Source: Polaromonas sp.
Lineage (GTDB): Bacteria; Pseudomonadota; Gammaproteobacteria; Burkholderiales; Burkholderiaceae_C
DNA length: 64,000 nucleotides
Direction of reading: 5' to 3'
Assembly (NCBI GenBank): GCA_030654695.1
Contig: JAURWY010000025.1
Location: 62,001 to 126,000, forward strand
Position 1 is the first letter of the stretch. Every line of letters begins with the position of its first letter. The notes below the pieces were generated by a model. It did not search any database. It worked only from the letters and a program-made list of their open reading frames with translations, and was not told the DNA's origin. Shown here piece after piece: positions 1 to 64,000 of the stretch. The position numbers and the translations under genes were made by a program.

Positions 1-893
1 CCGGCTTTTTGCAGACGACGGATGCGCAACACGCCGTCCACCGCTGCGATGTCGACGCCCTCTGCACTGGCGGCCAACACCTGGCCGGCCATGGCGCTGC
101 TAGGCGGTCGCACGGCCGGCAGCACCTCGGCGCGCCAGAACTTGATGGTCTCGCCGTTCAGCGTGCTGCAGGCGACCGGAAAGGGGTTGAAGGCGCGGAT
201 ACGGCGCTCCAGAGTGGCTACGCCTTGGGTCCAGTCGAGCGCGGCTTCGCGTTTGTCAATTTTGTGTGCGTAGCTGATGCCTTCAGCCGGCTGCGGTATC
301 GCATGTAAGCCACCGCTCGCTGCCAATGCAAGCGCTTGAGCAATCATCCGGCCACCGAGTTCGGCGAGTTGGTCATGCAGCGTTTCCGTGCTGTCGTGCG
401 GGCCGATCGGCAGTGTCTCCAGCAGCAGCATGTCGCCAGTGTCTAGGCCGGCATCCATCTGCATGATGGTCACGCCGGTCTCGCTGTCACCGGCTTCAAT
501 GGCGCGGTGAATCGGTGCTGCACCGCGCCAACGCGGCAAGATCGAGCCATGGATATTCAGGCAACCCAGCCGCGGCGTGTCGAGCACCCACTGCGGCAAG
601 ATCAAGCCGTAGGCGGCGACCACCATCACATCGGCTTGAGCCGCTTCGATGGCCGCGCGTGCGGCTGCGGCGTCTTCCGGATACTTGCCGTCAAGCCGCA
701 GGCTGCGCGGTTGGGCAACTGGAATTTGGTGGCTCTCGGCCCACTGCTTGACCGCCGATGCTTGCAGTTTCATGCCGCGACCAGCGGGCCGGTCGGGTTG
801 TGTCAGCACCAGTGCGATGTCAAAGCCCGCACTGTGCAATTTTTTCAAAGCCACTCGGGCGAATTCAGGGGTACCAGCAAAAATAACGCGCAT
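1..893 (-). CDS. fmt: Methionyl-tRNA formyltransferase, 3' end cut by window edge
   Basis: Formylates the initiator Met-tRNA from 10-formyl-tetrahydrofolate in the cytoplasm. The minus-strand frame opens with ATG at 893 (protein starts [12 protein letters not shown]) and is still open at base 1. About 297 codons are present where the family usually has 310-325, so only the end of the C-terminal tRNA-binding domain is lost. Visible signatures are [12 protein letters not shown], the formyl-transferase block [20 protein letters not shown] with the catalytic Asn and His, and [12 protein letters not shown] with the catalytic Asp. In related bacteria def and fmt form one unit. Here both are on the minus strand, but a plus-strand binding-protein gene (1024-1908) lies between them. 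Confidence 0.95.
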
Positions 894-914
894 GTCGGCA
901 TTCTACGGAGTGGC

Positions 915-943
915 TTGAATGCACCAGATCGGGGCATCATAAT
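915..943 (+). promoter_or_regulatory. Sigma70-type promoter for the binding-protein gene
   Basis: TTGAAT (915-920) and CATAAT (938-943) are separated by 17 bp, matching the sigma70 consensus at 4/6 and 5/6. It lies about 80 bp upstream of the ATG at 1024 and just outside the fmt start, so it would drive the inserted binding-protein gene independently. Recognised by eye only. Confidence 0.5.
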
Positions 944-1023
944 TAGGTCTGCAACTTGCTTGGTTCTGACACGGGTGGGGTGCAGCCCCTTATTCGACCC
1001 TCACTCACATTCAAAGGATTCTC

Positions 1024-1908
1024 ATGAAACTCTCGACCCTCATGACCGCCGCCTTGTTGGCCGTAGGTCTGGCCACCACCGCTGGCGCTCAAACCTTGAA
1101 AAAAGTGGCGGACAGCAACAAGATCACGGTGTCTTACCGTGAGTCCTCGGTCCCTTTCAGCTACTTGGTTGGCGCAACCAAGGCCGTGGGTTTTTCAGTG
1201 GAGTTGTCAGAAGCTATTGTTGAAGACGTGCGCAAAAAACTGAACAAGCCAAACCTAGAAGTTGCGCGAATTGCGGTCACCTCGCAAAACCGTATTCCCT
1301 TGTTGGTCAACGGAACCTATGACTTGGAGTGCGGCTCGACCACGAACAATTCCGCGCGCGGCAAGGACGTCGCTTTTTCGATCAACATGTTTTACACCGG
1401 CACACGGCTGCTGACCAAGAAGTCGTCGAACATCAAAAACTATGCTGACTTGGCCAAGAAAACCGTTGCCAGCACCACCGGCACGACCAACGCGCAAGTG
1501 ATCCGCAAGTACAACGCTGACCAAAATCTAGACTTGCAGTTGATTCTCGGCAAAGACCATGACGACTCCCTGTTGCTGGTCGAGGGCGACCGCGCTGTGG
1601 CTTTTGCGATGGATGACATCTTGTTGTTCGGGCTGATCGCCAATTCCCGAAACGCCGCCTCACTTGAAGTCGTCGGCGACTCCTTGCAGGTCGAGCCTTA
1701 CGCCTGCATGTTGCGCAAGGACGACCCAGAATTCAAAGCGCTGGTCGATGGCACCATCAGCCGGATGATGAAGTCGGGTGAATTCACCAAGCTCTATTCA
1801 AAGTGGTTTGAAACAGCGGTGCCACCACGCGGCACCAACTTGAACCTGCCGATGAGCCCGCAACTCAAAGACAACCTCAAGGCGCTGAGCGACAAGCCGG
1901 CCACCTAA
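1024..1908 (+). CDS. Amino-acid ABC transporter periplasmic binding protein
   Basis: A 294-aa solute-binding protein of the family-3 (glutamate/aspartate GltI-like) type. Residues 1-22 form a Sec signal peptide (hydrophobic core LMTAALLAVGLATTAGA, probable cleavage after AGA). The mature part begins TLKKVADSNKITVSYRESS and carries the ligand-binding region SQNRIPLLVNGTYDLECGST, where the family keeps an Arg and acidic residues that hold the amino-acid group. The length is normal for the family. No permease or ATPase gene is adjacent, so it is an orphan that would have to work with a transporter encoded elsewhere. It sits on the opposite strand between def and fmt with its own promoter-like boxes, which suggests insertion into an older def-fmt unit. 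The exact substrate cannot be read from the sequence. Confidence 0.88.
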   Translation: MKLSTLMTAALLAVGLATTAGAQTLKKVADSNKITVSYRESSVPFSYLVGATKAVGFSVELSEAIVEDVRKKLNKPNLEVARIAVTSQNRIPLLVNGTYDLECGSTTNNSARGKDVAFSINMFYTGTRLLTKKSSNIKNYADLAKKTVASTTGTTNAQVIRKYNADQNLDLQLILGKDHDDSLLLVEGDRAVAFAMDDILLFGLIANSRNAASLEVVGDSLQVEPYACMLRKDDPEFKALVDGTISRMMKSGEFTKLYSKWFETAVPPRGTNLNLPMSPQLKDNLKALSDKPAT

Positions 1909-1938
1909 AGCCGCAGAGCCAAGCAGTCAAAGACTGAC

Positions 1939-1967
1939 CGACGGGGGCGCTTCAGCGCACCCCGTCG
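1939..1967. terminator. Strong GC hairpin between convergent genes
   Basis: A 12-bp stem with one bulged A and a TTCA loop (arms 1939-1950 and 1955-1967) lies between the binding-protein gene and def and reaches into the def 3' end. There is no T-run, so it is a possible transcription barrier rather than a classical intrinsic terminator. Confidence 0.4.
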
Positions 1968-2473
1968 CGCTCGTCGTCTTTCTTTTGTTTGATGAGTTTG
2001 GTCTTGATGCGGTTGCGTTTGAGCGGCGACAAATACTCGACAAACACCTTGCCCATCAAATGGTCCATCTCGTGCTGAATACAGACGGCCAACATGCCTT
2101 CGACTTCGAGCGTCTGAACTTGACCGTCCAGACCCAAGGCTTTCACCTTGATGGCGACTGAGCGCTCAACGCCGTCATAAATGCCGGGCACTGACAAACA
2201 GCCTTCTTCGCCCAGTCGGGTTTCTTCGCTGGCCCAAGTGATCTCGGGGTTGATCAGCACCAGCGGCTCATCGTGCTTTTCGCTGACGTCAATCACCACC
2301 AAACGCTCATGCACGTCAACCTGACTGGCTGCCAGTCCAATGCCCGCCGCCTCGTACATGGTTTCAAACATGTCGCTCACCAGCAGTTGGATGCGGGCGT
2401 CGATCGCCGCCACGGGCTTGGCCACCGTGTGGAGGCGTGAATCAGGGTAGCGAAGAATGGTCAGTTGGGTCAT
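1952..2473 (-). CDS. def: Peptide deformylase
   Basis: Removes the formyl group from the N-terminal methionine of nascent proteins at the ribosome. The 173-aa protein shows all three family motifs: GIGLAASQ (44-51), EEGCLSVPG with the metal ligand Cys92, and QHEMDH (133-138) with metal ligands His134 and His138 and the catalytic Glu135. Length is standard. It is transcribed away from dprA, the normal Burkholderiales arrangement. Its usual operon partner fmt lies about 1 kb downstream on the same strand, separated by an oppositely oriented binding-protein gene. Confidence 0.97.
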
Positions 2474-2544
2474 CGGGAGAGTCGACAGATAAAGCGAAAG
2501 AGGGCTCTATTTTCGGTCAGATTGCGCAGCCTGTAAAAAGTAGG

Positions 2545-2573
2545 TTGAATTGGCTATTAAGTTCCAATAAGAT
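2545..2573 (+). promoter_or_regulatory. Candidate dprA promoter
   Basis: TTGAAT (2545-2550), 17 bp, TAAGAT (2568-2573), inside an AT-rich stretch about 80 bp before dprA. Match to consensus is 4/6 at both boxes. A second TATAAA lies at 2595-2600. Recognised by eye; weak. Confidence 0.35.
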
Positions 2574-2654
2574 AACAATTTAAAACTTAATACGTATAAA
2601 AGAGGCTTTCACAATGATGCTCAGAGATGGCCGACTGATGAACAAGGTGGAAAC

Positions 2655-3779
2655 ATGAATGCGCAGGATGCGGGTGAACTGCAGGCCTGGCTTCGGCTGT
2701 TGCTGACGCCCAGTGTTGGCAACGAGACCGCCCGCAAGTTGCTCGCTGCGTTCGGTTCAGCGTCAGCGATTTTTGAGCAAAGCGCTGCGACGCTGCGCGA
2801 GGTCGGCTCCGAGCGTCTGGCTCTCGCGATTCAGACAGAACCCGAAGACCTCAGGCGTCAATTGGCCAGCACGCTCGACTGGCTGGCCGCAGGCGAAGAC
2901 CGCTGCGTTGTCACCTTGGGTGACGCGCATTACCCGGCCGCCTTGCTCAACATCACGGACCCGCCGCTGATGTTATTCATGCTCGGCAGTCTCGTGCCCA
3001 AGCCAGTTGTCAGCGAGACCTTGGACGCATTGAACTGCTTGGCGATTGTCGGCAGTCGAAACCCGACGCCACAGGGTGAAGTCAACGCGCGCCAATTCGC
3101 TCAGACCTTTGGCGAAGCCGGCTGGTGTGTGGTGTCGGGGATGGCGCTGGGGGTCGACGGTGCGGCGCATGACGGCGCGTTGATGGGCGGCGGTCACACG
3201 GTTGCTGTGGTCGGTACTGGGCTCGACCGCGTTTATCCGAAAAAGCACTTGAATCTAGCGCACCGCATCGCCGAACGCGGCTTGATCATCAGCGAATTTC
3301 CGCTCGGCACGCCGCCGCTGACGTCTAATTTTCCGCGGCGCAATCGCATTATTTCTGGCTTGAGCCACGGCACGCTGGTGGTTGAAGCCGCCTTGCAGTC
3401 GGGCTCGCTGATCACCGCGCGGCTCGCCGCCGAGCAAGGCAAAGAGGTGTTTGCCATTCCTGGCTCCATCCACTCGCCGCAATCACGCGGTTGCCATCAG
3501 CTGATCAAGCAGGGCGCCAAACTGGTCGAGTCGGCGCAAGACGTGCTGGAGGAGTTGCGTCTGCCGCTGTCGTTTGAAGCTGCTGAAGCTCCCCCTGAAC
3601 ACAAGGCAGAACATCCTTTGCTCAAAGCCTTGGGTTTTGACGCTGCCAGCCTCGACGCGCTACAGGCCCGCACCGGCTGGCCGACGGCTCAATTGCAGGC
3701 CCAACTGCTTGAGCTGGAACTCAGCGGTGACGTCGCACGCCTGCCGGGGGGCTTGTTTGTGCGCATTGCCAGCGCCTGA
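2655..3779 (+). CDS. dprA: DNA processing protein DprA
   Basis: DprA loads RecA on incoming single-stranded DNA during natural transformation. The 374-aa protein has an N-terminal SAM-like segment (about 1-80), the Rossmann-like DNA-binding core with AIVGSRNPTPQG, GWCVVSGMALGVDGAAHDGAL, VVGTGLDRVYP and SEFPLGTPP, and a C-terminal winged-helix-like segment (about 320-372). Length is typical. The ATG at 2655 is preceded by AAGGTGG, a good ribosome binding site. smg follows 68 bp downstream on the same strand, as in related genomes. The product and the neighbouring pilin locus are both compatible with natural competence, although nothing here shows competence directly. Confidence 0.95.
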   Translation: MNAQDAGELQAWLRLLLTPSVGNETARKLLAAFGSASAIFEQSAATLREVGSERLALAIQTEPEDLRRQLASTLDWLAAGEDRCVVTLGDAHYPAALLNITDPPLMLFMLGSLVPKPVVSETLDALNCLAIVGSRNPTPQGEVNARQFAQTFGEAGWCVVSGMALGVDGAAHDGALMGGGHTVAVVGTGLDRVYPKKHLNLAHRIAERGLIISEFPLGTPPLTSNFPRRNRIISGLSHGTLVVEAALQSGSLITARLAAEQGKEVFAIPGSIHSPQSRGCHQLIKQGAKLVESAQDVLEELRLPLSFEAAEAPPEHKAEHPLLKALGFDAASLDALQARTGWPTAQLQAQLLELELSGDVARLPGGLFVRIASA

Positions 3780-3847
3780 AATTTGCGCACTGCAAAACCT
3801 CAGGGCCGCGCTTTAAAGCGGTCATAACTGCGTTATATTGGCAGCAT

Positions 3848-4357
3848 ATGTTTGAAGTCTTGGTCTACGTTTACGAGAATTATTGGCAAGGCGATGCCTG
3901 CCCGGAGCCCCGGCAACTGGGCCGCAAACTCACGGCAGCTGGTTTTGAGCCCGATGAAATTGAGGCCGCCTTGGCTTGGCTCAGCGGCCTGCACGTGGCG
4001 GCTCACAACACCCGCGTCGGTGGCCTCAGCGACGAAGACATCGGTGCGCTCCCTGAGCGTCCCGTGCTGATGCAGGCGCAATCTCCCGACAGCTTGCGCG
4101 TCTACTCAGTGGCCGAGCAAGACCATCTGGGCGCCGAAGCCTTAGGCTTTGTGTGTTTTCTAGAGTCGGCCGGTGTGTTGCCACCGACCATGCGTGAAAT
4201 CGTCATGGACCGTGCCATGGCTGCACCGGGTTTCCCCCTCGACCTTGACGATCTGAAAATCATCGTGCTGATGGTCTACTGGAGCATCGGCGAAGAGCCC
4301 GACGCACTGGTGCTCGACGAGCTGTGTGACGATGCCGACTTTAGGCTGGCGCACTGA
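3848..4357 (+). CDS. smg: Smg family protein (DUF494)
   Basis: A 169-aa protein matching the Smg/DUF494 family from its start (MFEVLVYVYENYWQ) through its acidic middle and C-terminal half (LDDLKIIVLMVYWSI). Its biochemical role is not established. It is conserved next to dprA in gamma- and betaproteobacteria and is cotranscribed here by position. Length is normal. In many relatives a topoisomerase gene follows; here the next gene is the convergent secF, separated by a strong bidirectional terminator. Confidence 0.9.
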   Translation: MFEVLVYVYENYWQGDACPEPRQLGRKLTAAGFEPDEIEAALAWLSGLHVAAHNTRVGGLSDEDIGALPERPVLMQAQSPDSLRVYSVAEQDHLGAEALGFVCFLESAGVLPPTMREIVMDRAMAAPGFPLDLDDLKIIVLMVYWSIGEEPDALVLDELCDDADFRLAH

Positions 4358-4372
4358 TGAGTTAAGCCTCTG

Positions 4373-4412
4373 CCCATCAAAAAAGCCGCAGTAATGCGGC
4401 TTTTTTGATGGG
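4373..4412. terminator. Perfect bidirectional intrinsic terminator
   Basis: An 18-bp perfect inverted repeat (4373-4390 and 4395-4412) with a GTAA tetraloop. The stem is a GC core flanked by A6 and T6, so both strands end in a U-run. It separates the convergent smg and secF genes and can terminate both. Confidence 0.92.
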
Positions 4413-4426
4413 CGACGCGCGCGGCC

Positions 4427-5386
4427 TCAGACCGTGGCGCCCGCGTTAGGGTCGTTCGGGTCTTCGTCTTTTTTGGTGCCGCTGCCCGGCTTGACCAGGT
4501 CTTCGCGCTTGATGCCCAGCCACATGGCGATGGCCGCCGCCACAAACACCGACGAGTAAATACCGAACAAGATGCCGATGGTCAGCGCCATCGCGAAGTA
4601 ATGCAGCGTGGGTCCGCCAAACAGCAGCATCGACAACACCATGATCTGGGTTGAACCGTGCGTGATGATGGTGCGACTGATGGTCGAGGTGATCGCGTTG
4701 TCGATTATCTCGCGGGTGTGCATCTTTCGGTAGCGCCGGAAATTCTCGCGAATCCGGTCAAAAATCACCACCGATTCATTCACCGAGTAGCCCAGCACGG
4801 CCAGCACGGCGGCCAACACCGCCAGCGAGAATTCCCACTGGAAAAATGCAAAAAACCCGAGGATGATGATGACGTCGTGCAAGTTGGCGATGATGGCCGC
4901 GACGGCATATTTCCACTCGAAGCGGATGGCCAGATAAATCATGATGCCGACGACCACCATGGCGAGCGCTTTGAGGCCGTCTTGCGCCAGCTCTTTGCCG
5001 ACTTGCGGGCCGACAAACTCGCTGCGCCGCATCACCACTTGTGCATCTTGCACCTTGAGCGCCGTCATGACGCGCTCACTTTGCTGCGCCGTGCTGACAC
5101 CTTCTTGCGCCGGCAAACGGATCATCACATCGCTGGCGGTACCAAAGGTTTGCACTTGCACATCAGCAAAGCCCAGACTGGCCACGGTGTCGCGCACCTT
5201 GCCAACGTCCGCGGCCTGTGTGTAGCCCACTTCCATCACGGTGCCGCCGGTGAATTCCACCGACAAATGCAAGCCACGCGAAAACAAGAAAAACACCGCC
5301 AACACAAAAGTGGCGAAGGAGATGACGTTGAAAATCAGGGCATGCCGCATGAACGGAATGTCTTTGCGGATTTTGAAAAACTCCAT
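4427..5386 (-). CDS. secF: Protein translocase subunit SecF
   Basis: Inner-membrane partner of SecD; together they use the proton gradient to help SecYEG-dependent export. The 319-aa protein begins MEFFKIRKDIPFMRHALI, has a first membrane helix at about 15-36, a periplasmic P-domain with LSVEFTGGTVMEVGY, then five more helices. The family motifs GYSVNESVVIFDRIREN and the conserved Thr/Arg region TSTISRTIITH are intact. It is 26 bp downstream of secD on the same strand, in the order yajC-secD-secF. The C-terminus is charged and lies close to the shared terminator with smg. Confidence 0.97.
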   Translation of the reverse strand: MEFFKIRKDIPFMRHALIFNVISFATFVLAVFFLFSRGLHLSVEFTGGTVMEVGYTQAADVGKVRDTVASLGFADVQVQTFGTASDVMIRLPAQEGVSTAQQSERVMTALKVQDAQVVMRRSEFVGPQVGKELAQDGLKALAMVVVGIMIYLAIRFEWKYAVAAIIANLHDVIIILGFFAFFQWEFSLAVLAAVLAVLGYSVNESVVIFDRIRENFRRYRKMHTREIIDNAITSTISRTIITHGSTQIMVLSMLLFGGPTLHYFAMALTIGILFGIYSSVFVAAAIAMWLGIKREDLVKPGSGTKKDEDPNDPNAGATV

Positions 5387-5412
5387 GAGTGGCTCTTTTC
5401 TGTCTTGTCTGT

Positions 5413-7320
5413 TCAGGGTGCCGAAGGCAGCGACTTGCGGGCGGTCTTGTCGCTGGCCGCCGCGTCAGGCGCTGCGCGCCAGATCGTGCCGATTGAAATA
5501 CTTTTGAGTTTTTTCTGCCGGCCATACCAGGCATTCACCAGACCGCGTGAGAAGAACACGGCCGAGAACATGCTGGTCAAAATGCCAATGCAGTGCACCA
5601 CCGCAAAGCCGCGCACCGGGCCTGAGCCAAAGGCCAGCAAAGCCAAGCCGGCGATCAGTGTGGTGATGTTCGAGTCAAAAATAGTCGCCCAAGCGCGGTC
5701 GTAGCCGATTTGAATCGCCGCTTGCGGCGAGGCACCGCCGCGCAGCTCCTCGCGCACCCGCTCGTTGATCAGCACGTTCGAGTCAATCGCCATGCCCAGT
5801 GCCAACGCCATGGCGGCCATGCCGGGCAAGGTCAGGGTGGCTTGCAGCATCGACAGCACGGCGATCAGCAGCAACAAATTAACCGCCAGCGCCAGCCCAG
5901 AGAACAGACCGAAGAGCATGTAATACGCGCCCATGAAAGCGACGATCACGAGGAAGCCCCAGATCACGCTGCTGAAGCCTTTGGCAATGTTTTCAGCACC
6001 CAAGCTCGGGCCGATGGTGCGTTCTTCGATGATGTCCATCGGCGCGGCCAGCGAGCCGGCGCGCAGCAGCAGCGCCAAGTCATTGGCTTCAGAGACGGTC
6101 ATGGAGCCAGAAATCTGGAAGCGGTTGCCGAGCTCACTTTGAATCACCGGCGCAGTCAGCACTTCGCCACGGCCTTTTTCAAACAGCACGATGGCCATGC
6201 GCTTCTTGACGTTTTCGCGGCTGGTGTCGCGCATGATGCGGCCACCTTTGGCGTCCACTGTCAGGTCAACTTTCGGCTGCTGGCTTTGGGAATCAAAACC
6301 GGGTTGCGCATCCGTCAAGCTTTCGCCCGTCAGAATGACCTGCTTTTTCACAATCACTGCGCGGCCGTCACGGCCCGGAAAGCGCTCCGAGCCAAAAGGC
6401 ACAGCGCCACTGCCACTTTCGGCGGCGCGGCCTTCGGCGCTTTCGTCCACCAAGCGCATTTCCAGCGTGGCGGTGCGGCCCAAAATGTCTTTGGCTTTGG
6501 CGGTGTCTTGCACGCCAGGCAATTGCACGACGATGCGGTCCAGTCCCTGCTGCTGAATCACCGGTTCGGCGACGCCGAGTTCGTTGATCCGGTTGTGCAG
6601 GGTGACGATGTTTTGCTTCAGCGCTTGCTCTTGCACGCGGCGGGCGGCTTCAGGCCGAATGCTGGCGATGAGTTTGAATTCGCCGCCTTCAGGCACGGTG
6701 CTGGTTTGCAAATCAGCAAACTGGTCCTGAATCACGCCGCTGGCGGCTTCAAGCGTGGCTTGGTCGCGCACACGGATGTCGATGGTTTGGCCATTGCGGC
6801 TGATGCCGCCATGGCGAATGTTTTTCTCACGCAACGTCAGGCGCAAGTCGCCGGCAAAGGACTCGGCCTTTTTCGTCAGCGCAGCTTGCATGTCGACTTG
6901 CAGCATGAAGTGCACGCCGCCGCGCAAGTCCAAGCCCAAGTACATCGGCCGTGCGCTGATCGCTGTCAACCAGTCGGGCGAGCGCGACAACAAATTCAGG
7001 GCGACGACATAGCTTGGGTCGCTTGCGTCGGGGATCAGCACCTTTTCAATCGCGTCTTTGGCCTTGAGCTGGCTGTCAGTCGAGTTAAAGCGGGCCCGCA
7101 CCGAGGTGCCGTCCAAGCTGACTTGGGTGGCGACCAGGCCGGCTTCCTTGATCACTTGCTCGACCCGCTCGACCGTGGCGGCGTCCAGCTTCACCGCCGT
7201 TTTCAGGCTGGAGACTTGCACCGCTGGCGCTTCACCAAAAAGGTTGGGCAGCGTGTACAGCGCGGCCATTAGCAAGGCGATCACGATGACCGCGTACTTC
7301 CAGATCGGGTAACGATTCAT
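5413..7320 (-). CDS. secD: Protein translocase subunit SecD
   Basis: Large subunit of the SecDF export accessory complex. The 635-aa protein starts MNRYPIWKYAVIVIALLMAALYTLPNLF (first membrane helix 9-29 shown in part), followed by a large periplasmic region with the family signature LGLDLRGGVHFMLQVD, then five helices with AMALALGMAIDSNVLINERV and SNITTLIAGLALLAFG. Length is normal for proteobacteria. It follows yajC across a 78-bp gap that contains a hairpin followed by T4 and is followed closely by secF. The ATG at 7320 fits the family N-terminus. Confidence 0.96.
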   Translation of the reverse strand: MNRYPIWKYAVIVIALLMAALYTLPNLFGEAPAVQVSSLKTAVKLDAATVERVEQVIKEAGLVATQVSLDGTSVRARFNSTDSQLKAKDAIEKVLIPDASDPSYVVALNLLSRSPDWLTAISARPMYLGLDLRGGVHFMLQVDMQAALTKKAESFAGDLRLTLREKNIRHGGISRNGQTIDIRVRDQATLEAASGVIQDQFADLQTSTVPEGGEFKLIASIRPEAARRVQEQALKQNIVTLHNRINELGVAEPVIQQQGLDRIVVQLPGVQDTAKAKDILGRTATLEMRLVDESAEGRAAESGSGAVPFGSERFPGRDGRAVIVKKQVILTGESLTDAQPGFDSQSQQPKVDLTVDAKGGRIMRDTSRENVKKRMAIVLFEKGRGEVLTAPVIQSELGNRFQISGSMTVSEANDLALLLRAGSLAAPMDIIEERTIGPSLGAENIAKGFSSVIWGFLVIVAFMGAYYMLFGLFSGLALAVNLLLLIAVLSMLQATLTLPGMAAMALALGMAIDSNVLINERVREELRGGASPQAAIQIGYDRAWATIFDSNITTLIAGLALLAFGSGPVRGFAVVHCIGILTSMFSAVFFSRGLVNAWYGRQKKLKSISIGTIWRAAPDAAASDKTARKSLPSAP

Positions 7321-7364
7321 GGGGTGGTTTTCAGAAAAGCTAAAGGCCAGAACTGGCGCGGGTA

Positions 7365-7390
7365 AAACGCCCCTCGCGTGGGGGGCGTTT
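7365..7390 (-). terminator. Terminator-like hairpin between yajC and secD
   Basis: Arms 7365-7373 and 7382-7390 form a 9-bp stem (AAACGCCCC with its complement) around an 8-nt loop. Read on the minus strand the stem is followed by a T-run (GGGGCGTTTTA). It may attenuate readthrough from yajC into secDF. Confidence 0.55.
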
Positions 7391-7398
7391 CGCAGAGA

Positions 7399-7734
7399 TT
7401 ACTTGACCGTGCCTTTTGGCAGCACTTGAACAACGGCGCTGCGTTGCACTTGGACTTCCACGCCGGAGGAGATTTCGAGGCTCATGTAGCCGTCGCTCAA
7501 CTGGGTGACCTTGCCGAGCAAGCCGCCAGCGGTGGCAACTTCGTCGCCCTTGGCCAGCGCATCAATCATGGCGCGGTGCTCTTTTTGTTTTTTCATCTGG
7601 GGACGGATCATGACGAAATACAGCACCACAAACATCAGCACCAGTGGCAGCATGCTCGTCAGCGAAGACATCATGCCGCCGCCAGCGTCGGCAGCGGCAG
7701 GGGCGGTCTGGGCAAATGCAGAAGAAATAAACAC
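7399..7734 (-). CDS. yajC: Preprotein translocase subunit YajC
   Basis: Small single-helix inner-membrane protein of the SecDF-YajC complex. I place the start at the GTG at 7734 (protein MFISSAFAQT), because a GGAG lies 7 nt upstream; the open frame continues to a TTG at 7749. This gives 111 aa. The membrane helix is SMLPLVLMFVVLYFVMIRPQ, followed by the family motif MKKQKEHRAMIDALAKGDEV and a C-terminal barrel segment (VATAGGLLGKV). The gene order yajC-secD-secF is the standard one. Confidence 0.93.
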   Translation of the reverse strand: MFISSAFAQTAPAAADAGGGMMSSLTSMLPLVLMFVVLYFVMIRPQMKKQKEHRAMIDALAKGDEVATAGGLLGKVTQLSDGYMSLEISSGVEVQVQRSAVVQVLPKGTVK

Positions 7735-7884
7735 AGGCAAACTCCACAAAGGTGAATAAAAGGCTCAAGCAGCGGTCGGGCACCCATGCCCGCCGGTCGC
7801 GGCTCAACGAAGCCGCCAATTGTATGCGGGAGACCCAACGGCTCACGGCCGGCCGGCAGACCGCCCTGTAGGGCTATTTCAGCC

Positions 7885-8808
7885 TCAGAGATTGAGCATC
7901 AGTTTGAGGTTTTGCACGGCGGCACCGGAGGCTCCCTTGCCGAGGTTGTCGAGACGGGCAATCAGCACGGCGTGGCGGTACTCTTCATTGCCAAAGACAC
8001 GCAACTCCATCTTGTTGGTGTCACTCAAAGCCGTGGCGTCGAGCTTGCCGGACTCGGTGGCGGGCTCGACCGTGACCCATTCACTACCGGCGTAGTGCGC
8101 GGCCAGCGTTTCTTCCAACTTGGCGGCAGTCGGCCGGCCCGGCAGCAAGTCCAAGTGCAAAGGCAGTTGCACCAACATGCCTTGGCGGAAATTGCCGACC
8201 GAGGGAATGAAGATGGGGCGGCGCGTCAGGCCGGTGTAGCAGGTGATCTCAGCCAGGTGTTTGTGCGCCAAGCCGAGCCCGTAGATTTCAAACAACGGCG
8301 CCTTGCCGGCTTCGTAATCTTCGATCATGCTGCGGCCGCCGCCTGAATAGCCGCTCACCGCCGGCAGCGCCAACGGAAAGTCTTTCGGCAGCAAGCCAGC
8401 GTCTACCAGCGGACGAATCAGCGCGATGGCGCCGGTGGCGTAGCAGCCGGGGTTGGACACGCGGGTGGCGTGCTGCACGGCGGCTTTTTGGCCGGCGGTG
8501 AGCTCCGGAAAGCCAAACACCCAGCCGGGGGCGGTGCGGTGCGCGGTCGACGCGTCAATGATCTTCGGGCCTGGCTGGCCGGTTTGCTCTGCGAGCGCGT
8601 CGATCAAGGCGACTGACTCGCGCGCGGCGTCATCGTGCAGACACAAAATGACCACATCGACACCGGCCATCAGCGCAGCTTTGGCGTTGACGTCTTTGCG
8701 CAACTCGGCTGCAATGCTGACCAGCTCGATCTGGGGCATGGTCTGCAGGCGTTCGCGGATTTGCAGGCCTGTGGTGCCCGCCTCACCATCAATAAAGACC
8801 TTGGCCAT
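7885..8808 (-). CDS. argC: N-acetyl-gamma-glutamyl-phosphate reductase, type 2
   Basis: Third step of arginine biosynthesis: NADPH-dependent reduction of N-acetylglutamyl phosphate to the semialdehyde. The 307-aa protein starts [20 protein letters not shown], which is the nucleotide-binding start of the shorter type 2 AGPR class (about 310 aa). The active-site Cys is in [19 protein letters not shown]. Substrate residues lie in [15 protein letters not shown] and AHKHLAEI. It is transcribed divergently from sucC with a 129-bp gap; no other arg gene is adjacent. Confidence 0.94.
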
Positions 8809-8937
8809 GGCAAATTCCTCCGTAAAACGGTGTGTAAGTTACGCGCAATTATGGTGCGTTGCAGCATGATACAGTCATTGATTGTTGAGTTCAGCACTTG
8901 CTGAAGCCCCCCTTCACTGATTCCTGAAAGCTATTTC

Positions 8938-10107
<1,170 letters not shown>

Positions 10108-10125
10108 AGCCGAAGGAAAAACACC

Positions 10126-11019
10126 ATGTCGATCTACATCAATAAAGACACCAAAGTCATCACCCAAGGCATCACCGGCAAGACCGGTCAGTTCCACACG
10201 CGCATGTGCCGCGAGTACGCGAACGGCCGCAATGCCTTCGTGGCAGGTGTCAACCCGAAGAAAGCCGGCGAAGATTTCGAAGGCATCCCAATCTACGCCA
10301 ACGTCTCTGAGGCCGCCAACGCCACAGGCGCCACGGTGTCGGTGATTTACGTGCCGCCGGCAGGCGCTGCTGCTGCCATCTGGGAAGCTGTTGAGGCCAA
10401 CCTTGATCTGGCGATTTGCATCACCGAAGGCATCCCTGTCCGCGACATGCTCGAAGTGCGTAACCGCATGAAAGCCAAAGAAGCTGCTGGCGGCAAGCGC
10501 ACGCTGCTGCTCGGCCCTAACTGCCCAGGTCTGATCACGCCTGACGAAATCAAAATCGGCATCATGCCCGGTCACATCCACCGTAAGGGCCGCATCGGCG
10601 TGGTCTCGCGCTCCGGCACTTTGACTTATGAAGCGGTCGCTCAGTTGACCGAAATCGGTCTGGGTCAGTCCAGCGCCGTAGGCATTGGTGGTGACCCGAT
10701 CAATGGCTTGAAGCACATCGACGTGATGCGCGCTTTCAATGACGACCCGGACACCGACGCCGTCATCATGATTGGCGAAATCGGCGGTCCGGACGAAGCC
10801 GAAGCGGCTCTGTGGTGCAAGGCCAATATGAAGAAGCCGATCGTTGGCTTCATCGCTGGCGTGACGGCTCCGGCTGGCAAGCGCATGGGTCACGCCGGTG
10901 CGTTGATCTCTGGCGGCGCCGATACGGCAGATGCCAAGTTGGCGATCATGGAAGCCTGCGGCTTCACGGTCACGCGCAACCCATCTGAGATGGCCAAGCT
11001 GTTGAAAGCTTTGCTCTAA
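10126..11019 (+). CDS. sucD: Succinyl-CoA synthetase subunit alpha
   Basis: CoA-binding, phosphohistidine-bearing alpha subunit that pairs with SucC. The 297-aa protein has the CoA-binding start (TKVITQGITGKTGQFHTRMC), the NCPG segment LLGPNCPGLITPDE, and the phospho-His signature KRMGHAGALISGGADTADAK. Length is standard. RBS AAGGA lies before the ATG at 10126, and a clear intrinsic terminator follows the stop codon. Confidence 0.98.
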   Translation: MSIYINKDTKVITQGITGKTGQFHTRMCREYANGRNAFVAGVNPKKAGEDFEGIPIYANVSEAANATGATVSVIYVPPAGAAAAIWEAVEANLDLAICITEGIPVRDMLEVRNRMKAKEAAGGKRTLLLGPNCPGLITPDEIKIGIMPGHIHRKGRIGVVSRSGTLTYEAVAQLTEIGLGQSSAVGIGGDPINGLKHIDVMRAFNDDPDTDAVIMIGEIGGPDEAEAALWCKANMKKPIVGFIAGVTAPAGKRMGHAGALISGGADTADAKLAIMEACGFTVTRNPSEMAKLLKALL

Positions 11020-11042
11020 GCCTCGCTTCACGCGCTGATAAA

Positions 11043-11068
11043 AACGGGCCTCACGGTCCGTTTTTTTT
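11043..11068 (+). terminator. Intrinsic terminator of sucCD
   Basis: Stem AACGGGCC (11043-11050) and GGTCCGTT (11055-11062) with one G-U pair and a TCAC loop, followed by a run of eight T (11061-11068). Confidence 0.9.
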
Positions 11069-11188
11069 GTCAGTTGGGGGTAAGGGCTAATACGGACGGG
11101 TCAGCCGCTTCCAGAAGCCTACACTCTTCAAGCACCAAAAAAAGAAGCCTGCAAAGCGCTTTTTAAATTTATAACAACGGAGCTTGCC

Positions 11189-11890
11189 ATGTTTTTCGGA
11201 TTAGACCTCGCCTCACCTCTTTTTTGGAGCGCTTTTGGCTCCATTCTGCTGGCCAATATTGTTTTGTCCGGCGACAACGCCGTGGTCATCGCCATGGCCG
11301 CCCGCACGCTGCAGCCTGCGCAGCGTGGCAAAGCCATTTTTTGGGGCAGTGCCGCCGCCATCGTCATGCGGATTGTGCTGACCATTGTTGCCATCCAGTT
11401 GCTGACTCTGCCATTCCTCAAACTCATTGGCGCCGTGTTGCTGGTCTACATCGGTGTTGACTTGCTGCGCGGTGAAGATGAAGGCGATGGCGAAGGCAAA
11501 GAGATCAACGGCATGGCTGCGGCCATTCGCACGATTCTGATTGCTGACTTGGTCATGAGCCTGGACAATGTGTTGGCCGTTGCCGCCGCCGCCAAAGGCG
11601 ATGTGCCGCTGCTGGTGCTCGGCCTGTTGGTCAGCATTCCGCTGATTATTTTTGGCGCAACGCTGCTGACCAAAGTCATGGAGCGCTTCCCCATCATCAT
11701 CACCATCGGTGCGGCTTTGCTCGGTTTCTTGGCTGGCGAAATGCTGTTGACCGACCCGGCCGTGACAACTTACCTGGGCGTGATGAGCTCGCAGACCGTC
11801 ACCATCGCCGGTGTTGTCGGTGCATTGTTGGTCGTGGTGCTGGGCAAATGGTTGACCCGTGCACATGCTGGCAGCGACGCGACAGCCTGA
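11189..11890 (+). CDS. TerC family integral membrane protein
   Basis: A 233-aa multi-pass membrane protein of the TerC family, whose members are implicated in manganese export/metalation of exported proteins and in tellurite resistance. Conserved acidic membrane motifs are present: LSGDNAVVIAMAART in the first helix pair and MSLDNVLAVAAAAKG in the later one, separated by a charged loop (GEDEGDGEGKE). No yybP-ykoY riboswitch is visible upstream, unlike the second TerC gene at 38479-39207. It is a single gene between the sucCD terminator and a palindromic terminator. The transported substrate is not certain. Confidence 0.9.
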   Translation: MFFGLDLASPLFWSAFGSILLANIVLSGDNAVVIAMAARTLQPAQRGKAIFWGSAAAIVMRIVLTIVAIQLLTLPFLKLIGAVLLVYIGVDLLRGEDEGDGEGKEINGMAAAIRTILIADLVMSLDNVLAVAAAAKGDVPLLVLGLLVSIPLIIFGATLLTKVMERFPIIITIGAALLGFLAGEMLLTDPAVTTYLGVMSSQTVTIAGVVGALLVVVLGKWLTRAHAGSDATA

Positions 11891-11914
11891 GTTTTTTTCA
11901 TCCTGAACCCCTCC

Positions 11915-11938
11915 AAAGCACGGCCTAGGCCGTGCTTT
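11915..11938. terminator. 24-bp perfect palindrome terminator
   Basis: AAAGCACGGCC followed by its exact complement with no unpaired loop needed in DNA (11915-11938), ending in TTTGTT. It closes the TerC transcript and lies about 85 bp before pilA. Confidence 0.75.
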
Positions 11939-12023
11939 GTTCGTTGATGGTCGATACTCCCTCCATTGCGACCGTGAAGCTGCCCAATGGCTTCTCGCCT
12001 ATCATTTCTCAAGGAGGTTTTTC

Positions 12024-12515
12024 ATGAATCGTTTTGTGCAAAAAGGTTTCACCCTGATCGAGCTGATGATCGTCATCGCGATCATCGGCATCCTGGCCGC
12101 GGTGGCTTTGCCGCGTTATCAGGACTACACGGTGCGGGCGAAGGTCTCGGAAGTGATATTGGCTGCTGAGGCTGCGAAGGTTGCAGTGGTGGAGAGTGTG
12201 CAAACCCACGGTGCCATGCCGACCGCCGACAGCTTGAAGCTTGAGAGCCAGACGTCACCGTATGTGGCGTCCGTCACTTATGCCTCAGGCGCGGTGGATG
12301 GTGACAAATCAGTCGGCATCATCACGGTCACGACCACGAGTTCCGTCCCCGCTACCGATGGTGTGCCTGCTACTGGTGATCCAAGAATCAGCGCCAAGAT
12401 ACTGACCTTGACCGGCACCTACACCCCAGCCACCGGGCAACTCACCTGGGTTTGCGCTGCGCCGGACGCAGCTGCCGGCATCGAGGCCAAATACCTCCCC
12501 GCCAGCTGCAAATAA
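12024..12515 (+). CDS. pilA: Type IV major pilin
   Basis: Structural subunit of a type IV pilus. The ATG at 12024 has a near-perfect ribosome binding site (AAGGAGG at 12011-12017), giving 163 aa; the open frame reaches further upstream but that part does not fit. The prepilin leader MNRFVQKG is cleaved before [20 protein letters not shown], the invariant hydrophobic N-terminal helix with Glu5. The C-terminal part has two Cys (WVCAAPDAA and LPASC), the usual pilin disulfide loop. The oligosaccharyltransferase gene starts only 3 nt after the stop, which implies translational coupling and a glycosylated pilin. Confidence 0.95.
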
Positions 12516-12518
12516 GCC

Positions 12519-14039
12519 TTGCTGTCAGCCCTACTGGCCGTTTGCCTCGTCCTGCCTTGGCTGAATGGCTACACCGCCGGGCCGACGCCCAACCTGTGGC
12601 CTTGGCTGGTGTCTGCGGTGTGCGGCGTGCTGGTCGCGCTGGCTTGGGGTCGCGTCAGCGCCCGTCTGTTGGCGCTGACTTGGTTGGCGGCTGCACTCAT
12701 CAGCAGTGGGATGGCTTTGCTGCAGTACTTTGGCTTGGCTGCAACATTGGCACCGTGGCTCAGCCCGACCTTGCCCGGCGAAGCTTTCGCCAACCTGCGC
12801 CAGCGCAACCAGTTCGCCACGCTCACCAGCATGGGTCTGGTGGCGCTCTTGGCGTGCGTCGCCTTGCGGACAAATTCAACCGCTAAACCCTCAACTCCAA
12901 TGACCCCGGTACCGCAGCCGCTGCCTGCGTGGGCCTACGCCAGCGCGGTGTTGCTGGCTCTTGGCAATGCCGCCAGCAGTTCCCGCACCGGCTTGTTGGA
13001 ATGGGGGTTGGTGCTGGGGATGGTCTTGTGGTGGAACCGCTCAAGCCGTCGACCGCTCGTGAAACTGGCTGTGTTGGCGCTTCTTCTTTACGCCCTGGCG
13101 GTCGCGTTGCTGCCAACGATCCTGACCATGGCGACCGGCATCAGCAGCGATGGCCTCTGGGGGCGTCTGGCAGACAACGGTGGTTACAGTCGGCGCGCGC
13201 TGTGGGACAACGTGCTGACGCTGATCGCCCAGAAGCCATGGTTCGGTTGGGGCTGGGGCGAGCTGGACTATGCGCATTTCATCACTGCTTACCCCGGTGC
13301 GCGCTTCACCGAAATTCTGGGCAACGCGCACAACTTGCCGCTGCATGTGGCGGTGGAACTCGGCATCCCTGCGGGGGTGCTGATGTGCATTGGCGTGGCC
13401 TGGGCTGTGCAACGCGCTGCACCGTGGCGTGACACCGATCCAGCCCGGCAAATGGCCTGGGCCGTGCTGGCGGTCATCGGCCTGCACAGCCTGCTGGAGT
13501 ACCCGCTCTGGTACGGCCCTTTTCAGTTGGCGCTGCTGCTGTGCGTGGCCTGGTTGTGGCAAACCAGACCGTCACAGCCAACAGACTCAGCCGTTGCGCG
13601 CGTCAGCCAAAAGTCGCGCGCTTCCTTGCGCATCGCCGCTGCCGCCGCCCTGTTGGCCTTGGCTTACGTTGGCTTTGACTATGCCCGCGTTACGCAACTG
13701 TATGTGCCTGCCGACAAACGCTGGTCTGCGTATCAACAGGACACCTTGGCCAAGGTGCAAGACTCGTGGCTGTTCGCTCCGCAAGTTCAATTTGCAACGC
13801 TGCTGACGACAGACATCACGCCCGCCAACGCACCAGCCATGCAGGCTTTGGCGCAGCGCGTGTTGCACTATTCGCCGGAGGCCAAGGTGGTGGCCAAACT
13901 GATCACCAGCGCCTTGCTAGCGGGCCAGCGAGCCGACGCCGAGTTTTACTTGGCGCGTTTTCGCTGGGCTTATCCGCTGGACTATGCAGCCTGGCTTGAC
14001 GCCAACGCCGCTTGGCTCGCGGCGTCTTCTGGGCGCTGA
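12519..14039 (+). CDS. PglL/TfpO-like O-oligosaccharyltransferase (Wzy_C family)
   Basis: A 506-aa polytopic membrane protein with the Wzy/PglL fold: about ten hydrophobic helices, a large periplasmic loop with WGWGELDYAHF, the family His in GNAHNLPLHVAVELGIP, and HSLLEYPLWYGPFQLALLL. It likely transfers a glycan to the pilin encoded just upstream, as TfpO does next to pilA in Pseudomonas. The start is a TTG at 12519, three bases after the pilA stop (TAA GCC TTG) and in the same frame. No ATG or ribosome binding site is available before the first helix, so expression probably depends on translation of pilA. The C-terminal segment (about 390-505) is a soluble helical tail. The gene overlaps the convergent GGDEF/EAL gene by 58 bp. 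Confidence 0.88.
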   Translation: MLSALLAVCLVLPWLNGYTAGPTPNLWPWLVSAVCGVLVALAWGRVSARLLALTWLAAALISSGMALLQYFGLAATLAPWLSPTLPGEAFANLRQRNQFATLTSMGLVALLACVALRTNSTAKPSTPMTPVPQPLPAWAYASAVLLALGNAASSSRTGLLEWGLVLGMVLWWNRSSRRPLVKLAVLALLLYALAVALLPTILTMATGISSDGLWGRLADNGGYSRRALWDNVLTLIAQKPWFGWGWGELDYAHFITAYPGARFTEILGNAHNLPLHVAVELGIPAGVLMCIGVAWAVQRAAPWRDTDPARQMAWAVLAVIGLHSLLEYPLWYGPFQLALLLCVAWLWQTRPSQPTDSAVARVSQKSRASLRIAAAAALLALAYVGFDYARVTQLYVPADKRWSAYQQDTLAKVQDSWLFAPQVQFATLLTTDITPANAPAMQALAQRVLHYSPEAKVVAKLITSALLAGQRADAEFYLARFRWAYPLDYAAWLDANAAWLAASSGR

Positions 14040-16990
14040 GCATCGGGTTGCAGCAACGCGTCTGGATTGTCTGCATTGAGGCGCGTGCGCCAGTGACCTT
14101 CGCTTGGCGCATTGAACGGCGTTTCCCAGTGCAAGCGCCGTTCATCGCGCAGCATCTTGGCGCAGTCAGCGGCCGATTGCGGCACGGAAAAGTAAAACCC
14201 TTGCATCTCGTCGCAAGCCCGGTCGCGCAGCATGTCGAGTTGTTCTGCGGTTTCGACGCCCTCGGCCACCACTTTGAGTTTCAGACTGTGCGCCAAGCTG
14301 ATGATGGCCCAAGTGATGGCGGCATCGTCAGAGTCGGGGTTCAAGTCGCGGATAAAGGTGCGGTCAATTTTCAGCGTGTCCAGCGGAAAGCGTTTGAGGT
14401 ACGACAGACTTGAATAGCCGGTTCCAAAATCATCAATCGACAAACTCAGACCATAAGACCGAAAGCGCTCTAGCAGCGAGGCGGTCATGGCCGGGTTGCG
14501 CATCAAGCTGGACTCGGTGATTTCAAACTCCAGCAGCATGGGGTCGACGCCGGTCTTGGCGAGCATGGCCTGTACCTGCGCATCCAAGTCGGGTGCGGAG
14601 AACTGGCGTGGTGACAAGTTGACGGAGACGCGCGGCACGCGCAAGCCGTCGGCTTGCCAGCGGATGATTTGTTCGGCGACGCGGTTCAGCACCCATTCGC
14701 CGACATGCACAATCGTCCCGGTTTCTTCCAGCAGGGGAATAAATTCAGTCGGGCTGACCACGCCGCGCTCGGGGTGTCGCCACCGCAGCAAAGCCTCAAA
14801 GCCGCAGATCTGACCATCCAGTAAGTCGACTTTGGGCTGGTACAGCATGAAAAATTCGTCTCGGGCCAAGGCCCCGCGCAGCAGCATGTCGAATTCAAGC
14901 CGCTGGGCTTCGTCGGCATTCATGTCGTCGCTGTAAAAATGAAAGTCGTTTCGACCGGCTTCTTTCGCGCTGTACATGGCGCGGTCTGCGCTGCGCACCA
15001 AGGTGTCGGCATCAGCGCCATTTTCAGGATAGACGGACGCGCCCATGCTTCCCGTGACGTAAGCCTCTTGGCCGTTCAAATCAAATGGAATGGCAAGTTG
15101 AGCGAGGATTTTTCGGCCCACGAGTTCCGCATCAGCGGTGTTTTCCAAGCTGGGCAAGATGACGGCGAACTCGTCCCCCGACAGCCTGGCCACCGTGTCT
15201 CCGGCCCGCAGACAAGACGTCATTCGCCGAGCTGCTTGCACCAAGAGCAAGTCACCGGCGGGGTGTCCCAAGGTGTCGTTGACTTGTTTGAAGCGGTCCA
15301 GGTCCAGGTAGACCAAGGCCAAACGTGTGCCTTGGCGCTGCGCGACTTTGAGGGCCTGTTGCAGCCGGTCCAGCAACAAGCTGCGATTCGGCAAGCCGGT
15401 CAGGTTGTCGTACTGCGCCAAGTGAACCAGCTGCTCGCGCGATCGGTTTCGCTCCATGGCCACCGTCAAAATGTTGACCATGTTTTTCAGGAAGTCGTGG
15501 TCTGCTTGGGTGAAAGGTCGCTTATCTCTCGACGCCACAGCCAACGTCAGACTATATTTTCCCGAATCAACCGAATCAACCGAATCAACCGAATAGACCT
15601 GCGCTTCGCCAAGCTGGCTCTCTTTCAGCATCGCCGGCAGCAACCGCAAGGAAGTGCCGGCAAGACCGCTTGCGTTGTCGTCTGCGGCTTGTGGCATGTC
15701 GCAACCCAACCACTTGCTTGCCCAGCCGGTGCCGGCCAACAAATAGGGTTCGGCTCGCTCGGGGGTGCGCACCATCAAGGCCGAATGGCTGGCATGCAGA
15801 CTGGTTCTGGCGGCTTCGACGATCTTGTTCACCAAGCCACTGTCGTCTTGATCTGTCAACGCTTGACGGCCAAATTCGGCCAGCATATTTTGCTGGCGAA
15901 CCTGATCAAGCAGCGCACGTTCTGAATTTTTTTGCGCGCTGACGTCGATGTCAATGCAGATGAACTTTTCAACCTGCGCGGCGGCGTCAAAAATGGGCAC
16001 GATGCTGCGCTGATGCCAGTAGCTGTGGCCCAGCGGCGCATGAATCTGCACCTCACCGTGCCAGATGTGCGGCCCCGGTTGCCAGCTGTCGTCGGCGGTG
16101 AAATCGTACGAGCCGACATCTTGCAATCGCCGACCCAGCAGGGTGGTACGCGGCAGGCCGATGGCCGCCACAAAGCTGTCGTTGGCATAGGTCAGCCGGC
16201 CTTCGGCGTCGAGCTCGCAGACGATGGTGGCTTCGTCCATAGCTTTTTTATGCTGGATGAGCGTGTCCATCAGCACGTCAATGCGCTGACCAAACTGCGC
16301 TCGCAAACTGCCGGCGGTGCGGTTGATGACGGCAATCGCTTGCCTGAGCTCTAGTGGTGCATCGTCAGATGAGCCCGCCTCCGCGTTAACAGCCCCGGCG
16401 AGTACCTCGGTTTCATAAGCCTGCAGGCGGTCAAAATTACCCAGCCAGCGCCGCAGCATGTAGCGCATGAGCGTCAACCCAACGCCCAGCCCCAGCAGAA
16501 CAAAGGCGCTCAAGCTGAGCATCAAACGCCATTGCTCGTTGGCGATCTGAATGGCATCGAAGTGCAGCGTCAATTGGCCATAGTCTCGGCCACCCGCCCG
16601 CACTGAATACTGTACTTTGGGCAAGCGCGAGTTCACCGCGTCAAAGAGCCATTCAGGGGCATGAAGTTCTGACGGTTCCATTGTCTGGATCGAGCCGCCT
16701 TGCTTGTCTTTGTAGATGGCTTCGCTCAGCGGGGAGTTCGGAACCATGGCGGCGAGGGTGCGCTGGATGGTGTCGAAGTCACCAATGACCGCGCTACTGG
16801 ACAGCGTTGGCATCGACAAATCGACCATTTTTTGGACGATTTGTTGGTTGTCAGCAATGAGCACCGAAAACCGCTTCGCCATCAACAGGCCAAATCCCGT
16901 CAACCCAAACACCAAGATAGAGGCAGCGTAAATCAAGAAGACGCGCGATGCCAATGACTCCGGCGCTTTCCAACTAAAGAACCGCTTCAC
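13982..16990 (-). CDS. Membrane-bound PAS-GAF-GGDEF-EAL c-di-GMP enzyme
   Basis: A 1002-aa inner-membrane protein for c-di-GMP turnover. Order: helix 1 (about 17-38), a periplasmic sensor segment (40-154), helix 2 (156-176), PAS (250-355), GAF-like region (385-512), GGDEF (525-685), EAL (700-945). The GGDEF motif reads SGDEF (604-608); the inhibitory site RAGD (595-598) lies five residues before it, so feedback inhibition is likely. EAL has E732-A-L, NLSPRQF, EITES, DDFGTGYSS, KIDRTF and VVAEGVET, so phosphodiesterase activity is plausible. It is 60 bp downstream of a PhnD-like binding protein that may feed its periplasmic domain. A 9-bp tandem repeat adds VDSVDSVDS in the GAF region. Confidence 0.93.
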   Translation of the reverse strand: MKRFFSWKAPESLASRVFLIYAASILVFGLTGFGLLMAKRFSVLIADNQQIVQKMVDLSMPTLSSSAVIGDFDTIQRTLAAMVPNSPLSEAIYKDKQGGSIQTMEPSELHAPEWLFDAVNSRLPKVQYSVRAGGRDYGQLTLHFDAIQIANEQWRLMLSLSAFVLLGLGVGLTLMRYMLRRWLGNFDRLQAYETEVLAGAVNAEAGSSDDAPLELRQAIAVINRTAGSLRAQFGQRIDVLMDTLIQHKKAMDEATIVCELDAEGRLTYANDSFVAAIGLPRTTLLGRRLQDVGSYDFTADDSWQPGPHIWHGEVQIHAPLGHSYWHQRSIVPIFDAAAQVEKFICIDIDVSAQKNSERALLDQVRQQNMLAEFGRQALTDQDDSGLVNKIVEAARTSLHASHSALMVRTPERAEPYLLAGTGWASKWLGCDMPQAADDNASGLAGTSLRLLPAMLKESQLGEAQVYSVDSVDSVDSGKYSLTLAVASRDKRPFTQADHDFLKNMVNILTVAMERNRSREQLVHLAQYDNLTGLPNRSLLLDRLQQALKVAQRQGTRLALVYLDLDRFKQVNDTLGHPAGDLLLVQAARRMTSCLRAGDTVARLSGDEFAVILPSLENTADAELVGRKILAQLAIPFDLNGQEAYVTGSMGASVYPENGADADTLVRSADRAMYSAKEAGRNDFHFYSDDMNADEAQRLEFDMLLRGALARDEFFMLYQPKVDLLDGQICGFEALLRWRHPERGVVSPTEFIPLLEETGTIVHVGEWVLNRVAEQIIRWQADGLRVPRVSVNLSPRQFSAPDLDAQVQAMLAKTGVDPMLLEFEITESSLMRNPAMTASLLERFRSYGLSLSIDDFGTGYSSLSYLKRFPLDTLKIDRTFIRDLNPDSDDAAITWAIISLAHSLKLKVVAEGVETAEQLDMLRDRACDEMQGFYFSVPQSAADCAKMLRDERRLHWETPFNAPSEGHWRTRLNADNPDALLQPDAQRPEDAASQAALASSQAA
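15562..15594 (-). repeat. 9-bp tandem repeat inside the GGDEF/EAL gene
   Basis: Three exact copies of CCGAATCAA (15562-15588) plus a partial fourth. The unit is a multiple of three, so changes in copy number would add or remove Val-Asp-Ser without breaking the frame. Confidence 0.9.
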
Positions 16991-17050
16991 GAGAAATCCA
17001 ATCGGCTTATGTTCATGGTTAAGCTCTGGCGCTGCGGTCGCGTTTGGTTG

Positions 17051-17932
17051 TCAGCGCAAGCTGGCCGGTGCGCGGCGGTAAAAGTCGCGGTAGGCGGCGT
17101 AGTCGGCGTCAGTGGCCGGCAGAAACGAGAGCGGTATTTTGGCCTGGGCGGCGTTGGCTGCGGCCTCCAGCACTTTCAGGCCGAGCGGGTCTTTGTGCAT
17201 GCCAAGGAAGGCTTTGGACACCGCTTGAACTTTGGCCGGCGGCACCCGGGGTGAGGCCATCAGCGCCAAGTCGTTGAACGGCGGGGAACTCCAAAGTACC
17301 CGAAACTGGCGGTCTTCACGGATGGCGTACTCTGCCACCAGCTGGGAGTTCCCGCCCATCGCGTCAGCTCTGCCGGCTTGCATTTGGCTGAATGCACCAT
17401 CGTGATTTCCGGCAAAGACGGTGGTGATATTGATTTTTTTCTCGCTCAAGTGCGCAAACGTGACTTTGTAGGCGACCAAGGCCTCAGCGCCTGGGAACGC
17501 GAGCGTCTTGCCCTCCAAGTCTGCCAAGGTCTTGATGGGCGACAGGGCGCGAACCACAATTTGTCCTGACACCGGTGGCGCATTGCGTCGGCCGAAAACC
17601 TTCCAGCCCAACTTGGCCCGGTCTGGGCTGAACAGGTGGTTGGTGAAGGCAAAGTCAGACTCGCCAGCCAACACGGTAGCCGTTGTTTCTGCCGAGGTGC
17701 GGCCTAGGCGCAAGTTCAGAGGCACGCCACTTTTGCCTGACACGTACTCCAGAATCGGATTCCAGTAAGTCGCCATCAACTCTAAGTTGTATTGGTTGAC
17801 GGGCGAGAAGTCGTAGCGTGCCTCGCTGCCCACGTTGGCCTGTTGAGGGCTTTGCGCATGGGCCGCGCTACCGATGCAGAGCCAAAGGGTGGCGGTCAAG
17901 GTGATCAAAGAAGCAACAGTGATGGGCGTCAT
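17051..17932 (-). CDS. PhnD-like periplasmic binding protein, probable sensor partner
   Basis: A 293-aa phosphate/phosphonate (PhnD/SsuA-type) binding protein. Residues 1-26 form a signal peptide ending SAAHA. The body shows the family pattern: YNLELMATYWNPILEYVSGK, ESDFAFTNHLF, LADLEGKTLAFPGAEALVAY, and MQAGRADAMGGNSQLV. No transporter genes are near. Instead the GGDEF/EAL gene follows 60 bp downstream in the same direction, so I infer that this protein delivers a ligand signal to that protein's periplasmic domain. It is transcribed divergently from the hybrid kinase gene across about 90 bp of AT-rich DNA. The ligand is unknown. Confidence 0.85.
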   Translation of the reverse strand: MTPITVASLITLTATLWLCIGSAAHAQSPQQANVGSEARYDFSPVNQYNLELMATYWNPILEYVSGKSGVPLNLRLGRTSAETTATVLAGESDFAFTNHLFSPDRAKLGWKVFGRRNAPPVSGQIVVRALSPIKTLADLEGKTLAFPGAEALVAYKVTFAHLSEKKINITTVFAGNHDGAFSQMQAGRADAMGGNSQLVAEYAIREDRQFRVLWSSPPFNDLALMASPRVPPAKVQAVSKAFLGMHKDPLGLKVLEAAANAAQAKIPLSFLPATDADYAAYRDFYRRAPASLR

Positions 17933-18021
17933 GACTTGTCCATATGAAATTCATTTCAAACACAACAATAATTATGATAAATTATATTAAATAGTTCAAT
18001 ACATTTTTATTATTGATTTTT

Positions 18022-19572
18022 ATGTGGCCTGCAACACCCGATAAAAGGGATCGACGCCAGTCGCGAAGTCGGCTCGTCGCGCCGCCTCGGCCCCAGAGTG
18101 CATGGAAGCCCTACGGTTTTGTGCTCTTGAGTTTGGCGGGCGTGTTGGCACTCAACGCGGTTTTCTCGCCCTACATGCAGGGCCGCGCTCCCCTGGCCGG
18201 GATCACACTGCCGATCATGATCGGGGCGATCTGTGGCGGCCTTCGACCCGGCGTGGTAGCGACGCTCTTGTGTTTGTTGGTGGGTTATTACATCGCTGTT
18301 TTCCGTTGGGGCGGTCAGCTGGAGGACTATCAAAAATTGCAAGCGGTGATGTTTTTGATCGTCGGCCTGATGATCAGTTGGTTTGGCGAGAGGCACAGGC
18401 ATGCGCAGTCCAAGCTAGCGGAAATTGCCCTCGCCACTGAAAAACGCAAAGACGACTTTTTGGCCATGCTCGGCCACGAACTGCGCAATCCCTTGTCTGG
18501 CATCAGCTCTGCCGCTCGGCTGTTGGTGCATCCCGCGACTGACAAACGTGGCATGGCGGAAAGCGCCAACATCATCCACCGGCAAGCCGCGCACATGACG
18601 AATCTAATCAGTGACTTGTTAGATGTCTCGCGGGTGACCCGGGGACAAATCGAGATCGAGAGGGCTGCGGTTGACTTGGTCAAGGTGATGCATGCCGCCG
18701 TTGAACAGGTGCGTGCGCTGGTCGATCACCGTGAGCACCAGTTGGTCTTGAACTTGCCTACGGCGCCCGTGTGGGTGCTGGGCGACAAGACCCGCCTGGT
18801 CCAGGTGGTCACCAATTTACTGGTGAATGCCGCTCGCTACACGCCTCACAAAGGTGTGCTGACGTTGACATTGGCCATGTCGTTGACTGACAACCAAGCG
18901 CAATTGTCTGTGCAAGACAACGGGATCGGCATCACGCCAGAGCTGGCCGAGCACGTGTTTGAAACCTTTGTTCAGGCCAAACGCAGCACGGACGGTGTGA
19001 TGGGCGGCTTGGGCTTGGGACTTTCATTGGTCAAGAGCATGGTCGAAGCGCACGGCGGCAAGGTCAGCGTGTACAGCGCGGGGCTTAACCACGGCAGCAC
19101 CTTTAGCGTGACCTTGCCACTGTCTCAGGCTCGGCCGCAAGCTCAGGCTCGGCCGCAAGCTCAGGCTCAGCCGCAAGCTCAGGCTCAGCCGCCAGTTGAC
19201 GAGAAGACGTTGGACATTTTGCTGGTCGACGACAACCGAGATGCAGCGGAACCGCTGGCGATGTTGCTGGGGTTTGAAGGACACCGGGTGGTCGTGGCCT
19301 ACAACGGACAGCAGGCCTTGCAACAGGCCAAGCAAAAGCGGTTTGACGTGGCCATTTTGGACATCGGTTTGCCAGACATGGACGGCTACACCTTGGCGCG
19401 TCAATTCAGAGCAATACCGCAGCAGTCCGCCGCCAGGCTGGTCGCGGTGACTGGCTACGGCACCGCACAGGACATTGCCAGAGCCCACGACGCGGGCTTC
19501 GATCAACACATGGTCAAGCCGATTGACTGCGATCTGCTGCTTGAGGAACTGCAGCCAACGACTCAAGCCTAG
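18022..19572 (+). CDS. Hybrid histidine kinase with C-terminal receiver
   Basis: A 516-aa membrane kinase (ATG at 18022; a TTG at 18013 is also possible). The N-terminal 120 residues carry three to four hydrophobic helices resembling the DUF4118/KdpD-type membrane module. Then HisKA with phospho-acceptor His152 (AMLGHELRNPLSG), HATPase_c with N-box VVTNLLVNAARYT, G1 QDNGIGI and G2 GGLGLGLSLVKSMV, a Gln-Ala-Pro-Arg linker (368-392) encoded by four 18-bp repeats, and a receiver domain with Asp403-Asp404, phospho-acceptor Asp447 and Lys499. No DNA-binding output domain is present. It heads a plus-strand run with the HlyD-like and glycosyltransferase genes, 23 bp before the former, so it probably controls exopolysaccharide production. 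Confidence 0.93.
   Translation: MWPATPDKRDRRQSRSRLVAPPRPQSAWKPYGFVLLSLAGVLALNAVFSPYMQGRAPLAGITLPIMIGAICGGLRPGVVATLLCLLVGYYIAVFRWGGQLEDYQKLQAVMFLIVGLMISWFGERHRHAQSKLAEIALATEKRKDDFLAMLGHELRNPLSGISSAARLLVHPATDKRGMAESANIIHRQAAHMTNLISDLLDVSRVTRGQIEIERAAVDLVKVMHAAVEQVRALVDHREHQLVLNLPTAPVWVLGDKTRLVQVVTNLLVNAARYTPHKGVLTLTLAMSLTDNQAQLSVQDNGIGITPELAEHVFETFVQAKRSTDGVMGGLGLGLSLVKSMVEAHGGKVSVYSAGLNHGSTFSVTLPLSQARPQAQARPQAQAQPQAQAQPPVDEKTLDILLVDDNRDAAEPLAMLLGFEGHRVVVAYNGQQALQQAKQKRFDVAILDIGLPDMDGYTLARQFRAIPQQSAARLVAVTGYGTAQDIARAHDAGFDQHMVKPIDCDLLLEELQPTTQA
19123..19194 (+). repeat. Four 18-bp tandem repeats in the kinase linker
   Basis: Four units of GCTCAGGCTCGGCCGCAA-type sequence at 19123, 19141, 19159 and 19177, with one to three changes between units. 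They encode the linker between the kinase and receiver domains (SQARPQAQARPQAQAQP). The reading frame is kept by any copy-number change. Confidence 0.92.
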
Positions 19573-19595
19573 TCGGCACCAGATAAAGCCCCCTC

Positions 19596-20714
19596 ATGCT
19601 CAGAAAATCTTTGATCATCGCCCTCTTCTTCGCCCTGGGTTTACTCCTGATTCCTCGGCTGTACAACCGTTATCCTGCACAGGCGATGGTCAACGCGCCC
19701 ATGGTGGCGTTGCGCTCGCCGGTCGAGGCGGTGGTGCTGAAAATAGACAGCAGTGCGACTGGTTTGTTTGAAGACAATCCGCAAACCATCGTCACGCTGA
19801 AAACGCGTCTGGCCGACCAGTTGTTGGCCCTGCGCGAGCAAGAGCAGATGCTCAAGAAACGGGCGAGCAGTTTTGTCAACGACGAGAAGCAACGCCTGCA
19901 ACTCGAGCTGGTGGCGCGTCAAGGCGACTTGCGCCGGGCTGACTTGGACTTGGCCAGCGACAGCCGCGAACTCATGCGGCAGCAAGACTTGACCGCGCGG
20001 GGCTTCATCAGCCCGGCGCAATTGGACATCGTCAAGCTGCGCAGCGAAAGCACGAAGGTGGCGCGCGACATTGCCACGGCCAACGCCAGTCGGGCCAGCA
20101 ATAACCTGCGAGCGCTGACTCAAAATGGCTTTGTCGGCGAACGTGCGGGCAGCACGGATGTCAGCGCCACGCAGCAAAAGCTGGACGAGGTGCGCTTGCG
20201 CATCAGTGAGTTGGAGTTTTGGACAAGCAGCCTGCAGCCGGCGGGTGTGTCTGGTGTGCAGCCGCTGGCGGGTGTTCGCACGCCCGGACAAGGCTTGCTG
20301 ATGGGGCCGTTTGTGACCGAAGGGACTTTTTTAGCACCCGGCGATTTGATCGCGCATTACGTGCTGTGCAGCCAATCCTTCGTTGACTTGAGCGTGCCGG
20401 TCAGCGACTTGAAAGACTACCGCGTGGGCGAGCCGATTTCTTTTCGGGTAGCCGGTGAATGGAACTTTTATGGCGGCAAGATCAGCCGGATTTACCCGGT
20501 GCATGGCAGCAGCCCCAAGCAGTCGCTGGCGGTGACATCAGACAGCCGCGACCTTGAGGGCAGCGCCCGCGTCTGGGTTGAGCCCGATGCGGCTTTCGCT
20601 GCGCGCATCAAGCGCGAATCCAACTGCATGACGGGTCAAAAAGTGCACGCCCAATTGCCGCGCGGGTCGGAGTGGATGATGCGTTCGGCCAGTTTTTTAG
20701 CCGATGTTTTCTGA
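19596..20714 (+). CDS. HlyD-like membrane fusion protein of the polysaccharide locus
   Basis: A 372-aa protein with an uncleaved N-terminal membrane helix (SLIIALFFALGLLLIP), a first lipoyl/barrel half (MVALRSPVEAVVLKI), a long coiled coil (about 70-200, rich in Leu, Arg, Gln and Glu), the second half and a C-terminal barrel (VTEGTFLAPGDLIAHYVLCS, VPVSDLKDYRVGEPISFRVAG). This is the adaptor architecture seen in Alg44-type polysaccharide machines and HlyD secretion adaptors. It overlaps the glycosyltransferase gene by 11 bp, so the two are translated together and probably form one synthesis/secretion unit. There is no PilZ domain in this protein; PilZ is in the glycosyltransferase instead. Confidence 0.85.
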   Translation: MLRKSLIIALFFALGLLLIPRLYNRYPAQAMVNAPMVALRSPVEAVVLKIDSSATGLFEDNPQTIVTLKTRLADQLLALREQEQMLKKRASSFVNDEKQRLQLELVARQGDLRRADLDLASDSRELMRQQDLTARGFISPAQLDIVKLRSESTKVARDIATANASRASNNLRALTQNGFVGERAGSTDVSATQQKLDEVRLRISELEFWTSSLQPAGVSGVQPLAGVRTPGQGLLMGPFVTEGTFLAPGDLIAHYVLCSQSFVDLSVPVSDLKDYRVGEPISFRVAGEWNFYGGKISRIYPVHGSSPKQSLAVTSDSRDLEGSARVWVEPDAAFAARIKRESNCMTGQKVHAQLPRGSEWMMRSASFLADVF

Positions 20715-22677
20715 GGTTTGGAACCTCATCGCGCTGTGCGCGGTGCTCGGATTGGGTGCTTGGGGTTTGTCCACGCTCAACCCGCAGGATGGCAGCAACC
20801 GGCGCATGGTGTGTTGGGGCGTGATGGCCGCCAACGGTTTGTACCTGCTTTGGCGCTTCACGTTCACACTGCCACTGGACTTTGGTCCCGCGACCTGGCT
20901 GGCCTGGACTTATCTGCTGATCGAGACCTTGGCGTTGCTGGAGTCTGGCGTCTTCTGGCTGAGCCTGAGCCGCACGCTTGAGCGCGTCACGCCCGCGGCC
21001 AGCATCGGTACGGCCAAACAGCCCAGCGTTGAAATATGGATTCCGACCTACCGGGAGCCTTTCGAGGTGCTCGAAAAGTCTGTGCTGGCCGCCAAGGCGG
21101 TGGACTATCCCGGTCTGCGCGTCAAGGTGCTGGACGATGGCAATCGCCCTTGGCTGGAAGAGCGCTGCCGGGTCTGGCAAGTCGATTATGTGACGCGGCC
21201 CGAGCACTCGCATGCGAAGGCTGGCAACCTGAATCATTCACTGGCGCTGACCACGGCCGACTTCATTGTCACGATGGATGCAGACTTTGCCACACACCGT
21301 GATTTTGTGCGCGCCACTTTGCCTTTTTTCGCAGACCCCCGCCTGGCCGTGCTGCAGACGCCGCAAACTTTTTACAACCCAGACTTGGTTCAACAAAACC
21401 TCGGCTTGGGCGGTGGCGTGGCTGACGAACAAGCGCTGTTTTTCCGGGAAATTCAACCGGCTCGTGACGCCTGGGGTTGCGCGTTTTATTGCGGCTCTTG
21501 CGCCATGTTGCGGACGCAGGCGTTGCGTGACATCGGCGGTTTTCCAAGTGAGAGCATCACCGAAGACCAGCTGACCACACTCAAGCTGCTGGCGCACGGT
21601 TGGACCACGCAGTTTTTGAACCGGCAGTTGTCTGTGGGTTTAGCGGCCGAGTCCATCGATGCTTTTTTCATACAGCGCGACCGATGGTGCAAAGGGGCCA
21701 TTGAAATCATGTTTTTGGCAGACGGGCCGCTGCACAATCCCGGGCTCACGCTGATGCAGCGTCTGTTGTACATGCCGTTTTATTGGCTCATCAACCCGTT
21801 CTTTCATCTGGCGATGATGCTGGCGCCGGTGGTCTGTTTGCTGACCGGTTTGAGCATCATGCGGATTGAACAAACGTCGGATCTGTACATGCTGGTATTG
21901 CCGACGGTGATGGTGAATTTGTTCAGCTTGAGCTGGATCAGCCGGGGACGTTTTAGCCCGATCATTTCCTCGTCGCTGTCGATGGTGATGGCGGTGCGCA
22001 TGGCCCGTTCCGCTGTTGCAGGGATGCTCAGGCGCAGCAGCACGGTCTTCAAAGTCACGCCGAAGGGCTCGCAGATCAACGCCTCTTCAGACAGCTTGAT
22101 TTTCAGGACCATCTTGGGCCTCGCCGTGCTGACGCTGGTGGCGATTGTCTATGCGGGCTGGGTCAGTCAGCACTTGGCGGCAGAAGATCTGGCGACGCCC
22201 TGGCTGATCTTTCTGGGGGTCTTCAATCTGCTGCATTTTTTGGTGGCGTTGGTGTTGGTCAAGGACCGTCCGCGCCTGCGCTCAGAAGAGCGCTTTCAAA
22301 TTGACGCGACTCTCAACGTCAGCTCTTACGAGCCGCAAGTCAGCGGCCAGCCACTGACGCCTTACCAGGTTCACCCGGTGCAGGTGGTCGACATGAGTGC
22401 CAACGGCCTGCGGTTTGTGTGGCGCAGCCCGCAGCCGCTGCCCGAGCGCATGTCGCTCGACATCGACGGCGTGGCCATTGGCTTGCGGCTTCAGCGGCAA
22501 AGCACGCAGGCCGGTGCGGTGGTCGCTGTGGCGCACATCTTGGCCGAAAGTCCGGCCCAGCGCGAAGCCTTGATTCAGTTTTTGTTCTCCGGTCGGTTTG
22601 CCCCGGTGGTCCAGTCTAAGCCGGGCTGGATCGGTGCTCTGAAACAGACGGCCCGTGCCGTGGTGAGTACCTCTTGA
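20704..22677 (+). CDS. Membrane family-2 glycosyltransferase with C-terminal PilZ domain
   Basis: A 657-aa processive polysaccharide synthase of the BcsA/Alg8 type. Three N-terminal helices precede the GT-A domain with Asp144-Asp145-Gly, the metal-binding Asp192-x-Asp194, TED at 286-288 and QRDRW at 324-328 (Q-x-x-R-W). Further helices lie at about 350-430 and 465-520. The C-terminal PilZ domain keeps both c-di-GMP motifs: RSEER (526-530) and DMSANG (563-568). The enzyme should therefore be switched on by c-di-GMP, and a c-di-GMP-metabolising protein is encoded nearby. The polymer made is unknown. The gene overlaps the HlyD-like gene by 11 bp; no outer-membrane porin gene is present. Confidence 0.92.
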   Translation: MFSEVWNLIALCAVLGLGAWGLSTLNPQDGSNRRMVCWGVMAANGLYLLWRFTFTLPLDFGPATWLAWTYLLIETLALLESGVFWLSLSRTLERVTPAASIGTAKQPSVEIWIPTYREPFEVLEKSVLAAKAVDYPGLRVKVLDDGNRPWLEERCRVWQVDYVTRPEHSHAKAGNLNHSLALTTADFIVTMDADFATHRDFVRATLPFFADPRLAVLQTPQTFYNPDLVQQNLGLGGGVADEQALFFREIQPARDAWGCAFYCGSCAMLRTQALRDIGGFPSESITEDQLTTLKLLAHGWTTQFLNRQLSVGLAAESIDAFFIQRDRWCKGAIEIMFLADGPLHNPGLTLMQRLLYMPFYWLINPFFHLAMMLAPVVCLLTGLSIMRIEQTSDLYMLVLPTVMVNLFSLSWISRGRFSPIISSSLSMVMAVRMARSAVAGMLRRSSTVFKVTPKGSQINASSDSLIFRTILGLAVLTLVAIVYAGWVSQHLAAEDLATPWLIFLGVFNLLHFLVALVLVKDRPRLRSEERFQIDATLNVSSYEPQVSGQPLTPYQVHPVQVVDMSANGLRFVWRSPQPLPERMSLDIDGVAIGLRLQRQSTQAGAVVAVAHILAESPAQREALIQFLFSGRFAPVVQSKPGWIGALKQTARAVVSTS

Positions 22678-22725
22678 GACCCTCTTGCAACACGGCCAAC
22701 AGCGCTTGAATAGGGATAAAAAAAC

Positions 22726-23550
22726 ATGAAAAAGATGGTGGGTGACTACATCAATTTAACGGCGAGTGACGACTTTGAGTTCCCCGCCTATGTCGCCACT
22801 CCGCTTGAACCGGCCCGTGCGGCGGTGGTGGTTTTGCAGGAGATGGACCAACGCCTGCATGGTGAGTCGAGTCAGCCGAATAGTCGGCAGGCGCGGGTCA
22901 AGCCGGAGCGATTCAAAATTGCTGCGCCATGGCGAGCAGTCGCTGAAAAATTCGCGGAATTGGGCTATTTGGCGATCGTTCCGTCGACCTATAACCGCGG
23001 TGTTTACGGCGCTGACTTTGGCTATCGGCACGAGTTCAACGGGTCTACCCGAGGCTGGCATCTGGTCAGGCCGGTCGAGCCGATGCCGACTGAGAAAACC
23101 ATGCTCGACATTCAAGCGGCCATTGAACACGCACAGCTCAACACCATGACGGGTGGTGTCGGTTTGGTGGGTTATTGCTGGGGTGGTCTGCTGGCCTGGC
23201 GAGCTGCCAGCGTGTTGACGGGCGTCAGCGCGGCAGTCAGTTATTACGGTGGTGGCATGACCTCGGACGAAGATGCTCAGCGCCAACCGAAGTGCCCGGT
23301 GATGGCGCACTTTCCAAGAGACAAACGCTGGATTTCAGAGATCACGGTGGGACGTTTTGTGGCGCAACAGCCGTCCGTGGAGTCGTATGTGTATGACGCG
23401 CGCTACGGCTTCAACGTGGAGCGGCGCCAAGCTTACGATGCGCCCGCCGCGCGGCTGTCCCGTGAGCGGACGCTGAATTTTTTGTCCGAACACCTGATGT
23501 CGCTGCCGGTGTTTGAACCGGATGCAGTGAAGGCGCTGCCGTTGGCTTGA
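22726..23550 (+). CDS. Dienelactone hydrolase-like protein with altered triad
   Basis: A 274-aa alpha/beta hydrolase of the dienelactone hydrolase family. Glu39 (VVVLQEM), the nucleophile Cys151 (VGLVGYCWGGLLAW) and Asp199 (HFPRDKRW) match the family. The position of the catalytic His, normally in an x-His-Gly-Phe motif, is Tyr227 (DARYGFNVE). The triad is thus incomplete, and normal hydrolase activity is doubtful. It follows the glycosyltransferase by 48 bp on the same strand and may be part of that operon. There is no signal peptide, so it acts in the cytoplasm. The substrate is unknown. Confidence 0.88.
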   Translation: MKKMVGDYINLTASDDFEFPAYVATPLEPARAAVVVLQEMDQRLHGESSQPNSRQARVKPERFKIAAPWRAVAEKFAELGYLAIVPSTYNRGVYGADFGYRHEFNGSTRGWHLVRPVEPMPTEKTMLDIQAAIEHAQLNTMTGGVGLVGYCWGGLLAWRAASVLTGVSAAVSYYGGGMTSDEDAQRQPKCPVMAHFPRDKRWISEITVGRFVAQQPSVESYVYDARYGFNVERRQAYDAPAARLSRERTLNFLSEHLMSLPVFEPDAVKALPLA

Positions 23551-23652
23551 TGGCCGGAGCCAAATATCCGCCGCCGGTGTATAAACCTGTCCGAGCCGCT
23601 GATGAGCTTCAAGCGTTGCGGCCGGCTTTCAATCAACACCAGGAGACCAGTC

Positions 23653-24228
23653 ATGTCAGGACACGGATTTCATGTGCATGGGCCACATGACCACGAGGTA
23701 GAGCACGTGGCGCAACACGGCGGCGACAACTTCACGTCCCGGCTGGCGGTTTTAACCGCGGTTCTGTCTACCGTGGGAGCTATTTTTGGTTACCTCGGTG
23801 GGCATTCGCAAAATGCCGCGCTGTTGTACAAAAACGAAGCCTCGATTGTCAAAACGGCAGCGTCTAACCAGTGGAATTACTACCAAGCCAAGAGCAACAA
23901 ACAAAACTTGGCAGAGCTCTCCGTGGTCTTGACCACGGGTGAGGCGCAGCAAAAGTTCAAGCTGGCTGTTGACCGTTACCAACTGGAAAAAGCTGAGATC
24001 AAAACGCAGGCTGAAAAGCTGGAAGCCGATGTCGATAAAGCCAACAAAAGCAGCGAGATGGAAATGCATGTGCACGAGCGTTGGGCGCTGGCCACCACGT
24101 TGCTGCAAATTGCGATTGCTTTGGCCGCCATCACCTTGTTGACGCGCAAGCGCTGGATGCTGTTTGGCGTTTTCGGCGCAACGGGCGTGGGCTTGGTGGT
24201 GGGTGCGATGGGCTATCTGCATCTTTGA
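23653..24228 (+). CDS. DUF4337 membrane protein
   Basis: A 191-aa protein starting at ATG 23653 behind AGGAGA; the open frame extends 17 codons upstream without support. The N-terminus is His-rich (GHGFHVHGPHDHEVEHV), followed by a hydrophobic segment (LAVLTAVLSTVGAIFGYLGG), a central helical, Lys/Glu-rich region likely to form a coiled coil, and two closing helices (TTLLQIAIALAAITLL and GVFGATGVGLVVGAMGYL). This matches the DUF4337 family, whose function is unknown. The His-rich start could bind metal. It lies between the dienelactone-hydrolase and Ppx-like genes with small gaps. Confidence 0.85.
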   Translation: MSGHGFHVHGPHDHEVEHVAQHGGDNFTSRLAVLTAVLSTVGAIFGYLGGHSQNAALLYKNEASIVKTAASNQWNYYQAKSNKQNLAELSVVLTTGEAQQKFKLAVDRYQLEKAEIKTQAEKLEADVDKANKSSEMEMHVHERWALATTLLQIAIALAAITLLTRKRWMLFGVFGATGVGLVVGAMGYLHL

Positions 24229-24243
24229 CATGGCTGCAGACCG

Positions 24244-25341
24244 ATGATCGTGCGGAAGGCTTTTCTTTACTGGGCGCTGGGACTTGCACTCGCCCTAGCG
24301 GGGCTGGCTGCCCACGCTGAAGCGTCGTGCCGGTTGGCTTTTGACATCGGCTCGTCCGGTGTCCGGGTCGGCGCCTCTGACAGCGCGGCAGAAGCCCAGG
24401 TTGACATCGACTATTTGAGCCCTTTGTGGGCTGGCCGTGGTCTGGAAGAAACCTGGAAGCCCACGGTGGCGGCACTGAACAACTTGCCCGTTGAAGCGGG
24501 ATTTTCGCCGGCGTGTGATCGTGTTGCAGGGGCTTTTTCAGCTTGGCGTTTGGCTTGGCAGCAGGCTGCGGGAGACACCACGACGCTGATGGCGCGCTTG
24601 CAGGCAGACACGCGCGTTGCCGTATTGGTGATGCCCCAAGCGGTCGAGGGCGCTTACGCTTATGCTTCGGCGCGGCAAGTGCTCGGGCCGCAGTTGAGGA
24701 CCAGCCATGTGCTCGACATCGGTGGGGGAAGTTTGCAAATAGCTGGCGCGCAAACCACCTACGGTCAAGCGCTGGGTCAGAAGTCATGGCATCAGCTGTT
24801 GTGCGCGACTTTGCGTCCATCCGCCTCGGCGACATGTGCGTTGCAACCCATGTCTGCAGACGATCTTCGGCGGTCCAGAAGTTTGTTGGACGACAAGTTC
24901 AGCGGCATGGCAAAAACGCTTGGGCAGCGCACGACATTGACGGCGATCAGTCGGCCTATCACGCGAGGTGTGGCGCCGGCGGTGGGGTTGTTGGTCGGGG
25001 GCAAAACCAGTGCTAAAGATCAGCTGTCGGCGCAAGATGTCAGCGCGGCCATCACCCGATTGGCACCGCTGAGCACCGAGAAAGCGGGCGCGCTGCTCAC
25101 CGCATCGTCAGCCTACGCGGGCTACCTTTTGTCAGACATGTTGCTGCTAGAAGGCGTGTTGCGCGCGACCCAGGGGAGCAAGATCCAGGTCATTGAGGGC
25201 CGCTTGAGCATCTTGCCGGCCTTGCTGGCCGACGACACCGCTTTTCAATGGAGCGCCCGGTATGGCTGCTACTTGGATCGCTTCAAGGTGCTGGGCCCAG
25301 ACGCTTACTTCAGCGACCCTGCCACTTGCATGCCGCGTTGA
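24244..25341 (+). CDS. Exported Ppx/GppA-like ASKHA protein
   Basis: A 365-aa protein with a clear signal peptide (LYWALGLALALAGLAAHA, cleavage near residue 25) fused to an actin-like phosphatase fold. The first phosphate loop is LAFDIGSSGVRVG (31-43) and the second is LDIGGGSLQIAG (157-168). Glu135 (MPQAVEGAYAY) lines up with the catalytic Glu of exopolyphosphatase/GppA. These enzymes are normally cytoplasmic and act on polyphosphate or pppGpp, so an exported version is unusual. Several Cys residues are present, as in periplasmic proteins. It ends the plus-strand run that starts with the kinase, before a terminator. Family assignment rests on the loops; the substrate is unknown. Confidence 0.75.
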   Translation: MIVRKAFLYWALGLALALAGLAAHAEASCRLAFDIGSSGVRVGASDSAAEAQVDIDYLSPLWAGRGLEETWKPTVAALNNLPVEAGFSPACDRVAGAFSAWRLAWQQAAGDTTTLMARLQADTRVAVLVMPQAVEGAYAYASARQVLGPQLRTSHVLDIGGGSLQIAGAQTTYGQALGQKSWHQLLCATLRPSASATCALQPMSADDLRRSRSLLDDKFSGMAKTLGQRTTLTAISRPITRGVAPAVGLLVGGKTSAKDQLSAQDVSAAITRLAPLSTEKAGALLTASSAYAGYLLSDMLLLEGVLRATQGSKIQVIEGRLSILPALLADDTAFQWSARYGCYLDRFKVLGPDAYFSDPATCMPR

Positions 25342-25369
25342 GGGCGCTGGTGGCGTTCTAGCTTGGCTA

Positions 25370-25395
25370 GACAGGCCCGCCAAGGCCTGTCTTTT
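25370..25395 (+). terminator. Intrinsic terminator after the Ppx-like gene
   Basis: Stem GACAGGCC (25370-25377) with GGCCTGTC (25384-25391), a 6-nt loop, then TTTT. It lies between convergent genes and the poly-T favours the plus strand. Confidence 0.85.
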
Positions 25396-25399
25396 GCGT

Positions 25400-27598
<2,199 letters not shown>

Positions 27599-27769
27599 TT
27601 AGCAATTTAGTAAGCTGACAGTTTATGGCTATGGCAACAATGTATCTATTAAGTTTTCTTCATGACCCTGATAGTTATGCGGTCGCGAATGAATAATATT
27701 TTCTGAACCTCCGTGGGACAGGATTGGGACAAACAGGCTTTTTAGAGCCGTTTGAGGCGTTGATTTGTC

Positions 27770-27905
27770 AGCGCTCACTTCTACGCAATAAACGTCCCCG
27801 ACTTGCCGCCGTGCTTTTCCAGCAGCTTCACATCGGTGATAGTCATACCCCGGTCGACGGCTTTGCACATGTCGTAGATGGTGAGCAGGGCGAGTTGGAC
27901 GGCGG
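27770..27905. repeat. Left attachment-site repeat (moaC 3' end copy)
   Basis: A 136-bp segment matching 35390-35525 with 9 mismatches (about 93%). The longest identical runs are 27, 22 and 34-35 bp, for example the run ending at 27881. This is the displaced original moaC 3' end or its counterpart left by integration. Confidence 0.93.
27781..27905 (-). pseudogene. moaC C-terminal relic
   Basis: Encodes the last ~43 residues of MoaC ([19 protein letters not shown] through GKSGTFIA) with no start region; upstream sequence is unrelated. A GAG-to-TAG change ends the frame two codons before the normal end (FIA-stop instead of FIAEK-stop). A frame continues into it from upstream island sequence (about 27987), but it has no ribosome binding site and crosses a terminator. 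It is a leftover of integration. Confidence 0.9.
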
Positions 27906-27906
27906 T

Positions 27907-27937
27907 GCAAAAACAAGAGCTTTCACTCTTGTTTTGC
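27907..27937 (-). terminator. Intrinsic terminator at the island's left end
   Basis: A 12-bp stem (arms 27907-27919 with one bulged A, and 27926-27937) with loop CTTTCA. Read on the minus strand, CTCTTG is followed by TTTTT. It would end the XRE transcript before the att site; the plus strand also has a T4 run. Confidence 0.7.
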
Positions 27938-27979
27938 CCACTCGCTTTCGCTCGTAGCAGGTGACTGATTTTGCTTTTC

Positions 27980-28017
27980 TGCTCCATTTTTGCGGGTTAG
28001 TGGAGCAAATTGGAGCA
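27980..28017. promoter_or_regulatory. Putative integrase arm sites, left end
   Basis: TGGAGCA occurs at 28001-28007 and 28011-28017 (10-bp spacing, direct), with an inverted copy at 27980-27986. The same heptamer pair is found near the right att repeat (35334 and 35345). Helical spacing and presence at both ends fit arm-type sites of a tyrosine recombinase. Confidence 0.55.
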
Positions 28018-28164
28018 GGACGAGTCCTGACCCGATGCAGATTCTATGGTGGAAGTAAGCGCTTGGGTTGTTAGAAAACCCTAGGCCAAGGTCTAAGTAG
28101 GGGGGGAGTGCTCCGCAGTCTTAAAGACGTTGACGGAGCCTCCTCCGTTCACAAAAAGCTGAAA

Positions 28165-28398
28165 TCAGCCCTTGGGTGCCAGCAGCGCTGACACGGTCGT
28201 ATTGAGCCGGTTGGCAAGCTTCAACAGCGTGTCGAGGCTTGGGTTGCCTACGCAGCGTTCAATCTTCGACACAACAGTCCTGTCGACCTCCGCATCCAGC
28301 GCCAGCCTCTCCTGAGCTACCCCTTGAGCTTTACGAACTTGCTTGATGTTTAAGGCGAGGTCGCTCTTCAGCTGCTCCATTGATTGATGTGTCGACAT
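28165..28398 (-). CDS. XRE-family transcriptional regulator
   Basis: A 77-aa protein that is essentially one helix-turn-helix domain of the XRE/Cro type: IKQVRKAQGVAQERLALDAE followed by the recognition helix region VDRTVVSKIERCVGNPSLDT and the closing helices LLKLANRLNTTVSALL. It probably represses the island's divergent promoter region, where three copies of an AACAAC-type element lie between it and the next gene (28405-28490). Its ATG is at 28398. It could regulate excision or the small exported genes; no separate excisionase is recognised. Confidence 0.85.
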   Translation of the reverse strand: MSTHQSMEQLKSDLALNIKQVRKAQGVAQERLALDAEVDRTVVSKIERCVGNPSLDTLLKLANRLNTTVSALLAPKG

Positions 28399-28404
28399 AG
28401 GCCG

Positions 28405-28490
28405 ACAGTGTTGTTTCTTGAGCCCTCAAGCGCCACGGCTTGACAGGCCACGGTTTAAAAGCAACACTTGTAAAATTAAACAACATTTGT
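28405..28490. promoter_or_regulatory. Operator-like repeats beside the XRE gene
   Basis: Two direct copies, AAGCAACACTTGT (28459-28471) and AAACAACATTTGT (28478-28490), match at 11 of 13 positions with a 19-bp offset. An inverted third copy (28405-28416) reads AAACAACACTGT on the minus strand. Each has an internal dyad (CAA or ACAA with TTG or TTGT). They lie in the divergent intergenic region, as expected for XRE autoregulation. Confidence 0.5.
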
Positions 28491-28500
28491 GAAGAACATC

Positions 28501-28695
28501 ATGAAAAAAACATTGGTTTTGGCGGTTCTTGTTGTGCTTGTCGCAAATTTAGCTTTGGCTGGAGGAATGTGGAAACTTGTTAGTCAGCAAGTATCTGGGG
28601 GAAAGTTTTACTGTACATATCAGCTTGAGGGGACTTCTGTACAGAAAGTTATTTCTGGTGGTGCTGGTTGCCAACAGTTTATATACGAGCCATAA
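28501..28695 (+). CDS. Small exported protein, unknown
   Basis: 64 aa from the ATG at 28501 (a GTG at 28489 would add four residues). The N-terminal 20 residues are a signal peptide (KKTLVLAVLVVLVANLALA), leaving a mature peptide of about 44 residues with two Cys (KFYCTYQLEG and GAGCQQF) that could form one disulfide. The ATG has GAAG at a suitable distance. The sequence is AT-rich compared with the chromosome. I do not recognise the family. It is divergent from the XRE gene and its start region overlaps the operator-like repeats. Confidence 0.6.
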   Translation: MKKTLVLAVLVVLVANLALAGGMWKLVSQQVSGGKFYCTYQLEGTSVQKVISGGAGCQQFIYEP

Positions 28696-28939
28696 GCAAA
28701 AAATGATGGTTTGAAATTTTTATCACTATGACATATGCATCTAGCCTGATATTACGTGAGACAGAAATTATACTAATTATGGAGTTTTCTCTACATATTG
28801 GTTAACGGTAATATTTAGATCCTAAGAAAGTCAGTGTAAATAAATTCTAATAAAAATACAGGAATTAATATATTAATTGAGCTGTTGCTGGATAGGAATA
28901 CATTTTAAAGATATTGCGGTCATTATTTAAAGTAATAAA

Positions 28940-29269
28940 ATGAAACAATTCTTCGTCTTAATGGCTTTGTGTGCATTTACATTTGCTAGTGCTGTTCATT
29001 CACAAACATATTGCGACGTGCAGTTAGATAATCTCAAAGATTTTGTACTGGTGGCTAAGTATGAGCAACTGCCAAAGGAACAAAGGGGAAATTTCTTTTC
29101 ACAGCTAACACCTGATCAGCAAATCAAATTAAACATACTGCAATCTTCTCATAAATTTGGGGCAGCGCTCAATAAATCGCTAGGCGGCAACTACAGTGAC
29201 TCGGTCACAGACGTGTACAACAGAAAGTTTGAAGCGTTTAAAACAAAATGTGGCTTCATGCTGAAATGA
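28940..29269 (+). CDS. Small exported protein, unknown
   Basis: 109 aa with a signal peptide (QFFVLMALCAFTFASAVHS, cleavage near residue 21). The mature part is helical and charged with two Cys (TYCDVQ and TKCGFM) and a segment LPKEQRGNFFSQLTPDQQIK resembling helical periplasmic proteins. Not recognised as a known family. It lies in AT-rich DNA. The 244 bases before it hold no gene that I can see, only AT-rich sequence with possible promoter boxes. Codon use is unlike the chromosome and supports transfer. Confidence 0.65.
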   Translation: MKQFFVLMALCAFTFASAVHSQTYCDVQLDNLKDFVLVAKYEQLPKEQRGNFFSQLTPDQQIKLNILQSSHKFGAALNKSLGGNYSDSVTDVYNRKFEAFKTKCGFMLK

Positions 29270-29424
29270 ACTGCTGAAGATGTCCAGAATTATGAGTAAG
29301 CGAAGCGAGTAAATTTTAGAAGTAAATTAAGAATAGAAAAAATATAAAATTGATAAAAATCGATTGCTATGCAAGCATTTTAATTTAAATGAAGTAACTT
29401 GAAATATCTTCTAGCACTCCCCTA

Positions 29425-29823
29425 TTGTCATTACTTGTCAGTTGCTCAACGATAGATACAAATCAAGCGGGGACGAATATGCCAAAGATCGCTAATGAAA
29501 ATTCCATAGTTGTTTGCCGTCAAAACGGAGGACACTTAGCATTAAGGGAAATCGATCTTTATCTAAATGGGAATGAGTTGGCTACGTTTCGCACCGGAAA
29601 TAGTAGGGAAGTGATTGTCCCAGCAGGTACCCACCGCGTAACATTTAAATTCCCTTGGGACACAGGCATACGAGACCTTGAGATCAGCGTGGATGTTCGT
29701 CAAGGTGTCACTACAAATGTAGTGATTGGAACAAATCTAGATGGTTTCTTCATCCTTCCTAAGGTCGGTATTTTTAAAACTACATGGAAGATAGCAACTG
29801 TTGCCGAAATGCCAGAGGAGTGA
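29425..29823 (+). CDS. Putative lipoprotein with damaged start
   Basis: 132 aa from a TTG at 29425. A lipobox-like LLVSC lies at the very start, followed by STIDTNQAG and a beta-rich domain (REIDLYLNGNELATF, IVPAGTHRVTFKFPWD) similar in style to PEGA or DUF2846-type proteins. The frame is open back only to 29398. Two codons before that, in the same frame, is ATG-AAG-TAA (29389-29397), which looks like the original start followed by a nonsense change; the lipoprotein signal peptide would otherwise run MK-x-LEISSSTPLLSLLVSC. Either a weak TTG start is used or this is a fresh pseudogene. Function unknown. Confidence 0.55.
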   Translation: MSLLVSCSTIDTNQAGTNMPKIANENSIVVCRQNGGHLALREIDLYLNGNELATFRTGNSREVIVPAGTHRVTFKFPWDTGIRDLEISVDVRQGVTTNVVIGTNLDGFFILPKVGIFKTTWKIATVAEMPEE

Positions 29824-29931
29824 ATAGGCTTGAATCGACCAGTTGTTCGTTTTTAGATTTTCACTAGAAATAAATCAATGCCAGAAGATGACAGGATGAA
29901 TTCAGGAATAGAGGGTGTACACGCTAGAGGT

Positions 29932-31188
29932 TTACTCCTTCTCCTTATTCACTACTTTTATCCATTCTTCATTCATTCTTTCCTTAGTTCTTCCTTCATC
30001 CTTTTCTTTAACAGCAAAGGAGTCATGCACCGATAGCATTGGTACTTCTTCGTTCAAAGCCCACTTGAACATTCGTAGACCAATTTCTCCTTCTAGCTTC
30101 TGCATCCTTACCCCTGCGTCGTTGAAGAAGATCTTTTCCTTGTTAACCCAAGGGAACAGCTTCTCAGTAGCTTCAAGCATTGCTTGGAAGGTTTTTATTG
30201 GAATTGGTGTTGTGTTCTTCTCCCTGCTGCACTCAAGCATTAGTCCCCCTTTCTGCTTGAGACTTGTCGCTCCAATGCAGACGGTGATGAACTTCTTTGT
30301 CAGGTTTCTGTTGATTGATGCATCACCACCAACTGCACGAACTAGGTCGCTGTAAGGGTCTGCTGACAAATCTTCTCCAACCAGCTTAGATGCCATGCGC
30401 AGATGGTTGCAGCTGAAATCTGGTTCTGCCATGGCGGAGCCATCAAGCAGGGTGTTTTTTCTAATCGGTACACGTCTGTTGACGATGTTCTGAAAGGCGT
30501 TGTGGAGCCTTCCAGCCCTTTCCACGCTCTTGCTGAATGCTCTGGTTGTTGGGCCTTTCTTTGCCCAGCTATGTTCCGCCATGAATAGGTTGTATCGGAG
30601 AAGCAATGCCTCGTTTTCCTCATAAAGGGCCAGTGCAGGTGCTTCACCCAAAGGAAATTCATTGAACTTGTGATAGCAGGGTAAAAGCATGTCATTCTCA
30701 ACTTCATACAAGCAGTCAGAGAAGTGGTTGAGGAGCTTTTCTCCAGCAAAGTATTGGCTGCTTTTTGATGGTGCTGGGCCTGTTGACCGATAGCCATGGA
30801 GCGTACTTCTAATCCAATCTTCCTTGATGAGCACCGGCAGTATGCGTTGAAGTCTGCGGCGGTCAAAACCCAGCTTACCTAGCAGCTGGTCGCCATGATG
30901 ATGCTCAGTTCTTGTGCTGATTGCAACATTCTTGAAGTCAAAAGCCGCTGCCAAGATTCCCAGCAATAGGTGCTTGATGTTTGAGCGATGTTGGTTGACG
31001 ACTGCCTTGTCTCGACTCTTGGTTACCTTCGATGTTAGATCGTCAAGAATTTCTTCAAGATCACTCTTTCTTAAAGACAGATCACTCAGCCTGTAGGGTA
31101 GGAGCTGAGTTGAGGCGTCATTTGCTGGAACGCCCTTGTCAATAATTAGTTGCGCCAGTTCACGACTGTTGCTTTTTTCTAAATTCAT
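29932..31188 (-). CDS. Polymerase-like protein with family-A palm motifs
   Basis: 418 aa, start ATG 31188 with AGAGGAAA upstream. I see no exonuclease or primase domain. The C-terminal half shows a set of motifs like those of family-A DNA polymerases and single-subunit RNA polymerases: motif A EPDFSCNHLRM with Asp257, a DPY at 277-279, motif B region RNLTKKF with Arg294 and Lys298/299 and Gly306, and motif C VHDSF with His388 and Asp389. The N-terminal 200 residues are helical and unknown. I recall uncharacterised bacterial proteins with E-D-F/Y-S...H-x-R and VHDSF motifs, but no established function. It is AT-rich and shares the island with a nuclease-repeat protein. Template, primer need and activity are not known. 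Confidence 0.6.
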   Translation of the reverse strand: MNLEKSNSRELAQLIIDKGVPANDASTQLLPYRLSDLSLRKSDLEEILDDLTSKVTKSRDKAVVNQHRSNIKHLLLGILAAAFDFKNVAISTRTEHHHGDQLLGKLGFDRRRLQRILPVLIKEDWIRSTLHGYRSTGPAPSKSSQYFAGEKLLNHFSDCLYEVENDMLLPCYHKFNEFPLGEAPALALYEENEALLLRYNLFMAEHSWAKKGPTTRAFSKSVERAGRLHNAFQNIVNRRVPIRKNTLLDGSAMAEPDFSCNHLRMASKLVGEDLSADPYSDLVRAVGGDASINRNLTKKFITVCIGATSLKQKGGLMLECSREKNTTPIPIKTFQAMLEATEKLFPWVNKEKIFFNDAGVRMQKLEGEIGLRMFKWALNEEVPMLSVHDSFAVKEKDEGRTKERMNEEWIKVVNKEKE

Positions 31189-31429
31189 TGTTAATTTCCT
31201 CTGATTATTTGGAGCATGTTAGTTCCACAGCCCTTTTGTGCAGGCGTGTCAAGGTGCCCGCCGAGCATGAGCAAGCCTGTCGAATCCAAGACTTCCGAGG
31301 ACGGCGAATCCTGCGGACACGTTTATAGGAAAAATTAGGACAAATAATCCGCGAATTCATTTGCAAAATAATAAATGTTTGGCTTTGTATTTTTGTCGGT
31401 CTTCGCGCCTTTGAGCTTGGTCTTCAAAC

Positions 31430-31672
31430 ATGAAAAACTTGATGGCCGTTAGCTCGGCGGCACCCCTTGGGGGTAGGGGCTTATTGGTATTTCTCACCCT
31501 ATCTGGTAATAAAGTGACTGACCTGCGCCCTGTGTGTCTAAACTGCCATGCTATGTTGCATCGACAGCGTCCAGCACAGTTGAAGTTGACCACTTTGCGC
31601 GCTGTGCCACGGGCTAAACCAACGCGGCTTTTTACGTTACTATTTTCAAACGTTAATTCAGGTCATGAGTAG
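31430..31672 (+). pseudogene. HNH endonuclease relic
   Basis: The only recognisable stretch is 31511-31603, encoding KVTDLRPVCLNCHAMLHR and the following residues, the conserved C-terminal half of HNH nucleases (x-DL-x-PVC-x-NCH-x-M-x-H). The first HNH His and all upstream domains are missing. The frame from 31430 has no ribosome binding site and runs a few bases into the next gene. Of the gap 31189-31664, the rest holds nothing that I can identify. Confidence 0.55.
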
Positions 31673-33746
31673 AAATACAAAATGGCGCCCTTTTAAGCAA
31701 GCCCGAGCCTTTATGCACGGGCAGGGCCTGCGCTCTCAAAAGGAGTTCTATGCGTGGTGTAAAACTGGGCAGCGCCCGAGCGATATCCCGACAAATCCGC
31801 ATCGGGAATACGCCGCCCAAGGGTGGGTGTCATGCTCGGATTGGTTGGGTCTGGAAAAGGTCATGGCCATCCATTGGTGTCCCTTCATGCAGGCTCGTGC
31901 GATTGTGCGATCTAAGCACTTCAAGACTCGTGGCGAGTTCCTCGCCTGGTGCAGAACCGACCAGCGCCCGAGCGACATCCCGACAAATCCGCAGCGGGAA
32001 TACGCCGCCCAAGGGTGGGTGTCATACCTGGATTGGCTTGGATTGGAAAAAAGGCGCTCTCGCGCTTCGTCCTATCCGGACTACGACACGGCCCATGCCT
32101 GGGTCTTAGCTCAAGGCTGGAACGACAAGTCAGAGTTTGATGCCGTAGTTAAGGCTCAAAAGTTACCCTCTTTTGTGCCCAAGGCACCGCATGTGGTCTA
32201 CAAAGAGTGTGGATGGGTGGACTGGATAGGGTGGTTAGGAAGTGGCAAACGGCGACTTGGCGATTGGCGTGAGTTTGGCAATGCGCGCCAGTGGGCCCAG
32301 GATTGGGCACCAACGCACGGTATTACCTCTTCGGAGCAATGGGTTGCTGCGTGTCAGGCGGGGCGCATCCCTGCGGACATTCCAAGGCGTCCTGACCGCG
32401 TTTACGCCGAGATCGGCTGGAAGTCCTGGGGCGACTGGCTCGTTACCAGTCGGTTAAGACGCAGGAATCAGCCCTGGCGGTCGTTCGCAGAGGCACGTGC
32501 TTTCGTGCATGCGCTTAGCCTCGGCTCGTGGGAGGAATGGCGGGGCTTTTCCCGTTCGGCAGATCGCCCCCACGATATCCCAGCCGCTCCCTACAGGGCT
32601 TATCAGCTTGATGGCTGGGCGGGATTTGACGACTGGGTCGGCCTGCCCACGCGTCGTAAATATGGGCGCTCGCGTCAAGAGCAGCACATCGTTATGGAAT
32701 TGCAGCAGCTTCTTGGCGGGGGCGTAGAAGACGAAAAGCGTCGATTTGCGGCGGACGGCCCCCTGCTCCGTGTGGATTACCTCCACGAAGGCATGGAACT
32801 CGTAGTTGAATACGATGGCTCGCACTGGCATCGCAATCGAGTGCTAGAGGACAAGCGGAAGAGCAACATCATCCGGTCTGCCGGTTGGCGACTGATTCGC
32901 ATCAGAGAGCAGCCCCTGGCTCTGCTACACAAGGGCAACGTCGCGGTGCGCCAGGCTTGCACTCCCGGTGACGCCGTGCGTGCGGTGTTGAAGCTGATGA
33001 TGCAGCAAGGCTTAGGTAGTGCAAAGATGCGGCTCCGATGTCGCACTTACTTAACAAGATCAGACCACCTAACAACGTCACCACTACCGCCTGTGCCCCG
33101 TTGGCGTCCCTTCGATGAGGCACGAGCATTTTCGCGCGCGCTTGGCTTCCAAAGTAGTGAGCAGTGGAGAAAATGGGCGACCTCTGACCAGCGTCCCCCA
33201 GATATACCGAACTCACCTGGCGTACTCTATGCCGGGCATGGCTGGGCAGGTATGGCCGATTGGCTTGGCTACCACCCCGTCATCAGCCGTGGAAACAAAC
33301 TCCTGCCTTTCAAACAGGCGCGCGCGGTTGTGCGTTCATGGGCACGTCAGCAGGGAGAGATATCAAACAAGCGAAGGCACTGGGTCGAAGCGGCCGAGCA
33401 AGGCAGTATTCCTGAGGGCGTGCCAGCCAATCCGCAACTAGCTTATAAGGGCAAAGGCTGGCGTGGCATGCCGGACTGGTACGGGCGACCTGCATCGCCG
33501 AGAAATCTGCCTTTCCCTTGCGATACCAAATATCTGCCCTTTGAGCAGGCACGCAAAGTCGTGCGTAGGTGGGTCAAATCACTGCCCGCCAGTCCGACAC
33601 TGTGGACCCAATGGCTACGGGCTGTCAGGGATGGCTCATTACCGCCCGGTGTGCCCCGCCATGCGGGTCTTGTTTACCGCTCTCAAGGCTGGAGGGGCTA
33701 TGAGGATTGGTTCGGACGGCAACCAGGTGGATCAGCTCGTAATTAA
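31665..33746 (+). CDS. Eight phage-integrase-type repeats enclosing a PD-(D/E)XK nuclease-like domain
   Basis: A 693-aa protein. Eight repeats of about 57-65 residues share W-x-PF-x-x-AR...W...DIP-x-x-P...Y...GW-x-x-x-x-DWLG, matching the PHINT_rpt type of repeat: 7-65, 71-129, 137-195, 201-262, 271-330, then 480-536, 546-610 and 623-686. Between repeats five and six (about 336-440) lies a restriction-endonuclease-like domain: RVDYLHEGMELVVEYDGSHWH with Asp371, Glu382 and Asp384, then DKRKSNIIRSAGWRLIRIRE, as in DUF559/Vsr-type nucleases. Repeats 1 and 2 are nearly identical in DNA, so duplication is recent. GC content is closer to the chromosome than that of its island neighbours. I infer DNA binding by the repeats and cleavage by the insert; the biological role is unknown, defence being one possibility. 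Confidence 0.78.
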   Translation: MSRNTKWRPFKQARAFMHGQGLRSQKEFYAWCKTGQRPSDIPTNPHREYAAQGWVSCSDWLGLEKVMAIHWCPFMQARAIVRSKHFKTRGEFLAWCRTDQRPSDIPTNPQREYAAQGWVSYLDWLGLEKRRSRASSYPDYDTAHAWVLAQGWNDKSEFDAVVKAQKLPSFVPKAPHVVYKECGWVDWIGWLGSGKRRLGDWREFGNARQWAQDWAPTHGITSSEQWVAACQAGRIPADIPRRPDRVYAEIGWKSWGDWLVTSRLRRRNQPWRSFAEARAFVHALSLGSWEEWRGFSRSADRPHDIPAAPYRAYQLDGWAGFDDWVGLPTRRKYGRSRQEQHIVMELQQLLGGGVEDEKRRFAADGPLLRVDYLHEGMELVVEYDGSHWHRNRVLEDKRKSNIIRSAGWRLIRIREQPLALLHKGNVAVRQACTPGDAVRAVLKLMMQQGLGSAKMRLRCRTYLTRSDHLTTSPLPPVPRWRPFDEARAFSRALGFQSSEQWRKWATSDQRPPDIPNSPGVLYAGHGWAGMADWLGYHPVISRGNKLLPFKQARAVVRSWARQQGEISNKRRHWVEAAEQGSIPEGVPANPQLAYKGKGWRGMPDWYGRPASPRNLPFPCDTKYLPFEQARKVVRRWVKSLPASPTLWTQWLRAVRDGSLPPGVPRHAGLVYRSQGWRGYEDWFGRQPGGSARN
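31770..32025 (+). repeat. 64-bp direct repeat within the repeat-protein gene
   Basis: 31770-31833 and 31962-32025 are identical at 62 of 64 bases, offset 192 bp (64 codons, one protein repeat). This marks a recent duplication of one repeat unit. Confidence 0.93.
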
Positions 33747-34335
33747 TACCTACCTGAATCTGCGAATAATGTAGAGACTCTCCTCGCAAGTGGCAGCGCA
33801 ATGCCTCCGTGCCGCGATCCCCCCGTAGCCAGCTCGAGCACTGATTGGCCGAAGCCGTCTAGGCGTGCTGGATCAGCCCCGTGACCGCCAGAACCGAAGT
33901 GGATGTGGTGAAGGGTGGATGTGAACTGCAAATCATTTGTATTCGAAAACCCTAGAGCTCACACTTGAGAATCGCTTATTCCCTTGTTTATCTACAGAGT
34001 AAGCGTCACCGCCGTTGTAAGGGTTTTGCAGAGGGTCCCTAGACTTAAGACCAAAGGATAGACAGGGGCTGCTAATCTTTTGTGGCCTCATTAGGCACCA
34101 TTTCCAGCCCCCGTGCTCATCAGTTTCAAGACGATCAAGCCTAGGCTCAAAAGGGTCTGCGGACAAGGCCTCTGGAGGCCGTTTAATGGCCCTCAAAGGC
34201 TCCGCAACACCTTGGTTGGTGTCTGGAGGTTTGTGCGCTTTTAAGGCCCCAAAAGGGCGCTAATTCGGTAGGTGAAAAGCTGCTGAAACAGGCTCAATTC
34301 AGCATGCATTACGCATTGCTTCGCCATTAGTTGAC
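33747..34335. other. 589 bp without a recognised gene
   Basis: Located between the repeat-protein gene and the recombinase gene. Short open frames on the minus strand (33743-33931 and 33933-34196) lack ribosome binding sites and recognisable similarity. Several short inverted repeats occur (for example GGCCTCTGGAGGCC at about 34168-34181). No tRNA, terminator with T-run or known RNA was identified. Confidence 0.6.
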
Positions 34336-35319
34336 CTACCCGAGCTTCAGTGCCAATGCCTGAGGACTCGGGTGGTAGTAACGCTGCAACATCTTCAGGC
34401 TCTTGTGCCCTGACACCGCCGCCAACTCGATCAGGTTGGGTAGCTTCGTCGCCATGAGTGTGATGGCTGTGTGCCGCAAGTCATGGAAGTGCAGATCGAT
34501 GAGGCCTGCCCGTTCTGCAGCTCTATCAAATGCCGCAGAAACCGCGCAGGAACTCATGGGAAAGACACGCCCGTCATCATTGCGGGGCAAGGCTGCAAAA
34601 GTTGCTACCGCCTTGACAGACAGAGGAACAATACGACGATCGCCATTCTTGGTCGTTTGAAGAATAGCCACCTGCTCTTGCAAGTTAATGTGCTTCCATT
34701 GCAGCGCGAGTAGTTCGCCCCTGCGCATGGCTGTTTCAAGAGCAATTTCAACAATTGGCTGCATCCATGGACTTCGGCGACCAAACGGTGTGAGTTCTGC
34801 AAAAAGTGCGGCCATTTCCTCAGACTTGAGAATACGATTTCTGCCTTGAGGGGATGATGGTTTTCTAACTAAGGCAACTGGGTTTGGAATGTTGACCCCC
34901 CACTCACGACGAGCATGGTTGAAAACTGAAGAGATGTAAGCCAGCTCACGAATGACAGTTCCATTGGAGACCGCTTGAAGCCGCAGGTCACGATGCTGCG
35001 CAAGCAATGTGGGAGTGAGCTTTGAAATCGGAAGATTGCTAAGTGTCCTTTGTTGAATTGCTCGTAGCTTGTATTGGTCCTCTGCCGCACCTTTCATCAA
35101 CGGGGTGACATCGGCCAAGTAGCGATCAATCAAATGGCTGAGGGTTGTCTTTTGCGCATCTGACTCGTCACGATAGATGCCTCTGAGTTGTTCATTGTCT
35201 TTTTCGTTGGCCCAGACTTGGGCGGCTTTCCGTGAGTCAAAAGACCTGACAAGAGTTGGGAAGCCCTTGATACGAATTCGGACTTGCCAAACATTGTTAC
35301 GATTCTGAATGGATGCCAT
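34336..35319 (-). CDS. int: Tyrosine recombinase (integrase) of the island
   Basis: A 327-aa site-specific recombinase. The N-terminal ~60 residues form an arm-binding/AP2-like segment (NVWQVRIRIKGFPTLVRSFDSRK style), then the SAM-like core-binding domain (60-150) and the catalytic domain with Arg199 (LETAMRRGELLALQWKH), His279-x-x-Arg282 (HDLRHT), His305 (VSGHKS) and Tyr314 (QRYYHP). Length is normal for the phage-type family. It starts 71 bp from the right moaC repeat and points into the island, the usual position next to attR. Two TGGAGCA repeats lie directly upstream (35334, 35345), where its own arm sites and promoter may overlap. Target: the 3' end of moaC, inferred from the duplicated repeats. 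Confidence 0.95.
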   Translation of the reverse strand: MASIQNRNNVWQVRIRIKGFPTLVRSFDSRKAAQVWANEKDNEQLRGIYRDESDAQKTTLSHLIDRYLADVTPLMKGAAEDQYKLRAIQQRTLSNLPISKLTPTLLAQHRDLRLQAVSNGTVIRELAYISSVFNHARREWGVNIPNPVALVRKPSSPQGRNRILKSEEMAALFAELTPFGRRSPWMQPIVEIALETAMRRGELLALQWKHINLQEQVAILQTTKNGDRRIVPLSVKAVATFAALPRNDDGRVFPMSSCAVSAAFDRAAERAGLIDLHFHDLRHTAITLMATKLPNLIELAAVSGHKSLKMLQRYYHPSPQALALKLG

Positions 35320-35333
35320 TCCTGTTCCTTCGG

Positions 35334-35351
35334 TGGAGCAGAAATGGAGCA
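35334..35351. promoter_or_regulatory. Putative integrase arm sites, right end
   Basis: TGGAGCA at 35334-35340 and 35345-35351 (11-bp spacing) between the int start and the att repeat. The same heptamer pair lies inside the left end at 28001-28017. Confidence 0.55.
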
Positions 35352-35389
35352 GATTACAAAATCAATCGTTCACCGAGGGAGATCACGTT

Positions 35390-35525
35390 AGCGCTCACTT
35401 CTCCGCAATAAACGTCCCCGACTTGCCGCCATGTTTCTCCAGCAGCTTCACATCGGTGATGGTCATGCCCCGGTCGACGGCTTTGCACATGTCGTAGATG
35501 GTCAGCAGGGCGAGTTGCACAGCGG
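35390..35525. repeat. Right attachment-site repeat (moaC 3' end)
   Basis: 136-bp partner of 27770-27905, covering the last 43 codons of the intact moaC, its stop codon and five bases beyond. It restores the moaC reading frame at this end of the island. Confidence 0.93.
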
Positions 35526-35883
35526 TCAGTGCTTCCATTTCGACACCCGTTTGGCCAACGGTTTCGACCGCGGCGTTGCAGATGATGCTGTTGGCGACTT
35601 CATCCGCATTGAACTCAACGGCAACCCGTGTCAGCGCCAGCGGATGGCAGAGCGGAATCAGATCGCTGGTTTTTTTGGCCGCCATGATGCCGGCGATGCG
35701 CGCGATGCCGAGCACGTCGCCCTTTTTGGCCGTGCCTTGCAAAATGATGGCCAGCGTGGCGGGGTGCATGATGATCCGGCCTTGCGCCACCGCGATTCGG
35801 TGGGTGGTGGCTTTGGCAGCCACGTCGACCATGTGGGCTTGGCCTTGTGCATCAAAATGTGTCAGTGCGGAGGTGCTTGTCAT
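35395..35883 (-). CDS. moaC: Cyclic pyranopterin monophosphate synthase
   Basis: Second enzyme activity in molybdenum cofactor synthesis, converting the MoaA product to cyclic pyranopterin monophosphate. The 162-aa protein is complete: [23 protein letters not shown] at the start (substrate-binding Lys and His), [11 protein letters not shown], and the conserved end [20 protein letters not shown], with KSGTFIAEK at the C-terminus. Length is standard. The last 43 codons lie within the island's attachment repeat and, if integration followed the usual path, came with the island. A truncated copy at 27781-27905 is the other end. No other moa gene is adjacent. The gene is transcribed divergently from the M48 protease. 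Confidence 0.95.
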
Positions 35884-36005
35884 GTTGTTTTCCTAGAGCG
35901 AGATGGGCACCATCATAAGAGCGAAGCTTTACTTTTTGTTCATGTCATCCGTGCAGAACGCGACTACCATCATGAGCTGGCTTCCAGCCTAATAATCCCC
36001 AAGAC

Positions 36006-37643
36006 ATGAGCCACTTGCCTTCCCAGAATTGCGTCACGATGATGACTCGATCCCGTGTCCTGTCGCGGGGCTGGATGAGTCGCGTCAGCTTGGTGTGTGG
36101 GCTGATGTTGGCCGCTGGCAGTGTTTCACAGGCCCAGTTGTCGATGCCACCCGTGCGTTCCAGTCAGTTGCCGTCATTGGGGGACGGATCCGATTTTTCG
36201 GCGGCCAAGGAACGACGCTTGGGCGACCGCATTGCGCTGAGTATTTTTCGCGACCCGGACTACATTGATGACCCGGTACTGGGGGATTATGTGCAGGGCA
36301 TTTGGCAGCCTTTGATGGCGGCTGCCCGGGCCCGTGGCGAGTTGAGTGTTGAGCTTGAGGAACGCTTCGCATGGAAGGTGATGCTGGTGCGTGACCGCAG
36401 TGTCAATGCCTTCGCTTTGCCGGGCGGCTATCTTGGCGTGCACACTGGTTTGATCGCCGTGGTCAGCAGCCCCGACGAGTTGGCTGCCGTCATGGGCCAC
36501 GAGCTCAGCCATGTGACGCAGCGGCATATCTCGCGGCTGATGACGCAGCAACAACAGCAAATGCCATGGGTCATCGGGGCCATGATCTTGGGCGCTTTGG
36601 CGGCCAGCAAAAACCCCGAGGCGGCAAATGTCGCGATCGTCGGTGGCCAGGCTGTCGCGGCCCAAGGGCAGCTTAATTTTTCCCGTGACATGGAGCGCGA
36701 GGCAGACCGTGTCGGCTTTGGTGTCATGGTCGATGCGGGTTTTGAAGCGAGTGGTGTGAGCGCCATGTTTGAAAAGTTGCAGCAAGCCTCTCGACTGAAT
36801 GACAACGGCTCTTTTCCTTATTTGCGATCGCACCCGTTGACCACCCAGCGCATTGCCGAAGCGCGTGCGCGGATCCAGACGGCGCCACCCAGCGTTCTAC
36901 AGGCCGTGCCGGGCAACGCGCATCTGCACAGCATGATGTCGGCGCGGGCTAGGGTGCTCGGCGACCCCGGCGTCGATGAGCTTCGCCACATGGTCGACGA
37001 GGCGCAGCGTGCAGTGTCCGCCGCATCGCCTGCTGCAGTGCTGACGCCGGCGCTGGCTGGGAGTTTGTATGGTGGTGCTTTCGCGGCCAGTCGATTGCGC
37101 GAACATGCGCTTGCGCGCTCTTTTGCGGCGCGGCTCAAAGCCTTGGCTGCCAAGGTGCCAGTCGCCTTCAGCGCGACTCATTTGCTGGTGGTTGAGGTGG
37201 ATGTTGGGGCTGGAAAAATCGCTGAAGCCGCAGCTGAGTCTCGTTTCGCGAGTGCGAACAGCCGAGCAGAATTGATGGTGCAGGCGCGTGCGTTGCTGGC
37301 CGCGGGCCGTGCCGCTGAAGTCTCGGACAAATTACAAACGTGGGTGGTGATGCATCCCAAAGATGCATTGGCTTGGCAGTTGCTATCCGACGCTTGGGGT
37401 CGGCAAAATCAGTTCTCGCGTGCGGTTCGCGCCGAAGCTGAAAGTCGGGTTGCGCAGCTCGACTATCCGGCGGCGCTTGACCGCTTGAGGGCTGCGCAAG
37501 AGTTGTTGCGCAGCGGCCGAGGGGGAGCTGACCAAAATATGCATATCGAGTCGTCGATCGTCGACACGCGCACGCGCCAAGTGGCGTTGTTAGTTCGGGA
37601 ACAGTCTCTCGAGGATAAAGTCGACCGCAAGCTGCAGCGCTGA
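36006..37643 (+). CDS. BepA-like M48 metalloprotease with TPR tail
   Basis: A 545-aa exported zinc protease, like BepA that supports outer-membrane protein assembly and quality control. A signal peptide ends near residue 43 (VCGLMLAAGSVSQA); starts at 36006 or an ATG about 11 codons later are both possible. The zinc site is HELSH (165-169) with the third ligand Glu232 in SRDMEREADRVG. The C-terminal half (about 310-545) is helical and looks like TPR repeats (LMVQARALLAAGRAAEVSDKL, DALAWQLLSDAWGR). The length matches the BepA family (about 490-560). Its end overlaps the convergent holin-family gene by 54 bp. Confidence 0.9.
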   Translation: MSHLPSQNCVTMMTRSRVLSRGWMSRVSLVCGLMLAAGSVSQAQLSMPPVRSSQLPSLGDGSDFSAAKERRLGDRIALSIFRDPDYIDDPVLGDYVQGIWQPLMAAARARGELSVELEERFAWKVMLVRDRSVNAFALPGGYLGVHTGLIAVVSSPDELAAVMGHELSHVTQRHISRLMTQQQQQMPWVIGAMILGALAASKNPEAANVAIVGGQAVAAQGQLNFSRDMEREADRVGFGVMVDAGFEASGVSAMFEKLQQASRLNDNGSFPYLRSHPLTTQRIAEARARIQTAPPSVLQAVPGNAHLHSMMSARARVLGDPGVDELRHMVDEAQRAVSAASPAAVLTPALAGSLYGGAFAASRLREHALARSFAARLKALAAKVPVAFSATHLLVVEVDVGAGKIAEAAAESRFASANSRAELMVQARALLAAGRAAEVSDKLQTWVVMHPKDALAWQLLSDAWGRQNQFSRAVRAEAESRVAQLDYPAALDRLRAAQELLRSGRGGADQNMHIESSIVDTRTRQVALLVREQSLEDKVDRKLQR

Positions 37644-37940
37644 GTAAATCAGCGAACCCACCAGCGCAGCCCCAAAGCCGCGCACATTAAGGCCGCTCAA
37701 CAGACTGGCAGCAGCCCAGAACAGCATGGCATTGATGACGAACAGGAACAAGCCGAGGGTGACCACCGTGACCGGCAAGGTGAGCAAGATCAGGATCGGG
37801 CGAACCACCACGTTGAGCGCCCCCAACACCGCCGCGGCCAACAACGCTGCGGTGAAACTGGTCAACACCACGCCAGAATAAAGATACGCCACGGCCAGCA
37901 AGGCCGTGGCGCTTAAAAGCCAATTGAAAATGAGTTTCAT
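37590..37940 (-). CDS. Phage holin superfamily IV membrane protein (PF04020 type)
   Basis: 116 aa from the ATG at 37940; the open frame extends upstream over another gene but without support. Four membrane helices fill the protein (LIFNWLLSATALLAVAYLYSG, LLAAAVLGALNVVVRPILIL, VTLGLFLFVINAMLFWAAAS, and FGAALVGSLIYSALQLAVDF). It carries the PF04020 sequence NVVVRPILILLTLPVTVVTLG. These small chromosomal proteins are widespread in bacteria; despite the family name, lysis function is not shown. No phage genes are near. The 3' end overlaps the M48 protease gene. Confidence 0.88.
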   Translation of the reverse strand: MKLIFNWLLSATALLAVAYLYSGVVLTSFTAALLAAAVLGALNVVVRPILILLTLPVTVVTLGLFLFVINAMLFWAAASLLSGLNVRGFGAALVGSLIYSALQLAVDFILERLFPN

Positions 37941-37980
37941 GGCCAAAGAATACCAGCGCCGGGCGGCGCTGGTGGACGCG

Positions 37981-38430
37981 TCAGTCTGTGGCGACGAGCA
38001 AGCCAGCGCTGGCCACTGCGGCGAAATAACCCATCGTTCCTTGGCGCTCTTGGGCTTGCGTGGCTGTGACCGGTTGCAGATCCTCACCAAACTTAGGCCG
38101 ACGGGCATCCAATATGCGCGCTTGACCGTGCTGCTTGATGAGCGCTTCGGTCTGATTGCACAGGCTCGCTTTGGCCATGCAGGTCTTGACCTCGTCGCCG
38201 TTGTTCGCCAGCGCCGGCACCAGCTGTGAGAACACCTTCTCAGCCCATTTGCCGCGCCAACTGTCGCGCGCACCGCGGGCCAGAAATTTGCTCACATGGC
38301 GCGTCATGCGCGGGGCACAACCGACCACAATCCAGCGAGTAGGGGTCTCTGAGCCCATGTCCTGCAACATGGGCTGCAGAAGTTGCAGGCCGTACGCGGC
38401 GTCATCAACGTAAACAATGATGTTGTGCAT
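37981..38430 (-). CDS. Conserved hypothetical protein
   Basis: 149 aa, start ATG 38430 with AAGGAG upstream. It begins MHNIIVYVDDAAYGLQLLQP, which resembles a short alpha/beta (universal-stress-like) start, has basic middle segments, two Cys (VGCAPR, KTCMAKASLCNQ) and a hydrophobic C-terminal stretch (MGYFAAVASAGLLVATD). I do not recognise a characterised family. It is 48 bp downstream of the riboswitch-controlled TerC gene on the same strand and may share its message, hence a link to metal stress is possible. Confidence 0.65.
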   Translation of the reverse strand: MHNIIVYVDDAAYGLQLLQPMLQDMGSETPTRWIVVGCAPRMTRHVSKFLARGARDSWRGKWAEKVFSQLVPALANNGDEVKTCMAKASLCNQTEALIKQHGQARILDARRPKFGEDLQPVTATQAQERQGTMGYFAAVASAGLLVATD

Positions 38431-38478
38431 AAAGTTCTCCTTGCGTTGTCGTGGTTGAAAAACAGAAATATCAATGGG

Positions 38479-39207
38479 TTAGCGCGACGCTAGGTTGGAA
38501 TCTTGATTCGAACTGTTGCGACGACCAGCCCACCAACCAAAGCCCAGAACACCGGCGATGGAGATCGCATAGGTTGCCCACTTTGCGGCCAAATGTGAGA
38601 TTTCTGTCGACGCGAAGTCTTTGGCGTCACCGTAGAGAGGGTCCAGCAGCTGTTCGCCAACGATCATATTGGCCGCAGTGAAGGCCAGCACAGCCGCGCC
38701 GATCTTGATGATGACTGGGAAGCGTTCCACCAGCTTGAGCACCATCGTGCTGCCATAAACGACGATGGGCACGCTGATCAGCAAACCGATGATGACGAGG
38801 TCAAAGTTGCCTTTGGCAGCGCCGGCCACGCCGAGTACGTTGTCAACGCCCATCAGTGCGTCTGCTACCACAATGGTCTTCATGGCGCCCCAGAAGGTGG
38901 TTGCGGCAGGACCGTCATGCTCTTTGCTGCCATCTTCAGACAGTAGCTTGTAAGCGATCCAGATCAGGCCGAGACCGCCGACAAGCATGAGTCCGGGGAT
39001 CTTCAAGAGCCAGACCACGCCAACGGTCATGACCGAGCGAACCGCAATAGCGCCGACAGCGCCCCACATGATGGCTTTTTTCTGTAATTGAGGCGGAAGA
39101 TTGCGTGCCGCCAGCGCGATGACGATGGCGTTGTCGCCCGCCAAGACCAAGTCAATCAGGATGATGGCCAGCAAGGCCGTCCACCAAGGGGTTGAAAATA
39201 ATTCCAC
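38479..39207 (-). CDS. TerC family membrane protein under Mn riboswitch control
   Basis: 242 aa from a GTG at 39207 (MELFSTPWWTALLAI), chosen because GGAG lies 7 nt upstream; a longer frame begins at 39225. Seven to eight helices carry the acidic motifs LAGDNAIVIALAARNLP and MGVDNVLGVAGAAKG. Family members are implicated in manganese efflux or metal loading of exported enzymes. The long leader (39208-39490) contains a yybP-ykoY riboswitch, which senses Mn2+, so expression should rise with manganese. A paralog without this leader is at 11189-11890. Confidence 0.93.
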   Translation of the reverse strand: MELFSTPWWTALLAIILIDLVLAGDNAIVIALAARNLPPQLQKKAIMWGAVGAIAVRSVMTVGVVWLLKIPGLMLVGGLGLIWIAYKLLSEDGSKEHDGPAATTFWGAMKTIVVADALMGVDNVLGVAGAAKGNFDLVIIGLLISVPIVVYGSTMVLKLVERFPVIIKIGAAVLAFTAANMIVGEQLLDPLYGDAKDFASTEISHLAAKWATYAISIAGVLGFGWWAGRRNSSNQDSNLASR

Positions 39208-39239
39208 GTTCACACTCCAGTACACGAGTCACGACAAGA

Positions 39240-39257
39240 AAATCCGCAGGCGGATTT
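39240..39257 (-). terminator. Expression-platform hairpin before TerC
   Basis: AAATCCGC (39240-39247) and GCGGATTT (39250-39257) form a tight stem between the riboswitch core and the start codon, followed on the minus strand by TCTTG. It could be the OFF-state terminator, though the T-run is weak. Confidence 0.4.
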
Positions 39258-39339
39258 CCAGCTTGAATGAATCGGTACAGGGAAATGGGGGTGTGCAGCA
39301 GCCTTGGGCTGCGAACGCCTCGATCTCACCTGTACAGGC

Positions 39340-39490
39340 TTCAATCGAAGGTCTGGCTCGACATGCAGTGTCGCTGCATGTCCGACAAGCCGGAAGTTCA
39401 AAACTTCGTAATGACGACTTGCCGAAGAACTTTTGCTGTGGGTATGTTTGAACTTGTAATTCAGCAAAATCAGGGAGTTACTCCCCTTCG
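39340..39490 (-). ncRNA. yybP-ykoY manganese riboswitch
   Basis: On the minus strand the leader reads AAGGGGAGTAACTCCCTGAT at 39489-39470, the diagnostic 5' element of this class. It is followed by CGTCATTACGA, a long variable hairpin (GACATGCAG with CTGCATGTC), and AGCCAGACCTT at 39358-39348, the conserved 3' element. The class binds Mn2+ and very often precedes TerC or MntP genes; a TerC gene follows here. About 130 bases of expression platform separate it from the start codon. Confidence 0.88.
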
Positions 39491-39497
39491 TAAACGC

Positions 39498-39526
39498 ATT
39501 TGACACTAAAAAATGTTTTGGTGCAA
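39498..39526 (-). promoter_or_regulatory. Candidate promoter of the riboswitch-TerC transcript
   Basis: On the minus strand TTGCAC (39526-39521), 17 bp, TCAAAT (39503-39498). Transcription would begin about 5-8 bases before the riboswitch. Matches are 3/6 and 4/6, so it is supported mainly by position. Confidence 0.4.
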
Positions 39527-39655
39527 TAGTTTCTTTACGGATGGCATTCGCGGTGATTTAGGCGCGGCTTTGGCATCTCGTCCATAATAAAAAATTGCTG
39601 TGATCCGTTGACCGCGTGGTCATCGAGAGCCACCTTTTTTTTGATTTCTCCACCC

Positions 39656-40081
39656 ATGCCCGGCATCCACATCACTGACATTGAAGCCGCCATCAACTAT
39701 TGGCGCGAGCGCTCGCCCTCGCCCGATGGCGTGACGCTGGCCCCCGAGTTGCGCGCGTTAGCCGAGGTCTACGCCTTGCTGGTTTTTTATCACGAGGAAG
39801 AGGCTGACGAGGCCAGCTTTCCGCCCAAGGCGCTGGCCGCCTGGCTGACGTGGTATGAGACCACCGCCGACACGCCTTGCATTGCCATCTGCTCAACCAG
39901 CCAGGGCGACGAGATGTGCAAGGGTTGCGGTCGGACCTTTGACGAAGTGCAACATTGGCCGGCCATGTCGCCGGGCGAAAAGCGCGACACGTGGCGTCGC
40001 ATCACGCTAGAGGGCGACTCTTGGCGCTTTGGCCGTTACGCTGACCGGGCACTGGAAAAAAAGACACCATGCTCCGCCTGA
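39656..40081 (+). CDS. DUF3717-DUF1289 protein
   Basis: 141 aa from ATG 39656. The N-terminal half is DUF3717-like (HITDIEAAINYWRERSPSPD), the C-terminal half DUF1289 with four Cys (TPCIAICSTS and MCKGCGRTFDEVQHW), probably a small zinc or iron-sulfur site. The domain pair is common in Burkholderiales; its function is not known. It overlaps the next gene by 13 bp, so both are likely cotranscribed and translationally coupled. Confidence 0.85.
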   Translation: MPGIHITDIEAAINYWRERSPSPDGVTLAPELRALAEVYALLVFYHEEEADEASFPPKALAAWLTWYETTADTPCIAICSTSQGDEMCKGCGRTFDEVQHWPAMSPGEKRDTWRRITLEGDSWRFGRYADRALEKKTPCSA

Positions 40082-40392
40082 CCCAAGCACCGAATATTGC
40101 GATTGCGGCGTTATGGGTCGACGCGCTGCAACAAGCTGGTTTTTCAGCCAGCTTGCAGCGTTATTTTTTGAGCGGTATTGCGGGCGAATTGCCGCCTGAC
40201 CAATGCCAGCCAGAAGTCTGGCTGACGCACGATGACGAAGAGCCGCGCGCCCGCGAGTTGCTGGCGGCCTTGCAAAACCGGCCGCAGCGGCGTTGGCTGT
40301 GCTTTTGCGGGGAAACCGTTGAAGGTGGTTTTGACCAGTGCTGGCAATGCGGCGCTGACATGCCTGCCAGCGCTGACGATGCGACGTTTTAA
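40069..40392 (+). CDS. DUF2007-like protein with zinc ribbon
   Basis: 107 aa. The first 65 residues follow the DUF2007 (putative signal-transducing) pattern, with LWVDALQQAGFSASLQRYFL and VWLTHDDEEPRARELLAAL. The C-terminus has CFC...CWQC (WLCFCGETVEGGFDQCWQCG), a four-Cys zinc ribbon. Its start lies within the 3' end of the DUF1289 gene. The role is unknown. Confidence 0.8.
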   Translation: MLRLTQAPNIAIAALWVDALQQAGFSASLQRYFLSGIAGELPPDQCQPEVWLTHDDEEPRARELLAALQNRPQRRWLCFCGETVEGGFDQCWQCGADMPASADDATF

Positions 40393-40406
40393 GCGCTGAA
40401 CCCAGC

Positions 40407-41861
<1,455 letters not shown>

Positions 41862-41946
41862 TCAGTGTCATTGCGAGCGCCGGCTGGAGCGCTCTGCTAA
41901 ATCGCTAGAATCCCTCTCAAAGACTCACGACAGAATGCGCAGCACA

Positions 41947-42561
41947 ATGAAACTTATCGGATCAACCACCAGCCCTTACGTGCGCAAAGTGCGCATCGTC
42001 ATGGCTGAAAAGAAATTGGACTATCAGTTTGTCCTAGAAAACGTTTGGGCAGCGGACACGACCATGCCGGACTCGAATCCGCTGGGCAAAGTGCCGTGTC
42101 TGGTGATGGAAGGCGGCGAAGCCGTTTTTGATTCGCGCGTGATCGTTGAATATCTGGACACGCTGTCGCCAGTGGGCAAGCTGATTCCGATGCAAGGTCG
42201 CGAGCGCGCTGAAGTCAAAACGTGGGAAGCGCTGGCCGATGGCTTGTTGGATGCCGCTATTTTGGCGCGTCTGGAAGCCTCGTGGGATGGTCGCACTGAC
42301 GGCCAACGCAGCCAAGCTTGGATTGACCGTCAAATGGGCAAAATCGATGCGGTGCTGAAAGCCATGAGCACCGGTCTGGGCGACAAGCCTTTTTGCAGCG
42401 GTGTGCACTTCAGCTTGTCCGACGTGGCCACTGGCTGCGCTTTGGGTTACTTGGATTTGCGCTTCGCAACCATCGATTGGCGCGAGCGGCATCCGAACTT
42501 GGCTCGCTTGCAAGAAAAGCTGGTGCAGCGCAGCAGCTTCATTGAAACCAATCCGGGCTGA
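41947..42561 (+). CDS. Glutathione S-transferase family protein
   Basis: 204 aa from ATG 41947; an in-frame ATG at 41935 would add four residues. The N-terminal thioredoxin-fold domain shows the GST start KLIGSTTSPYVRKVRIVMAE and the glutathione-binding segment GKVPCLVMEGGEAVFDSRVI (with Glu/Asp-Ser-Arg). The C-terminal all-helical domain includes FSLSDVATGCALGYLDLR. It lies alone between purB and the convergent lipid-modification cluster, and so is probably a detoxification enzyme. The substrate is not predictable. Confidence 0.9.
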   Translation: MKLIGSTTSPYVRKVRIVMAEKKLDYQFVLENVWAADTTMPDSNPLGKVPCLVMEGGEAVFDSRVIVEYLDTLSPVGKLIPMQGRERAEVKTWEALADGLLDAAILARLEASWDGRTDGQRSQAWIDRQMGKIDAVLKAMSTGLGDKPFCSGVHFSLSDVATGCALGYLDLRFATIDWRERHPNLARLQEKLVQRSSFIETNPG

Positions 42562-42566
42562 CCTGT

Positions 42567-43037
42567 TTATTGATTCGCCCGGCGTTTCAGCCAGCGCATG
42601 AAACTGCCCACAACGGGCAGTTTTTCGTACAGCTCTTCGGCGGCATCCCAGTAGTCGCGGTGTGACTCGATCAGGCCGTCGGCGTTGAGTTTCAGGTGCG
42701 AACCACCGCGCACGGTTTGCCAGTCCTCTGGGCTGAAGCGCTTGAAGCGAAAGACGAAATTCCACGTCAAAAAGCACTGCGTGCCATCGACCAATTGGCC
42801 CGTGACAACAAAGTGCGGCTGATCGAGTGCCGCGTACATGTGTTTGAAAACCGCCTGCACTTCAGCCAGCCCGCGGGCTTCATTGAAGGGGTCTTTGAAC
42901 CACGCCTCGGCGGTGTAAAACGCACCCATGCGCGCCACGTCAGCCGGTTGCAGAGCTTCAAAAAAATGCACGATTCGCGCCACCGCCACGCGCTCGGCGG
43001 GCGGCCATACAGAGGGATCAGCGACGATGGCGGTCAT
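42567..43037 (-). CDS. NTF2-like/SnoaL-fold protein
   Basis: 156 aa of the nuclear-transport-factor-2 superfamily: VARIVHFFEALQPADVARMG at the start, the WFKDPFNEARGL pocket segment, and the beta strands CFLTWNFVFRFKRF and SHLKLNADGLIESHRDYWDA. No catalytic role can be assigned with certainty. Its start overlaps the SDR gene by 4 bp, so it is the last gene of the eight-gene minus-strand cluster. In other bacteria this protein type is part of the same Cfa/DUF1365 gene group. Confidence 0.87.
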   Translation of the reverse strand: MTAIVADPSVWPPAERVAVARIVHFFEALQPADVARMGAFYTAEAWFKDPFNEARGLAEVQAVFKHMYAALDQPHFVVTGQLVDGTQCFLTWNFVFRFKRFSPEDWQTVRGGSHLKLNADGLIESHRDYWDAAEELYEKLPVVGSFMRWLKRRANQ

Positions 43038-43840
43038 GGGTTCACACGGGGTTTGGGGGCTGCAGCGGCCTCGCTTTTGACGAGTCGGCTAGCGATGGCG
43101 AAATAGGCAGCATAGGGCAAGATGCGCAGGGTTTTCATCCACAGCGTGAAGCGTTTTGGGAAGTGGATTTCAAACGAGCCTTTGCGCCAGCCGGCGAGGA
43201 TTTCGGTGGCGGCCTCTGCCGCTGTCACCAAGCCTGGCATTGTGAAATCGTTCTGTGCGGTGGCCGGCGTTTTGACAAAACCCGGATTGATCACACTCAC
43301 GCCAACGCCGCTGGCTTTGAGGTCGACGTACAGCGTTTCTGCCAGATTGATCAGTGCGGCTTTGGTCGGGCCATAGGCCAGGCTTTTCGGCAAACCGCGG
43401 TAACCCGCAACGCTGCTAACGATGCTGATGTGGCCGGCTTGGCGCTGCAAAAAATGCGGCAGCATGGCGTCCAACACGTAGAGCAAGCCGAGGTAATTGA
43501 CCTGCTGGTGTTTGAGCATCTCGCTCAGGTCAAATTTGTCGGCGCGCACGGGTTTGTAGTAGCCGGCGCAGTACATCACCAAGTCGACCGGGCCGGCCTG
43601 CAGCACGGTTTGGGCGGCGGTCTTGACGGCGGCCGGGTCAGAGGCGTCCAGCGGAACAGATACGGCGCCGGGATGGGCTTCTACAAACTGGGCGAGAGAT
43701 GCGGCATTGCGGGCCGACACAAAGACGCGTGCGCCGGCTGCGTGCAAGGCGGCAGCTGTGGCTTCGCCGATGCCGCTGGAGGCGCCGACAAGCCAGACGG
43801 ATTTGCCGTGCCAGTCGGTGAAGGGGGGATTGAAACTCAT
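43034..43840 (-). CDS. Short-chain dehydrogenase/reductase
   Basis: 268 aa, classical SDR fold: cofactor motif LVGASSGIGEATAAALH, the Asn-Ala-Gly-like segment MYCAGYYKP, Ser in ISIVSSVAGYRG and the catalytic YGPTK. The C-terminus is basic with a hydrophobic stretch (LPYAAYFAIASRLV), suggesting membrane association, which fits a lipid substrate. It overlaps the NTF2-like gene by 4 bp and follows the DUF3833 gene by 30 bp. The substrate is unknown, possibly a fatty-acyl derivative by context. Confidence 0.9.
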   Translation of the reverse strand: MSFNPPFTDWHGKSVWLVGASSGIGEATAAALHAAGARVFVSARNAASLAQFVEAHPGAVSVPLDASDPAAVKTAAQTVLQAGPVDLVMYCAGYYKPVRADKFDLSEMLKHQQVNYLGLLYVLDAMLPHFLQRQAGHISIVSSVAGYRGLPKSLAYGPTKAALINLAETLYVDLKASGVGVSVINPGFVKTPATAQNDFTMPGLVTAAEAATEILAGWRKGSFEIHFPKRFTLWMKTLRILPYAAYFAIASRLVKSEAAAAPKPRVNP

Positions 43841-43870
43841 GGGGTGTGCCGCGCTGCAGGTGTCGCGTTT

Positions 43871-44419
43871 TCAGCGTTTGACGAAGGACAGGGTGACCTC
43901 GCCCAGATGAAAGCCGAACTTGCTCATGGCGGCTTTGTTGAGCATCACTTTGTCGGTCATCAGGTACATCCAGTCGTCAAATTGGACGTTGATGATGCGG
44001 CCATCGACGGGCAGCTTGAGCGTGTAGCCCCAGCGAAAGGTGTTGCCACTTTCTTGGCCGTTGGCTTCGCCCAGCACGTCGCCGGCGGTGCCGGTGTAGC
44101 GACCATCTGGCTGGCGCTTGAGGGTCCAAATACGCCGGTCTGTGGTGCCGTCTGAGTAGGTGAACACTTCGTCGAGCACGCCAACTTCTTGGCCGGGTGG
44201 ACCTTGCCAAGAGCAGGTCATAACCACAGTGAAACGCTTGACGACTTTGCCAGAGCGGTCAGTGAAGACGCCGTAGGCGTCTAGCGTGCCGTTGAAATAC
44301 TGGCGCAGGTCGAGCACTGGTTTTTCTTGGGCGTAATCACTCAGTTGTGGACCGGCACAACCGGCCAGGCCGATGCCTGCAGCGACAACAAAGGCGGTGA
44401 GGAGCAAACGTTTTTTCAT
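43871..44419 (-). CDS. DUF3833 lipoprotein
   Basis: 182 aa. The lipoprotein signal peptide ends with the lipobox LAGC (residues 18-21), so the protein is anchored in the envelope. The mature domain matches DUF3833 (VLDLRQYFNGTLDAYGVFTD, DDWMYLMTDKVMLNKAAMSK, GEVTLSFVKR). It overlaps the MFS gene by 4 bp. Its function is not known, but it recurs with Cfa-like, SDR and DUF1365 genes in proteobacteria, which suggests handling of modified lipids in the envelope. Confidence 0.9.
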   Translation of the reverse strand: MKKRLLLTAFVVAAGIGLAGCAGPQLSDYAQEKPVLDLRQYFNGTLDAYGVFTDRSGKVVKRFTVVMTCSWQGPPGQEVGVLDEVFTYSDGTTDRRIWTLKRQPDGRYTGTAGDVLGEANGQESGNTFRWGYTLKLPVDGRIINVQFDDWMYLMTDKVMLNKAAMSKFGFHLGEVTLSFVKR

Positions 44420-45729
44420 GGACTACTTTCAACAGAATTGGGTCGGATCACCAACAGATACAAGGCGCCAGCGGCCAGCGCTTTGAGCACGCAAGGCAGC
44501 ACGCAGTACGCCACCACCAGCGCGTTCAACGCAGCGGCGTCACGCACGCCGGGCGCATAACCAAACAGGTCGAGCAGTGGCAAGGCCAAGCCCGCAGCCA
44601 AGGCCAAATTGAGTTTGGTGGCGAAGCTCCACCAGCCAAAATAAGCGCCCGTGCCGGGGTCGGCAACATCAGTGGGTTGGCCAGAGCTTGCCGGTGCGCG
44701 GCTGTTCTGGATCACGCCCGCCAGCAAGGCGCTCGGCAGCGCCAAGTCAGCGCCCAAGGCGACGCCCGAGAGCGCGCAGATCAGCGCGAAGGCCAGCACC
44801 TGGCCATCGCCGACTTGGCTGGCCCAGATAAATACGCTCATGGCGAGCACCATGCCGACCAGCCAGCTGCGCGCCAAGCCCATGCGTTTGACAACGGCCA
44901 GCCACAAAGGAATCGACAGCGCGGCGCACAAAAAATAACTACCGAGAAACAGCGGCTCAAAACTCGCCGGCGCTGCGAGTTTGTCTTGAATGAAAAACAA
45001 GACCAGCGTGGCTGGTATGGCGCTGGCGATGCCGTTCAGCATGAACACTGTCAGCAGCCGCCGAAAGCTGGCTTGGCTAAAGGGTTGCCAGACTGAAGTT
45101 GTCGCCGTGGGTTTGTCTGATGCTGCGTGCTGTGTGAGCGTCACTGGGCGCACTGAGCGTTGCCAGCCCCACCAGCCCAACACCAAGGCGGCAAAAAAGA
45201 CGGCGGTGGTGACCGGTAAACCGAGCAGCACCGGCAGCACGGATGCCGTCACCACGCCGAGCAAGCCCAAGCCTTCGCGCCACGCCACAATGCGGCTGCG
45301 CTGCGCTTCGTTGCCGCCCAGCATGGCGGCCCATGACTGGTGCGCCACGCTCAAGGCGCTGTAGCCGGCGTAGGTCACCATCAGCATGGTGGTGGCCCAG
45401 ATCACCAGTGCGCTGGACTCGCTTACCAACGGGAAAAAGAGCAGCGCAAAACCGATCGCCAGCACCAGCGCTGCAGCCGCGCCCAAGGCCAGTACGGCGG
45501 CGGTGGAGCGGGCGAAGAGTCGGTCTGTGAGTCGGCCCAAAGCAGGGTCAATGAACGCGTCAAAAAGCCGAGCGCCCAGCAGCACCGCACCGAGGGTGGC
45601 CAAGGGCACACCGAATTCACGTGCGTAGTGGTTGGGCAAAATCACATACAGCGGCAACGCCGCAAAGGCCAGCGGAAAGCCCATCAGCCCGTAGGCTAGG
45701 CCGTTACGCGAACCAAAGGCGTTGTTCAA
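44416..45729 (-). CDS. MFS transporter (GPH/MFS_2 type)
   Basis: 437 aa with twelve predicted helices. The first half begins GLAYGLMGFPLAFAALPLYV and carries the MFS_2 signature ARLFDAFIDPALGRLTDRL (Asp-x-x-x-Asp-Pro). A second cytoplasmic loop and six more helices follow. GPH-type carriers move sugars or lipids, and related proteins such as LplT flip lysophospholipids. In this cluster a lipid or lipid-precursor substrate is plausible. It overlaps its neighbours on both sides by 4 bp. Confidence 0.88.
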   Translation of the reverse strand: MNNAFGSRNGLAYGLMGFPLAFAALPLYVILPNHYAREFGVPLATLGAVLLGARLFDAFIDPALGRLTDRLFARSTAAVLALGAAAALVLAIGFALLFFPLVSESSALVIWATTMLMVTYAGYSALSVAHQSWAAMLGGNEAQRSRIVAWREGLGLLGVVTASVLPVLLGLPVTTAVFFAALVLGWWGWQRSVRPVTLTQHAASDKPTATTSVWQPFSQASFRRLLTVFMLNGIASAIPATLVLFFIQDKLAAPASFEPLFLGSYFLCAALSIPLWLAVVKRMGLARSWLVGMVLAMSVFIWASQVGDGQVLAFALICALSGVALGADLALPSALLAGVIQNSRAPASSGQPTDVADPGTGAYFGWWSFATKLNLALAAGLALPLLDLFGYAPGVRDAAALNALVVAYCVLPCVLKALAAGALYLLVIRPNSVESSP

Positions 45730-46292
45730 GAACCGGCTCCACCCACCAGCGCGGTGCGCATGGCGGGCTCGGATGTTTGGGGCGACAGCCAGATACCGAA
45801 AAACAGCTTGGAGAATTCAGCGTCAAGGATCTCGCCGCCGGCTTTTCCGTTGACCCAGAAGCTGGCGCCAATGCCGGGCCGGTGCATGCCTAGGATGCGG
45901 TCCCCAGCTTTCACATCGGGGAAAACGCGCTGCATGTCGAGGCGCCATTGGCGGGCTTGCGCGTCGGAAATCGTGGCGCTGCGACGCATCTCTTTGAGGG
46001 AGCGCTCAGCGATGTCGACGGCATCAAAGTCGCGCAGGTAAGCCAGCTCTAAGGCCAGCGGCTGGCTGGCGTAACGGTTGGCTTGAAAGCCGGGTGCGGC
46101 CCACAGCTGTGCGTCATAGATTTTGAAACCCCAGACGGTGAGACGAGATTGCCCCAGCAGTTGGGCTTGTGGCAAGAGGTCTTTGAATGGCGAAGAGGGC
46201 GTTTGCGCGGACGTGACCGTGCTGAAGGTGCTGACCGCAATGACGCCGACCATCAACCCATGCGTCAGCCAGTACGTCAACCGGTGCTTCAG
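45726..46292 (-). CDS. Chalcone isomerase-like exported protein, possible CTG start
   Basis: The domain FKDLLPQAQLLGQSRLTVWG through NGKAGGEILDAEFSKLFFGIWLSP matches the chalcone-isomerase-like family of bacterial periplasmic proteins. The open frame extends to 46373 over the Cfa-like gene. A good signal peptide begins at a CTG codon at 46292: MKHRLTYWLTHGLMVGVIA, ending near TVTSAQ. That CTG forms a CTGA overlap with the Cfa-like stop, like the ATGA overlaps elsewhere in this cluster. ATG 46253 is the conventional alternative but removes the basic start of the signal peptide. 188 aa from the CTG. Function unknown; likely acts on the modified lipid in the envelope. Confidence 0.78.
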   Translation of the reverse strand: MKHRLTYWLTHGLMVGVIAVSTFSTVTSAQTPSSPFKDLLPQAQLLGQSRLTVWGFKIYDAQLWAAPGFQANRYASQPLALELAYLRDFDAVDIAERSLKEMRRSATISDAQARQWRLDMQRVFPDVKAGDRILGMHRPGIGASFWVNGKAGGEILDAEFSKLFFGIWLSPQTSEPAMRTALVGGAGS

Positions 46293-47587
46293 CGTTTGCG
46301 CAACGTGTACTGCACCACGTCGGTGTTGGCCTCTTCGAAGGCCGCCTCGCAGTAGGCCAGATAGAACTCCCATATGCGTACAAACCTTTTGTCAAACCCG
46401 AGTTGAAGCACCCGTGACTCTTGCGCCAGAAAAGCATCGCGCCAAAGCTTGAGCGTGCGCGCGTAATCTAAACCAAATGAAAATTCATCCACCACTTCAA
46501 GGCCTGCCGCTTCGGCTTGGGCTTTGAAGATGGACGGCGAGGGCAGGCAGCCGCCCGGAAAAATATACTGCTGAATGAAGTCGGTCGAACCAATGTAGCG
46601 CTCATAAAGTTCGTCAGCAATGACGATGCTTTGAATGCAGGCATGGCCGCCGGGTTTCAGTAGGCGGGCCACGGTGGCGAAGTAGGTCGGCCAGTACTCG
46701 CGGCCGACGGCTTCAATCATCTCGATCGAGCATATCGCGTCGAAGCTGCGATCTGCTTCTTGGTTGACTCCAATGTCGCGGTAGTCCTGCAGGCGCAGGT
46801 CGTGCGTGACTCGGTTAGCCTTCGGCGCATCGGCCACGTCGTCATGCGCGGCGATGCCAACGCGCGCCATGCGCGCTTGTGCCCATTGCAGTTGCTCAGT
46901 GCTGAGCGTCACGCCGACGATGGAGGCGTTGAATTCGGTGGTCGCCATTTCAGCTAAGGCACCCCAGCCGCAACCGATCTCCAGCACGCGGTCACCGGCT
47001 TTCACTTTCACCATGTTCAAGGCGCGGCGCACTTTGGCGCTTTGGGCTTCGGACATCGATGTCTCTGGCGTTTCGAAAATAGCCGACGAATAGTTCATCG
47101 TGCCGTCGAGCCAGAGTTCGTAAAAAGCATTGCCGAGGTCGTAATGCGCGTGGATGTTCTTCTGACTATTCGCTTTGGTGTTGCGGTTGAGCAGATGCTT
47201 GACGCGGTACGCCAGCCGACCCAGCCATGTGCCGTAGATGATGTCTTCAACTTCTTTGCGGTTGATGACGAGCACGCGCAGCAGCTCGGTCAGGTGCGGC
47301 GTGGTCCAGTCACCGGCGATATAGCTTTCTGCAAAGCCGATGTCACCGGAACGCAGCGCAGCGCTGCAGACGTTCCAGTTGTTCAGCCGTAGGCTGGCCG
47401 TGGGCGCGCCGCCCGAGCCAAAACGCTGCGTGCTGCCGTCGGGCAATTGCAGCGTCAGCGTGCCGTGCTTCAGTCGCGACAGCAGCTTGAAGGCGGAGCG
47501 TGCAGCCGCTGGCGCGCCAGCCGGCAGCGCCGGCAAAGCGTTGTTGAGACGGGAGACCGTTGGGGCAGAAGAGTGGGGTAAATTCAT
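46289..47587 (-). CDS. Cfa-like SAM-dependent fatty-acyl methyltransferase
   Basis: 432 aa from ATG 47587; the frame extends upstream over the DUF1365 gene. A basic N-terminal domain (about 1-130) precedes the methyltransferase with SAM motif VLEIGCGWGALAEMA, then ICSIEMIEAVGREYWPTYF and FIQQYIFPGGCLPS. This is the cyclopropane-fatty-acid synthase family, which methylates the double bond of membrane phospholipid chains. In some bacteria such paralogs act in furan or methylated fatty acid synthesis; the neighbouring oxidoreductase and DUF1365 genes support that kind of role. Start and stop overlap both neighbours by 4 bp. Confidence 0.92.
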   Translation of the reverse strand: MNLPHSSAPTVSRLNNALPALPAGAPAAARSAFKLLSRLKHGTLTLQLPDGSTQRFGSGGAPTASLRLNNWNVCSAALRSGDIGFAESYIAGDWTTPHLTELLRVLVINRKEVEDIIYGTWLGRLAYRVKHLLNRNTKANSQKNIHAHYDLGNAFYELWLDGTMNYSSAIFETPETSMSEAQSAKVRRALNMVKVKAGDRVLEIGCGWGALAEMATTEFNASIVGVTLSTEQLQWAQARMARVGIAAHDDVADAPKANRVTHDLRLQDYRDIGVNQEADRSFDAICSIEMIEAVGREYWPTYFATVARLLKPGGHACIQSIVIADELYERYIGSTDFIQQYIFPGGCLPSPSIFKAQAEAAGLEVVDEFSFGLDYARTLKLWRDAFLAQESRVLQLGFDKRFVRIWEFYLAYCEAAFEEANTDVVQYTLRKR

Positions 47588-48357
47588 CGTGTCACGAAAA
47601 GTTCTGGGGGCTTGGGTTTGGAGACAAAAGGCACGCGCTTGAGCCATAGCTTCAGGGCCTGCCAGTGGATGCGAGCGACCACGCCATAGGTCATGGCCGG
47701 GTAGCGCCACAAGGCTTTGCGCAGGCTGGCTGGGCTGACGGCCTCTAGCGTGCCAGCCACGCTGGTTTGCAGCAGCGGGCCGCTGGCGTCGTCATGGTCG
47801 ATGCGGGCCACGGTGCGTTCAATACCATCTTGCACGGTGCGCATGAAACGAAAGCGATAGCCGCCTTCAATCTCGCAAAAAGGCGAGACGTGGAAGACTT
47901 TGTTGGTTCGCAACTCTTGGCCGTAATGCGGCGAGTCCAGCAGGTAGCAGTGACGTTCACCGAAGGTGTTGTTGACCTCCACCACGATGGCGCGCAGGGC
48001 ACCGTCGGCTGTGTGGCAGTACCAAAAGCTCACCGGTTTGAAGGTGAAGCCGAAGACACGCGGGTAGGTGTGCAGCCAGACTTCGCCTTGCGCATCGGTG
48101 ATGCCCTCAGACTGCAGCAGGGTGTCGAGCCAGCGCAGGCAGTCAGGGCTGCCATCGCCGTGGTCGCGGTCATGAAAACTCAGTGCCGCCCGGCGATTGC
48201 GCGCTAATGCGCCAGGGCCATCGCGTTGCATGGCACGCAGTGGCAACATCAAAAAATACGTCGGGTAATTGAACACGTGATGGGCTGGTTTGTGCCGCGT
48301 GTGACGCACCTCACCAAAGCCGATCAAGGGCTTGGCGGTGACCGCAGGTGTGCTCAT
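47584..48357 (-). CDS. DUF1365 protein
   Basis: 257 aa from the ATG at 48357, which overlaps the upstream stop as ATGA; an ATG four codons earlier is also open. Family features: GFGEVRHTRHKPAHHVFNYP at the start, FGFTFKPVSFWYCHTADGAL in the middle and HVSPFCEIEGGYRF. DUF1365 proteins are almost always encoded between an FAD amine-oxidase-like protein and a Cfa-like enzyme, as here. Function is not established; involvement in modification of unsaturated fatty acids has been proposed for such clusters. Confidence 0.93.
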   Translation of the reverse strand: MSTPAVTAKPLIGFGEVRHTRHKPAHHVFNYPTYFLMLPLRAMQRDGPGALARNRRAALSFHDRDHGDGSPDCLRWLDTLLQSEGITDAQGEVWLHTYPRVFGFTFKPVSFWYCHTADGALRAIVVEVNNTFGERHCYLLDSPHYGQELRTNKVFHVSPFCEIEGGYRFRFMRTVQDGIERTVARIDHDDASGPLLQTSVAGTLEAVSPASLRKALWRYPAMTYGVVARIHWQALKLWLKRVPFVSKPKPPELFVTR

Positions 48358-49781
48358 GCAGTCAGCCATTCTTCTTCCTGCAAAGTCTCAGTCAATTCGG
48401 TCACACGCGCTCTTTCGAGCGCTGCGTCTTGCAGCAGCTCTTTGGCTGCGTGCAAGCCCGACTTGAGTCCGTCTTCATGAAAACCGTAGCCGGTCCAAGC
48501 GCCGCAAAAGTAGGTGTTCTGTTGGCCTTGCAGCGCCGGCAGTTCTTGTTGTGCGCGGATGGCAGCGAGGTCAAACACCGGGTGTGAATAGTCGTAGCTG
48601 CCTAAAATTTTGTCTTCGGCAATGCCTGCCACTGGGTTCAGTGAGACGATGACCGCTTGTTCAAACGGCAGCGGCTGCAGCAGGTTGAGCAGGTAGTGCA
48701 GACAGACCTGTGCCGACTCGCGCCGGGTCTCGGCAGCGCGTTCGTAGTTCCAGGCGGCCCAAGCCAGCGGACGCTTTGGCAAGACGGCTGTGTCGGTGTG
48801 CAGCACAGCGCGGTTGGGCTGGTATCGAATCGCGCCGAGCACGGCTTCTTCGGCTTCAGAGGGCTCCGCCAGCAGCGCCAGCGCTTGGTCTGAATGCGTG
48901 GCGAGAATCACCTTGTCAAAGGTTTCAACTTGGTGCGAGGCGAGCCCACCGCTGAAGATGCGCACGCCGTCGGCGTCGCGCTTGATGGCGTGCACGCGCG
49001 TAGACAGGCGTTTGTCGGCGATGCCTGAAACGATCTTGTCAACGTAGTGGCGTGCGCCGCCCGCCACCGTCCACCACTGCGGCCGGTCGGCCACTTGCAG
49101 CAGGCCGTGGTTGTGGCAAAAACGGATCATCGTGGCCACCGGAAACTGCAGCATCTGGTCGGTGGGGCATGACCAGATGCAACCCATCATGGGCAGGAAA
49201 TACCAGTCGCGGAATTCTTCAGAAAACTTTTCTTGTGTCAAGAAGTCGGCCAGCGGCTGCTGCATGGCGGCTTCTGCGCTGGACTCGGCCAGGGCGGTGC
49301 AGCGCTGGTTGAAGCGCAGGATATCCCGCAGCATGCGTAAAAAGCGCCAGTTCAGCAAGTTGCCGCGTTGCGCAAAGACGCTGTTCAGGCTGGAGCCGCT
49401 CCACTCCAGTGCGCCGTGCTGGCGTTTCTGGTTGGAAGGATTTGAGGCGGGTACCTTGACCGAAAATGACATCTCCGATTTGGCGGTGATCACGCCTAAC
49501 TCTGCAAAGAGCTTGATCAGCTGCGGATACGTGCGTTCATTGAAGACCAGAAAACCGGTGTCAACGCCATGCGTGACAAGGTTGTTCGAGTCGTTTTTGC
49601 CCGGCAAGGTGACATCGACGGTGTGGGTGTGGCCGCCGAAGTAATCGCCGGCTTCAAACAAGGTGATGTCAGCTGCACCCGCCAGTCGATGCGCCGCGGC
49701 CAAACCTGAAATACCGGAACCGATGATGGCCACCCTTGGCCGGGCGGTGGCTGGAGGCGTCTTTAACGTGGCTAAGCTCAT
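48354..49781 (-). CDS. FAD-dependent amine-oxidase-like oxidoreductase
   Basis: 475 aa. The N-terminal dinucleotide fold RVAIIGSGISGLAAAHRL (GxGxxG) and ITLFEAGDYFGGHTHTVDV (FAD ribose Glu) place it in the flavin amine-oxidase/desaturase group. The C-terminal FAD contact is YFCGAWTGYGFHEDGLKSG. It is the first gene of the eight-gene minus-strand cluster and overlaps DUF1365 by 4 bp. It probably oxidises or desaturates a fatty-acyl chain before or after methylation by the Cfa-like enzyme. I could not find a convincing sigmaE/ChrR-type promoter in the 78 bp upstream, and no rpoE-chrR pair is present in the window. Confidence 0.9.
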   Translation of the reverse strand: MSLATLKTPPATARPRVAIIGSGISGLAAAHRLAGAADITLFEAGDYFGGHTHTVDVTLPGKNDSNNLVTHGVDTGFLVFNERTYPQLIKLFAELGVITAKSEMSFSVKVPASNPSNQKRQHGALEWSGSSLNSVFAQRGNLLNWRFLRMLRDILRFNQRCTALAESSAEAAMQQPLADFLTQEKFSEEFRDWYFLPMMGCIWSCPTDQMLQFPVATMIRFCHNHGLLQVADRPQWWTVAGGARHYVDKIVSGIADKRLSTRVHAIKRDADGVRIFSGGLASHQVETFDKVILATHSDQALALLAEPSEAEEAVLGAIRYQPNRAVLHTDTAVLPKRPLAWAAWNYERAAETRRESAQVCLHYLLNLLQPLPFEQAVIVSLNPVAGIAEDKILGSYDYSHPVFDLAAIRAQQELPALQGQQNTYFCGAWTGYGFHEDGLKSGLHAAKELLQDAALERARVTELTETLQEEEWLTA

Positions 49782-49859
49782 CGGGCACCTCAGAGTTGGG
49801 CGGCAGGCATTTTGGAGTCGAGATATTTACTTTCCAGTTTTATTATGACTGATTGGTAT

Positions 49860-50468
49860 TTATTTGGCTGACAGCATGGTTTCCAAGGCTTTCACAAGGC
49901 GTGGATCTTCTGGCGACACGGTCGAGTTGAAGGCACTGACTTTAACGCCATCGCGACCGACCAAGTACTTGTAGAAGTTCCAGCGCGGTGGCGTGTCGCT
50001 GGCGCTGATCAACTGCTTGAATAACGGGTTGGCGTTGCGGCCAGAGACCGAAGACTTGGCGAACATCGGAAACTGCACGTTGAAGGTGTTTTCGCAAAAA
50101 GCGGCGATCTCTTTGTTGCTGCCAGACTCCTGCGAAAAGTCGTTGGACGGAAACCCCAGCACAACCAAACCGCGGTCTTTGTATTTGGCATGGAGGGCCT
50201 CCAGTCCTTTGTATTGACCGGTGAAGCCGCAAAAGCTGGCGGTGTTGACGACCAGCAAGACCTTGCCGCTGTATTGGCACAGGGCCTGCGGTTTTTCGTC
50301 CTGCAAGCGCAGAAAGCTATGTTGCAACAGGGCCGGGCATGCCTGAGCGGCAGGCGACGGCACTGGCGGAGAAGTTTGTGCTTGCGCCGGGTTGACTAGG
50401 CTAAGCCCGATGAACGCCGATAAAACGCCTGAAAAGGCATACGATTTCCCGAAAACTTGCATGGTCAA
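49860..50468 (-). CDS. Glutathione peroxidase-family protein, exported
   Basis: 202 aa with a signal peptide (FSGVLSAFIGLSLVNPAQA, cleavage near 30). The catalytic Cys80 is in NTASFCGFTGQYKGLE, and the Trp-Asn pair is in RWNFYKYLV. The usual catalytic Gln of the family (NQF motif) is Asp110 here (GFPSNDFSQES), a variant I recall in relatives too. It would reduce hydroperoxides in the periplasm using a thiol partner. It lies 78 bp upstream of the lipid-modification cluster on the same strand, so it may protect modified or unsaturated lipids and share regulation. Confidence 0.9.
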   Translation of the reverse strand: MTMQVFGKSYAFSGVLSAFIGLSLVNPAQAQTSPPVPSPAAQACPALLQHSFLRLQDEKPQALCQYSGKVLLVVNTASFCGFTGQYKGLEALHAKYKDRGLVVLGFPSNDFSQESGSNKEIAAFCENTFNVQFPMFAKSSVSGRNANPLFKQLISASDTPPRWNFYKYLVGRDGVKVSAFNSTVSPEDPRLVKALETMLSAK

Positions 50469-50640
50469 ATCACCTTTGCGCTGGAACGCGTTGACGTTTT
50501 TATAAACAATCGCTAACTATATGACCAACTGAGTCGTGATGGCCTAAGCCTTGGATGGACTTGACTCAGCCGCCTGAAGCGGGGCAGGTTCCCAGCCTAA
50601 AATCTTGGGTTGTTGCGGCCCCGCCGCGTGAGGACCCCCT

Positions 50641-51501
50641 ATGCTTTATCCAGAATTGTTCAAACAGCTAGAAGCCGTCCGCTGGGACATGGACAAGGAC
50701 ATTCCTTGGGCCAGCTTTGATGCGTCCAAGCTCTCCGATGAGCAGGCGCAAACCATCAAAATGAACGCCATCACCGAGTGGGCTGCTTTGCCCGCGACGG
50801 AGATGTTCTTGCGCGACAACAAAGACGACAGTGATTTTTCCGCTTTCATGTCGATTTGGTTTTTTGAAGAGCAAAAGCACTCTTTGGTGCTGATGGAATA
50901 TTTGCGACGTTACCGGCCTGAGCTGGTACCAACCGAAGAGGAACTGCATGAAGTGCGTTTTGAGTTTGAGCCAGCGCCGCCGCTCGAAACATTGATGTTG
51001 CATTTTTGCGGCGAGATTCGCCTGAACCATTGGTACCGCTGCGCCAGCGAATGGCACACCGAGCCGGTCATCAAGCAGATCTACACCCAGCTGAGCCAAG
51101 ACGAAGCGCGCCACGGCGGCGCTTATTTGCGCTACATGAAACGCGCCATCAACAAATCAGGCATCGAGGCAAAAGTGGCGTTCAGCAAAGTGGGCGTGTT
51201 GATGGCCAGCGCCCGGCGCACCGCGCAAGCTTTGCACCCGACCAATTTGCACGTCAACAAGGCGCTGTTTCCGCGTGACACCGTGCAGTCGCGCTTGCCA
51301 GATCCGGCGTGGTTGGAGCATTGGCTGGACACGCAAATCAAGTTCGACACCGATTGGGAGACCAAAGTGGTTGACCGCATCCTGCACAACATGAGCTTGC
51401 TCTTGGAGCAAAAATTCAAAACCGTGCAGGACCTGAATCGCTACCGAAAAGAACTGGGCCGCGAGATCGCGGCGGCTGCGGAGCCGCTGCCGGCGGTGTG
51501 A
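50641..51501 (+). CDS. Ferritin-like diiron protein
   Basis: 286 aa, all-helical, with a four-helix diiron site: Glu in EWAALPATEMF, ExxH in FFEEQKHSL, Glu in HFCGEIRLNHWY and the second ExxH in QDEARHGG. This places it near acyl-ACP desaturases and other ferritin-like oxidases rather than ferritin storage proteins. A possible role is oxidation or desaturation of fatty-acyl chains, which fits the neighbouring lipid cluster on the opposite strand; this is inference from context. A promoter-like TTGACG at 50491 lies upstream. It is followed by the convergent tgt gene. Confidence 0.85.
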   Translation: MLYPELFKQLEAVRWDMDKDIPWASFDASKLSDEQAQTIKMNAITEWAALPATEMFLRDNKDDSDFSAFMSIWFFEEQKHSLVLMEYLRRYRPELVPTEEELHEVRFEFEPAPPLETLMLHFCGEIRLNHWYRCASEWHTEPVIKQIYTQLSQDEARHGGAYLRYMKRAINKSGIEAKVAFSKVGVLMASARRTAQALHPTNLHVNKALFPRDTVQSRLPDPAWLEHWLDTQIKFDTDWETKVVDRILHNMSLLLEQKFKTVQDLNRYRKELGREIAAAAEPLPAV

Positions 51502-51543
51502 GCTGCCCCCGTCGTGACGAGGTATTGTTGGCTCGCCGCGCGA

Positions 51544-52707
<1,164 letters not shown>

Positions 52708-52715
52708 TCAGTGTC

Positions 52716-53786
52716 TCAACTTTGGCGGCGTTGCAGCAACATGGCGTCGCCGTAACTGAAGAAGCGGTAGCGCGCCTGAATAGCGTGTTGGTACAGCGCC
52801 ATGATGTGCTCGTAACCCGAAAAAGCGCTGACCAACATCATCAAGGTGCTCTTGGGCAAATGAAAGTTGGTCAGCAGCAGGTCGACCACGCGGAACTCAA
52901 AACCCGGTGTGATGAAAATATTGGTGTCGTCGCAGGCCTCACCAAACAGCGCTTGCGACTCCAGCGCCCGCACGGTGGTGGTTCCTACAGCCACCACGCG
53001 GCCACCGCGCGCACGGCAATCCGCGATCGCTTGGCGGGTCGCGGCCGGCACTTCAAAGCGCTCGAAGTGCATGGTGTGGTCTGAGATGTTTTCAGTCTTG
53101 ACCGGCTGAAACGTGCCCGCACCGACGTGCAGCGTGACGCTGGCTTGTGGAATGCCGCGTGCGCTCAGCTGTGCCAACATGGCGGCGTCAAAGTGCAGGG
53201 CAGCCGTGGGCGCAGCGACCGCGCCCGGGTGCTTGGCAAAGACGGTCTGATAGCGCTGCTCGTCTTCGGCAGAGTCGCTGTGTGTGATGTACGGCGGCAG
53301 CGGCACATGGCCGTGTGCGGCCATCAGTGCATACGGGTCGGCGCTGAGGGCAAAGCGGTACAGCGGCCCGTCTGCGTTCGGCCAGCGCCCCAGCAGCGTG
53401 GCTGTGAAACCGCCGTCCATCAGTAAGCGCGCGCCGGGCAGCGGTTTTTTGCTGACCTTCATGTGCGCCGCGACTTCAAACGCCGCACTGCCGCCGGTGA
53501 GGACGCGTTCAATCAGCAATTCAAGGCGTCCGCCGCTGGATTTTTCGCCATACAACCGCGCCTTGACCACCTGCGTGTCGTTGAAGACCAGCAGATCGCC
53601 GGGGTTCAACAGCGTGGCAAGGTCGGTGAAGCGCCTGTCGATGACCGGGGCTTGCCGGCCGTCGAGCAGGCGCGAACCGCTGCGCTCAGCGGGTGGATGC
53701 TGGGCGATCAGTTCCTCGGGCAAAGTGAAGTCGAAATCACTGAGCGTGAAGGCAGTCTTAGGAAGGGGGTGAGAGGGCGTCTGCAT
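52716..53786 (-). CDS. queA: S-adenosylmethionine:tRNA ribosyltransferase-isomerase
   Basis: Makes epoxyqueuosine from preQ1-tRNA using the ribosyl group of SAM. 356 aa with family segments [57 protein letters not shown] and [19 protein letters not shown]. Length is standard. It is transcribed away from recG with a 17-bp gap between starts and precedes tgt, the next enzyme user in the pathway. Confidence 0.97.
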
Positions 53787-53803
53787 GGAGGCACAATTGT
53801 CCC

Positions 53804-55909
53804 ATGCCGCCTCCAGCCGCCTCTCCTCGACCGACCGCTGCCGCTGCGAGCAAGTCAGCCGAAAAAACGCACGCGCAAAAATTGCTCGACAAACTCGGGC
53901 TGCGGCGTGACATTGATCTGGCGCTGCACCTGCCTTTGCGTTACGAGGACGAAACGCGTATCAGCCGGCTGGCCGATGCCCGAGATGGAGAGACCGTGCA
54001 GATCGAAGCTGAGGTGACGCACAGCGAGATCAGTTTCAAGCCGCGTCGGCAACTCCGCGTGACGGTGAACGATGGCACTGACAGCTGCATCTTGCGCTTC
54101 ATCAATTTTTACCCGGCGCACCAAAAAACCCTCAGCATCGGCGCCCGCGTGCGGGTGCGTGGCGAGTTGCGCGGCGGCTTTGTGTCGCGCGAAATGGTGC
54201 ATCCCAGTTTCAAGCTGGCCGGTGGCGAATTGCCCGCGTCCCTGACGCCGGTTTATCCGACTGTTGCCGGACTGCCGCAGGCTTATTTGCGCAAAGCGGT
54301 GCCAAGCGGTGTCGCCCGCGCCGATTTGAGCGAGACCGTGCCGGCTGAAGGCCTGGCCCAGTTGCGCGCTTTGTTCAGTCTGCGGGAGTCCCTGCGTTTC
54401 TTGCACCAGCCGACGCCTGATGTGGCGCTGGCGGCGCTGGAAGACCGCAGTCATCCGGCTTGGCAACGGCTGAAAGCCGAGGAACTGCTGGCACAGCAAC
54501 TGTCGCAACTAGAAGCCCGCCGTATTCGCAGCGCCATGCGTGCGCCGCCACTGACGCCACCCGCTAGGCGCAGCAGCCACGGCACGCTGTATGACCAGTT
54601 GCAGGCGCAGCTGCCTTTTCAATTGACGGCAGCGCAGCAGCGCGTCGGCCATGAGATTGACGCTGACCTGCAAAAAAATGTGCCGATGCACCGCTTGTTG
54701 CAAGGCGATGTCGGCTCCGGCAAAACCGTGGTGGCGGCGTTGGCCGCCGCCCGCTGCATGGACGCCGGTTGGCAGTGCGCCTTGATGGCGCCGACTGAAA
54801 TTCTGGCTGAGCAACACTTTCGCAAACTCCTCAGCTGGCTAGAGCCAATGGGCATTCAAACCGCCTGGCTCACCGGCAGCCAAAAAACCAAGGAGCGGCG
54901 CGAAGCACTGGCCTTGATTGCCAGCGGTGAGGCCGGTTTGGTGGTGGGCACGCACGCCGTGATTCAAGACAAAGTGGTCTTCAAAAATCTGGCGCTGACG
55001 ATCATTGACGAGCAGCATCGCTTTGGTGTGGCGCAGCGTTTGGCGCTGCGCAGCAAGATGACGGCGGATGGGCAGGAGCCGCATTTGTTGATGATGACGG
55101 CCACGCCGATTCCGCGCACGCTGGCCATGAGCTACTACGCCGACCTCGATGTGTCGACCATCGACGAGCTGCCGCCGGGGCGCACGCCCATCGTCACCAA
55201 GGTGATCAGCGACAGCCGGCGCGACGAAGTGGTCGAGCGCATTCGCGGCCAGTTGGCCGAAGGGCGGCAGGTGTATTGGGTTTGCCCTTTGATCGAGGAA
55301 AGCGAAGCCGTCGACCTGACCAACGCCACCGAAACCCATGAGTCGCTGTCGGCGGCATTGCCCGGCACACAGGTCGGACTGCTGCATTCGCGCATGCCGG
55401 TGGCTGAGAAAAAAGCGGTGATGGCGCTGTTCAACGCAGGCCAGATCGGTGTGTTGGTCAGCACCACCGTGATCGAGGTCGGCGTTGACGTGCCGAATGC
55501 GTCGCTGATGGTGATTGAACATGCCGAGCGCTTTGGCTTGTCGCAGTTGCATCAGCTGCGTGGTCGGGTCGGGCGCGGGGCGGCCGCGTCGGCTTGCGTC
55601 CTGCTGTACTCGACGGGCGACGGCCCACGTCTGGGTGAAACCGCGCGCGCCCGGCTCAAAGCCATGGCTGAAACACAAGATGGCTTCGAGATTGCCCGGC
55701 GCGATTTAGAGATTCGTGGCCCTGGCGAATTCCTCGGTGCGCGACAGTCGGGCGCGCCTTTGCTGCGCTTCGCCGACTTGGCCACCGACACCGATTTACT
55801 GGCTTGGGCGCGCGCACTGGCGCCGCTGATGCTGGACCGCCATGCCGACTTGGCGCAACGCCATATTCTGCGTTGGCTGGGCGGCAAAGCCGATTATCTG
55901 AAGGCTTGA
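53804..55909 (+). CDS. recG: ATP-dependent DNA helicase RecG
   Basis: Reverses stalled replication forks and branch-migrates Holliday junctions. 701 aa: an N-terminal wedge/OB domain (about 60-190, with [20 protein letters not shown]), helicase motif [22 protein letters not shown] box [13 protein letters not shown], motif [13 protein letters not shown] and the C-terminal helicase half with QLRGRVGRG. The length is close to the E. coli protein (693 aa). The ATG at 53804 lies very near the queA start, so both share a short divergent promoter region. oxyR follows after 37 bp. Confidence 0.97.
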
Positions 55910-55946
55910 TGCCAAGACTGTCAGGCAATACCGGCACAATGCGCCC

Positions 55947-56906
55947 ATGACGCTGACTGAACTCAAATACATCGTAGCGGTGGCCCGCGAAAAGCATTTT
56001 GGCAAGGCCGCAGAAGCCTGCCATGTCTCACAGCCGACGCTGAGCGTGGCCATCAAAAAGCTCGAAGAAGAATTGCAGGTCAAGCTGTTTGAGCGCAACG
56101 CCACCGAGATCACGGTGACGCCGCTGGGCGAAGAAATCGTCCGGCAAGCGCAAAGCGTGCTGGAGCAAGCCGACAGCATCCGCGAGATCGCCAAGCGCGG
56201 TAAAGACCCGCTGGCCGGCGCGCTGCGACTGGGCATCATCTACACCATCGGCCCGTATTTGTTGCCCGACTTGGTGCGCCAAGTCATCACGCTCAGTCCG
56301 CAAATGCCCTTGATGCTGCAAGAAAACTTCACCGTCAAGCTGCTCGAGGAGCTGCGCACGGGCGAGATTGATTGCGCGATTTTGGCCGAGCCTTTTCCCG
56401 ACACGAATCTGGCGATGGCGCCTTTGTACGACGAGCCTTTTGTGGCGGCGGTGCCGAGTTCGCACCCGCTGGCTCAGCGCGACAACATCACCGCTGAAGA
56501 ACTGAAGAGTGAAACCATGCTGTTGCTTGGCAATGGCCATTGCTTTCGCGACCACGTGTTGGAGGTGTGCCCTGAGTTCGCCCGGTTTTCCAGCAACGCC
56601 GAAGGCATTCGCAAAAGCTTTGAAGGCTCTTCGCTGGAAACCATCAAGCACATGGTGGCGTCCGGCATGGGTGTTACTTTGGTGCCCCGGCTGAGCGTGC
56701 CCAAAGGTGCGCTGGCGGGGGACGGCCAGCCAGCGGCCGTCTTTGATGAGCACCCGTTCATCAAGTACATTCCTTTTGAGGGCCATGTGCCAACGCGCCG
56801 TGTGGTGCTGGCTTGGCGTCGCAGCTTCACGCGCTACGAAGCGATTGCGGCCTTGCGCAATGCCATTTACGCCTGTGAGCTGCCGGGCGTCAAACGACTG
56901 TCCTGA
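55947..56906 (+). CDS. oxyR: Hydrogen-peroxide sensor regulator OxyR
   Basis: LysR-type activator of peroxide defence. 319 aa with an N-terminal winged helix-turn-helix (HFGKAAEACHVSQPTLSVAI) and a regulatory domain with the redox pair Cys199 and Cys208 (GNGHCFRDHVLEVC), the same numbers as in E. coli OxyR. Thr/His residues around Cys199 are also kept. dps follows 77 bp downstream and katG and a glutathione peroxidase are in the same window, all likely targets. It is 37 bp from recG and could be partly cotranscribed with it, a pairing that I recall in other betaproteobacteria. Confidence 0.96.
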   Translation: MTLTELKYIVAVAREKHFGKAAEACHVSQPTLSVAIKKLEEELQVKLFERNATEITVTPLGEEIVRQAQSVLEQADSIREIAKRGKDPLAGALRLGIIYTIGPYLLPDLVRQVITLSPQMPLMLQENFTVKLLEELRTGEIDCAILAEPFPDTNLAMAPLYDEPFVAAVPSSHPLAQRDNITAEELKSETMLLLGNGHCFRDHVLEVCPEFARFSSNAEGIRKSFEGSSLETIKHMVASGMGVTLVPRLSVPKGALAGDGQPAAVFDEHPFIKYIPFEGHVPTRRVVLAWRRSFTRYEAIAALRNAIYACELPGVKRLS

Positions 56907-56983
56907 TGACGTTCTACTTGTCCTTCAACAGACGCCAAAATCACAGCAAGGGTAAAGTCTATTCTTTGTCCTAAAGGAAATTC

Positions 56984-57496
56984 ATGTCTGAAAAATCATT
57001 TCCTAGCACCTCGACAGGCGCGCCCCGCATCAACATCGGCATCAGCGATGAGCACCGCGCCGCCATTGCACAAGGGCTGAGCCGCCTGCTGGCTGACACC
57101 TACACCTTGTACCTGACCACCCACAATTTCCACTGGAATGTCACCGGGCCGATGTTCAACACGCTGCACCAAATGTTCATGACGCAGTACACCGAGTTGT
57201 GGGCGGCGGTGGACCCGGTCGCCGAACGCATCCGTTCGCTCGGACATCCAGCGCCCGGCTCTTACGCACAGTTCGCGCACCTCACCACTTTGCCGGATGT
57301 GCCGTCGACACCGCCCAAGGCGCTGGAGATGGTGCGCATTCTGGTCCAAGGCCATGAGGCTGTAGCCCGCACTGCCCGCAGTCTGTTTCCTGAGGCTGAG
57401 CAAGCCGGCGACGAGCCGACGGCTGACTTGCTGACCCAGCGTCTGACGGTTCATGAACAGTCTGCCTGGATGCTGCGATCGTTGCTGGAAGAGTGA
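56984..57496 (+). CDS. dps: Dps-family ferritin-like protein
   Basis: 170 aa. Forms a dodecamer that oxidises and stores iron with peroxide and can protect DNA. The ferroxidase site of Dps lies at subunit interfaces: [19 protein letters not shown] with the His and the following acidic motif [19 protein letters not shown] (Asp and Glu). RBS AAAGGA lies before the ATG at 56984. It is directly downstream of oxyR, which usually activates it. Its stop overlaps the ubiA GTG start by 4 bp. Confidence 0.95.
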
Positions 57497-58359
57497 GTGT
57501 GCTGGGGGCCCATTACCTCCAATTGATCCGTTGGGACCGCCCGGCTGGTTGGCTGCTGCTGCTGTGGCCGACGCTGTCGGCGCTGTGGATTGCTGCAGGC
57601 GGCTTTCCCGGTTGGCACCTGCTGACGGTTTTCACGCTGGGCACCTTCCTCATGCGCAGTGCGGGTTGCTGCCTCAATGACGTGGCGGATCGTGACTTTG
57701 ACCGCCACGTGAAGCGCACGGCGAACCGTCCTGTGACCAGCGGCGCAGTCTCTGTCAAAGAAGCTTTGCTGCTGGGCGCAGCGCTGGCGTTGGCGGCATT
57801 TGCTTTGGTGCTCACCACCAACGCGGCTGCGGTGGCTTGGTCATTTGCGGCGCTGGCCGTGGCGCTGGTCTACCCGTACGCCAAGCGACATGTGGCGATG
57901 CCGCAAGCGGTGCTTGGGGTGGCGTTTAGTTTTGGCATTCCGATGGCTTTTGCGGCGGTGCAGGGGCAAGTGCCGTTGTTGGCTTGGCTGCTGCTGTTCG
58001 GCAATTTGTTTTGGGTGCTGGCCTATGACACTGAATACGCCATGGTCGACCGCGACGACGATCTGAAGATCGGCATGAAAACTTCGGCCATCACACTGGG
58101 GCGCTTTGATATTGCTGCCGTCATGTTGAGCTATGGTTTGTATTTGCTCATCTGGACGCTGGCGTTGGCGTCGCTGTCGGGGCTGGCCTTGAATTGGGCT
58201 TTCGCTTTGGGCGTGGCGCTGGCGGCTGTGCAAGCCGTCTGGCACGGCTACTTGATTCGGCACCGCGAACGCGCGGGTTGCTTCAAGGCTTTTCGCCTGA
58301 ACCATTGGCTCGGCTTCACTGTTTTTGCTGGGATTGCGGTGGCCTATGCGCGGGCTTGA
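57493..58359 (+). CDS. ubiA: 4-hydroxybenzoate polyprenyltransferase
   Basis: Membrane enzyme that attaches the polyprenyl tail to 4-hydroxybenzoate in ubiquinone synthesis. 288 aa with eight to nine helices. The two Asp-rich motifs are [20 protein letters not shown] (loop 1) and [19 protein letters not shown] (loop 2), which bind Mg-prenyl diphosphate. The start is a GTG at 57493 overlapping the dps stop (GTGA). No ubiC gene is beside it. A strong terminator follows. Confidence 0.95.
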
Positions 58360-58383
58360 GTTGAAGTGACGCTAAAAATGGAC

Positions 58384-58416
58384 GTGAAAAAGCCCGCTTC
58401 GAGCGGGCTTTTTCAC
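58384..58416. terminator. Bidirectional intrinsic terminator
   Basis: A 15-bp perfect stem (58384-58398 with 58402-58416) with a TCG loop; A5 and T5 runs flank the GC core on either side. It lies between ubiA and the convergent small exported protein gene. Confidence 0.92.
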
Positions 58417-58454
58417 GGGCCAAGGGCCGTTCGCTGGTCGTCGAGAAAAGCCGT

Positions 58455-58688
58455 TTAAGCGGCTTTAGGAGCTGCTTTGGCTTTAGCAACGCGTTTGCTT
58501 TTCTTGGCTTTTTTAGCTTTGACGGTGCCTTTGCTGGCAGCCGGGGCGGCTTTTTCAGCGGGCGCTGCGGCTGGTGCAGCTGAAGGCGCAACGGCACCGC
58601 CGGTCTGAGCTGCCACCGGTGTGGAAATCACCGCCAAAGGCATGGCGAGGACTGCAGCGCTAGCGAGGATGGTCAGAAATTTTTTCAT
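58455..58688 (-). CDS. Small exported Ala/Lys-rich protein
   Basis: 77 aa. Signal peptide (LTILASAAVLAMPLAVISTPVAA, cleavage near 27), then a low-complexity tail rich in Ala, Pro and Lys (GTVKAKKAKKSKRVAKAKAA) resembling histone-H1-like tails but placed behind an export signal. Proteins of this kind are common in Burkholderiales and uncharacterised. It is downstream of proC on the same strand with a 159-bp gap. A role in binding acidic polymers at the cell surface is possible, but this is a guess. Confidence 0.75.
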   Translation of the reverse strand: MKKFLTILASAAVLAMPLAVISTPVAAQTGGAVAPSAAPAAAPAEKAAPAASKGTVKAKKAKKSKRVAKAKAAPKAA

Positions 58689-58847
58689 GGTGATTCCAAT
58701 CGTTGAAGGTGAGAGCGTCTAGTGAGAACTTAAATGTATTCAGTGCTTTGAGACGCTGAATACAACCTTTCAACGTGGCTACGGTCTTGGTCGTTGACGT
58801 TGAATGCAGAAATTCCGCTGACCCATGGCATCTGGATGGACAGGGAC

Positions 58848-59681
58848 TCAGTCCGCTCCAAATTCATCGCCGAGTTCTGCAGCACGTTCACGGGCCGCCT
58901 GCATGGCTTGCTTGAACTGCTGCTTGACACCACTGTGCTCCATCGCCGTCAGCGCGGCGTAGGTGGTACCGCCTTTAGAGGTGACACGCTCGCGCAGTGT
59001 TTGCGGTGCCTCGTCGGAGGCTTGGGCCAAGGCCGAGGCACCCACAAAAGTGGCGATGGCGAGTTGCCTTGCTTGGGCGGCGTCCAAGCCCATCTCGGTG
59101 CCAGCTTCCATCATGGCTTCGATGAAATAAAACACATACGCCGGGCCCGAGCCCGACAGGGCGGTGACGGCGTCGAGTTGTTCTTCACGCTCAAGCCACA
59201 TGTGAGCACCGGTGGTGGCGACAACCGATTCAATCACCTGCCGGTCGGCGGTTGTCACGGCCGGGCGGGCCAGCAAGGCGGTCATGCCTTGGCCAATCAG
59301 CGCCGGCGTGTTGGGCATGGCGCGTACCACGCGTTCGGTGCCTAGCCAGCGCGCAATGCTGTCGGAGCGAATGCCGGCGGCCACGCTCAGGTGCAGGGCG
59401 GTCAGCGTGTGGTCACGGACTTGGGTCGCTGCCTGATTGAAAATTTGCGGTTTGACGGCCCACACCACCAGACCGGCGCGTGCCAAACTGGCTTCGGCGC
59501 TGGGCATGACGGTGACGCCGAACTGGGCTTTCAGCCGCTCAGCTTGTTCGGCGAAGGGTTCGACCACTTGAATCTGGGTCGGTGCCAGACCGCGCTTGAG
59601 CAGCCCGCCAATGATGGCGCTCGCCATGTTGCCGCCGCCGATGAAGGCGATTTGTAATGCGCTGATGTTGCTGCTGGCCAT
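58848..59681 (-). CDS. proC: Pyrroline-5-carboxylate reductase
   Basis: Last step of proline synthesis, NAD(P)H-dependent. 277 aa from ATG 59681; the frame extends 14 codons further without support. The Rossmann start is LQIAFIGGGNMASAIIGGLL, and the C-terminal signature TALSGSGPAYVFYFIEAMME is intact, followed by SKGGTTYAALTAMEHSGV. Length is standard. It lies 63 bp downstream of glpK on the same strand; functional linkage with glycerol metabolism is not expected. Confidence 0.96.
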   Translation of the reverse strand: MASSNISALQIAFIGGGNMASAIIGGLLKRGLAPTQIQVVEPFAEQAERLKAQFGVTVMPSAEASLARAGLVVWAVKPQIFNQAATQVRDHTLTALHLSVAAGIRSDSIARWLGTERVVRAMPNTPALIGQGMTALLARPAVTTADRQVIESVVATTGAHMWLEREEQLDAVTALSGSGPAYVFYFIEAMMEAGTEMGLDAAQARQLAIATFVGASALAQASDEAPQTLRERVTSKGGTTYAALTAMEHSGVKQQFKQAMQAARERAAELGDEFGAD

Positions 59682-59744
59682 GCTTTTGCGGTCCTCTGGG
59701 TGTCTGATGAAGCTGAGTCCCAAATTGTCGCTGAAGCGCGGGCG

Positions 59745-61238
59745 CTACTTCAGCACCGTTTGCCGAACCGCATGCTCCCACTCAGCCATCAGTTCAGCGG
59801 CGCGGGCGGCGTTGAGCGTCGGCGTGAAAGTGCGTTCGGCGCGCCACAGACTGGCCAGCTCGTCGGTGTTTTTGTAGACACCGCAGGACAGGCCTGCCAG
59901 CCAAGCGGCGCCCAGTGCGGTGGTTTCTGTCACCACTGGGCGGACCACGGGAATGCCGAGCAAGTTGGCTTGGAACTGCATCAGCAGGTTGTTGGCGCAG
60001 GCGCCGCCGTCAACGCGCAGCACGGACACCGGCACCGCGCCGGCGCTGATGGCGTCGCGGTTCATGGCCTGCAGCAAGGCAGCGCTTTGGAAGGCAATGC
60101 TTTCTAGAGCGGCACGCGCAATGTGCGCCAGCGTGGTGCCGCGCGTGATGCCGGTGATGGTGCCGCGGGCGTCGGGTTCCCAGTAAGGTGCACCCAAGCC
60201 AGTGAAGGCGGGCACCATCATCACGCCGCCGGAGTCAGGCACGCTTTGGGCGAGTGATTCTGCATCGGCGCTGCTTTGAAAGGCTTGCAGGCCGTCGCGC
60301 AGCCACTGCACCACTGCGCCGCCGACAAAGACGCTGCCTTCCATGGCGAACTCCGTTTGGGTGGAGGCTTGGGCGGCAATGGTCGTCAGCAGGCCGTTTT
60401 GGGAGGGCCGAAATTGCGTGCCGGCGTGCATCAGCAAGAAGCAGCCGGTGCCGTAGGTATTTTTGGCCATGCCGGGGGTGAAGCAAGCTTGGCCAAAGGA
60501 GGCGCTTTGCTGGTCGCCGGCCACACCGCCAATCGGGATCGCGTGGCCCAGCAGTTCGGGCCTGACTTCGCCAAAGTCGCCGCTAGAGGGGCGGACTTCT
60601 GGCATCAGCGATGGCGGAATGCCCAGCAGTGCCAGCAGCTCGGCGTCCCACTGCTGGGTGCGCACGTTGAACAGCATGGTGCGCGACGCATTGGTGACGT
60701 CGGTGGCGTGCAGCGCGCCCTGGGTGAGCTGCCACATCAGCCAGCTGTCGATGGTGCCAAAAGCCAGTTCGCCGCGCTCGGCCTTGGCGCGAGCACCCGG
60801 CACGTGGTCAAGCAGCCATTTGAGTTTGGTGGCTGAAAAATAAGCGTCAATCCGCAGCCCGGTTTTGTCCAAGATCAGCGCTTCTTTGCCTTGCGCGCGC
60901 AGCTGCACGCAGGTGGCTTCGGCGCGGCGGTCTTGCCAGACGATGGCGTTGTGGATGGGTTGGCCGGTTTTGCGGTCCCAGACCACCGTGGTTTCGCGCT
61001 GATTGGTGATGCCGAGTGCGCGCATGTCGCTGGCTTTCAGGCCGGCTTTTGCCAGCACTTGCTGCGCGGTGGCCAACTGGGCCCGCCAGATTTCCATCGG
61101 GTTGTGTTCGACCCAACCGGGTTGCGGAAATATTTGCGTCAGTTCCTGCTGCGCCATTGCGACTATTTGACCTTCAGCGTCAAAAATAATGCTGCGTGAG
61201 CTGGAGGTGCCTTGGTCGAGAGCGAGTAAATAGGTCAT
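59745..61238 (-). CDS. glpK: Glycerol kinase
   Basis: Phosphorylates glycerol taken up by the ABC transporter encoded divergently. The 497-aa FGGY-family enzyme starts [20 protein letters not shown] and has [15 protein letters not shown], the adenine-site region [20 protein letters not shown] and [13 protein letters not shown]. Length is normal. It overlaps glpR by 4 bp, so the repressor and kinase are made from one message. Confidence 0.97.
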
Positions 61239-62005
61239 GCGGGTACCGCCACGTCGTATTGCACCAAGGCGTCGGTCAGCAGGGCTGGAAACGGATCTGG
61301 CGGCGGGGCGTCGGTGAACAAGCGATCAATCTGTGACAGCGTTGCCACCTCAACCATGGCCGGGCGGTTGAACTTGCTGTTGTCGGCGGCCAACCAGACC
61401 TCACGCGCATGCGACATGATGGTTTGGGCGACCTTGACCTCGCGGTAATCGTAGTCCCGCAGGCTGCCATCGGCTTCGATGCCGGAGATGCCGATCACAG
61501 CAATATCGACCTTGAACTGGCGTATGAAGTCAACCGCGGCTTCTCCCACGATGCCCCGGTCGCGCCCGCGCACCACGCCGCCGACCACGATCACCTCACT
61601 CTTGGCGTTGGCGCTCAAGATGCTCGCCACGTTCAAGTTGTTGGTGATGACCTGCAAGCCGCTGTGCTGCATCAAGGCTTTGGCAATGGCTTCGGTGGTG
61701 GTGCCAATGTTGAGGATCAATGAGCAGTTATTGGGAACGGCTGCCGCAACGGCTTGCGCAATCCGGTATTTGCCCTCGGCGTTGAGATTTTCACGTTGCT
61801 GGTGCGCCATGTTTTCAATGGTTGAGCTGGGAACCCGCACGCCACCGTGAAAGCGAATGAGCAGTTCTTCGTCTGCCAAGCGCTGCACGTCGCGCCGCAC
61901 GGTTTGGAGTGTGACGCCGAGGGTCTCTGCCAGTTGTTCGACTGTCACAGACCCTTGCGCTTGCACCACCTTGAGCAAGGTGAGTTGTCGTGGATTGGGA
62001 TTCAT
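61235..62005 (-). CDS. glpR: DeoR-family glycerol-3-phosphate repressor
   Basis: 256 aa. N-terminal DeoR helix-turn-helix ([20 protein letters not shown]) and a C-terminal sugar-phosphate-binding domain ([36 protein letters not shown]). By location it represses the glp genes until glycerol-3-phosphate builds up. It is divergent from glpS across 160 bp of AT-rich sequence in which a TTAAAACGAA repeat occurs twice. It overlaps glpK by 4 bp. Confidence 0.92.
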
Positions 62006-62043
62006 TGTTTATTTTCAACTGAAATTTGGAACACGCAAGAACT

Positions 62044-62105
62044 TTAAAACGAAAACAAAAGAACATAAATAGGGTAATTGCTAGGTACAAAAGAATTAAA
62101 ACGAA
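62044..62105. promoter_or_regulatory. Candidate GlpR operators
   Basis: TTAAAACGAA occurs at 62044-62053 and 62096-62105 (52 bp apart) in the glpR-glpS divergent region, resembling the CGAA-type boxes bound by DeoR-family repressors. By eye only. Confidence 0.35.
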
Positions 62106-62165
62106 CAATAATTACCTGAAGCGAATTCATGATGGGTTCGGGAGACGATAAAAAGGGGGGGCGAA

Positions 62166-63239
62166 ATGCAGTTGACTCTTGAGGGCATCAGCAAAAAAGT
62201 AGATGACCAAACATGGCTTCACGACATGAGCATGGCACCGTCCAGCGGTTCCGTCACGGTGTTGCTGGGCGCCACCCAAGCCGGTAAGACGAGCCTGATG
62301 CGGATCATGGCGGGGCTGGATGTTCCTTCGAGCGGCGAGGTCCGCGTCAACGGTGACAGCGTGGTGGGCGTGTCCGTTCGCCGGCGAAACGTGGCGATGG
62401 TCTATCAGCAGTTCATCAACTACCCTTCCATGCGCGTGCGTGACAACATCGCCTCGCCTTTGAAGCTGCGGGGCGAAAAAAACACAGACCAGCGAGTCCA
62501 GCAACTGGCCGAAAAACTGCACATCGAGATGTTCCTCGACCGCTACCCGGCTGAGTTGTCCGGTGGGCAACAGCAGCGCGTGGCGCTGGCCCGGGCCTTG
62601 GCCAAAGGGGCACCCTTGATGCTGCTGGACGAACCCTTGGTCAACCTCGATTACAAGCTGCGTGAAGAGTTGCGTGACGAGTTGAGCGCCCTTTTCTCAG
62701 AGGGCGGTTCAACCGTTATCTATGCCACCACAGAGCCTGGCGAGGCGCTCCTGCTGGGCGGCTACACCGCCGTGATGGACCAAGGCGAGTTGCTGCAGTA
62801 CGGGCCGACGGCTGAGGTCTTTCACAAGCCGAAATCCTTGCGCGTGGCGCGCGCCTTCAGTGATCCACCCATGAATTTGCTCGGTGCCCGTGGCCACGAG
62901 GGTGGGGTCTTGCTGGACGGCGGCCCTTTGCTGGCGATTCAGTTGCCGCCGACCCAGTCCACCCAACTGACGGTGGGTCTGCGCGCCAGTGTTCTGCGTG
63001 TGCAGGCACAAGACGGCGACGTGGCGCTGGCCGGACAAGTGGAGTTGGCAGAGATCTCGGGCTCTGACACTTTTGTGCATGTGTCTTCTCCGGTCGGTGA
63101 CGTGGTGGCGCAGCTGACGGGTGTGCACTACTTTGAGTTGGGTGCGCAAATTCAACTTTATTGCAGCCCGAGGCAAGTTTATATTTTTGACGCGCAAGGG
63201 ATGCTGTTGATGTCCCCCGTTCGCGGCGGAGGACGCTGA
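62166..63239 (+). CDS. glpS: Glycerol ABC transporter ATP-binding protein GlpS
   Basis: 357 aa ATPase of the CUT1-type glycerol importer (GlpSTPQV system). Walker A LLGATQAGKTSLMR, Q-loop MVYQQFINYPS, signature LSGGQQQRVALARAL, Walker B LMLLDEPLVNLD and a C-terminal TOBE regulatory domain (about 245-350). The unusual Gly-Ala-Thr-Gln-Ala-Gly-Lys Walker A is typical of this subunit as far as I recall. The second ATPase starts 1 bp after its stop. The location beside glpR-glpK supports the substrate assignment. Confidence 0.9.
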   Translation: MQLTLEGISKKVDDQTWLHDMSMAPSSGSVTVLLGATQAGKTSLMRIMAGLDVPSSGEVRVNGDSVVGVSVRRRNVAMVYQQFINYPSMRVRDNIASPLKLRGEKNTDQRVQQLAEKLHIEMFLDRYPAELSGGQQQRVALARALAKGAPLMLLDEPLVNLDYKLREELRDELSALFSEGGSTVIYATTEPGEALLLGGYTAVMDQGELLQYGPTAEVFHKPKSLRVARAFSDPPMNLLGARGHEGGVLLDGGPLLAIQLPPTQSTQLTVGLRASVLRVQAQDGDVALAGQVELAEISGSDTFVHVSSPVGDVVAQLTGVHYFELGAQIQLYCSPRQVYIFDAQGMLLMSPVRGGGR

Positions 63240-63240
63240 G

Positions 63241-64000
63241 ATGGCGCGCATTGAACTCGATCTGGCACACGCCTACAAACCCAAGCCCCAGCAAGACAGT
63301 GATTACGCTTTGCTGCCCTTGAACATGACGTTTGAAGACGGCGGCGCCTACGCGTTGCTCGGGCCTTCCGGCTGCGGTAAGACGACCTTGCTCAACATCA
63401 TGTCGGGCTTGCTGGCGCCTTCGCAGGGTCGCGTGCTGTTTGACGGGCAAGACATGACCCTGGCCTCGCCACCCGAGCGCAACATTGCGCAGGTGTTTCA
63501 GTTCCCGGTCATTTACGAGACCATGACGGTCGGTGAAAACTTGGCTTTCCCGTTGCGCAACCGCGGCGTTGCCCAAGACCAAATCAACAAACGTGTGGGC
63601 GCGATTGCAGAAATACTGGAGATGAGCGGCCAGTTGAACCAGCGTGCTGCCGGTCTGTCGGCGGATGCCAAACAAAAAATATCGCTGGGCCGTGGGTTGG
63701 TACGTCCCGACGTTTCGGCTGTGTTGTTTGATGAGCCGCTGACCGTGATTGACCCGCACCTCAAGTGGCAGCTGCGGCGCAAGATCAAACAGATTCACCA
63801 CGAGCTGAAGCTGACCATGATTTACGTCACACACGATCAAGTGGAGGCCTTGACCTTTGCCGATCAGGTGGTGGTGATGACGCTGGGCCGGGCCGTGCAG
63901 GTGGGGTCGGCCGCTGAGTTGTATGAAAAGCCAAGCCATACCTTTGTCGGGCATTTCATTGGCTCTCCTGGCATGAATTTTTTGTCAGGCCAAGTGGTGC
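63241..64000 (+). CDS. glpT: Glycerol ABC transporter ATP-binding protein GlpT, cut by window end
   Basis: The frame starts ATG 63241 and is open at the window end (253 codons of about 360). Walker A is LLGPSGCGKTTLLNIMSG, the Q-loop QVFQFPVIYETM, and Walker B AVLFDEPLTVID, then the His loop YVTHDQVEA. The signature motif is not LSGGQ but LSADAKQKISLGRG, which in this subunit family replaces the usual sequence, so the ATPase pair GlpS-GlpT has one canonical and one degenerate signature. The permease genes glpP-glpQ and the binding protein glpV should follow outside the window. Confidence 0.9.
   Translation, partial: MARIELDLAHAYKPKPQQDSDYALLPLNMTFEDGGAYALLGPSGCGKTTLLNIMSGLLAPSQGRVLFDGQDMTLASPPERNIAQVFQFPVIYETMTVGENLAFPLRNRGVAQDQINKRVGAIAEILEMSGQLNQRAAGLSADAKQKISLGRGLVRPDVSAVLFDEPLTVIDPHLKWQLRRKIKQIHHELKLTMIYVTHDQVEALTFADQVVVMTLGRAVQVGSAAELYEKPSHTFVGHFIGSPGMNFLSGQVV

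What the first reader, a model, noticed from the sequence alone, without database searches (positions are those of the whole stretch)
31665..33746. Eight integrase-type repeats split by a PD-(D/E)XK nuclease domain
Five repeats precede and three follow a nuclease-like insert with Asp371, Glu382/Asp384 and a DUF559-like AGWRLIRIRE tail. A modular repeat array around a nuclease suggests repeat-guided DNA recognition coupled to cleavage, possibly a defence or selfish-element function. The repeats vary at specific positions, as expected for a sequence-reading module.
Basis: partly seen in the sequence, partly recalled or inferred. Interest (0 to 1): 0.85.

Follow-up and report, generated by a model that had tools for sequence, protein, structure and literature searches.

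The report
Nuclease embedded in repeat array
A small mobile DNA element in a bacterium carries one protein in which a DNA-cutting domain of the homing-endonuclease type sits inside a string of eight similar modules that probably grip DNA; the modules belong to a little-studied repeat family.

Summary
One intact 693-aa ORF (31665-33746, +) holds eight ~64-aa repeats, five before and three after a nuclease domain. Related repeats occur in 113 of 114 genome loci and 16 of 17 viral loci fetched by a motif pattern; they link to Pfam INT_rpt through relatives, though the Pfam model itself does not score the window repeats. The insert is a Vsr/EDxHD/DUF559-type PD-(D/E)XK nuclease: its profile hits homing endonuclease I-Bth0305I, and its modelled fold matches that enzyme at Z 9.4. 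D371, E382, D384, H389 and D396 are kept in 32 of 32 aligned sequences (partly by selection). Two of ten viral relatives scanned lie inside inteins. A second, divergent protein with this layout (two repeats, nuclease, four repeats) exists in a Burkholderiales MAG, also beside an integrase. The gene is cargo of a 7.6-kb integrative element at the moaC 3' end. Best reading: a homing-type nuclease whose repeats hold DNA on both sides of the cut. DNA binding, cleavage and target are inferred. New variant of a known kind.

The parts
31665..33746 (+). repeat-nuclease gene, 693 aa, pI 10.2
31674..31865 (+). repeat R1 (aa 4-67)
31866..32057 (+). repeat R2 (aa 68-131); 125 of 174 compared bases equal to R1, the second half nearly identical
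32064..32255 (+). repeat R3 (aa 134-197), divergent
32256..32459 (+). repeat R4 (aa 198-265)
32466..32654 (+). repeat R5 (aa 268-330)
32655..33014 (+). Vsr/EDxHD/DUF559-type PD-(D/E)XK nuclease domain (aa 331-450); D371 at 32775, E382 at 32808, D384 at 32814, H389 at 32829, D396 at 32850
33093..33284 (+). repeat R6 (aa 477-540)
33291..33497 (+). repeat R7 (aa 543-611)
33519..33722 (+). repeat R8 (aa 619-686)
34336..35319 (-). tyrosine integrase of the element (Phage_integrase, E 8.2e-25)
   Evidence: a 47.7% identical integrase lies beside moaC in genome G688
27767..27906 (.). left 140-bp direct repeat (duplicate of the moaC 3' end), left end of the element
35387..35526 (.). right 140-bp direct repeat inside the 3' end of moaC (gene 35395-35883, -; the name moaC is my reading of the sequence, not from a call)
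28165..28398 (-). small helix-turn-helix regulator of the element (read by eye from the translation)
29932..31188 (-). other cargo gene, 418 aa, PHROG 4756 (E 6.8e-20), unknown function

Best explanation
It is a free-standing, homing-endonuclease-type DNA nuclease carried as cargo by a 7.6-kb integrative element. Eight small four-helix modules of the INT_rpt type line up along DNA, five on one side and three on the other, and place a Vsr/EDxHD-like PD-(D/E)XK nuclease over one site, where it makes a metal-dependent cut using D371, E382 and D384 with H389 and D396. Cutting an unoccupied or competing site would favour the spread of the gene or its element. Shown by sequence and models: the repeats, their predicted fold, the nuclease family and fold, conserved active-site residues, the element. 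Inferred: DNA binding by the repeats, sequence specificity, cleavage, homing.
For: Nuclease profile hits I-Bth0305I (3r3p, E 8.4e-6) and 3hrl (4e-5); fold match to 3r3p Z 9.4, rmsd 2.7, 95 of 97 residues, and to Vsr 1cw0 Z 8.3. 32 of 32 members of A9 match MTES_1575 and 30 of 32 DUF559 at E<=0.01. Of 10 viral relatives scanned out of 36 loci, 2 (L216, L221) hold the nuclease inside intein/Hint matches, the homing arrangement, and a third (L230) next to one; the intein_splicing scores are under Pfam's cut-off, Hint_2 in L216 is over it. INT_rpt-type repeats occur with C-terminal nuclease domains of this superfamily in L020, L029, L030 and L033, with an HNH-like region in the uncultured phage LR745208 (L005, read by eye) and with a recombinase-type domain (Integrase_2) in a VPA1269-family protein. 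A second protein, L077, has 2 repeats - nuclease - 4 repeats, next to an integrase. The same nuclease type sits inside another repeat array (4 DUF4379 - nuclease - 2 DUF4379, L183) and behind DUF4379 arrays in one Streptomyces and one Kitasatospora plasmid (5 modules each). Six columns are hypervariable within arrays with pN/pS 0.91-1.11, against 0.19-0.21 for most other columns. The protein is basic, pI 10.2. Modular DNA-binding domains beside phage homing nucleases are established (PMC3943268, passages; PMC12350094, passages).
Against: No target site is known and no occupied/unoccupied pair for the gene itself was seen. No solved structure matches the repeats (best E 0.95), so DNA binding is unproven. 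pN/pS near 1 fits relaxed constraint as well as diversification. Foldseek alone gave no nuclease match below E 0.05, and a mitoribosome protein ties with 3r3p at Z 9.4 (rmsd 5.0). The gene is not in an intron or intein as far as seen. It is rare: 1 of 87 genomes of the genus has such repeats.
Confidence: 0.5

Rival explanations
1. Anti-phage or anti-plasmid defence nuclease: the repeats recognise invading DNA and the nuclease cuts it, as cargo of a genomic island.
For: It is island cargo beside an integrase, as many defence genes are (general knowledge). INT_rpt-type repeats also occur behind an Mrr-like nuclease plus helicase in L109, and 50 of 131 genome-contig repeat ORFs carry helicase-like motifs (regex only), an arrangement that looks restriction-like.
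Against: No PADLOC model beyond a weak homing-endonuclease hit; no methylase or immunity domain among the five island proteins scanned with Pfam; nuclease relatives in inteins point to homing.
Confidence: 0.27
2. Accessory factor of the integrative element: the repeats bind element or att DNA and the nuclease or repeats help integration, excision or exclusion of rival elements at moaC.
For: An integrase is the next clear gene downstream in the window and the gene just upstream in L077; repeats of the same type are part of a VPA1269-family protein with Integrase_2 in a gamma-mobile-trio locus; another element uses the moaC site in the same genus (G688).
Against: None of the other 86 genus genomes searched, G688 and G669 among them, has such repeats, so the function is not needed for use of the site; the window and L077 integrases have different N-terminal domains.
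Confidence: 0.13
3. Decaying or non-DNA-binding protein: the repeats bind protein or RNA, or the gene is no longer active.
For: Only one copy was found in the genus; neighbouring ORF 31430-31672 looks like a nuclease remnant (read by eye); I found no test of INT_rpt function.
Against: Single intact 693-aa frame, the conserved nuclease residues kept, eight repeats all scoring well.
Confidence: 0.1

Closest known systems
EDxHD/Vsr-type homing endonucleases (I-Bth0305I)
   Same: nuclease profile and fold; acidic residues; extended DNA-binding region expected (PMC3943268, passages)
   Different: DNA-binding part here would be an eight-unit INT_rpt-type array with the nuclease inside it; not seen in an intron or intein
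Phage group II intron HEGs with 3-5 CapR/DUF4379/DUF723-like domains plus EDxHD/Vsr-like nuclease (PMC12350094, passages read)
   Same: array of ~60-aa modules plus the same nuclease superfamily; the window nuclease is 35-39% identical to nucleases of three actinobacterial plasmids, two of them shown to follow DUF4379 arrays
   Different: other repeat family (no DUF4379 here), nuclease in the middle, gene is cargo of an integrative element
Gamma-mobile-trio proteins (VPA1269 family, L004; I recall the name GmtZ)
   Same: INT_rpt repeats in a mobile-element protein
   Different: they carry Integrase_2 and sit with gmtY and gmtX; the window protein has neither
Mrr_cat_2 - helicase - repeat protein (L109)
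   Same: same repeat type, a nuclease in the same chain
   Different: large helicase present, repeats only C-terminal, nuclease of another family

Membership tests
Pfam PF14882 INT_rpt | match to the curated Pfam model | tested here: not met
   No hit in the window protein at E<=1, in four repeat fragments (R1, R2, R5, R6) at E<=10, or in the gene when the whole genome was searched
Pfam PF14882 INT_rpt | homology through relatives that do match the model | tested here: met
   The A1 profile (which includes the window repeats) finds L004 repeats (8 domains, 22.9-46.2 bits) and L025; L083, L080 and L066. PF14882 scores these over its cut-off; L077, L010, L005 and L033 match it below the cut-off
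EDxHD/Vsr homing endonucleases | Vsr-like PD-(D/E)XK fold | tested here: met
   3r3p Z 9.4 over 95 of 97 residues; 1cw0 Z 8.3; core strands and helices. Model pLDDT 72.9, so moderate
EDxHD/Vsr homing endonucleases | conserved catalytic residues | tested here: met
   D371, E382, D384, H389, D396 invariant in A9 (partly selected); H389 not in the L033-type nucleases. The letter pattern EDxHD itself was not checked against the defining paper (not held)
EDxHD/Vsr homing endonucleases | cuts a long specific site and drives its own spread | not testable with these tools
   needs biochemistry and population data
DUF4379/CapR-array HEGs (PMC12350094) | DUF4379- or CapR-like modules | tested here: not met
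   no DUF4379 or CapR in the window protein at E<=1
Gamma-mobile-trio | Integrase_2 domain and gmtX/gmtY neighbours | tested here: not met
   no Integrase_2 in the protein or in the four other island proteins scanned; compare L004. gmtX/gmtY were not searched by their own models
known anti-phage defence systems (PADLOC 2.0.0) | match to a defence model | tested here: not met
   only HEase at E 0.028
TALE-like one-repeat-per-base code | fixed residues that dictate the base contacted | not testable with these tools
   six hypervariable columns exist but no binding data

The most novel reading that the evidence does not exclude
INT_rpt-type repeats are a general modular DNA-reading system: each ~64-aa unit contacts a few base pairs through the six hypervariable positions at the starts of its second and third helices, arrays are re-built by duplication and recombination of units (as between R1 and R2), and nature plugs the same array into different effectors: a homing-type nuclease here, HNH-like enzymes, recombinases, and Mrr or methyltransferase-bearing helicases.
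Probability: 0.2. Interest if true: 0.9.

Novelty: new variant of a known kind. Interest (0 to 1): 0.6.

Why it matters
INT_rpt-type repeats turned up in bacteria, archaea and large viral contigs, joined to recombinase, helicase and nuclease domains, yet I found no solved structure and no paper on their function in the library searched. A protein that joins eight of them to a recognisable homing-type nuclease gives a simple read-out (a cut) for what the repeats bind, and so makes the function of the repeat family directly testable.

Tried and rejected
Single-sequence scan of viral contigs found nothing, and nuclease-only tblastn against phages found nothing. The repeat alignment A1 was too variable for the search for related loci, so I used a DNA pattern instead. 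Two scans with the L033-type proteins only returned the same four contigs. Full-length AlphaFold model: repeats mostly 80-93, nuclease poor, pTM 0.26; its Foldseek searches gave no useful PDB match and two viral ones (A0A292GIR6, E 3.6e-6; a Klosneuvirus helicase, E 2.4e-3). Foldseek on the nuclease model gave weak matches only, T7 endonuclease I first at E 0.054; VIA-align gave the clear one, though its joint-first row is a mitoribosome protein with rmsd 5.0.

The count of distinct six-residue combinations (690 of 699) was dropped as evidence: control columns give nearly the same share (541 of 558 and 619 of 639, against 659 of 668 for the six). pN/pS near 1 is not taken as proof of positive selection. 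In the window's own eight repeats the six columns do not stand out clearly. TALE membership, GMT membership and a named defence system were considered and not adopted (see Membership tests).

Papers: PF14882 occurs in one paper only, a modelling table (PMC8078820, passage). Six papers hold 'gamma-mobile-trio' (listing only, none opened). The I-Bth0305I paper is not held. EDxHD and DUF4379 papers: listings, passages of two.

Rows dropped before counts: L030, L031 and L035 were left out of the repeat statistics as near-copies, and repeats with more than 8 gaps were left out (672 used of 741). For A9, of 36 viral loci L211, L217 and L227 were left out as near-copies and L233, L236 and L238 as the most divergent rows (33 prepared, 30 used); by eye all three keep the residues aligned to E382, D384, G385 and H389. 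In one search, 11 loci that only repeat the window were skipped. My note said all 17 viral loci were positive; the count is 16 of 17 (L036 without). The genome searches scored only a capped number of candidates per genome, so misses are possible.

Full report
What is there. The window holds an intact ORF of 693 aa at 31665-33746 on the + strand. I aligned its eight repeats and tested them with a profile made from 720 repeats of other loci: 8 of 8 are found with i-E 3.6e-15 to 3.2e-27, 467.9 bits in all, against at most 11.4 bits in 1000 shuffles. The 720 had been gathered with a profile that includes the window's repeats, so this is strong but not wholly independent. Five repeats precede and three follow a domain of about 120 aa. 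R1 and R2 are a partial recent duplication: 125 of 174 bases agree, and the second half is nearly identical while the first differs (columns).

The repeats. A degenerate pattern for P.DIP..P...Y...GW returned 17 viral loci and 114 loci of bacterial and archaeal genomes, where the scan stopped at its limit; 16 and 113 of them hold ORFs with repeats by profile, 1 to 12 per ORF. Pfam PF14882 (INT_rpt, Integrase repeat unit) scores several of these over its cut-off (L083, L080, L066, L025 and the VPA1269-family protein L004) and others below it (L077, L010, L005, L033), but not the window repeats, so the link is through relatives. AlphaFold on the full protein with 19 eight-repeat arrays predicts each repeat as about four short helices with pLDDT mostly 80-93, and pTM 0.26, which I read as independent beads without fixed mutual positions. 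No solved structure matches at a useful E-value.

Variable positions. Over 672 repeats, and counting only differences between repeats of the same array in 33 internally similar arrays, columns 22, 23, 26, 41, 43 and 44 differ in 79-85% of pairs while columns such as F7, A10, W25, P35, P39, Y46, W51, W57 and G59 hardly change. The same six come out on top in 20 of 20 half-samples. They lie at the starts of the second and third predicted helices (columns set). In pairs of at least 75, 80 and 85% DNA identity (155, 64 and 21 pairs) pN/pS is 0.91, 1.01 and 1.11 there, 0.63-0.69 at other variable columns, and 0.19-0.21 at the rest. The three column groups were set. This is what a reading surface would look like, but relaxed surface positions would give the same. 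In the window's own array the contrast is weak, and counts of distinct combinations do not discriminate.

The nuclease. Weak single-sequence hits to MTES_1575 and DUF559, to a PHROG labelled HNH endonuclease and to a homing-endonuclease model became firm with relatives. A scan of viral contigs gave 36 loci. In the alignment of the window, L077 and 30 viral domains (A9), D371, E382, D384, G385, H389 and D396 are invariant; the 30 rows were picked by a pattern that includes E382, D384 and G385. 32 of 32 match MTES_1575 and 30 of 32 DUF559. The A9 profile hits I-Bth0305I (3r3p, E 8.4e-6) and 3hrl (4e-5). Modelled alone the domain has pLDDT 72.9 and pTM 0.69 with the order helix, strands, helix, strand. 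Foldseek gives only weak matches, but structural alignment of its candidates puts 3r3p at Z 9.4 (rmsd 2.7, 95 residues), 3hrl at 8.8 and Vsr 1cw0 at 8.3, with a mitoribosome protein also at 9.4 but rmsd 5.0. Of 10 viral relatives scanned with Pfam (of 36 loci), two hold this nuclease inside intein or Hint matches (L216, L221), one next to such a match (L230), and three have DUF4379 (L212, L214, L215, the last weak).

Relatives with the same plan. L077, a Burkholderiales MAG, encodes two repeats, the nuclease and four repeats, next to a tyrosine integrase. Its nuclease is 27-29% identical to the window's, less than the 35-39% shared with nucleases of three actinobacterial plasmids, two of which follow DUF4379 arrays, so independent assembly is possible. 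L183 has four DUF4379 modules, the nuclease and two more DUF4379 (six matches; the split read from the sequence). Four viral proteins, two of them near-identical, carry three repeats and a C-terminal nuclease of the same superfamily. Among the 160 ORFs with repeats, the A9 nuclease profile hits five: one of 131 from genomes, four of 24 from viral contigs. The uncultured phage LR745208 has five repeats behind a region I read as HNH-like; Pfam scored nothing in that protein at 0.01. The VPA1269-family protein of a gamma-mobile-trio locus joins the repeats to Integrase_2. L109 joins them to Mrr_cat_2 and a helicase, and L068 and L141 to an SNF2-type helicase and a methyltransferase.

Distribution near the window. 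With the full protein, 1 of 299 family genomes matched, the window's own. With the repeat profile, 1 of 87 in the genus, 2 of 369 in the class draw and 4 of 398 in the phylum draw, the own genome included each time. With the nuclease profile 20 of 349 order genomes matched, own included; none of the 19 others has these repeats in the fetched locus.

The carrier. A 140-bp direct repeat (93%) lies at 27767-27906 and 35387-35526, the right copy being the 3' end of the gene I read as moaC. In G669 a 39-bp match to the end of the left flank (79%) and the whole 140-bp moaC end (90%) are contiguous, as at an empty site; but G669 also has a partial second copy of the moaC end 0.9 kb away and other genes between this place and the rest of the left flank, so the picture is not clean. 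In G688 an integrase 47.7% identical to the window's lies next to moaC, and a second copy of the moaC end lies about 24 kb away. I conclude that the repeat-nuclease is cargo of an integrative element of about 7.6 kb; G+C falls to 0.41 in part of it, against about 0.59 outside.

How it most likely works. Shown: array, nuclease family, predicted fold, conserved residues, mobile carrier. Inferred: the basic protein (pI 10.2) holds DNA on both sides of the nuclease through its repeats and cuts in between, as a homing endonuclease with modular DNA-binding arms. A review and a recent paper describe such arms (NUMODs) beside EDxHD nucleases and a large outgroup with CapR/DUF4379-like modules (PMC3943268 and PMC12350094; passages read). 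Rivals are defence, a helper of the element, and a protein without DNA activity.

What is new. Repeat arrays next to this nuclease superfamily are known in print with other repeats (PMC12350094). I found no paper on INT_rpt-type repeats with a nuclease, nor on their function, in searches of the open-licence PMC library; most subscription papers and bioRxiv are not covered, and the six gamma-mobile-trio papers were not opened. I file it as a new variant of a known kind.

Noticed in passing
window 29932-31188 (-): 418-aa cargo gene matching PHROG 4756 (E 6.8e-20) and proteins of seven Aeromonas, Pseudoalteromonas and Vibrio phage records over 48% of its length; its C-terminus (DFSCNHLRM ... VHDSFAV) looks like motifs of family A DNA polymerases or single-subunit RNA polymerases (by eye, from recall).
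   Followed up: partly
window 31430-31672 (+): Short ORF with LRPVCLNCHAMLHRQRP, like the C-terminal part of an HNH (McrA-like) nuclease, directly upstream of and overlapping the start of the repeat-nuclease; possibly a remnant (by eye).
   Followed up: no
window 31743-31858 and 31935-32050: R1 and R2 share a nearly identical second half but differ in the first, as after partial duplication or gene conversion of modules.
   Followed up: partly
L109:4298-7126 (-); 50 of 131 genome-contig repeat ORFs with helicase-like motifs: Frequent long proteins: an N-terminal region of about 550-750 aa with helicase-like motifs (in L109, the one scanned whole, an Mrr_cat_2 nuclease plus helicase) followed by several C-terminal INT_rpt-type repeats; looks like a restriction-like class that I did not look up.
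   Followed up: partly
L068:1933-6864 (+), L141:2-3163 (+): Repeats joined to an SNF2-type helicase and a Methyltransf_8 domain in one chain; the viral proteins L032 and L035 look alike by eye.
   Followed up: no
L183:1000-2724 (-): Six DUF4379 modules split 4 + 2 by a DUF559-type nuclease: same plan as the window protein with another module.
   Followed up: partly
L216:2-3952 (+): Viral ORF with phage Mu F-like, Hint/intein with this nuclease, and topoisomerase IB domains in one 1317-aa frame.
   Followed up: no
L172/L173 (genome G688), G677:C60: The 3' end of moaC looks like an integration site used by other elements in the genus.
   Followed up: partly
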